From Bacteroidota bacterium (GTDB lineage Bacteria > Bacteroidota > Bacteroidia > NS11-12g > UBA955): 36,247 bases of DNA. This document shows, piece after piece, positions 1-36,247 of this stretch. The position numbers were made by a program, and so were the translations under genes. Under the pieces are notes generated by a model, which was not told the origin of the DNA, did not search any database, and was given only the letters and a program-made list of their open reading frames with translations. The DNA lies in contig JAURIG010000008.1 in the NCBI GenBank assembly GCA_030832905.1, positions 1 to 36,247 of the forward strand, given 5' to 3'. The first letter of the stretch is position 1. Each line of letters opens with the position of its first letter.

Positions 1-220
1 TAAAATCAATAGGTGTAAGCTTATTGTTAAGTCCCATAACTGCAGCAGGTGCAAACACAGAATCAAACTCAACTTGAGCAGTGATTTGCAATTGAAACTG
101 ATTGGTATCTAAAACAGTGTTTTTAACGAAATAAGACTCCGCTGTGGTATACACAATTGCCTGCTTTTTAGCAGAACAAGCAGCACATGAAAGCAAAGCC
201 AAAATGAAAAGCAAACGCAT
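1..220 (-). CDS. Partial putative lipoprotein (N-terminus only; runs off window start)
   Basis: Reverse complement from 220 reads MRLLFILALLSCAACSAKKQAIVYTTAESYFVKNTVLDTNQFQLQITAQVEFDSVF...; signal peptide with lipobox-like LLSCAAC; no stop before the window edge. Confidence 0.75.
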   Translation of the reverse strand, partial: MRLLFILALLSCAACSAKKQAIVYTTAESYFVKNTVLDTNQFQLQITAQVEFDSVFAPAAVMGLNNKLTPIDF

Positions 221-290
221 AAAACAAATTTAATTGAATTAGCCTACTTACAACTATTTTTTTAGCTGATTTTCCGTTTATTTTGCATCA

Positions 291-1982
291 ATGAATCAGC
301 AAATTATTGAATGCGTACCGAATTTTAGCGAAGGCGTAGATGCTAATGTGATCAAACAAATTACCAATGCCATTGAATCTGTTGATGGTGTTAGGCTTCT
401 GCATGTGGACATGGGCAAAGCTACCAACAGAACGGTGGTTACCTTTGCAGGTGAACCAGCTCAAGTGGTAGAAGCGGCCTTTCTAGGCATACAAAAAGCG
501 GCAGAACTCATAGACATGCGCCACCACAAAGGGGAACATCCGCGCATGGGTGCAACAGACGTTTGCCCTTTGGTTCCTGTTAGCAATATCAGTATGGAAG
601 AAACAGCTGAATGGGCTAAAAAATTAGGCGCACGCGTTGGCAATGAATTAAACATACCAGTCTATTTGTATGAAGCTGCTCAAAGCAATCCTGAGCGCAA
701 AAACTTATCAGTTATTAGAGCAGGTGAATACGAAGGCTTTGCTAAAAAAATTCAAGAACCAGCTTGGCAACCAGACTATGGCCCAAATACTTTACCTGCT
801 AAACACGGTGCCACTGTTATAGGTGCAAGAGATTTCTTAATTGCCTACAATATCAACCTCAACACCAAATCAACGCGTATAGCCAACAGAATTGCCTTTG
901 ATGTTAGAGAAGCTGGCCGTGTAAAACGTGAAGGCAATCCCATTTCAGGCAAGATTGTAACAGATGCCAATGGCGAACCAGTAAGGATACCAGGCACTTT
1001 AAAATCTGTTAAAGCAATAGGTTGGTACATTGAAGAATATGGTATGGCTCAAATCAGTATGAACCTTACCAACTATAACATCACATCTATTCACCAAGCG
1101 TTTGATGAAGTCTGCAAAAAAGCCCAAGAGCGCGGTGTTATTGTAACCGGCAGTGAATTGGTAGGTCTATTACCATTGCAACCCATACTTGACGCTGGAA
1201 AATACTATCTACAAAAACAAGGTAGAAGCATTGGCGTCAGTCAAAATGAATTGATTGAAATTGCTATTCAGTCTTTAGGCTTGAATCAATTAAGTCCGTT
1301 CAATCCTCAAGAACGCATTATTGAATACGCCCTCAAACAAAACAGCGGCAAACAACTCGTAGACCTCAGCATCACAGACTTTGTAAATGAAACAGCCAGC
1401 GAGAGCCCTGCTCCAGGTGGTGGATCTGTTAGTGCACTATGTGCTGCAATCGGCACAGGTTTAGGCGCAATGGTGGCCAATTTAAGTGCAGATAAACGCG
1501 GTTGGGAAGACCGCACAGAAGAGTTCTCTTCATGGGCTGCAAAAGCACAAGACATCAAAGACCAACTCTTATACCTCATTGACGAAGACACTAAAGCCTT
1601 TAATGGCATTATGAATGCCTTTCAATTACCTAAAAGCACAGATCAAGAAAAAGCACTGCGATCTGCCGCTATTGAATCAGCTTCAGTTTATGCCACAGAA
1701 ATTCCATTAAAAACCATGCAAGTTGCCTACTCTGCCATTCCTTGTTTGGAGTATATGGTCAACAATGGTAACCCCAACAGTATAACCGATGCTGGTGTAG
1801 GTTTACTCTGCATTAAAACAGCCGTTAGAGGCGCCTATTTCAATGTGATGGTAAATGCCAAAGGTTTAAAAAACAAAGCGCAAGCAGAAGGCTTTGCCAA
1901 TGAAGCCAAAACCATTTTGGCCAAGAACCACCAAGAGATTGATGCCATCCTTGAAGCAGTTGAAAAAGCTGTAGCGTTTTAA
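291..1982 (+). CDS. ftcD: Glutamate formimidoyltransferase / formimidoyl-THF cyclodeaminase fusion
   Basis: 563 aa; N-terminal MNQQIIECVPNFSEG and HPRMGATDVCPLVPV typical of formiminotransferase; C-terminal SPAPGGGSVSALCAAIGTGLGAMVANL typical of cyclodeaminase. Confidence 0.96.
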   Translation: MNQQIIECVPNFSEGVDANVIKQITNAIESVDGVRLLHVDMGKATNRTVVTFAGEPAQVVEAAFLGIQKAAELIDMRHHKGEHPRMGATDVCPLVPVSNISMEETAEWAKKLGARVGNELNIPVYLYEAAQSNPERKNLSVIRAGEYEGFAKKIQEPAWQPDYGPNTLPAKHGATVIGARDFLIAYNINLNTKSTRIANRIAFDVREAGRVKREGNPISGKIVTDANGEPVRIPGTLKSVKAIGWYIEEYGMAQISMNLTNYNITSIHQAFDEVCKKAQERGVIVTGSELVGLLPLQPILDAGKYYLQKQGRSIGVSQNELIEIAIQSLGLNQLSPFNPQERIIEYALKQNSGKQLVDLSITDFVNETASESPAPGGGSVSALCAAIGTGLGAMVANLSADKRGWEDRTEEFSSWAAKAQDIKDQLLYLIDEDTKAFNGIMNAFQLPKSTDQEKALRSAAIESASVYATEIPLKTMQVAYSAIPCLEYMVNNGNPNSITDAGVGLLCIKTAVRGAYFNVMVNAKGLKNKAQAEGFANEAKTILAKNHQEIDAILEAVEKAVAF

Positions 1983-2014
1983 AACATTTAGAGGTTTAAA
2001 TTGTCATATCTAAT

Positions 2015-2494
2015 ATGGCCATTTATTCCATTACCTCCGTTCAAAAATTACCCATCAGCTTAGACCAAGCTTGGGCATTTTTATCGTCTCCTCATAATTT
2101 AAAAACCATCACCCCACCACATATGGGATTTAAAATCACCAATGAAGTGGCGCCTACAGACACCATGTTTGCCGGGCAAATTATCGTTTATAAATTATCG
2201 CCCCTGAAAGGTTATACCACCGAATGGGTAACAGAAATCACCCATGTTAAAAATGGCGAATACTTTATTGATGAACAAAGGTTTGGGCCTTATGCGTTGT
2301 GGCATCACAAACACAGTTTAACACCCATTGAAGGCGGCGTGTTAATGCACGATGTTGTTCACTATAAATTACCACTTGGTTTTTTAGGCAGAATAGCCCA
2401 CGCCCTATTTGTAAAGAAACAAATTCAGAACATCTTCGACTACCGCACTCAACAACTTGAATTGTTATTTGGAATCTACCCAGCGGCCAAGTAA
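2015..2494 (+). CDS. SRPBCC (START/Bet v1-like) family protein
   Basis: 159 aa; LPISLDQAWAFLSSPHNLKTITPPHMGFKI and VVHYKLPLGFLGRIAHALFVKKQIQNIFDYR pattern of SRPBCC ligand-binding proteins. Confidence 0.85.
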   Translation: MAIYSITSVQKLPISLDQAWAFLSSPHNLKTITPPHMGFKITNEVAPTDTMFAGQIIVYKLSPLKGYTTEWVTEITHVKNGEYFIDEQRFGPYALWHHKHSLTPIEGGVLMHDVVHYKLPLGFLGRIAHALFVKKQIQNIFDYRTQQLELLFGIYPAAK

Positions 2495-2505
2495 TTTTGA
2501 AGCGC

Positions 2506-2895
2506 ATGGCGCTTGACATCGAATCCTTCAGAAACTATTGCCTAAGCCTTGACTACGTTTGGGAAGATTGTCCGTTTGGGCCTGACCACTTAGTGTTTAA
2601 AATTCATAAAAAAATGTTTGCCTTGTGCAGTATCTCTGATTTTAGCGCGGTTAATTTAAAGTGTGATCCGGAGCAAGCCGTTGAATTACGCGAGGCCTAT
2701 CCCGATCAAATCAAAGCAGCTTGGCACATGAATAAAACCCATTGGAACACCATTGATGCCAATACTTTACCTGCCCCACTCATACAAAGCTTAACCTTAA
2801 ACAGTTATGAGTTGGTTAAAAAAAGTTTGAGCAAAAAAGCCAAGGCTGAATTGGCTTTTGATAATTCCTATAAAACCACTAACATTGAAACCTAA
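2506..2895 (+). CDS. MmcQ/YjbR family DNA-binding-like protein
   Basis: Likely ATG at 2506 rather than the TTG at 2497. MALDIESFRNYCLSLDYVWEDCPFGPDHLVFKIHKKMFAL... matches MmcQ/YjbR pattern. Confidence 0.85.
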   Translation: MALDIESFRNYCLSLDYVWEDCPFGPDHLVFKIHKKMFALCSISDFSAVNLKCDPEQAVELREAYPDQIKAAWHMNKTHWNTIDANTLPAPLIQSLTLNSYELVKKSLSKKAKAELAFDNSYKTTNIET

Positions 2896-2897
2896 TT

Positions 2898-3776
2898 ATG
2901 AGTAAAAGAGCATATGTATTTCCAGGTCAAGGTGCCCAATTTGTAGGCATGGGAAAAGACCTTTACGAACAACATCCATTGGCTAAAACCATGTTTGATC
3001 AAGCCAATGAAATCTTAGGCTTTAACATTACTGAAGAAATGTTCAACGGTACTGATGAAGGGCTTAAGCAAACCCGTATTACGCAACCAGCTGTATTTTT
3101 GCATTCTGTTATTGCTGCCAAATGTTTAGGTGATAGCTTTCAACCTGATATGGTTGCAGGCCACAGCTTAGGCGAATTTTCTGCCTTGGTAGCCAACGGT
3201 GTTTTGAGTTTTGAAGACGGCTTAAAACTCGTTTACAAACGCGCTATGGCGATGCAAGCTGCCTGCGAACTTAAACCAAGTACAATGGCCGCTGTTTTAG
3301 GTCTTGAAGACGAAAAAGTTGAAGCCATTTGCGAAGGCATAGAAAACGGTGTGGTAGTAGCAGCCAATTACAATTGCCCTGGTCAATTAGTGATTTCAGG
3401 TGATGTAGATGCCATTAACAACGCTTGCGAACAACTTAAAGCAGCAGGTGCTAAACGCGCTTTGGTATTACAAGTTGGCGGTGCCTTCCATTCGCCATTA
3501 ATGAAGCCCGCTGAAGACGAATTGGCTCAAGCCATAGAACAAACTCAATTCAACACCCCAATCTGCCCAGTATACCAAAACGTTAGTGCAGAAGCCGTGT
3601 CTAATCCTAATCTGATCAAAGCCAATTTACTTAAACAATTGACTGCCCCCGTTAAATGGACTCAATGTGTGCAAGCGATGGTTAAAGACGGTGCTACACA
3701 ATTCACTGAATTAGGCCCTGGCAAAGTATTGCAAGGCTTGGTGAAAAAGATTGCCCCTGAAGTTGAAATCATTTAA
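2898..3776 (+). CDS. fabD: ACP S-malonyltransferase
   Basis: 292 aa; YVFPGQGAQFVGMGKDLY, GHSLGEFSALV active-site motif, GGAFHSPLM. Confidence 0.97.
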   Translation: MSKRAYVFPGQGAQFVGMGKDLYEQHPLAKTMFDQANEILGFNITEEMFNGTDEGLKQTRITQPAVFLHSVIAAKCLGDSFQPDMVAGHSLGEFSALVANGVLSFEDGLKLVYKRAMAMQAACELKPSTMAAVLGLEDEKVEAICEGIENGVVVAANYNCPGQLVISGDVDAINNACEQLKAAGAKRALVLQVGGAFHSPLMKPAEDELAQAIEQTQFNTPICPVYQNVSAEAVSNPNLIKANLLKQLTAPVKWTQCVQAMVKDGATQFTELGPGKVLQGLVKKIAPEVEII

Positions 3777-3796
3777 TTATAAAACCCTAATACAAC

Positions 3797-3829
3797 AAAA
3801 AAGGCTGCCAATATTGACAGCCTTTTTTT
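3797..3829. terminator. Bidirectional rho-independent terminator between fabD and malic enzyme
   Basis: aaaaaaggctgccaatattgacagccttttttt: GGCTGtc/GaCAGCC-type stem flanked by A-run and T-run between convergent genes. Confidence 0.85.
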
Positions 3830-3843
3830 ATGCCTTAAGCTAA

Positions 3844-6147
3844 TTACTTTTTAGATTGAGCATCAATAACTGCTACTGCTACCATGTTCACTATTTCGCG
3901 CACAGAGCTGCCCAATTGTAAGAAGTGTACTGATTTATCAAAGCCCAACAATACTGGACCCATGCTTTCGGCACCGGCAAAGCTTTGAGCAAATTTATAA
4001 GCAATATTACCGGCCGCTAAATTGGGGAATATGAAAGTGTTGACGTCTTTGTCAACCAATTTACTGAAAGGGAAATTCTCTTTCATTAAATCGCGATTCA
4101 TTGCAAAATTGGCTTGAATATCGCCATCAATAATCATATCCGGATGATTGTTGTGCAAGTACTCAACAGCTTTAGCCACCTTGCTTGGCACCTCGCCACT
4201 GGCGCTGCCAAAATTGCTATAACTCAACATTGCCATTACAGGTTTCACACCAAGTTTTAATATTTCAGCTTGTGTGGTTCTGGCAATTTCAACCAGTTCT
4301 TCTGCACTTGGATCAATGTTTACCGTTGTATCAGAAAAGAAGTAAGGTCCTTTTTTAGTCATGATGATGTACATGCCAGAAATTCTGCTCACACCAGTTT
4401 CACGACCAATGATCTGCATAGCAGGTTTTAATGACTTAGGATAGTTCTTAGTTAAGCCTGAAATAAAGGCATCGCATTCACCCTCGCTCACCATCATGCA
4501 ACCATAGTAGTTTCTATCGCGCATTAACTTAACAGACTCATAAATGTTAACCCCTTTGCGTTGGCGCTTTTCAAAAAACTTCTTGCCATAAGCTTCGCGT
4601 TGGGCATCTTCTAATAAAGGATCAATGATCTTAACATCGCCCAAATCAATGCTATGCGCTTCCATTAATGCCTTAATTTTTTCAACATTACCCAAAAGCA
4701 CAGGTATAGCAATACCCTCCTCTTTTGAAATTTGAGCAGCCTTTAAAATTTTAATGTTATCCGCTTCAGCAAACACCACTTGTTTTGGTGCTTTTCTGGC
4801 TTGTGCCATCATGCGTCTGATGAATTTATTGTCTAAACCTAAACGGTTTCTGAGTTCTAGTTTATAGTCATCCCAGTTGTCTATTTTTATTTGTGCCACA
4901 CCACTATCTATAGCTGCTTTAGCAACTGCAGGACTAACTGTTTCTATCAAACGTGGATCAATTGGTTTTGGAATTATGTATTGGCGTCCGAACTCTAAAG
5001 CCTTTTCATTGTAGGCCATCATTACAGACTCTGGCACTGGCTCTTTGGCCAAACTAGCAATCGCTTTTACAGCAGCTAATTTCATGGCTTCATTAATGGC
5101 AGTAGCTCTTACGTCAAGAGCACCTCTGAAAATGAATGGAAAACCTAAAACATTATTCACCTGGTTAGGATAATCGCTTCTGCCAGTAGCCACAATTATA
5201 TCTGGTCTTGAGGCAATGGCTAAATCATAAGCAATTTCAGGGTCAGGGTTGGCCATGGCAAATACAATAGGATCTTGAGCCATGCTTCTGATCATATCTT
5301 GCGATAATATATTGGCTTTAGATAAACCAACAAATACATCGGCGCCATTCATGGCTTCTTCGAGGGTATTGGTTGTTGTGCTGTTAACAAAAAACTGTTT
5401 GTATTCATCAAGATCAGTTCTTGAAGTGTTCAAAGTGCCTTTGCTATCAAGCATGATGAGGTTTTCTTTTTTAACCCCTAAGGCAATAAACAATTTACTA
5501 CAGCTCATAGCACTGGCACCAGCACCATTCACTACCATTTTAATTTTATCAATTGGCTTATTAACCAATTCCAAAGCATTCAACAAGGCAGCACCACTAA
5601 TAATGGCAGTACCGTGCTGGTCATCATGCATGATAGGAATGTTTAACTCTTCTTTTAATCTGGTTTCAATTTCAAAACACTCAGGTGCTTTAATGTCTTC
5701 TAAGTTAATGCCACCAAAAGTAGGCTCCATGGCCTTAACACATTGAATAAATCCATCCACATCTTTAGCGTTTAATTCAATATCAAACACATCAATGTCT
5801 GCAAATATTTTAAACAATACACCCTTGCCCTCCATCACTGGTTTGGAAGCCTCTGGGCCTATATCGCCCAAGCCTAAAACGGCTGTACCGTTACTGATAA
5901 CTGCCACCAAATTGCCTTTGGCGGTGTATTTATAAACATCACTGGTGTTTTCTGCAATTTTTAAACAAGGCTCTGCAACGCCAGGAGAGTATGCCAAACT
6001 CAAATCTCTTTTGGTTTGAGTTGGTTTTGTAGACACCACTTCAATCTTACCGGGTCTACCCGAACTGTGATAATCTAAGGCGTCTTTTTGTAATTTAGAA
6101 TGACTCATATCTTCATGCGAAGTAAGAACTTTTTTTTTGAAATTCAA
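3844..6147 (-). CDS. maeB: NADP-dependent malic enzyme with C-terminal phosphate acetyltransferase-like domain
   Basis: 767 aa; malic enzyme motifs ([35 protein letters not shown]) plus PTA-like C-terminal half ([25 protein letters not shown]). Confidence 0.95.
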
Positions 6148-6341
6148 CCTTTAAATTCAATGACTTATACCCGATGAATACAAATAAATTCAAACCCTTG
6201 TATTTTGTGGAGAGATATTGCAAAAAATTAGCGTAATTCGTTGCATTAAACGAAGTAAACTTGTGCATTTTAGCAGACGTTTAACGAACTTTTGCAAACA
6301 TTTGTAAACCCTTCGAAAAATCAACAATTCCTGAAAATACA

Positions 6342-6758
6342 ATGGATCAAAATAGTGTAGAATCGAGCAAAGCGCCAGAACCAGTTGGTTTATATCCTCA
6401 CGCACGCCGCGTTGGTAATTTATTATTTTTAAGCGGTGTAGGACCGCGTGAAAGAGGCAGCAAAACCATTCAAGGTGTGGAATTAGATGCCAATAACAAT
6501 ATTGTTAGTTATGACATTGCTAAGCAATGTCACAGTGTGTTTCAAAACATCAAATACATTTTAGAAGATGCTGGCAGCAGTTGGGATAAAATCGTTGACG
6601 TAACGGTGTTTTTAACCAATATGAAAGATGACTTCCCAATTTACAATAAAATATGGGCAGAGTATTTTGCTGAAAACCCACCTTGCAGAACGACCTTAGA
6701 AATCAATTGTTTGCCAACCCCTATTGGCATTGAATTGAAAGTAATTGCTACGATTTAA
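6342..6758 (+). CDS. RidA family protein, 2-aminomuconate deaminase-like
   Basis: 138 aa; YPHARRVGNLLFLSGVGPRERGSKTIQGV..., CRTTLEINCLPTPIGIELKVIATI pattern of YjgF/RidA (AmnD-type). Confidence 0.87.
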   Translation: MDQNSVESSKAPEPVGLYPHARRVGNLLFLSGVGPRERGSKTIQGVELDANNNIVSYDIAKQCHSVFQNIKYILEDAGSSWDKIVDVTVFLTNMKDDFPIYNKIWAEYFAENPPCRTTLEINCLPTPIGIELKVIATI

Positions 6759-7571
6759 TTACAAGAGTAAATAATAGCAAAAAGTTGTAAATGGTAGGGA
6801 TATCAGCAACGCATCAAATCGATCTAATATACCACCATGCCCAGGTAAAATGGTACCTGAATCTTTAATTTGAAATTCTCTCTTGAGCATACTTTCTACT
6901 AAGTCGCCCAAGGTGCCGAAGACTACGCTGCATAAAGCCACTATAAGGTTGACTTTCATTGGTATGTGAAAATAATGCGAAAGCAGCACAGAAAAACCGC
7001 AGGTTAATACCAAGCCACCAATAAAGCCTTCCCAGGTTTTTCCGGGAGAAACCGCTTCATATAGTTTATGCTTACCAAGCAGTTTGCCACTTAAATAGGC
7101 AAAGGTATCACTGCACCAAATGAGTACAAATAAATTCAAGGCCAAGAAGGGCATGTATACTGTTTGAGGCGATTCTTGGCTCGGCTCCAATTGAAAGGTG
7201 CTTGCATGGAAAAAAAACAAAGGCAAAGCAATGTAAAATAAGCCACTAAATAAATAAGCCAATCGCTTCCACTCTCTGTTTTTAGACAATAGCACAGTAA
7301 AGGCAGCCATTGGAAACAAAAGCGGTAATGCATTAACGACCCAATCATCCAACCAATATTTAAGGCAAACGACACCTAAACCAATACCCATAAATAGTAA
7401 ATGAGCATAGCTGAGTTGTCCTTGGAATACGATAGTATAATATTCCTTCATGCCAAATAAACAGATGGCGCACAAGAGTATTAAAAAGCTGAATTCATTA
7501 TAGAGCGTAAGACCACAAATGGCCGCTACAAAAAAGACACCGGTGATTGCTCTTTGAGTAAAATTATTCAT
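6759..7571 (-). CDS. cdsA: Phosphatidate cytidylyltransferase
   Basis: 270 aa membrane protein; C-terminal KREFQIKDSGTILPGHGGILDRFDALLISLP is the CdsA signature. Confidence 0.95.
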   Translation of the reverse strand: MNNFTQRAITGVFFVAAICGLTLYNEFSFLILLCAICLFGMKEYYTIVFQGQLSYAHLLFMGIGLGVVCLKYWLDDWVVNALPLLFPMAAFTVLLSKNREWKRLAYLFSGLFYIALPLFFFHASTFQLEPSQESPQTVYMPFLALNLFVLIWCSDTFAYLSGKLLGKHKLYEAVSPGKTWEGFIGGLVLTCGFSVLLSHYFHIPMKVNLIVALCSVVFGTLGDLVESMLKREFQIKDSGTILPGHGGILDRFDALLISLPFTTFCYYLLL

Positions 7572-8478
7572 GAGTGGCTGTAGGTTTTGATATTTGATTT
7601 AAACGCACAAAAGTAGCAGTGAGCATTAATACACTAATGACAACCAATAGCCAATGTGGTTGAAATTCATCTTTACTCACTTGCTGAACGAAATCAGATT
7701 GATTTTGATAGTAATACATTAAGACCGCTAAAGCATTGTTGCAAAAATGTATGGCAATGCTTACCCATATACTTTTACTGAAATAAAACGTGTAGCCTAA
7801 AATCAAGGCCAAGAAAAACATTGGTATGATTTGCTCCAGATTAAAGTGAATAAGCGTAAAAATTAAACTGCTTAACCATATCCCTACGTGGTGTTTTTGA
7901 GTCCATTTGATTAGAAGGGATTGCAAAGTGCCTCTGAAAAAAATCTCTTCAAATAAAGCGGGCAATAAGGCAATTACAAACAGATTTAAAAACAAATCCG
8001 ACACTGAGTGCATGGCCAACATGCGCTCTAAAATGGCTTTGGTTTGAAAGGCATTAAAGGCATCTTGTATACTTTTAGGCAATTGAATACTGTGGTTCAA
8101 TTGAATGAGTTGTATGGAAATGATTTGCGCAGCAATAAATACCAATGGCAAATACAACCATACTTTGCTTTGCCCTTTTTGAAACTGCCAAAACGAATTG
8201 ACCGGATAATTTCTGATTTTACAAAAAAGAAAGGCTGAAACCACCCAAGCGCCAAATGTGGCAAACACGTTGTAGAATTTTAACAAACCAATGGCATTGT
8301 CTAAACTGCTTTGACTTTGTATGGTCTGTAAAACCTCTGAAATGTCTTGGTGAGTTAGGCCCGCAGCTACAACAATACCCAATAAACTAAACACCACTGC
8401 AGACACAATGAGTAAACCAATTAAGATTAAAATGTCAGCGAAGTATTGAATTCTGTTGCCTTGGTTGTAATTTTGCAT
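7564..8478 (-). CDS. CPBP family intramembrane glutamic endopeptidase
   Basis: Start likely ATG at 8478 (MQNYNQGNRIQYF...) rather than 8586. Contains FEEIFFRGTLQSLL (EExxxR) and SSLIFTLIHFNLEQIIPMFFLALILG. Confidence 0.88.
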   Translation of the reverse strand: MQNYNQGNRIQYFADILILIGLLIVSAVVFSLLGIVVAAGLTHQDISEVLQTIQSQSSLDNAIGLLKFYNVFATFGAWVVSAFLFCKIRNYPVNSFWQFQKGQSKVWLYLPLVFIAAQIISIQLIQLNHSIQLPKSIQDAFNAFQTKAILERMLAMHSVSDLFLNLFVIALLPALFEEIFFRGTLQSLLIKWTQKHHVGIWLSSLIFTLIHFNLEQIIPMFFLALILGYTFYFSKSIWVSIAIHFCNNALAVLMYYYQNQSDFVQQVSKDEFQPHWLLVVISVLMLTATFVRLNQISKPTATHE

Positions 8479-8507
8479 CCCTAGTTCGTTTATGAGTATT
8501 TGCAAAT

Positions 8508-9512
8508 TTGGTGAAAATTGGTAACATATCATTGGGAAGTTTTCCCCTGCTGTTGGCTCCCATGGAAGATGTGAGTGATCCGCCATTTAGATACTTGTGT
8601 AAGCAACAAGGTGCAGACCTCATGTACACTGAGTTCATAAGCTCAGAAGGACTCATCAGAGATGCGATTAAATCACGTCAAAAACTCGATATTTTTGATT
8701 ACGAAAAACCAATCGGCATTCAAATATTTGGTGGAGACGAAGAAGCCATGGCCCTGGCCACAAAAATTGTTGACTCTACTCAACCAGATTTAGTCGATAT
8801 CAATTTTGGTTGTCCGGTTAAAAAGGTAGTCTGCAAAGGCGCTGGCGCTGCTGTGCTTAAAGACATTCCTCTCATGGTAAGATTAACTGAGGCAGTAGTA
8901 AAATCAACCAATTTACCGGTTACTGTCAAAACCCGTTTGGGTTGGGATGAAAAAAGCAAGAACATTGAAGAGGTGGCAGAACGCCTGCAAGATATTGGCA
9001 TCAAAGCCCTCACTGTGCATGGTAGAACCCGCACTCAATTGTATAAAGGAGAAGCGGATTGGACCTTGATTTCAAAGGTGAAAAACAACCCGCGAATACA
9101 AATTCCTATTTTTGGTAATGGCGACATTGATACCCCCGAAAAAGCGTTAGAGTACAAGAACCGCTATGGTGTTGATGGCATTATGATAGGACGAGCAAGC
9201 ATAGGACACCCTTGGATATTCAGAGAAATTAAACACTTTTTAAATACTGGGGAACACCTTGCAGGACCAACGCTTGCAGAGCGCGTAGAAGCTTGTCGTA
9301 CCCATTTGCAGAAATCAATTGAATGGAAAAGTGAAATTCAGGCCATCAATGAAATGAAACGCCATTACGCCAACTACTTTAAAGGCATACCTAACTTTAA
9401 GCCATTCAGAACCAAATTGGTTTGCAGCAATGTATTGCCAGAGATTTTTGAAACCCTTCAACAAATTGAAAGCTTGGGTATAGAAGGCATCTCAGCGCTT
9501 GCGCATGATTAA
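8508..9512 (+). CDS. dusB: tRNA-dihydrouridine synthase DusB (non-ATG start: TTG 8508 or GTG 8511)
   Basis: 334 aa; LLLAPMEDVSDPPFRYLCKQQGADLMYTEF, DINFGCPVKKVVCKGAGAAVL, GIMIGRASIGHPWIF. Confidence 0.95.
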   Translation: MVKIGNISLGSFPLLLAPMEDVSDPPFRYLCKQQGADLMYTEFISSEGLIRDAIKSRQKLDIFDYEKPIGIQIFGGDEEAMALATKIVDSTQPDLVDINFGCPVKKVVCKGAGAAVLKDIPLMVRLTEAVVKSTNLPVTVKTRLGWDEKSKNIEEVAERLQDIGIKALTVHGRTRTQLYKGEADWTLISKVKNNPRIQIPIFGNGDIDTPEKALEYKNRYGVDGIMIGRASIGHPWIFREIKHFLNTGEHLAGPTLAERVEACRTHLQKSIEWKSEIQAINEMKRHYANYFKGIPNFKPFRTKLVCSNVLPEIFETLQQIESLGIEGISALAHD

Positions 9513-10196
9513 AATGCCATCGCGAATGGGCAGCAACAAAGGTTGTACTCTGTTATCTGATTTTATTTTCTGATTGAAGCTGTGTAAAGCCTTGGTGTCT
9601 TTATCGTTTTGCAGCGCATCAGCATCAACCACTTTGCCATCCCAAAGCACATTATCGGCTAAAATCAATCCACCTGGTTTGACTTTATCGAAACACAAAT
9701 CATAGTACTCAGCATAATCAGCCTTGTGGGCATCTATCCATACCATATCCCAAAACGGAACAGATTCATTAAGCGAGGCTATGCATGATTTGGCCTCTCC
9801 CAGATGACAGATGATCTGATTAGCATAGGGTGATGATTGAATGAATGTTTGTGCTATGTGAGTGGTTTCTTCGTTGTTGTCTATACTGTGCACTACACCG
9901 TTATTAGCTAAACCTTCTGCCAAACACAAAGCTGAATAGCCCGTAAAAGTCCCTATGTCTAAAACATATTGTGCTTGCATGAGCTGACTGAGCAAGGCTA
10001 AAAAACGACCTTGAATGGCACCACTTAACATGCGGGGCTTTAACACATTTAAATGTGTATAACGGTTTAAGGCATATAAATGGTCTGGTTCATTTTGGGT
10101 GTGTTGTTCAGCGTATAATTGAATCAATGCAGCAAGGTCTGACATAGCTTGCAAATTAAATGAAAAAGCAGCAGAGTAATCAATCCAAACAGCCAT
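9492..10196 (-). CDS. SAM-dependent O-methyltransferase (CCoAOMT-like class I)
   Basis: 234 aa; VLDIGTFTGYSALCLAEGL, WDMVWIDAHKADYAEYYDLCFDKVKPGGLILADNVLWDGKV. Confidence 0.93.
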   Translation of the reverse strand: MAVWIDYSAAFSFNLQAMSDLAALIQLYAEQHTQNEPDHLYALNRYTHLNVLKPRMLSGAIQGRFLALLSQLMQAQYVLDIGTFTGYSALCLAEGLANNGVVHSIDNNEETTHIAQTFIQSSPYANQIICHLGEAKSCIASLNESVPFWDMVWIDAHKADYAEYYDLCFDKVKPGGLILADNVLWDGKVVDADALQNDKDTKALHSFNQKIKSDNRVQPLLLPIRDGILIMRKR

Positions 10197-10378
10197 AACA
10201 CCTTGACATAATAAAAAAAATTCAATTATACAAGCCTTTTTTTAGGGTCAAAACATGCCGTTTACACCCCTAATTCATTTTATCTTATATATTAGATGTT
10301 AATAACAACAGCAACATTTTACATGTTTTTATAAAAATTTTATCAGTTTATATTTCATTAATTGAGAAAAAATTGTAA

Positions 10379-10386
10379 TATCTTTG
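10379..10386 (+). promoter_or_regulatory. Bacteroidota-type -7 box (TATCTTTG) upstream of glycogen-synthase-like gene
   Basis: TATCTTTG matches TAnnTTTG, 31 bp before the ATG at 10417; the -33 element is not clear. Confidence 0.45.
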
Positions 10387-10416
10387 TAGTCCGGATTTCC
10401 TCAAATACCAACGAAT

Positions 10417-11232
10417 ATGAGCCAAACTAAGAAAAGAGTACTATTCGTGTCATCGGAAATGACACCATTTCTAAACGATTCTCCAGTTGCTACCATTTCA
10501 AGATTTTTACCACAAGCTATTCAAGAAAAAGACCATGAAATAAGGGTACTTGTACCGCGTTTTGGTGTTATCAATGAAAGACGTAACCGCTTGCACGAAG
10601 TTGTCAGATTAAGCGGTATTAATATCTCTATCGACGATAAAGACAACCCATTAATGATTAAAGTGGCTTCATTGCCTGAAGCCAGAATGCAGGTTTACTT
10701 CCTTGACAACGAAGATTATTTTCACAGAAAATTCGTTTTCACTGACGATAAAAACAAATTCTTTGATGACAACGATGAGCGTGTGATTTTCTTTTGTAAA
10801 GGCGTGCTTGAAACGGTTAAGAAATTAGGTTGGGCTCCAGACATTATTCATTGTCATGGTTGGATGACCAGTCTAATTCCTGCTTACTTAAAAACATTGT
10901 ATAAAGACGAGCCAGTTTTTAAGCATTCTAAAGTGGTGTATTCAGTATTTGAGAACGAATTTAAAGAGTCTTTAGGCAAAGATTTTGCGCGCAAAGCCAC
11001 ATTGAATGAAATCCCAGACAAACAATTAGAAACCTTTGGTAAAGGCGACAATAAGAGCATGCACATGGGTGGTGTAAAACACGCTGATGCTGTAGTAGAT
11101 TGTTGCACTTCTAAAATTGATCCTGAATTAGCTAAATTGTTCAAGGCTAAGCCGAATATGGTTCACGACAACGATAATATCGGTGAAAAATATTACGCTT
11201 TCTATGAACAGTTAATGACTTCTGCAAAATAA
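10417..11232 (+). CDS. Glycogen/starch synthase N-terminal (GT5) domain-like protein, short form
   Basis: 271 aa; KKRVLFVSSEMTPFL...LPQAIQEKDHEIRVLVPRFG...PDIIHCHGWMTSLIPAYLKTLYKDEPVFKHSKVVYSVFEN resembles the GT5 N-domain; stops before any C-terminal glycosyltransferase domain. Confidence 0.85.
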   Translation: MSQTKKRVLFVSSEMTPFLNDSPVATISRFLPQAIQEKDHEIRVLVPRFGVINERRNRLHEVVRLSGINISIDDKDNPLMIKVASLPEARMQVYFLDNEDYFHRKFVFTDDKNKFFDDNDERVIFFCKGVLETVKKLGWAPDIIHCHGWMTSLIPAYLKTLYKDEPVFKHSKVVYSVFENEFKESLGKDFARKATLNEIPDKQLETFGKGDNKSMHMGGVKHADAVVDCCTSKIDPELAKLFKAKPNMVHDNDNIGEKYYAFYEQLMTSAK

Positions 11233-11246
11233 TGCTTTAGTTTGCA

Positions 11247-12569
11247 GTGGTGAAGATTAAAACTGTCTTTTGGACCGTCATAGCCTTAGTCGTATTTTCT
11301 GCTTGTAAGAAATACAACGACAACATTTATTTAAATAATGATGGCACCCAAGGATTCGATGGTTACACCTTCAGTGACTCCCTTAAAATTTCAAGTAAAA
11401 CAGTTCGTGAGGATTCTCTTAAAACGGATAGTTTAAGCCAAAATTTAGTGGGCGTTATAAATGACCCCATTTTTGGTGTTTACCAAGCCTCTACTTTTTG
11501 TGAATTCAAATTGCCACAAATTGATAAAGTGATTTCAACAGAAACACTTGACTCTGTGGTGCTGATGTTGCAATACACTTCATCATCTGCCTATTATGGC
11601 GATCTTAACAGTCCTTTGTCTTTTAAGGTGTATGAATTGAATCAAAACATGGGCAGTCCTGTTAGCCATAGCAACCAGACTTTGACCTACAATTCTACTC
11701 CGATTGCTGCTTTTACTGGTCAGGTTAAATTGTCTGATAGTATATACATTACTGAATTGGGTAAGCAGGTTAAAGCCGCACCAGGCATTAGTTTAAAATT
11801 GAGCAATGCAGCAGCTCAAAAATTATTCAATGCCACTTTGAATGATTTGCATTCTAACGATAATTTTCTTCAATTTTTTAAGGGCATTGCTTTGGTACCT
11901 GATCAAACCCCAGCTCTTGGTTCAGGGGTAATTCCTGCCTTCAACTTAAGAGGCGGTTTTACTAAAATTAGAATTTACTACAACGATAGCTTACAATCAG
12001 ATTTTAAGGTAATTGACAACGCCAAACGTTTTTCTGAATACCAAACCAGCAACAGCAACGCAGTGATTGCCAAGCAAAAGTCTGCGGTTGTTACTGCCGA
12101 TTTTGATACCACTTATGTGCAGGCTATGGCTGGCGCAAAAACCTGGGTGCAGTTTCCTAACTTATTCAGCATTATTAGTAACCCTGCCAAAAAAGTAGCT
12201 ATTGGTAAAGCTGAGTTGGTTGTAAGACCTTTGGCTGGCTCTTTCTCATCTCCCTTTTCTTTACCAACGCGTTTATTGATTGTTCAACCGGACGCAGTCA
12301 ACGGCATAAATGCCCCTATTTTGGATGCGTTTGAGCCGTTCTACGGCGGCAAATACAATTCACTGAACAATACCTATACTTTCAACATTACTCGACATAT
12401 ACAAAGCATTTTAACTGACTATCAAGTGAGCGGTAAAAACACAAATAAAGGCCTTTACATTATTGTGCCTAGTGATTTGCCAATTGCCCCTTCGAGAATA
12501 GTAATCGATAGTAGAAAAGGCCTGCAAAATGAAGGCATTCAACTTAAACTGATTTTCACTGAACTATAA
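11247..12569 (+). CDS. DUF4270 family lipoprotein
   Basis: 440 aa; lipobox-like VVFSACKK, DDPIFGVYQASTFCEFKLP-type DUF4270 start, C-terminal TRHIQSILTDYQ...GLYIIVPS. GTG start at 11247. Confidence 0.82.
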   Translation: MVKIKTVFWTVIALVVFSACKKYNDNIYLNNDGTQGFDGYTFSDSLKISSKTVREDSLKTDSLSQNLVGVINDPIFGVYQASTFCEFKLPQIDKVISTETLDSVVLMLQYTSSSAYYGDLNSPLSFKVYELNQNMGSPVSHSNQTLTYNSTPIAAFTGQVKLSDSIYITELGKQVKAAPGISLKLSNAAAQKLFNATLNDLHSNDNFLQFFKGIALVPDQTPALGSGVIPAFNLRGGFTKIRIYYNDSLQSDFKVIDNAKRFSEYQTSNSNAVIAKQKSAVVTADFDTTYVQAMAGAKTWVQFPNLFSIISNPAKKVAIGKAELVVRPLAGSFSSPFSLPTRLLIVQPDAVNGINAPILDAFEPFYGGKYNSLNNTYTFNITRHIQSILTDYQVSGKNTNKGLYIIVPSDLPIAPSRIVIDSRKGLQNEGIQLKLIFTEL

Positions 12570-12593
12570 ACCCTTTTATTTGTTTTTAATTGT

Positions 12594-13451
12594 ATGGAAA
12601 GCAAACGTAAACCTTACCAGTTGGTCTCAAGAGAGTGGAAGCAAACGGATACCATTATCCAGTTAAAAAACACTCAAATAGGACAAGGTTCAGTGAGCGT
12701 TATTGCCGGCCCTTGTGCAGTTGAAAATGAAGACCAAATCTTTACAATTTGTGAGTTTTTAAGCAAGCAAGGCGTAAAGGTGGTTAGAGGTGGCGCTTAT
12801 AAGCCAAGAACCTCTCCTTATTCTTTTCAGGGTTTAAAGAAAGATGGCTTAATTTTACTCAGACAAGCAGCAGATAAATACAACCTTTCTGTGATCACTG
12901 AGGTAATGGATACGAATTTGATTGATGAGGTTGCGCAGTATGCCGATATTTTACAAGTAGGGACGCGCAACATGCAAAACTATCAATTGCTTAGAGGTTT
13001 GAGCAAAATCAATAAACCGGTGATGTTGAAACGCGGCATGAGCAGTACTATGGAAGAGTGGTTATTGGCTGCTGAATATATATTGTCTGGCGGTAATGAT
13101 CAGGTGATTTTATGCGAACGTGGTATTAGAACATTTGAAAATGCTACCAGGAATACCCTTGATCTGGGCATTGTGCCACTATTAAAGTCTATTAGCCATT
13201 TGCCAGTGATTGTTGACCCGAGTCAAGCAACGGGCCATAGAGATTTGGTTTTACCAATGTCTTTGGCATCTGTTATGGCTGGTGCAGATGGTATTATGGT
13301 AGAGGTGCATAACCATCCGGAAGAAGCGCTTTCTGATGGCGCACAGTCCTTGTATTTTGACCAATTTAAAACCCTTGCGGCCAAATTAAAATTGGCCTCA
13401 GATGTTTTGGGCAAACCCTTGGATTTAGAAAACGAAAAGATTTTATTCTAA
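12594..13451 (+). CDS. aroF: 3-deoxy-7-phosphoheptulonate synthase (KDPG/DAHPS, TM-type)
   Basis: 285 aa; VIAGPCAVENEDQIFTICEFLSKQGVKVVRGGAYKPRTSPYSFQGL, LKRGMSSTMEEWLLAAEYI, VIVDPSQATGHRDLV. Confidence 0.95.
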   Translation: MESKRKPYQLVSREWKQTDTIIQLKNTQIGQGSVSVIAGPCAVENEDQIFTICEFLSKQGVKVVRGGAYKPRTSPYSFQGLKKDGLILLRQAADKYNLSVITEVMDTNLIDEVAQYADILQVGTRNMQNYQLLRGLSKINKPVMLKRGMSSTMEEWLLAAEYILSGGNDQVILCERGIRTFENATRNTLDLGIVPLLKSISHLPVIVDPSQATGHRDLVLPMSLASVMAGADGIMVEVHNHPEEALSDGAQSLYFDQFKTLAAKLKLASDVLGKPLDLENEKILF

Positions 13452-13456
13452 TTTTT

Positions 13457-13485
13457 TTGTTTTATTCATAATTCGACTATATTTG
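13457..13485 (+). promoter_or_regulatory. Bacteroidota-type promoter for tRNA-Asp
   Basis: TTG (13457-13459), 18-nt spacer, TATATTTG (13478-13485), about 20 bp before the mature tRNA start. Confidence 0.7.
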
Positions 13486-13504
13486 CACTCCCAAAAAACC
13501 AGTC

Positions 13505-13578
13505 GGTGTGGTAGTTCAGCTGGTTAGAATACTGCCCTGTCACGGCAGGGGTCGCGGGTTCGAGTCCCGTCCACACCG
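13505..13578 (+). tRNA. tRNA-Asp (anticodon GTC)
   Basis: GGTGTGG...CCACACC acceptor pairing, CTGCC-CTGTCAC-GGCAG anticodon arm (GTC), GCGGG-TTCGAGT-CCCGT T arm; discriminator G; CCA not encoded. Confidence 0.95.
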
Positions 13579-13613
13579 CAAAACAAAAACCCTAGTAACC
13601 CTAGGGTTTTTTT
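13565..13613 (+). repeat. Direct repeat copy 1 (tRNA-Asp 3' end + terminator)
   Basis: tcccgtccacaccgcaaaacaaaaaccctagtaaccctagggttttttt, identical to 13738-13786. Confidence 0.95.
13585..13613 (+). terminator. Rho-independent terminator of tRNA-Asp
   Basis: AAAAACCCTAG-TAACC-CTAGGGTTTTT, perfect 11-bp stem, then extra T residues. Confidence 0.85.
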
Positions 13614-13737
13614 CATTTAAAAAAACCGCACCAAGTTTCTGCTTGAGTAAGGTGTTTAAATGAAAAAATAGCCATGACAATGGCGTTGGGTTTTTGTTTT
13701 AAAGCCCAAACCAAGGGTCCATTACATCGTTTAATAA

Positions 13738-13786
13738 TCCCGTCCACACCGCAAAACAAAAACCCTAGTAACCCTAGGGTTTTTTT
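13738..13786 (+). repeat. Direct repeat copy 2 (orphan tRNA-Asp 3' end + terminator)
   Basis: 49 bp identical to 13565-13613, offset 173 bp; not preceded by a tRNA body. Confidence 0.95.
13758..13786 (+). terminator. Second, duplicated copy of the tRNA-Asp terminator
   Basis: Same AAAAACCCTAG-TAACC-CTAGGGTTTTT hairpin as copy 1. Confidence 0.75.
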
Positions 13787-13834
13787 ATTTAATAAACCGC
13801 ACAAAGCTTCTGCTGAATACAAATATTGAGTTGT

Positions 13835-13859
13835 CTCGAGGGTGTTCTTCACCCTCGAG
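13835..13859. repeat. Perfect inverted repeat (hairpin) CTCGAGGGTG-TTCTT-CACCCTCGAG
   Basis: 10-bp perfect stem, 5-nt loop, read directly; no following T-tract. Confidence 0.9.
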
Positions 13860-13927
13860 TAGAAATGTATTAAGTATTCTGGTTGTTGTTATTGTCATCC
13901 AAATTATAAATTCCCCTATATTTGAAT

Positions 13928-14617
13928 ATGCGAGTTGTAATCCTATTAAGTTGTTTCGTGATTGGTCTTCAAGTGAATGCTGGTGGTATGTGCCCTTGTA
14001 ATTTTGAGAAAACCAAAGACAGCGGAGTGCTTAAATATGAGATTGGCTTAAATGCCTATACCAATCAAGAAGCTTTGTTTAATTTCTGGGCCTTTACGCC
14101 TTTTCATTATTACAATAACTTGCCTGGGCTGCGCTTTAAAATGCATAGCCAAAATTGGACTTATAGAGCCAGTTTAGACCATCTCAACAATACCTATAAA
14201 TTAGAGGATACCAACCCATTGAATTACCAACTGATTACTGGTAAGAGTCAAATGAATGTGCTTAGAATGGGGGTTGAAAAAACAGTTGTTGAGAAACCTT
14301 TTATAGTCTATACAGCAGCAGATTTAGTCTATGCTAATGCGCAATACAGTGGCAATGATCAAGGTTACGGTGATTTTATTTGGTGGGGTTGGAACAGAGA
14401 TTACAAGTTTAAAGCACATGCTTTAGGTATTTCGCCAGCATTGGGCATTAAATTTCACCCTGTAAAACATTGGTCTATAGGTTTTGAAACCCAATTGAAC
14501 TTATTGTATTATAAAACCTATCAATACAGTGCAGATAATTACAAAGACAATGGCATAGCCCTCATGTTTAATCCAATTGGCAGTCTTAATTTAAACTACC
14601 ATTTTAACGTTAAATAA
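13928..14617 (+). CDS. Putative secreted/outer-membrane beta-barrel protein of unknown function
   Basis: Signal peptide MRVVILLSCFVIGLQVNAGG; alternating aromatic strands, C-terminal IGSLNLNYHFNVK. ATG at 13928 preferred over TTG 13922. Confidence 0.7.
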   Translation: MRVVILLSCFVIGLQVNAGGMCPCNFEKTKDSGVLKYEIGLNAYTNQEALFNFWAFTPFHYYNNLPGLRFKMHSQNWTYRASLDHLNNTYKLEDTNPLNYQLITGKSQMNVLRMGVEKTVVEKPFIVYTAADLVYANAQYSGNDQGYGDFIWWGWNRDYKFKAHALGISPALGIKFHPVKHWSIGFETQLNLLYYKTYQYSADNYKDNGIALMFNPIGSLNLNYHFNVK

Positions 14618-15113
14618 CGGCCTCTGCTTGGCGTTCAAAAACGCATAGATCAAAGGCATAGGCATGTCTATCGTCTATTCCATGTGCCTCTCTAGACGTC
14701 TCCTGCCAATGTGCTGCTGAAAATCTCGGAAAGTAGGTATCAACACCTTCAAATTGGGCCTTAACAAAGGTTAAGTATAAAGCGTGTGCCATGGGTAAAA
14801 AGGCGTTGTAAATCTGACCACCACCAATCACAAACACCTCTGCATATTCACTTAGTTTTTCAATCGCTTCATGGATACTAAAGGCATGTTCAAAGCCTGG
14901 CAAAACACTGCTAGGATCTGAAGACAAAACCATATTAAGTCTGTTGGGCAAAGGTTTGCCTAAAGACAACATGGTTTGTCTGCCCATGATGACCGGTTTT
15001 CCAATCGTATGCTGCTTAAACCACTTAAAATCATCTGGCAAATGCCATAACAAAGCGTTTTTGGCACCAATACCATAATTCTCATCTAATGCAGCAATCA
15101 TTGAAATCTTCAT
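14610..15113 (-). CDS. folA: Dihydrofolate reductase
   Basis: 167 aa; MKISMIAALDENYGIGAKNALLWHLPDDFKWFKQHTIGKPVIMGRQTMLSLGKPLPNRLNMVLS, EVFVIGGGQIY. Confidence 0.97.
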   Translation of the reverse strand: MKISMIAALDENYGIGAKNALLWHLPDDFKWFKQHTIGKPVIMGRQTMLSLGKPLPNRLNMVLSSDPSSVLPGFEHAFSIHEAIEKLSEYAEVFVIGGGQIYNAFLPMAHALYLTFVKAQFEGVDTYFPRFSAAHWQETSREAHGIDDRHAYAFDLCVFERQAEAVI

Positions 15114-15130
15114 TGCTGCAAATTACAAAA

Positions 15131-16321
15131 TTAGAATGTAATAACTGAAGATAATCTATAGACAAGACTTTCTTTTGTTCCGACTTTAAAATAGCTACAA
15201 TCTGTTTGAATTTTTAAATTGTGTTTTAAGAAATATCTAGAGAATCCAAGCACATACTCCTTTTGTGCTGGAAAATATGCAATGATCTTTTGGCTTGGGT
15301 TGATTTCAGCATATCTCATAGCAATTTCATTTCTTTTGCTGATGAATATGCCAGTTTGAATCATTAACGTATTACCCATAATCACATAATTTTTGGTCTT
15401 TCCGGTTGTATCTAATTTACTGGTTATGACTGAAGTATTCGATTCTCTATGATAAAATTCAGACTCTAATGAAAAGCCTTTGTATTTAAACATCATATCT
15501 GCACCATAGTACTTGATATTTGCATGCATGCTATTGTACAAGTATTCACCCAATTGACCCATTGTTCTACTAGCGGCAGAATTATAACTGTAAGCAGCAG
15601 CTAATGATAATTTAGGCGTCTTTTCACGCTCTTGACTCGCCTCAATGTAATCGCCAGCTCCATGGAACTCGCCAAATGGTAATAATTCAGTTCTACCCGA
15701 CAAACAAATTTCACCATTCTTATCGGAATTAATTCTACCATCACCACTAGAAACTGTTACTGTTGTTTTTAACAATGCTTTACCGAAATTAAAATTAGTA
15801 AACACCCAAATACCTTTATCACGATCTAAAGTAAAATTATTGTTAGCTGTAGAGCGCTCAACTAATTGCAAATTAGCGGATGATACTTGTCTTTGTCTAT
15901 TGCCTGGTAATTTAGTTTGACCCATACCGATTCTAAGCCATTTGTTTGGTGAGTAATACATCATTGCATCTCTCAATATTAGATTATTTTGAGCACTTGC
16001 ATTGTCTGATTTAATATCACCCTGAGCGAATCCCAATTGGATTCTGTATGTAAAACTTGGATGGAAAGCCTTGCCTTGAATATTTAAACGGCATCTTCTA
16101 ACATAAAAATCCGCTAGGGTTGTATTGGTATTTAACTCTTGTTTCACCTCAGACATACTTTGAATTCTTCCAGATAATGCTAAAGTAAAAGAACTATCAG
16201 ATGAGGCGAAACCAATGCCCTTGCCAAATGTGGTATTAACATATGGCGCTTTAGTTTGAGAGAAGCTTAAAATTGGACAGATTAGTCCAATAATAATTTG
16301 CAAATTTTTAAATAATTTCAT
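15131..16321 (-). CDS. Porin, phosphate-selective OprO/OprP-like
   Basis: 396 aa; signal peptide; FGKGIGFASSDSSFTLALSGRIQ, FYVRRCRLNIQGKAFHPSFTYRIQLGFAQGD, KWLRIGMGQTKLPGNRQRQVSSANLQLVERS typical of porin O/P. Confidence 0.87.
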   Translation of the reverse strand: MKLFKNLQIIIGLICPILSFSQTKAPYVNTTFGKGIGFASSDSSFTLALSGRIQSMSEVKQELNTNTTLADFYVRRCRLNIQGKAFHPSFTYRIQLGFAQGDIKSDNASAQNNLILRDAMMYYSPNKWLRIGMGQTKLPGNRQRQVSSANLQLVERSTANNNFTLDRDKGIWVFTNFNFGKALLKTTVTVSSGDGRINSDKNGEICLSGRTELLPFGEFHGAGDYIEASQEREKTPKLSLAAAYSYNSAASRTMGQLGEYLYNSMHANIKYYGADMMFKYKGFSLESEFYHRESNTSVITSKLDTTGKTKNYVIMGNTLMIQTGIFISKRNEIAMRYAEINPSQKIIAYFPAQKEYVLGFSRYFLKHNLKIQTDCSYFKVGTKESLVYRLSSVITF

Positions 16322-16401
16322 GTTATTGTAATGTGATGTTTAATGCTGTAATAGGATTTTTGTGTTATTTATTTAACTATTTAATAATATAAAAAGAGGT
16401 A

Positions 16402-16429
16402 AAAAAGGTGCTTTATGCAGCACCTTTTT
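16402..16429 (-). terminator. Rho-independent terminator downstream of the PiT transporter gene
   Basis: AAAAAGGTGCT-TTATGC-AGCACCTTTTT, 11-bp stem; symmetric A/T flanks. Confidence 0.85.
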
Positions 16430-16438
16430 ATTGGTTGA

Positions 16439-17836
16439 TTATTTTAAGAACAACTGTAATATGTAATAGAAGCCACCTGCTAAAATAATAGTTACAGGCA
16501 GGGTTAACACCCAAGCAATAGCAATACTTTTTATGGTATCTGGTTGAAGGTTTTTAACCCCTTTAGAAGCTGTCATGGCACCAGCTACACCAGAAGACAA
16601 TACGTGAGTTGTTGATACAGGTAAACCTAAACCTGAGCTTAAACCAATGGTGGCGGCAGCTGTTAATTCAGCAGTAGCACCCTCTGCAAAAGTCATGTGG
16701 CGTTTACCAATCTTTTCTCCTATTGTAACAGCAATACGCTTCCAACCAATCATGGTACCAATACCTAAGCACAATGCAATCATAATAGTAACCCATTTTG
16801 GCGAGTATTCAATATCATTCTTAAGCACTTTCAACTCAGCCTTAATAGCTTTAACATTGTCTTTGTTTTCCATGAAAGAGGTGCTTTTGATGGCATCGCC
16901 AATCTTTTTATTAACTGTTGCAATTGAAGTTCTAACAGCAATGGTTAATTTCTTCAAACTGTCTTTTGGAACACTTGGATTTGCATTAGCCAATACAAAA
17001 GTATTGATGTTGTTTTTTGCTTCACCTGTTTTGATCAACAAATCAGCTTTATTTTCTGCTGTTAAGGCCACTTCAATTTTATTGAGTGAAGCCAAAGAGT
17101 TCTTGGCATCAAATTCAGAATTCAAAGCAAATTCAATCGGCATGAAGGTGATTAATATGATCAACATTAAACCTATACCCTTTTGACCATCGTTGTTACC
17201 ATGGAAAAAACTCACCAAAGTACAAGTGGTGATCAAAATTGCTCTGATCCACATTGGTGGCTTCGTTCCTGGTTCTGGCTCTTTAAATATGGCTTTCTTT
17301 TCTTTAACAATTCGTCTTAAGATATACATTAAAAGGATGGTAACAGAAAAACCGAAAATAGGAGAAAATAATAATGACAAGCCGATGTCTCCAGCTTTAG
17401 ACCAGTTCACACCAGCGCCACCATGTAACCATGAAAATACTAATCCGGCGCCTAAGATGGAGCCAATCAATGTATGAGAAGAACTGCAAGGAATACCAAA
17501 ATACCAAGTGCCTATGTTCCAAATAATACCAGAGATCAACATCCCTAATACCAAACTCACACTCTCGCCGGTTGTGAGATGGATCATATCACCCAATGGC
17601 AATAAGTTAACAATCCCCATGGCCACTTTGTAGCCCCAGTAACTGCTTAGAAATAAGCCAATAAAATTCCATAAACCTGACCAAACTACAGCGTAAGTTG
17701 GTTTCAAAGAACCAGTGTAGATTACTGTAGCCACTGCATTGGCAGTATCGTGAAAGCCGTTGGCGAATTCAAAAATACATACTGCTGCAATACAGATGAT
17801 GAATAAAATAGCAATGCTTGTGTCTAATCCGAACAT
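16439..17836 (-). CDS. PiT family inorganic phosphate transporter
   Basis: Likely start MFGLDTSIAI at 17836. GFHDTANAVATVIYT and duplicated SSGLGLPVSTTHVLSSGVAGA/PCSSSHTLIGSILGAG motifs; HGNNDGQKGIGLM. Confidence 0.94.
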   Translation of the reverse strand: MFGLDTSIAILFIICIAAVCIFEFANGFHDTANAVATVIYTGSLKPTYAVVWSGLWNFIGLFLSSYWGYKVAMGIVNLLPLGDMIHLTTGESVSLVLGMLISGIIWNIGTWYFGIPCSSSHTLIGSILGAGLVFSWLHGGAGVNWSKAGDIGLSLLFSPIFGFSVTILLMYILRRIVKEKKAIFKEPEPGTKPPMWIRAILITTCTLVSFFHGNNDGQKGIGLMLIILITFMPIEFALNSEFDAKNSLASLNKIEVALTAENKADLLIKTGEAKNNINTFVLANANPSVPKDSLKKLTIAVRTSIATVNKKIGDAIKSTSFMENKDNVKAIKAELKVLKNDIEYSPKWVTIMIALCLGIGTMIGWKRIAVTIGEKIGKRHMTFAEGATAELTAAATIGLSSGLGLPVSTTHVLSSGVAGAMTASKGVKNLQPDTIKSIAIAWVLTLPVTIILAGGFYYILQLFLK

Positions 17837-18040
17837 AATGCTGCAAACTTCAAACTCCAATGTTACGGAATTGTTAAGCCATTAAAATCAAATCTTTATC
17901 AAATGCGATTCTTAACATTAATTTAATATGTGATTGGTTTTGAGGCACTTAAACTTGTCTATTTTTTGGTACAATCCTTGTTTGCCTATCATCAAGGCAT
18001 GACTTAACTTGCCGAACAATATTGTCAACACTAAAAATCA

Positions 18041-21000
18041 ATGCTTATGAGCAGAAAAATTACCCTATCGCTTTTGGTTTTCTTTGCAGTTACCCTTCAA
18101 TCTTTAAAGGCACAACAATGGTTGGGCAGAACCACAGGCAATTATTCTGGCACTTATGGATTATATAACAATGCCGCTTCAATAGCAGATTCAAAATACA
18201 AGTATTATTTCAATTTTTGGGGTAGAGGCGTCAATTTCTACAACAACTATTTGACTTATAACGCGCCCCTCAAACTTAACCATTGGGCCAATGACAATGT
18301 GTACGCCATGGGTTACAAAGACTACACAGGTAAAATGCAAATGGGCAATGATTGGTTCTTAGAAAACCTCAATGGCAAAGACAAACAATTCAGTTTTAAC
18401 CAAGATATTTGGGGGCCTGCATTTTTATTCCCTGTAGGTCCAAAATGGCAAATGTCTGTGAACACCAGACAACGCTCTGGCTTGCAATTTTTTGGCTTGC
18501 CTGAAGCGGTTGCAAGACTGGCTAAAAATGGCATAGACAGCGGATCCAGTGCGCAAATCAACAAAGCCTTTTCTGCCAATGCACAAACCTATCAAGAATT
18601 GAGTTTTACTTTGGGTGGTAACATCATCAAAAACAAACACCATGATTTTAATATAGGCGCTACCCTAAAATTCATAAGAGGCTTGGGGGCCGCTTATGTC
18701 TATTCTGATCAATTCAACATCAATGGTCTAAGTCAAAACGCAGCATCAATCAACGGTAATTTAAATTACGGCGCAACAGACGACAATTCAGTGATTGCAC
18801 CTTACAACAATCCTTATGGCTTATTCAGTTTGAATTCAAGAGGTGCAGGTTTAGGCATTGACTTAGGAATGAATTACACCTTCAGAAAAGACGAACTCAG
18901 ACACAAAGGGAACTATAATATTACCCCTTGGTGGTATTGCGATTTAAACGATAGAAAAAGCGACTATGATTTCAAAATCAGTGCTGCTTTGAATGATATA
19001 GGTGGCATTAGATACAATCGCCACAGCAATGCCTATGCATATGCATCTAGCGTTGGCAATGTTGTAAATACCAGCAGCAGTGTTTTAAATGGCTTCAACC
19101 AATACCAACAAGTAGGCTTTGATAGTGTTAATGCAGTATTTGACGCCTTATCTGCCAGCAAAACCAGTGGCTTTAAAACAGGTCTACCAACAGCCTTAAA
19201 TTTACAAATGGACTTCAGATTGAAGCGCAATGTCTATATGAATATTTTCTGGAATCAGAACTTAAGAGCCATTAATACCGCTGGCTTGAGAAGTACTTCG
19301 ATGTTGTCTTTCATTCCTCGCTACGAGTCAAGAGGCTTTGAATTCAGTATGCCAATTACCATTTCAGAAAACTACCAAAACTTATACATAGGCGCATATA
19401 CTAGAATTGGGCCCTTCTTTTTTGGCAGCGATAATTTAGGCGGCCTATTGAATGTAGCGTCTAATGCTCAGTTCATGGGCGCAGACATTTACGGTGGTAT
19501 AGCCATGGGCATAGGCTTTTGTGGCACCTTGTATAAAAACCCAGTTGACCCAGTTTATATTGATACGGTTAAACAACGTGATACCATTAAATTGGTAACT
19601 CATGACACAACCATTATCATCAAACAAAAAACCGACACTGTATTTGTTCAAAAAACCACCAATAAGCAATTAAGCGACAAAGAGAATGAGTTGAAACAAA
19701 AAGAACAAGTATTGATTAAGCGTCAGGCGGAATTAGACGCCCGTGAAAAAACCTTAAACACAAAGAATACCACTACGCCAGTAGATTGCGGTCCTCAAAT
19801 TAAAATCCTTAAAGATGAAAATACCATCTTAAAAAATAAAATCAACGAACAAGATCAATCCATAGTTCAGCTCAATCAAAAGATCAATGAACTTACTGTA
19901 ATCAAAGTTAATCTTCAAAACAAATGCAATGAAGACAAAGTCAAAACAGATGCTGAAATTGCTCGATTAAACAACGAATTAAACAAAGCTAAACAACAAC
20001 AATTAGCCCTAGAATCTGAAGTAGCTATTTTGAAAAAAGCGGCTGCTAACAAAACAGATGCAACTGTATTAAAAGGCACAGATGCTGAAAAATTAGCCCA
20101 AGTCAATAAACAAAATGACAGCTTGAAATTGCGCATCCTATACCTTCAAAACGATATAGATTTGTGTAAAAAGACCAGTAATACCAATCAATCTAAAACC
20201 CAAAACGACGCCAAAGTTTACCAAAATAGAATTGACAGCTTACAAGGCGTTGTTAAAATCAGATTGGCAGACATAGACTTGTGTAAGAAAAATGCAGAAC
20301 TTGAAAAGGCCAAAATTCAAAACGATGCTAAAATCGCTCAGAAAAAAGCGGATAGCTTACAATTAGTTCTAAATCAAAAAACCACTGAGCTTGACAATTG
20401 TAAAAAGTCTGGTACCCAAAACAACGCTGAGGTTCAAAAGTTAAAAAATTGCGAAGACGAAAACGCCAATCTAAAACTTGAAATGCAAGCCATGAGCAAA
20501 ACCATTGGTCAGCTCAACACTAAGAATTACGCTCTATCATACAAAGTTGATAGTTTAATGGCGGCCTTAAAAGACTGCAGTAAAAACAACAGCAATACCA
20601 ACAATAATACGGATGCTGAATTGCTTAAAAAATGTTTGGAGGCGCAAACACAATTACAAAATGAGATCAGTCAAAATAAGGCGCTCTTAGCTGCTAAAAA
20701 CAATAGCATAGACAGCCTGAATAAAATCATTGCCACTCAAAAGCAACAACAGGTTGAATTGAATGCACAAATCAGTAAACTGAACTCAGACATCAGCCAA
20801 TTAAAAAACAATTCTAGCAATTGCGATGAGTTACAAAAACAATTAGATGCTAAAACAGCTGAATTAAGTAAACTTAAAACCGATTACAACAATTTAGATG
20901 CTCAATTCAAAAAGTTGAATAGCCAATTTGAAGAGTACAAAGTAGAGTACAACTATTGGGTTAAACAAAGTCAAAAATGCAGCGCTCAACTTGATAGTTG

Positions 21001-21322
21001 TAAGAAAGGCCTATACAACACCAATACCGAGCCTGGCAGTGGCGATGGTGCAGGCAGCAGCTCTGGCAGTGGCAATAATGGTGGGCCATTACAAGGCGAC
21101 AACAAAGTGCTAACGCCTGATCCTAATACTCAAAGCAATCGCGGTGTTGAAGTGGGCGGAAGAATCATCAATGTATTAAACCAAGGGGTATTCAGTTCAG
21201 GCAATACTGTTAAAACCACTTCTAACACCCCTAAAGTGAATACCAGCAACACCAATACCAGCAATAAACCTGTAACTCCAAATAACAATCCCATTCAAAA
21301 CAATGGGGTAATTGCAAGATGA
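18041..21322 (+). CDS. DUF5723-like outer-membrane beta-barrel protein with long C-terminal coiled coil
   Basis: 1093 aa; signal peptide ending LKAQ; N-terminal ~500 aa barrel-like (WLGRTTGNYSGTYGLYNNAASIADSKYKYYFNFWG...); ~450 aa of heptad-like K/E/Q/N-rich sequence with periodic Cys; Gly/Ser/Asn-rich tail. Confidence 0.75.
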   Translation: MLMSRKITLSLLVFFAVTLQSLKAQQWLGRTTGNYSGTYGLYNNAASIADSKYKYYFNFWGRGVNFYNNYLTYNAPLKLNHWANDNVYAMGYKDYTGKMQMGNDWFLENLNGKDKQFSFNQDIWGPAFLFPVGPKWQMSVNTRQRSGLQFFGLPEAVARLAKNGIDSGSSAQINKAFSANAQTYQELSFTLGGNIIKNKHHDFNIGATLKFIRGLGAAYVYSDQFNINGLSQNAASINGNLNYGATDDNSVIAPYNNPYGLFSLNSRGAGLGIDLGMNYTFRKDELRHKGNYNITPWWYCDLNDRKSDYDFKISAALNDIGGIRYNRHSNAYAYASSVGNVVNTSSSVLNGFNQYQQVGFDSVNAVFDALSASKTSGFKTGLPTALNLQMDFRLKRNVYMNIFWNQNLRAINTAGLRSTSMLSFIPRYESRGFEFSMPITISENYQNLYIGAYTRIGPFFFGSDNLGGLLNVASNAQFMGADIYGGIAMGIGFCGTLYKNPVDPVYIDTVKQRDTIKLVTHDTTIIIKQKTDTVFVQKTTNKQLSDKENELKQKEQVLIKRQAELDAREKTLNTKNTTTPVDCGPQIKILKDENTILKNKINEQDQSIVQLNQKINELTVIKVNLQNKCNEDKVKTDAEIARLNNELNKAKQQQLALESEVAILKKAAANKTDATVLKGTDAEKLAQVNKQNDSLKLRILYLQNDIDLCKKTSNTNQSKTQNDAKVYQNRIDSLQGVVKIRLADIDLCKKNAELEKAKIQNDAKIAQKKADSLQLVLNQKTTELDNCKKSGTQNNAEVQKLKNCEDENANLKLEMQAMSKTIGQLNTKNYALSYKVDSLMAALKDCSKNNSNTNNNTDAELLKKCLEAQTQLQNEISQNKALLAAKNNSIDSLNKIIATQKQQQVELNAQISKLNSDISQLKNNSSNCDELQKQLDAKTAELSKLKTDYNNLDAQFKKLNSQFEEYKVEYNYWVKQSQKCSAQLDSCKKGLYNTNTEPGSGDGAGSSSGSGNNGGPLQGDNKVLTPDPNTQSNRGVEVGGRIINVLNQGVFSSGNTVKTTSNTPKVNTSNTNTSNKPVTPNNNPIQNNGVIAR
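20114..20401 (+). repeat. 39-aa (117-bp) cysteine-phased protein repeat inside the coiled coil
   Basis: Cys codons of DLC/DLC/DNC at 20165, 20282, 20399, each 117 bp apart; shared QNDAK and DSL(Q/K) positions. Confidence 0.8.
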
Positions 21323-21324
21323 TT

Positions 21325-21354
21325 TTGCAAAATTGAATTTTCAGCTTATATTTG
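21325..21354 (+). promoter_or_regulatory. Bacteroidota-type promoter of rimP-nusA
   Basis: TTG (21325-21327), 19-nt spacer, TATATTTG (21347-21354). Confidence 0.75.
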
Positions 21355-21379
21355 CGTCAGATTTTATTTGAACTGTTGA

Positions 21380-21400
21380 TGAGGGGCCTAAAGCCCCTCA
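21380..21400 (+). promoter_or_regulatory. Leader hairpin upstream of rimP
   Basis: TGAGGGGC-CTAAA-GCCCCTCA, perfect 8-bp stem within the ~50-nt predicted 5' UTR, 10 nt before ATG. Confidence 0.7.
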
Positions 21401-21410
21401 CTTGTTATAT

Positions 21411-21875
21411 ATGAGTGTAGATTCTATTTTAAACCAAATTGTTGAGCAAGTGTTGCAAGAATACCCGCATGTATTCTTAGTAAAAGCTAAACACCACCAA
21501 AACCATCATGAATACATCATTGATGGCGACCAACTATTAGGCATATACGACATCTCTGAAATCAGCAGATCCATTAATCACAAAGCCGATGAACAGCTCC
21601 CAGAAGCCCATTACGAATTAGATGTATGCTCTCCTGGTGCTGACAGCGATATCGTTCTGCTCAGACAATTGCCGAAACATGTTGGCAGATCATTCAGCGT
21701 GGTTTTAAATGATGAAACCAGCTTCAATGGTCAATTGAGCGAGGTGAATGGCGATTTAGTCGTGTTCAAACCTGAGCGTCCAAAAAACAAAAAACAAGCA
21801 GCAGAAGTGCCTGAAACCATTTCTGTTCCATTTAACAACATACATAAAGCCCACATAATTTTATCATTCAAATGA
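21411..21875 (+). CDS. rimP: Ribosome maturation factor RimP
   Basis: ATG at 21411 preferred. YELDVCSPGADSDIVLLRQLPKHVGRSFSVVLNDETSFNGQLSEVNGDLVVF, directly upstream of nusA. Confidence 0.9.
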   Translation: MSVDSILNQIVEQVLQEYPHVFLVKAKHHQNHHEYIIDGDQLLGIYDISEISRSINHKADEQLPEAHYELDVCSPGADSDIVLLRQLPKHVGRSFSVVLNDETSFNGQLSEVNGDLVVFKPERPKNKKQAAEVPETISVPFNNIHKAHIILSFK

Positions 21876-23128
21876 CATCACAACAAGTGCTTACAGTAAG
21901 AGGATTAGTTGATTCCTTTGCTGAATTTAAAGAGTTCAAGAACATTGACAAAGCAACAATGATGCGTGTTCTAGAAGAGGTCTTCAGAAACATGCTAAAA
22001 AAACGCTATGGTGAAGAAGCTAAATTTGACATCATCATTAACACAGATCAAGGTGACCTTGAAATTTACCGCAACCGTTTAATCGTTGACGACGGTGAAG
22101 TAGAAGATGAAAACACTCAAATCAGTATCACTGATGCTCGTAATATTGAACCAGATTACGAAATCGGTGAAGAAGCGATTGACCAAGTGCCAATGGACTT
22201 CTTTGGCCGTAGAAATATCTTAGCTGCTCGTCAAACCTTAATGACCAAAGTATTGGAATTGGAAAAAGACGAATTGTTCAGAAAATACACTGACCGTGTT
22301 GGCGAAATCATGACAGGTGAAGTGTATCAAATCTGGAAAAAAGAAATCATGGTATTGGACGATGAGGGCAACGAATTGTTATTGCCTAAAAACGAAATGA
22401 TCCCTGCTGATTTCTACAAAAAAGGTGAAACTGTTAAAGCCATTGTGCACGAAGTGAATATGATCAATGGATCACCTAAAATCATTTTATCAAGAACCTC
22501 TCCTGTGTTCCTTGAAAAATTAATGGAATTAGAAGTACCTGAAATTCTTGACGGTTTAATCACCATTAAGAAAATTGTTAGAGAGCCAGGTGAAAGAGCA
22601 AAAATTGCAGTTGAAAGCTACGATGACCGTATTGACCCAGTAGGTGCTTGTGTTGGTATGAAAGGTAGCAGAATTCACGGTATCGTTAGAGAATTAAGAA
22701 ATGAAAACATTGACGTGATCAACTTCACTACAAATACTTCATTGTTCATTCAAAGAGCCTTAAATCCGGCCAAAATTTCATCAATCAGCATTGATGACAA
22801 CACTAAGAAAGCCAATGTATTCTTAAGCCCTGATCAAGTTAGTTTAGCGATTGGTAAAGGTGGTTTCAACATCAGATTGGCTAGCAAATTAGTTGGATAC
22901 GACATTGAAGTCTACAGAGAAGATGTTGAGTTTGATGACTCTGACATTGACTTAGAAGAATTTGCTGACGAAATCGATGGCTGGATCATTGATGAACTTA
23001 AAGCCATTGGTTTAGATACTGCCAAAGCTGTATTAGGTTTATCTAATGAAGATCTAGTGAACAGAACAGAACTTGAAGAAGAAACCGTTGTTGAGATCAA
23101 AAAGATCTTACAAGCTGAGTTTGAATAA
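21872..23128 (+). CDS. nusA: Transcription termination/antitermination protein NusA
   Basis: 418 aa; S1/KH regions: VESYDDRIDPVGACVGMKGSRIHGIVRELRNENIDVINF, LSPDQVSLAIGKGGFNIRLASKLVGYDIEVY; ATGA overlap with rimP stop. Confidence 0.97.
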   Translation: MTSQQVLTVRGLVDSFAEFKEFKNIDKATMMRVLEEVFRNMLKKRYGEEAKFDIIINTDQGDLEIYRNRLIVDDGEVEDENTQISITDARNIEPDYEIGEEAIDQVPMDFFGRRNILAARQTLMTKVLELEKDELFRKYTDRVGEIMTGEVYQIWKKEIMVLDDEGNELLLPKNEMIPADFYKKGETVKAIVHEVNMINGSPKIILSRTSPVFLEKLMELEVPEILDGLITIKKIVREPGERAKIAVESYDDRIDPVGACVGMKGSRIHGIVRELRNENIDVINFTTNTSLFIQRALNPAKISSISIDDNTKKANVFLSPDQVSLAIGKGGFNIRLASKLVGYDIEVYREDVEFDDSDIDLEEFADEIDGWIIDELKAIGLDTAKAVLGLSNEDLVNRTELEEETVVEIKKILQAEFE

Positions 23129-23146
23129 TTCAATTTTGACCATACG

Positions 23147-23180
23147 AAAAAAGCCGCTTCAATTGAAGCGGCTTTTTTTT
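23147..23180. terminator. Bidirectional terminator between nusA and moxR
   Basis: AAAAAAGCCGCTTCAATTGAAGCGGCTTTTTT perfect palindrome; T-run overlaps the moxR stop (23179-23181). Confidence 0.9.
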
Positions 23181-24132
23181 ATAATAGATCTTTAATAATG
23201 GACTCAATGGAGATGCCCTCTGCTTCAGCTTTGTAATTCTTGACTAATCTGTGTCTTAAAACAGGAATAGCAATGGCTCTAACGTCTTCAATGTCTGGCG
23301 ATAACTTGCCATTCAATAAGGCATGGCACTTAGCCCCTAAGACTAAGAACTGACCTGCTCTTGGACCAGCACCATAGGCAATCAAATCATTCACTCTTGG
23401 ACCGGCTAATGCCGTATTAGGTCTTGTTTTGCTGACCAAATTCACAGCATATTCTACCACATTATCAGCGATTGGTACTTTTCTGACCAAGTCTTGGAAA
23501 GCTAATATTTCTTGAGCATTAATGATTTTCTGAATGGTATGTTGTTGAGCATTGGTGGTTTGCTTAACAATTTGTACCTCTTCTTGAAAACTTGGATAGT
23601 CTAAAACCAAATTCAACATAAAACGGTCGAGTTGAGCTTCTGGCAATGGATAGGTGCCTTCTTGCTCAATCGGATTCTGAGTTGCCAATACAAAGAATGG
23701 CAAATCTAATGCATAGGATTTACCGCCTACAGTCACATGCCTTTCTTGCATGGCTTCTAATAATGCTGCCTGTGTTTTTGGCGGTGTACGGTTGATTTCA
23801 TCCGCCAATACAATATTGGCAAACAAAGGCCCTTTTATGAATTTAAATTGTCGTGTTTCGTCAATAATTTCATTGCCGGTAATGTCACCCGGCATTAAAT
23901 CAGGCGTGAATTGGATGCGGTTAAATTTCAAATCCAACACATCTGATATGGTTTTAATCAATAGGGTTTTAGCCAATCCAGGCACACCAACTAACAACGC
24001 GTGGCTGTTGCAAAACAATGCCGTCAAAACCCCATTTACAGCTTCTGATTGACCAACTATGACCTTGGCAATCTCTGCTTGAATCTGTTGGTGTTTGTGA
24101 TGAAATTTTTCTGCGCTCGCTAAATCGCTCAT
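23179..24132 (-). CDS. MoxR family AAA+ ATPase
   Basis: Likely start MSDLASAEKF at 24132. VGVPGLAKTLLIKTISDVL Walker A, ADEINRTPPKTQAALLEAMQERHVT Walker B, ATQNPIEQEGTYPLPEAQLDRF. Confidence 0.95.
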   Translation of the reverse strand: MSDLASAEKFHHKHQQIQAEIAKVIVGQSEAVNGVLTALFCNSHALLVGVPGLAKTLLIKTISDVLDLKFNRIQFTPDLMPGDITGNEIIDETRQFKFIKGPLFANIVLADEINRTPPKTQAALLEAMQERHVTVGGKSYALDLPFFVLATQNPIEQEGTYPLPEAQLDRFMLNLVLDYPSFQEEVQIVKQTTNAQQHTIQKIINAQEILAFQDLVRKVPIADNVVEYAVNLVSKTRPNTALAGPRVNDLIAYGAGPRAGQFLVLGAKCHALLNGKLSPDIEDVRAIAIPVLRHRLVKNYKAEAEGISIESIIKDLL

Positions 24133-24134
24133 AA

Positions 24135-25508
24135 TTAAGGTTTTTTTGCTGTCACCCAATCATTAAAATAGTCGCATTGGATGTAATGGTTATCAATTGA
24201 AATAAAGGTTTCTTTTCTTTTATTTTCAGACCAAATATCCAATTGCTTTGACTTCTTTTCATCAAGTGCCATGGCTTGTATTCTTTGCCAATCCTGTTCC
24301 AAATTAGCCACGTGTGGTTTGGTTTCTGATTGCAAATACAAGACTCTGAAATAAGGACTACCATCTTGCGCGTAACCTGTTTGAGGCTCACTATAGGTGC
24401 CTACTTTCATATTGCTGACAGTGGCAGCCATAGCCTTATCAAGATAATCAAATGGTATGCGTTGAGAGCCAATATTAGGGTCAGTAAAAAAGCCACAATT
24501 CATTTTGGTTTCCTCATCCTCAGAATACAATTTAACTGCCTCACAAAAGGTCATTTTCTTTTCGGTTAAAACCGTTACAATGCTATCGATTTTGTTTTTA
24601 GCTAAATCGTAATCTGCATCAATTAATTTAGGTCGAATGAGAATGTGTCTTACCATTACCTTTTCGCCGCGTTTATCCACCAATTTTAAAATATGAAAAC
24701 CGTATTTGGTTTCTATTACTTCTGAAACACTGTCTTTCTTGAGCATAAATGCTGCACGTTCAAATTCTGGCACCATTTCACTGCGACCAAACTCAGGCAA
24801 TAAACCGCCCTGCACTTTGCTGCCTGGGTCCTCAGAATAGATACCAGCTAAACGCGAAAAACTCTCTCCACTTAATACTCTATCGCGCAATTCAAGCACT
24901 TGTTCGTAAGCAATCTCCTTAGCCTCTTTGGAATACTTTGGATTGATCACAATTTGACCGATCTCTACCTCAGATGACATAAAAGGCAAACTGTCTTCAG
25001 GCATTGAATGGTAATAGTCTCTAACCTCCTTTGGGGTAATTTTAATATTGCTTTTAATGTTTTGCTCCATGCGCTCAAGCAACATTTGATTTTTAACCTT
25101 AGGGAAGATTTGTTTCTTATAGGCTTCTATACTCATACCAAGGTATTTTTCAACGTTGGCCTTGCTGTTCATTTGTCTCTCAAAGAAGCGAATATTATTG
25201 TCTATTCTGTCGTTCACATCATTGTCAGCAACAGGAATACTATCGATTTCTGCTTGGTGAATCAACATCTTGTCTATGAGTAATTTTTGCAACAACTGAC
25301 ATTTAACCGAATTGGTCACTTGAATTTCAGGATCCAATTGAGAAATTAGAATGTCTAATTCAGATCTTAAAACTGGCGTGTTGCCCACCACAGCAATGAC
25401 TTCATCAATGATCAATTTATTTTGAGCTTGAGACTGCATGCCGATTAGAGCCAACAGCAAAAGCATTATATATGGTTTAATTCCTTGTTTAATCATTTTT
25501 GTTTCCAT
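24135..25508 (-). CDS. SurA-like periplasmic peptidyl-prolyl cis-trans isomerase
   Basis: 457 aa; signal peptide; IDEVIAVVGNTPVLRSELDI SurA-N motif, parvulin motifs GGLLPEFGRSEMVPEFERAAF and RHILIRP. Confidence 0.92.
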   Translation of the reverse strand: METKMIKQGIKPYIMLLLLALIGMQSQAQNKLIIDEVIAVVGNTPVLRSELDILISQLDPEIQVTNSVKCQLLQKLLIDKMLIHQAEIDSIPVADNDVNDRIDNNIRFFERQMNSKANVEKYLGMSIEAYKKQIFPKVKNQMLLERMEQNIKSNIKITPKEVRDYYHSMPEDSLPFMSSEVEIGQIVINPKYSKEAKEIAYEQVLELRDRVLSGESFSRLAGIYSEDPGSKVQGGLLPEFGRSEMVPEFERAAFMLKKDSVSEVIETKYGFHILKLVDKRGEKVMVRHILIRPKLIDADYDLAKNKIDSIVTVLTEKKMTFCEAVKLYSEDEETKMNCGFFTDPNIGSQRIPFDYLDKAMAATVSNMKVGTYSEPQTGYAQDGSPYFRVLYLQSETKPHVANLEQDWQRIQAMALDEKKSKQLDIWSENKRKETFISIDNHYIQCDYFNDWVTAKKP

Positions 25509-26344
25509 TTGATTTTACCGCTAGACTGAGCCGATTTTAACAACTCTGCTTCATGGTCCTTTAAGAACGTCAGCTTTCTTTGGTAAAGTATAATGTCGCG
25601 TATTTTATCTTTCTCAAATTCAATTGGCGACAAAGCATCTTTAATTCTAAAATCAGTTATGTAAAGTAAATACAACATACCGTTTTCCTCCAAGCTAATG
25701 AATTTATTGTTGTGTAAAAACCTTTGCTGATTGTAGTTTTCATCAAGCGGGATTTCTTTAACGATGTCATCAAGGTATAGCCAGTTGCTATCAATCGAGA
25801 AGTTTTCAGCTTGTTTTTCGGCATAGGTTTGAAGAAGCTGATCATTCTCTGGAGAAGGATTTTGCATCCACTTTTTGAGTTTGTTTAAGTCCGCTTTTTT
25901 CTTGTCGATCTTTACATATCTGATTTTAACAATATTCTTCTTCAATTGAAAAATTGTATTGTTTTGATTGTAGTAATCAGAAATGGCTTGCTCTGAAACG
26001 CCTGTGTCAAGCTTTTGCTTGATTAAGGCCTGCTGGTAATCATAAATCAATAGCGTGTTTTTGTACTCCTCTATCAACTGGTCTTTATTTTTTTGCTCTT
26101 CCGATAGGGTAGCTTCAGCAGCCTCTAAAATCACTTCGCGTTCTATCCATTTTTGAATGTAAGCATTCAACAGGGCTGAACTATCAGCAGTTTTAATTGC
26201 GGTTAATTCCTGAGGCAATTCAGACTTGAGCAATTGTTTACCATTGTATTCAGCTACAACCTCAGCGCTATTAGCTTGTTTGCCTTGCTGTTTACAAGCA
26301 AAGAAAGTTGAGGCTAAAACACAATATAAAACGAGCGCTCTCAA
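25493..26344 (-). CDS. Putative lipoprotein, divergent SurA-N/PpiC-like
   Basis: 283 aa; lipobox STFFACKQ; VVAEYNGKQLLKSELPQEL; helical EAATLSEEQKNKDQLIEEYKNTLLIYDYQQALIKQKL; between two PpiC genes. Confidence 0.75.
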   Translation of the reverse strand: MRALVLYCVLASTFFACKQQGKQANSAEVVAEYNGKQLLKSELPQELTAIKTADSSALLNAYIQKWIEREVILEAAEATLSEEQKNKDQLIEEYKNTLLIYDYQQALIKQKLDTGVSEQAISDYYNQNNTIFQLKKNIVKIRYVKIDKKKADLNKLKKWMQNPSPENDQLLQTYAEKQAENFSIDSNWLYLDDIVKEIPLDENYNQQRFLHNNKFISLEENGMLYLLYITDFRIKDALSPIEFEKDKIRDIILYQRKLTFLKDHEAELLKSAQSSGKIKWKQK

Positions 26345-26348
26345 TGGA

Positions 26349-28415
26349 TTATGGTCTTACCATTCTGGCTTTCAAGGCAGAAAACACTTGTTGATCAACC
26401 TGAATTGGGTATTTGTTCATTAAGGTGTTTACCCACTCTCTCTCAAGGAAGGTTTGATAATCACTCATAACACTGCCTCTGGCATCGTTCAATGATTTTA
26501 AACCAGCAGGCAAGTATTGATGCACTACGATGAGCACATAGGCACTTGCAGATTTTGGATCTTCAAACAATAAATATTTGTTGTTCTGATTAAGCGTTTG
26601 TATGGTAGGTACATGAACACTAGAGGTAAAGATCATGTTGGCATATTGATTATTGCCTTGTTCGTATTTACCTGTCATTGGATTTGACACGTTCAAAGGA
26701 TTGGCTTTATTCAATTTGCGCATACTTGAATCTGAAGTAATGCCTTTCAACAAATCTTTCTTAACCGTTTCTGCTATGGTCTTGTTAGCACATCTGTAGA
26801 TGGTAGCTTCATAACGTTCTTTGAACATGTATTTTTGAGCTTGTTGGCTAAAGAATTGTCTTAATCCTGCTGTGTCTTCAACGCTTTTGCTCCAAACCTT
26901 TTTATCGGTTAATGAGAACAATAAAATACCCTCTTTATACTCTTTGTAAAGCGCGGCAAAAGTATCATTAATGTTTTCTAAATCGTTTTCGTAGTAATCC
27001 ATCACCGTTTGTAAACGATAAGCTTGATAGTATTGGTCTAATAAGCTGGCCAAGGCTTTTGAACTGCTTGGCTTTTGAATTTCAACCACCCAATTGGCAA
27101 AATCTTTAACTGTGTAGGCTTTGTTCACTTTGCTTAAGTTAAACAATACTGCAGCAAATGGTTTAGCATTTAGTTGCTCTTGGCTAGGATGAAACTCACC
27201 ATACAACAATGAAGTATCAATGGCTTTGTTAATCACTTTGCCATATTTCTTATTCTCTTTGAAGGCGTAGTATTTCTTAGCTCTTTCAAATACTGCCAAG
27301 GTATTGCGGTACTGTCTGCTATCGCGACCAATCTTAGTCAAAATGGTGCTGCGCATTTTTGAAAGGTCTTCAATCGGTTTCAATGCAATGCGTTGAATGA
27401 TATGGAAACCAGTTGCAGTTTGAATCGGTTGAGCATAGTCACCATCGGCTTTTAAACTGAAGGCTGTATTTTTAAAATTCTCTGGGTAACGCACACTGGT
27501 CATGGCAAATGGCGGTAACTCACCATTCTTTAGAACACTCTGAGCATCTTCTGAGTATTGTTGAACTAAGTTGACGAATTTTTCGCCAGCTTGTAACTTT
27601 TTGTATACTTCATTGATTTTAGCCTCAGCCTCTAAGACCTCTTCTTGACTTGGGTTAGGGTTAAGATCAATTCTGATTTGACGAATGGTAACATCACCTT
27701 GAGATAAACGTTTATCGTTAACTTTTACGATGTGGTAACCAAACTCCGTTCTGAATACTTGAGACACCTTGCCCACTGGGGTATTGTAGGCGTAGTTTTC
27801 AAATTCATAAATCATTTGGAAGGCTGTGAAATAGCCCAAGTTGCCCTGGTTATCAGCAGCAGATGGATCGTCGCTGTATTTCACTGCAGCATTGTCGAAA
27901 CTAATGCTACCGCTTTCAATTTCTTTTTTAATGCCCAATAGTTTGTTATAAGCTTTCAAGGTATCAGCTGGAGCGGCATCCGGACGAGCAAACACCAATA
28001 TGTGGCTGGCTTTCACTTCATATTTCATGCGCTCATAAGCTTCGTTCACCAATTGCTCATTCACGACTTTGTCCGTCAAATAAGGTTTAGCGATTTGCTT
28101 GCGGTAAGTGCCTAATTCTGCTTTGAATTCTTCTGTTTTATCCAATTCTTGATCATAAGCATCTTGAACCTTGAGTTTAAATTTCTTGTACAACTCCAAA
28201 TACTCATCCAACTCAGCAGCTTTGATTGAAGAGTCTTTGTGTTTGTTCTTCATAAATCCTTTGTAAAATTCTTGAATAGTTACTTGCTTATTACCAAAGG
28301 TGAATAATGCAGTGTCAGAGTTATTCTGCTTGGCCATTAACAGCATGCTGCATTGTAATACCAATGCGAGCAAAACAATTCGTTTCATATAATAGGTCAT
28401 AAATTTCTTAAGCAT
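26349..28415 (-). CDS. Peptidylprolyl isomerase with two parvulin-like domains (likely start MKRIVLLAL, 28388)
   Basis: 688 aa; ASHILVFARPDA...NQGNLGYFTAFQMIYEFENYAYNTPVGKVSQVFRTEFGYHIVKV, second domain IRQIRIDLNPNPS...GFHIIQRI. Confidence 0.9.
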   Translation of the reverse strand: MLKKFMTYYMKRIVLLALVLQCSMLLMAKQNNSDTALFTFGNKQVTIQEFYKGFMKNKHKDSSIKAAELDEYLELYKKFKLKVQDAYDQELDKTEEFKAELGTYRKQIAKPYLTDKVVNEQLVNEAYERMKYEVKASHILVFARPDAAPADTLKAYNKLLGIKKEIESGSISFDNAAVKYSDDPSAADNQGNLGYFTAFQMIYEFENYAYNTPVGKVSQVFRTEFGYHIVKVNDKRLSQGDVTIRQIRIDLNPNPSQEEVLEAEAKINEVYKKLQAGEKFVNLVQQYSEDAQSVLKNGELPPFAMTSVRYPENFKNTAFSLKADGDYAQPIQTATGFHIIQRIALKPIEDLSKMRSTILTKIGRDSRQYRNTLAVFERAKKYYAFKENKKYGKVINKAIDTSLLYGEFHPSQEQLNAKPFAAVLFNLSKVNKAYTVKDFANWVVEIQKPSSSKALASLLDQYYQAYRLQTVMDYYENDLENINDTFAALYKEYKEGILLFSLTDKKVWSKSVEDTAGLRQFFSQQAQKYMFKERYEATIYRCANKTIAETVKKDLLKGITSDSSMRKLNKANPLNVSNPMTGKYEQGNNQYANMIFTSSVHVPTIQTLNQNNKYLLFEDPKSASAYVLIVVHQYLPAGLKSLNDARGSVMSDYQTFLEREWVNTLMNKYPIQVDQQVFSALKARMVRP

Positions 28416-28462
28416 ACAAAAATAGGATTTTTTTGTATTAGTTTTGCAACTAAAATAAAGTC

Positions 28463-29935
28463 ATGTCAAGCCTCAAATTATACGACACCTATAAGCGCGA
28501 AACCCTTGAATTCAAGGCGAAGAACCCTCCTTTTGTAGGCATCTATGTTTGCGGTCCGACAGTTTATGGCAACCCGCATTTAGGACATGCTAGAGGCCCA
28601 GTGATTTTCGATGTATTACACCGCTATCTTAAACACCTTGGTTATCAGGTCAGATTCGTCAGAAACATAACAGATGTTGGGCACTTGGTAAATGATGCCG
28701 ATTCAGGAGAAGATAAAATTGCTAAAAAAGCCAGATTAGAACAACTCGAGCCAATGGAAATAGCTCAATTTTACACTGATGCTTATCACAATATGTTGCA
28801 TGCTATGCAAATTAAACCAGCATCTATAGAGCCTCGTGCTAGTGGTCATATCATTGAGCAAATTGAAATGATTCAAGAGATCATCCAAAATGGCTTTGCT
28901 TATGAAGCCAATGGTTCAGTATACTTTGATGTAAAGGCTTACAGCCAAAAACACGACTACGGTAAACTATCTGGCAGAGTGCTTGAAGACCTCATTGCTG
29001 GTGCGGGCAATGAAGCCAGAACTTTGGAAGGCCAAGAAGAAAAGCGCAACCCTAATGATTTTGCCTTGTGGAAAAAAGCCAGTGCTGAGCACATTATGCA
29101 GTGGAATAGCCCATGGGGAAAGGGATTTCCAGGTTGGCACATTGAATGTTCTGCCATGAGTAAAAAATACCTTGGCGAAACCTTTGACATCCACGGTGGT
29201 GGCATGGACCTATTGTTTCCACACCATGAATCTGAAGTGGCACAATCTATGGCATGCAGCGGACATCAACCAGCCAATTATTGGATGCACCACAACATGA
29301 TTACAGTGAATGGTCAAAAAATGGCCAAATCTTTGAATAATGGCATCTCAATAGATGAATTCTTTAGCGGTAAAAACCCATTGCTAGAAAAGGCATATAG
29401 CCCAATGACTTTGAAGTTTTTTATCCTTCAAGCACATTACAGAGGTACTTTAGATTTTAGCAATGCCGCTTTACAAGCTTCAGAGAAAGGTCTAAGCAGA
29501 TTGCTAGAAGGGGTTCAAACGGCAGCGCGCTTAAAGCCTTCTGACCGTTCTAGTTTTGAAGTGAAACCGCTTGTTGAGGCTTGTTATGAAGCGCTTAATG
29601 AAGATTTGAATACGCCGATATTGATTGCTGCATTGTTTGAGTTATTGAATCAAATCAATTTATTGGCTGCTGATAAAGCCACATTAACTGAGGCGGACCT
29701 TAACAGCTTGAAATCTGCCTACAGCCTATTCCTTTCAGATATTTTAGGTCTTGAAGCCAATCCGTCACAAAGCTCAGAAAAAACAACTGATTTAATTCAA
29801 ATGCTGATTCAGTTAAGACAAGAAGCTAAAGCTCAAAAAAATTACGCGTTGTCTGATCAAATTAGAATCCAATTATCAGAGATTGGTATAGAGCTCAAAG
29901 ACAGCAAGGAAGGTACTCACTTCACCATTCACTAA
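28463..29935 (+). CDS. cysS: Cysteine--tRNA ligase
   Basis: 490 aa; GIYVCGPTVYGNPHLGHARGPVIFDVLHRYL, GWHIECSAMSKKYLGETFDIHGGGMDLLFPHHESEVAQS, KMAKSLNN. Confidence 0.98.
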   Translation: MSSLKLYDTYKRETLEFKAKNPPFVGIYVCGPTVYGNPHLGHARGPVIFDVLHRYLKHLGYQVRFVRNITDVGHLVNDADSGEDKIAKKARLEQLEPMEIAQFYTDAYHNMLHAMQIKPASIEPRASGHIIEQIEMIQEIIQNGFAYEANGSVYFDVKAYSQKHDYGKLSGRVLEDLIAGAGNEARTLEGQEEKRNPNDFALWKKASAEHIMQWNSPWGKGFPGWHIECSAMSKKYLGETFDIHGGGMDLLFPHHESEVAQSMACSGHQPANYWMHHNMITVNGQKMAKSLNNGISIDEFFSGKNPLLEKAYSPMTLKFFILQAHYRGTLDFSNAALQASEKGLSRLLEGVQTAARLKPSDRSSFEVKPLVEACYEALNEDLNTPILIAALFELLNQINLLAADKATLTEADLNSLKSAYSLFLSDILGLEANPSQSSEKTTDLIQMLIQLRQEAKAQKNYALSDQIRIQLSEIGIELKDSKEGTHFTIH

Positions 29936-29937
29936 CC

Positions 29938-30774
29938 TTACTTTACCAAGGCTTTGAATTCGTTTTTAAGGCCAGAGTATTTGGTAATATCCACCTTAAT
30001 TGAGCCAACCATGATTTTGGCTTTAACCCTTACTGGAATGTGGTTGTCGTCGTCACTGATCCAAACAGTCATATCGTCTTTGTCTTTAAAGACTCTATCA
30101 ACCACCAAAGTTGGCACCAACTTAATACATTTAACCTTTCCAATGTCTGTGTCAAGTGTTTCTTTGCCATCGTATTTAAATCCTAGATTGTAAATCTGGT
30201 TATCGAGGTAAACATCTAATGGAAACTTATCGCCCACTTTAGACTTAGAAAAATCTAAATTTCTAACATAATAAATCGCTGAAATCACATCGTGGGTGTA
30301 TTCCGGCATATCTAAAACACCTTTAACCCCATACAATTTCTTTTTGTTGTGTTTGAAATTGACCAAGTCATTATCCAGGTATTTATCTTCTTGCACAGAC
30401 TTAGTGTATGTAACAGGCGCTAACCATTCTTTATCAACAAAGGTTTCAAATTTGTCGCGCACTTTAAAAGCCCAATCAAATGACTTTAAGGTTTTGCCTT
30501 CTGCTTTGATGTTATAGCAATTGCGTTCTTGTTTTTCAACCGCAGTTGGAGTGACTTCAAAAACAATATTGGCAGCATTAATCAACCCATAATGCACTCT
30601 AAACTCTAATTTTTCGCCATGGGTAAAAGACGTAATGTTTACTTTGCGGTACTTGAACACATCTGCATTAGTAGACTGAGGGGTCGGAAATGAAAACGCC
30701 ATGATACAGCCAACACCTAAAAGCAATAAACCAGCTTTAAAAAGCAAATGATTGGAACGTCTAGAGTTTAACAT
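29938..30774 (-). CDS. DUF3108 domain-containing protein
   Basis: 278 aa; SFTHGEKLEFRVHYGLINAANIVFEV..., VWISDDDNHIPVRVKAKIMVGSIKVDITKYSGL. Confidence 0.85.
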   Translation of the reverse strand: MLNSRRSNHLLFKAGLLLLGVGCIMAFSFPTPQSTNADVFKYRKVNITSFTHGEKLEFRVHYGLINAANIVFEVTPTAVEKQERNCYNIKAEGKTLKSFDWAFKVRDKFETFVDKEWLAPVTYTKSVQEDKYLDNDLVNFKHNKKKLYGVKGVLDMPEYTHDVISAIYYVRNLDFSKSKVGDKFPLDVYLDNQIYNLGFKYDGKETLDTDIGKVKCIKLVPTLVVDRVFKDKDDMTVWISDDDNHIPVRVKAKIMVGSIKVDITKYSGLKNEFKALVK

Positions 30775-30840
30775 ACATTGTATTTTTAAAATTCAAAATT
30801 CAATAATCGTTCCAAAATCTTAAATTTGAAAACGAATACA

Positions 30841-31962
30841 TTAATGAAACAACGACTATTCTGTGCGCTTATTGTATGCTGCTTCTGGCAATTGGCCTTT
30901 GCACAACTTGAAAATGCTGTATTTAATCAGAAAGATCAAATCAGGCCAAATGATACGCAAACCCTGCGTTTACATGTCGAATTATTGAATTACTATCGCA
31001 ATACTGAGTACTTTGATATGATTGAAAAAGGGCAAACCCTTTTTGGCGCAATGTTTCAATCACATGTAAGTTACCAACCCTATAACAATGTTCTGGTAAA
31101 GGCTGGTTTGCAGACCCGACAAGATTTTGGTAGCACCAATTTTGTAGCAGTTCAACCCGTATTAAGCGTATCTATATTCAAACACAAATGGCGTTATAAT
31201 TTTGGATGCTTGCAAGGCACAACGAACTATGGCTTTATTGAACCTATGTACAACATAGACAGAGCTGTTACCAATCGAATTGAAAATGGCATGCAGGGTA
31301 TTTACACCTCTGAAAAGTTCAAGTTCAACAACTTTGTGGTTTGGAACGAGCCAACCTACAGAACAACCAATAATCAAGAGCGTTTTACCATGGGCGCATT
31401 AGCTGAAAAACGACTGATCAAAACCAATCGCCATGAATTAATTTGGCCATTTCAAGGTACATTAGCCCATAGAGGTGGGCAATTGAACAATAATCCAAAT
31501 CGCATTTATTCGCGTTTAAATACCGCACTGGGTTTAAAGTGGACCATACAAGGCAATGGTCAATGGCGCATCCGAACAGAACACTATTGGTTACATGCAG
31601 AAGATTTTTCTCCTAGTATCACCCAACCTTATAAGAATGGCAATGCCACTTGGCATACATTATCATTCAAGAAAAAAGGATTTGAATACATGTTGCATTA
31701 TTGGGCCGGCAGAGAGTACCAATCCCCAGTAGGCACTTTAATTTACAACAATTACGATTTTTACAATGTATATGAACACAGACAAGTCAGACACATGGTA
31801 ATGTCTCGTATTATGTATACTCAAGCCATCAATAGAGGCTTGTTTTTAGACTTAAGATTAGAACCTTTTTACGACAAAGAATACGGTCGTTTTCAATACA
31901 GTTATTCTGCCTATTTGAGACTTAACCTCGATAAAACAATTGGTAAATTAAAACTAGATTGA
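30841..31962 (+). CDS. Putative outer-membrane beta-barrel/porin-like protein of unknown function
   Basis: Signal peptide MKQRLFCALIVCCFWQLAFAQ (third in-frame start region); alternating aromatic strand pattern; C-terminal YSYSAYLRLNLDKTIGKLKLD. Confidence 0.65.
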   Translation, partial: LMKQRLFCALIVCCFWQLAFAQLENAVFNQKDQIRPNDTQTLRLHVELLNYYRNTEYFDMIEKGQTLFGAMFQSHVSYQPYNNVLVKAGLQTRQDFGSTNFVAVQPVLSVSIFKHKWRYNFGCLQGTTNYGFIEPMYNIDRAVTNRIENGMQGIYTSEKFKFNNFVVWNEPTYRTTNNQERFTMGALAEKRLIKTNRHELIWPFQGTLAHRGGQLNNNPNRIYSRLNTALGLKWTIQGNGQWRIRTEHYWLHAEDFSPSITQPYKNGNATWHTLSFKKKGFEYMLHYWAGREYQSPVGTLIYNNYDFYNVYEHRQVRHMVMSRIMYTQAINRGLFLDLRLEPFYDKEYGRFQYSYSAYLRLNLDKTIGKLKLD

Positions 31963-33186
31963 TTGCGCAATGATCCATGACTCGCTCCAAGCGGCCTGAA
32001 AATTAAAGCCTCCTGTAAGCGCATCAACATTGATCACCTCTCCCGCAAAATACATTCGAGGCAAAAGTTTACTTTCCATGGTCTTGAATTGAATGTCTTT
32101 CAAGTCCACACCACCTGCGGTTACAAATTCATCTTTAAAAGTGCTTTTACCTTTAACCTCCAAGCTGTAATCTGATAATTTCTGAGCTAAGCTTTGTAAG
32201 GTTTTTTTATTGCAATCCGCCCAAGTCATTTGGGTATTGTCTATACACAATTGCACTATTCTTTGCCACCATCTGTTAGGGATCTCAAAAAATGGGGTGT
32301 TAACCATTAGCTTCTTACTTTGTTCGGATTTGATGTTTAATAATACTGCCAAACAATCTTCTTGATTGAGTCCGCATAAATTCACTTTTATTTTGAATTG
32401 GTATTGACAATCGTGCAAGGCTCTTGCTGCTACCGCAGACAATTTCAAAATGGCAGGACCACTTAAGCCCCAGTGGGTTACCAATAACGGACCACTTTGC
32501 GTAATATCAACCGCTTTTAGCCCACTCGATTTGAGGAGCTCAGCGGGTAAATCCAACTTAACTTGAGCCTTAGGAACGCTCACGCCCATTAAGTCTTCAA
32601 CAAATGGGTCTTTGATATTGAAGGTAAACAAGGAGGGCACTGGTGCTACAATTGTATGCCCTAAAGTTTGAAGCATTTGCCAAATACTTTGACTACTGCC
32701 AGCCGTAATGGCCACATTTTTAGCCTTCACTTTTGCGTTTTGAAATAGTAAAGTGTAGCTTGCGCCAGCTTCAATAGACTGGAGCGCCATGCCTTTGTAT
32801 AACTCAATGTCAAGTTCATCACAGGCATCTAAAAAACAATCGACTATGGTTTCCGAGGTATTTGACTCAGGAAACATTCTGCCATCAGACTCTTGTTTGA
32901 TCGCAATGCCATAGTGTTTAAACCAAGCAATAGTTTCCTTTGGGCCAAAGCGTTCGAACACAGAACGCAATTCTTTTTTACCTCTCGGATAATATTGACA
33001 TAAAACTTGTGGATCAAAACAAGCATGGGTAACGTTGCATCGACCACCACCACTGATGGCCACTTTTCCTAAAAATGTTTGACTTTTCTCAAAAATAGCA
33101 AGCTTCCAAGTAGGATGCTTACGTTTAACATTTATGGCTGTAAAAAAACCAGCCGCACCACCGCCGATAATGGCTAAATCGTACAT
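31954..33186 (-). CDS. NAD(P)/FAD-dependent oxidoreductase, HI0933/BaiN-like
   Basis: 410 aa; MYDLAIIGGGAAGFFTAINVK, VAISGGGRCNVTHA, FVTAGGVDLKDIQFKTMESKLLPRMYFAGEVINVDALTGGFNFQAAWSESWI. Confidence 0.94.
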   Translation of the reverse strand: MYDLAIIGGGAAGFFTAINVKRKHPTWKLAIFEKSQTFLGKVAISGGGRCNVTHACFDPQVLCQYYPRGKKELRSVFERFGPKETIAWFKHYGIAIKQESDGRMFPESNTSETIVDCFLDACDELDIELYKGMALQSIEAGASYTLLFQNAKVKAKNVAITAGSSQSIWQMLQTLGHTIVAPVPSLFTFNIKDPFVEDLMGVSVPKAQVKLDLPAELLKSSGLKAVDITQSGPLLVTHWGLSGPAILKLSAVAARALHDCQYQFKIKVNLCGLNQEDCLAVLLNIKSEQSKKLMVNTPFFEIPNRWWQRIVQLCIDNTQMTWADCNKKTLQSLAQKLSDYSLEVKGKSTFKDEFVTAGGVDLKDIQFKTMESKLLPRMYFAGEVINVDALTGGFNFQAAWSESWIIAQSI

Positions 33187-33188
33187 GC

Positions 33189-33443
33189 TTAATTCAATGC
33201 AGTCACCTTAATGGCATAACTTTCCATAACTAAGTTTGCCAATAATTTTTTGCAAGCCTCTTCGGCTTCTTTATGAGCGATTTCCTCAGAATCAGCATTG
33301 CTAACATAGCTGATATGCTTGCCTACTCTAACATTGTCAATGCCAGTAAAACCGATGTTGTGCAAACCAGTTGTAACGGTTTTGCCTTGAGGATCAAGCA
33401 ACTCTTTACGAGGCATTACTTCTATTTCTACAGAAAATTTCAT
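33189..33443 (-). CDS. purS: Phosphoribosylformylglycinamidine synthase subunit PurS
   Basis: 84 aa; KFSVEIEVMPRKELLDPQGKTVTTGLHNIGFTGIDNVRVGKHI is a PurS signature. Confidence 0.93.
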   Translation of the reverse strand: MKFSVEIEVMPRKELLDPQGKTVTTGLHNIGFTGIDNVRVGKHISYVSNADSEEIAHKEAEEACKKLLANLVMESYAIKVTALN

Positions 33444-34129
33444 GTTGTCTTTTTTGTAGCAAAATTAATCAGAATAGATGACAAAACATACAGTGTGTAA
33501 AAGATGGGAATACATAACCATCCGAATACAAACATGGATACAAAGCCAACCCCTAATAAAAACAGATGCTGACTGTATTGCTTTATAGGACCTTTTTTTA
33601 ATTTTAATGAGGGCAAAGGAATTTCGCTCACCAACAAATAAGAGATCAGTGCACAAAACAACACAAATCCTATACTTGAGTCAAAAATCAAACGGCTTAT
33701 GTTGTCTTGATCAACCATGGCCCAGCTCATGACCATAATCCCAGTGATTGGCGTTGGCACACCAATAAAGGATTGAGATTGCCTGGTATCGATATTGAAT
33801 TTGGCCAATCTATAAGCTGAAAAAACAGCTAAAGCGATAAAGGCAAATCGGTGCCAAGTATGGATTTGGTGAGACAAGGCATACAGCATAAAACTTGGCG
33901 CTACACCAAAAGTCACAAGGTCTGCCAGTGAGTCTAATTCTTTACCCAAAGGGCCATCTGCCTTTAATAAACGTGCTAAAAATCCATCAAAAAAATCCAA
34001 TACTGCTGCTAAAAACACCAGGCCAACAGCCACTTCATAGGCCTCTTTTTGAATACAATGAATGGCCAATACCCCGCAAGTCAAGTTGCCCAGCGTAAAG
34101 GCATTTGGAATTTGTTTAATGATATTCAT
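33440..34129 (-). CDS. pssA: CDP-diacylglycerol--serine O-phosphatidyltransferase
   Basis: Likely start MNIIKQIPNAFTLGNL at 34129; VLDFFDGFLARLLKADGPLGKELDSLADLVTFGVAPS is the CDP-alcohol phosphotransferase motif. Confidence 0.94.
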   Translation of the reverse strand: MNIIKQIPNAFTLGNLTCGVLAIHCIQKEAYEVAVGLVFLAAVLDFFDGFLARLLKADGPLGKELDSLADLVTFGVAPSFMLYALSHQIHTWHRFAFIALAVFSAYRLAKFNIDTRQSQSFIGVPTPITGIMVMSWAMVDQDNISRLIFDSSIGFVLFCALISYLLVSEIPLPSLKLKKGPIKQYSQHLFLLGVGFVSMFVFGWLCIPIFYTLYVLSSILINFATKKTT

Positions 34130-34258
34130 TACAAGGGCAAAGTTAAACCTTATCCTATAAATCACAAGCAGCACTTAAATATTGGCTGATGTAGGGATAT
34201 ATCATCGACTAAAAACAAGTATTATTAGACTTGAGACTGAAGCCTATTCAAAATAAAC

Positions 34259-34289
34259 TTGGAAGTTAAGTCCTTATGGCGTAAGTTTG
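34259..34289 (+). promoter_or_regulatory. Bacteroidota-type promoter of guaB
   Basis: TTG (34259-34261), 20-nt spacer, TAAGTTTG (34282-34289). Confidence 0.6.
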
Positions 34290-34317
34290 CACCGCAAATA
34301 ACCAATCTATTATTTGC

Positions 34318-35808
34318 ATGGCTAAGCCAAAAACACCCCAAATCAATTTCAGTCAAAAAATCAAAGGCGACAGTCTGACTTTCGACGATGTCCTTGTATT
34401 GCCTCGTTACAGTGAAATCTTGCCTAGAGATGTTGTCACTAAAACTCAATTGACTAAAAACATCAGCATCAATATTCCTATTATTTCTGCTGCAATGGAT
34501 ACTGTTACCGGAAGCAACATGGCCATTGCAATGGCGCGCGAAGGTGGTATCGGTATCATTCATAAAAACATGAGCATTGCTCAGCAAGCCAAAGAAGTGG
34601 TTAAAGTAAAGCGCAGCGAAAGCGGCATGATACAACACCCCATTACCCTTACAGGCGAAAGCACCTTAAAGGATGCATTGAAACTCATGAAGGAACACCA
34701 TATTGGTGGTATTCCTATCATTGATGCCAAAAACCAGCTTACAGGTATAATCACCAACCGCGACTTAAGATTCGAAAAAAACTTAAGCAAAAAAATCAAA
34801 GACGTTATGACCAAACGCAATTTGATTACAAGTGAGGTTGGCACTGATTTGTTACAAGCAGAAGCCATATTACAAAAACACAAAATTGAGAAATTACCTA
34901 TTGTCAATAAAAAAGGCTTATTGGTAGGTTTAATTACCTATAAAGACATTCAAAAACTAAAAAGTCACCCTAAAGCATGTAAAGACAGTTTTGGTAGATT
35001 GTTAGTTGGCGCAGCTGTTGGCATCACTTCTGATACTTTAGAGCGCGTTAAAGCCTTAGTAGATGCCGAAGTGGATGTTATTACACTTGACACAGCTCAT
35101 GGCCATTCAAAAGGGGTTATTCAAGAGTTAAAACGCATTAAAAAAGCTTTCCCTAAACTTGACGTAATCGTTGGTAATGTTGCTACAGGAGACGCTGCAA
35201 AAGCCTTAGTGGCTGCAGGTGCTGACGCCGTTAAAGTGGGTGTTGGACCAGGTAGTATTTGCACCACCAGAATCATTGCTGGTATTGGGGTGCCGCAATT
35301 ATCAGCCATTATGGACGCCGCTGCCGCTATTCAAGGCACCGGTGTGCCAATCATTGCTGATGGTGGTATCAGATACAGTGGAGATTTAGTGAAAGCTATA
35401 GTTGCTGGAGCCAGTACCATTATGGCAGGTAGTTTATTTGCAGGCACTGAAGAAAGTCCAGGAGAAACCAACATATATGAAGGCCGTATGGTGAAATCAT
35501 ACCGAGGCATGGGCAGTATAGAAGCCATGAAAGATGGTAGCAAAGACCGCTATTTCCAAGATGCTGAAGAAGAAATTTCTAAATTGGTGCCTGAAGGTAT
35601 TGTTGGAACTGTGCCATTCAAAGGTAAAGTCAGCGAAGTATTGTATCAATACGTTGGCGGCCTCAGAGCTGGTATGGGTTATTGCGGTGCAGCAAGCATT
35701 AGCGATTTACAACAAGCGCAATTTGTAAGAATTAGTAATGCAGGTATCAAAGAGAGCCATCCGCACGATATCAAAATCACTAAAGAAGCACCAAATTACA
35801 GCCGCTAA
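34318..35808 (+). CDS. guaB: IMP dehydrogenase
   Basis: 496 aa; [20 protein letters not shown], two CBS domains, [24 protein letters not shown] catalytic loop. Confidence 0.98.
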
Positions 35809-35829
35809 TCTTTCATTTAAGAAACTAAA

Positions 35830-36247
35830 ATGAACAAACGTTCAAAAGTATTACTGTCAATCATTGTGATTGTTTTGGTTGTGTTTTACATACTGAATCG
35901 CAGTAAAGTAAGCACACTAAACAACAACGAAAGTTCATTTGAATTCAAACAAACTGAGAAAATTGACAAGATTTTTCTAAGCAATAAATACACGCGACAG
36001 TATGTGATACTCAAAAAAGTGTCAGATAAAGATTGGACTGTGAATGACAGCTTCAAAGCCAGCCCTTATCAATTAGAAATATTGATGGATGGCCTCAAGA
36101 AAATAAGGGTTAAAAGACCTGTTTCAAAGAATGAATTGGTGTTTGTAAAGAAAGACATTGCCTTAAATGGCACCAAGGTTGAAATTTATGAAAATGGAAG
36201 TCTAGCAAAAGTGTTTTATGTAGGTGGCAATACCATTGATGAATTAG
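35830..36247 (+). CDS. Partial DUF4340-like membrane-anchored protein (runs off window end)
   Basis: MNKRSKVLLSIIVIVLVVFYILNRSKVSTLNNNESSFEFKQTEKIDKIFLSNKYTRQYVILKKVSDKDWTVNDSFKASPYQLEILMDGLKKIRVKRPV...; not in the ORF track because it is open at the edge. Confidence 0.75.
   Translation, partial: MNKRSKVLLSIIVIVLVVFYILNRSKVSTLNNNESSFEFKQTEKIDKIFLSNKYTRQYVILKKVSDKDWTVNDSFKASPYQLEILMDGLKKIRVKRPVSKNELVFVKKDIALNGTKVEIYENGSLAKVFYVGGNTIDEL

Follow-up and report, generated by a model that had tools for sequence, protein, structure and literature searches.

We propose that the repeat behind the tRNA-Asp gene in the 36,247-nucleotide stretch of Bacteroidota DNA analysed here (the window) is an ORF-less, partly decayed or truncated tandem unit of a kind of GIY-YIG homing element that targets tRNA genes and regenerates the tRNA that it enters, and we regard this reading as probable. 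It draws on the organisation of the units, the match between each unit and its tRNA, the association with GIY-YIG ORFs, the isotype specificity of those ORFs and one pair of empty and filled sites, as these appear on sequence comparison.

The duplicated tRNA-Asp end

The window belongs to a Bacteroidota MAG of 1.95 Mb (85% complete), and its named relatives are for the most part freshwater MAGs. An intact tRNA-Asp(GTC) lies at 13505-13578/9, and the segment 13565-13613 recurs identically over 49 bp at 13738-13786, which is 173 bp further on, start to start. The bases flanking the two copies differ on both sides (G/A on the left, C/A on the right), and beyond the identical core ~30 bp of weaker similarity (80%) follow; when the tail copies are aligned, 59 nt match at 93% and another, shifted stretch of 35 nt matches at 80%. 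This perfect repeat with an imperfect continuation is what the initial annotation had described, coordinates included. It had also noted that the second tail copy has no tRNA body, and we likewise found no second tRNA body in the window. The gene-proximal copy of the duplicated tRNA-Asp end is intact, the end of the host gene is present twice, and one type of terminator is common to both tail copies. That first reading had missed an inverted copy of the trailer (13/13 bp), the other hairpins and a GGG...CCC copy of the T-arm at 13715-13741. The features are listed here with their coordinates in the window.

13505..13578, + strand: intact tRNA-Asp (GTC) (ARAGORN; Rfam RF00005, 67 bits)
13565..13737, + strand: unit 1, 173 bp by the repeat spacing, starting at the last T-loop base of the tRNA and ending right before the second tail copy
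13565..13613, + strand: first copy of the 49-bp repeat, with T-arm 3' strand, acceptor 3' strand, trailer and terminator (sequence comparison)
13580..13592, + strand: tRNA trailer arm of the closing stem, AAAACAAAAACCC, exact complement of 13688-13700 and paired in the DNA fold
13586..13611, + strand: H1, intrinsic terminator hairpin with T run (fold; inverted repeat)
13608..13668, + strand: H2, hairpin with 14-bp perfect arms (13608-13621 and 13655-13668) and an inner hairpin (inverted repeat; folds)
13671..13684, + strand: H3, small hairpin (folds)
13688..13700, + strand: inverted trailer copy, GGGTTTTTGTTTT, which closes the three-hairpin structure (complementarity; DNA fold)
13715..13741, + strand: T-arm copy with a hairpin in its loop, GGG-TCC-hairpin-AAT-CCC (equivalents in G004, G005, G012, G078 and G112)
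13738..13786, + strand: second copy of the 49-bp repeat, with which unit 2 opens (sequence comparison)
13787..13815, + strand: remnant of unit 2, the 5' arm of H2 at ~80% match, with the truncation point of unit 2 (shifted repeat alignment)

Unit 1 runs through the tRNA tail, the terminator, H2, H3, the inverted trailer, a short C-rich linker and the T-arm copy, which leads straight into the second tail copy; unit 2 stops after ~78 bp. There is no ORF in the 124-bp insert (13614-13737) between the repeats, nor any integrase gene or remnant, and a search of the window for a GIY-YIG endonuclease gene or a credible remnant of one found none. The repeat is unlikely to stem from an error in the MAG assembly, given the divergence between the copies and the independent versions seen in relatives.

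Comparable units in the same genome and in congeners

Eighteen tRNAs were found in the genome of the window, and comparable units follow those for Lys, Met, Arg-TCT and Ser-GCT (three in tandem), with a more degenerate unit after Ser-TGA. Each is built from the sequence of its own tRNA, and several are tandem. We carried out a census of 142 tRNAs from 8 genomes, in which a copy of the tRNA's own tail was sought up to 500 nt downstream and mismatched tRNAs served as the control. Own-tail copies of at least 10 nt were present at 14 of the 142 tRNAs, against 3 of 2,840 mismatched comparisons, and tail duplication of the window's type is therefore commoner than chance. Complements of the trailer, that is, inverted copies, of at least 11 nt occurred at 17/142 tRNAs and in 11/2,840 mismatched comparisons. 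A simple DNA pattern for the Asp-type T-arm copy matched 7 places in 5 of 17 congeners, a pattern that is too specific for a census because the sequence of a unit follows that of its tRNA. Units are absent at most tRNAs and variable among congeners, several of which have none at tRNA-Asp, and the number of units differs between species.

Other repeats and altered tRNA copies were seen in these genomes. Another family of post-tRNA repeats lies at tRNA-fMet, Arg-CCT and Glu of the window's genome, G000 (L064, L066 and L072), and consists of a AATGACAGAG...CTCTGTCATT stem with a long variable loop followed by a GGAGGAC..TCTCCTCC hairpin. At ~960-1060 of G002:C4 (L048), a degenerate tRNA-Asp copy with inserted hairpins is found just upstream of an intact tRNA-Asp. 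The palindrome TCCCGATAGCTATCGGGA occurs inside the dispersed repeat CTTCGACAGGCTCAGCATGAC at ~1100-1500 of L221 and also interrupts tRNA-Asn tails in L248, and in L231, L242 and L156 displaced tRNA copies carry a different GC-rich hairpin in place of the anticodon arm, the T-arm or the acceptor.

An empty and a filled site

The initial annotation had proposed a search of the tRNA-Asp loci of relatives for an empty site, an integrative element or a tandem tRNA-Asp array, and the loci that we compared include an empty site (in G039) and an integrative element (in G009); the same-genus loci that carry tail units showed no second tRNA body. The element of the congener G009 (G009:C51, L045, 1067-15250) is ~14 kb long, has a tyrosine-recombinase-like ORF first and sits at the same tRNA-Asp. 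The empty site of G039 can be set against a filled one in G050, of the same genus: the flanks of tRNA-Asp align at 84% and 92%, and G050 carries a 363-bp insert with a 23-bp overlap, or duplication, in the tRNA tail. The distal tail of G050 retains the terminator seen in G039. Judged from the two sequences, this pair is an insertion with regeneration of the tRNA 3' end, in which the distal copy is the displaced native end. In the window, by contrast, both tail copies have one terminator, and a displaced native tail that would prove insertion is thus missing; no empty site with exactly the window's flanks was found, and the downstream neighbours of tRNA-Asp vary among congeners.

GIY-YIG ORFs at tRNA genes of relatives

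A GIY-YIG ORF flanked by a tRNA and a duplicated tail was found at tRNA-Arg and tRNA-Gly in G024, at tRNA-Val in G004 and G034, at tRNA-Asp in G050, G034 and G078, at tRNA-Asn in G012, at tRNA-Ser in G112 and at tRNA-Lys in G105. The isotypes that have an endonuclease ORF between end copies in relatives are Asp, Asn, Val, Arg, Gly, Met, Ser and Lys. The GIY-YIG domain is clear in these small ORFs (Pfam E ~1e-13 to 1e-16), and the start codon often comes immediately after the tRNA terminator.

The loci that we fetched, mostly as best-scoring matches per genome among nearby genomes, the order and the phylum, contained 74 small GIY-YIG ORFs. In 27 of the 74 a tRNA on the same strand precedes the ORF at a distance of 1-353 nt, and behind most of these ORFs a portion of that tRNA's 3' part recurs exactly; for 43 no tRNA was detected nearby. 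By a rough estimate, chance alone would account for well under 1%, and no tRNA is contained in any of 11 loci of long (UvrC-sized or polymerase-sized) GIY-YIG proteins. Best cross-genome protein matches agreed in tRNA isotype 19 times out of 28; shuffled labels gave a mean of 3.25, and 0/2,000 shuffles reached as high a value.

ORF-bearing units also occur in arrays (G127, G063 and G041), and 5'-side versions occur at tRNA-Cys and tRNA-Arg. The array of G127:C34 (L305) has ~eight GIY-YIG ORFs at ~365-bp spacing, those that we read being parted by hairpin-bearing tRNA tail copies, with no intact tRNA in the 4.8-kb stretch. In G024:C3 (L240) and G042:C23 (L308), a GIY-YIG ORF is flanked on one side by a 5' tRNA fragment with a hairpin and on the other by an intact tRNA-Cys or tRNA-Arg. 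One small GIY-YIG ORF is present in the genome of the window itself (G000:C34, L226), at a contig end where an upstream tRNA, if any, is cut off. A tRNA-Met-type GIY-YIG protein used as a query matched no phage record.

Two sets of units connect those that have an ORF with those that do not. The tRNA-fMet unit of G004, in the window's genus, combines a GIY-YIG gene with the T-loop hairpin GGGTCCGCC..GGCGGACTCCC, and the same hairpin form is present without the gene in two tandem fMet units of G005; the Asp units of G004, G005 and the window have the form of these fMet units and are gene-less. In G024, one double hairpin is common to an ORF-bearing Arg unit and to ORF-less tandem Pro units. The simplest reading of these shared hairpins is that units without an ORF derive from, or travel as passengers of, the ORF-bearing kind, and the window unit may likewise descend from an ORF-bearing one. 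Trailer inversion and the three-hairpin structure are not general among ORF-bearing units, and within the genus trailer inversion is combined with a downstream GIY-YIG ORF only in the Arg-ACG/Phe/Val-GAC family.

Alternative explanations

Alternating direct and inverted copies could also be made without a mobile enzyme, by replication or repair slippage in which fold-back and tandem duplication act on the tRNA 3' end and terminator and the GIY-YIG genes are unrelated passengers of a hot spot. The region behind the tail indeed repeats the tail region in inverted orientation (alignment score 29, against a maximum of 22 in 500 mononucleotide shuffles), which gives the unit a direct/inverted/direct look, and both the single terminator type of the window copies and the varying number of units across species would fit. 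We nevertheless consider slippage unlikely, as it predicts neither endonuclease lineages specific to a tRNA isotype, nor the clean 363-bp insertion with tail regeneration of G039/G050, nor the T-loop hairpins that displaced copies contain both with and without an ORF.

Selection on a structured regulatory RNA or trailer element, whose closing stem and hairpins are needed by a read-through tRNA transcript as a terminator back-up or for control of tRNA processing, seems to us improbable. The unit folds strongly: in the DNA fold the trailer stem encloses three hairpins (z -4.5), and as RNA local hairpins prevail over the closing stem (z -6.0). The pairing of trailer and inverted trailer is also kept while the sequence changes, for the closing stems of tRNA-Asp vary by species yet remain complementary (AAAACAAAAACCC, CAAATGAAAA, CAAATAAAAA and AACCAAAATTAAAAAAG), as do the unlike stems of different tRNAs. 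Against a function of this kind, the unit sits behind an intrinsic terminator, is missing at most tRNAs and, in several congeners, is lacking at the very same tRNA. In an Rfam scan of the window only tRNA passes the gathering score, with no match to RtT or another known structured RNA, and a known RNA family was rejected on this basis.

Three origins had been offered in the initial annotation, and a minimal non-autonomous element comes closest to the homing element that we favour. A residual attL/attR pair left by a lost tyrosine-recombinase element is very improbable, even though the same tRNA-Asp holds such an element in G009: the core there is a 21-bp repeat, TTCGAGTCCCGTCCACACCGC, with different terminators on its two sides, whereas the window repeat is not confined to the tRNA 3' end, includes the terminator and runs on for ~30 bp, and comparable units, also tandem, lie at ~five tRNAs of the genome. 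A collapsed or decayed tandem tRNA was rejected, as a second tRNA body is missing both from the window and from those tRNA-Asp loci of the genus that bear tail units, where only such units are seen.

Comparison with known systems

The 178-bp repeats of E. coli tyrT (RtT RNA) are tandem repeats 3' of a tRNA that each reproduce the tRNA 3' end; to our knowledge they have no link to an endonuclease. They resemble the window in their position and composition and differ in that the window has no Rfam match to them. Tyrosine-recombinase elements at tRNA 3' ends, such as that of G009, likewise target and restore the 3' part of a tRNA, but they have an integrase, large cargo and, in G009, a 21-bp core without a terminator, whereas the window has no integrase and another repeat pattern.

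The T-even phage enzyme SegB is a GIY-YIG homing endonuclease of the phage tRNA region that cuts within tRNA genes, with a reported motif of RAWTSGAAC (PMC13096335). By our own reading, this motif is the reverse complement of GTTCSAWTY in the tRNA T-loop, and the enzyme type, the tRNA-gene target and the T-loop motif are thus points of likeness. SegB is, however, a free-standing phage gene, and we saw no element that carries or regenerates a tRNA end described for it (PMC13096335).

Mobile ORFs of fungal mitochondria replace the 3' ends of genes, as in Allomyces macrogynus atp6 and in Glomus atp6, atp9, cox2 and nad3; the endonuclease ORF (LAGLIDADG, or GIY-YIG in atp9) brings along a copied 3' end for its host gene, which remains functional, and the original 3' end is left further downstream as a second copy (PMC3630166). 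An endonuclease ORF, a replacement gene end and a displaced native end are features in common with the tRNA units. The mitochondrial hosts are protein-coding genes, whereas the units described here use bacterial tRNA genes, have enzymes of 80-100 aa and are set apart by hairpins in the displaced copy, tandem arrays and ORF-less units. We found no earlier description of such a bacterial family in the literature that we searched, most subscription journals being outside it.

Proposed mechanism and implications

For the homing elements that we propose, we infer mobility, cleavage, homing and protection of the displaced copy by its hairpin along the following lines. The element starts inside the tRNA, mostly in the T-arm, and brings a tRNA 3' end and a terminator of its own, so that insertion would leave a working tRNA; its far end is a second copy of the same tRNA segment, in which a hairpin usually intervenes. 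Units of the autonomous kind encode an 80-100 aa GIY-YIG endonuclease, with each lineage dedicated to one tRNA isotype, and this enzyme would act near the T-loop, cutting the tRNA gene of genomes that lack the element. Repair off the element-bearing copy would then insert the unit, and the hairpin would shield the displaced tRNA copy. Tandem arrays could arise by repeated insertion or by unequal recombination between tails, and gene-less units, the window's included, would survive as passive passengers or fossils. Isotype specificity and the SegB motif point only indirectly to cutting of the element-free allele by the encoded enzyme. An argument against homing is that the enzyme should still be able to cut the regenerated tRNA, except where its recognition site reaches into the trailer.

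We give an even chance to the broader proposition that Bacteroidota harbour widespread, intron-less selfish elements dedicated to tRNA genes, with isotype-specific GIY-YIG enzymes. Such elements would insert in the T-arm, the anticodon arm or the 5' side (tRNA-Cys, tRNA-Arg), regenerate the tRNA end and disarm the displaced copy with a hairpin; they would form arrays (as in G127) and leave ORF-less palindromic units like that of the window, perhaps spread in trans or via hairpin-ended intermediates. If this is true, bacterial tRNA genes host homing elements of their own, which are free of introns and supply a replacement gene end, a form of homing hitherto described, as far as we found, for mitochondrial protein genes. 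The prediction is that one enzyme cuts the gene of one tRNA isotype near the T-loop. Many of the orphan tRNA tails, pseudo-tRNAs with hairpins and stand-alone GIY-YIG genes of Bacteroidota would also find an explanation in such a family.
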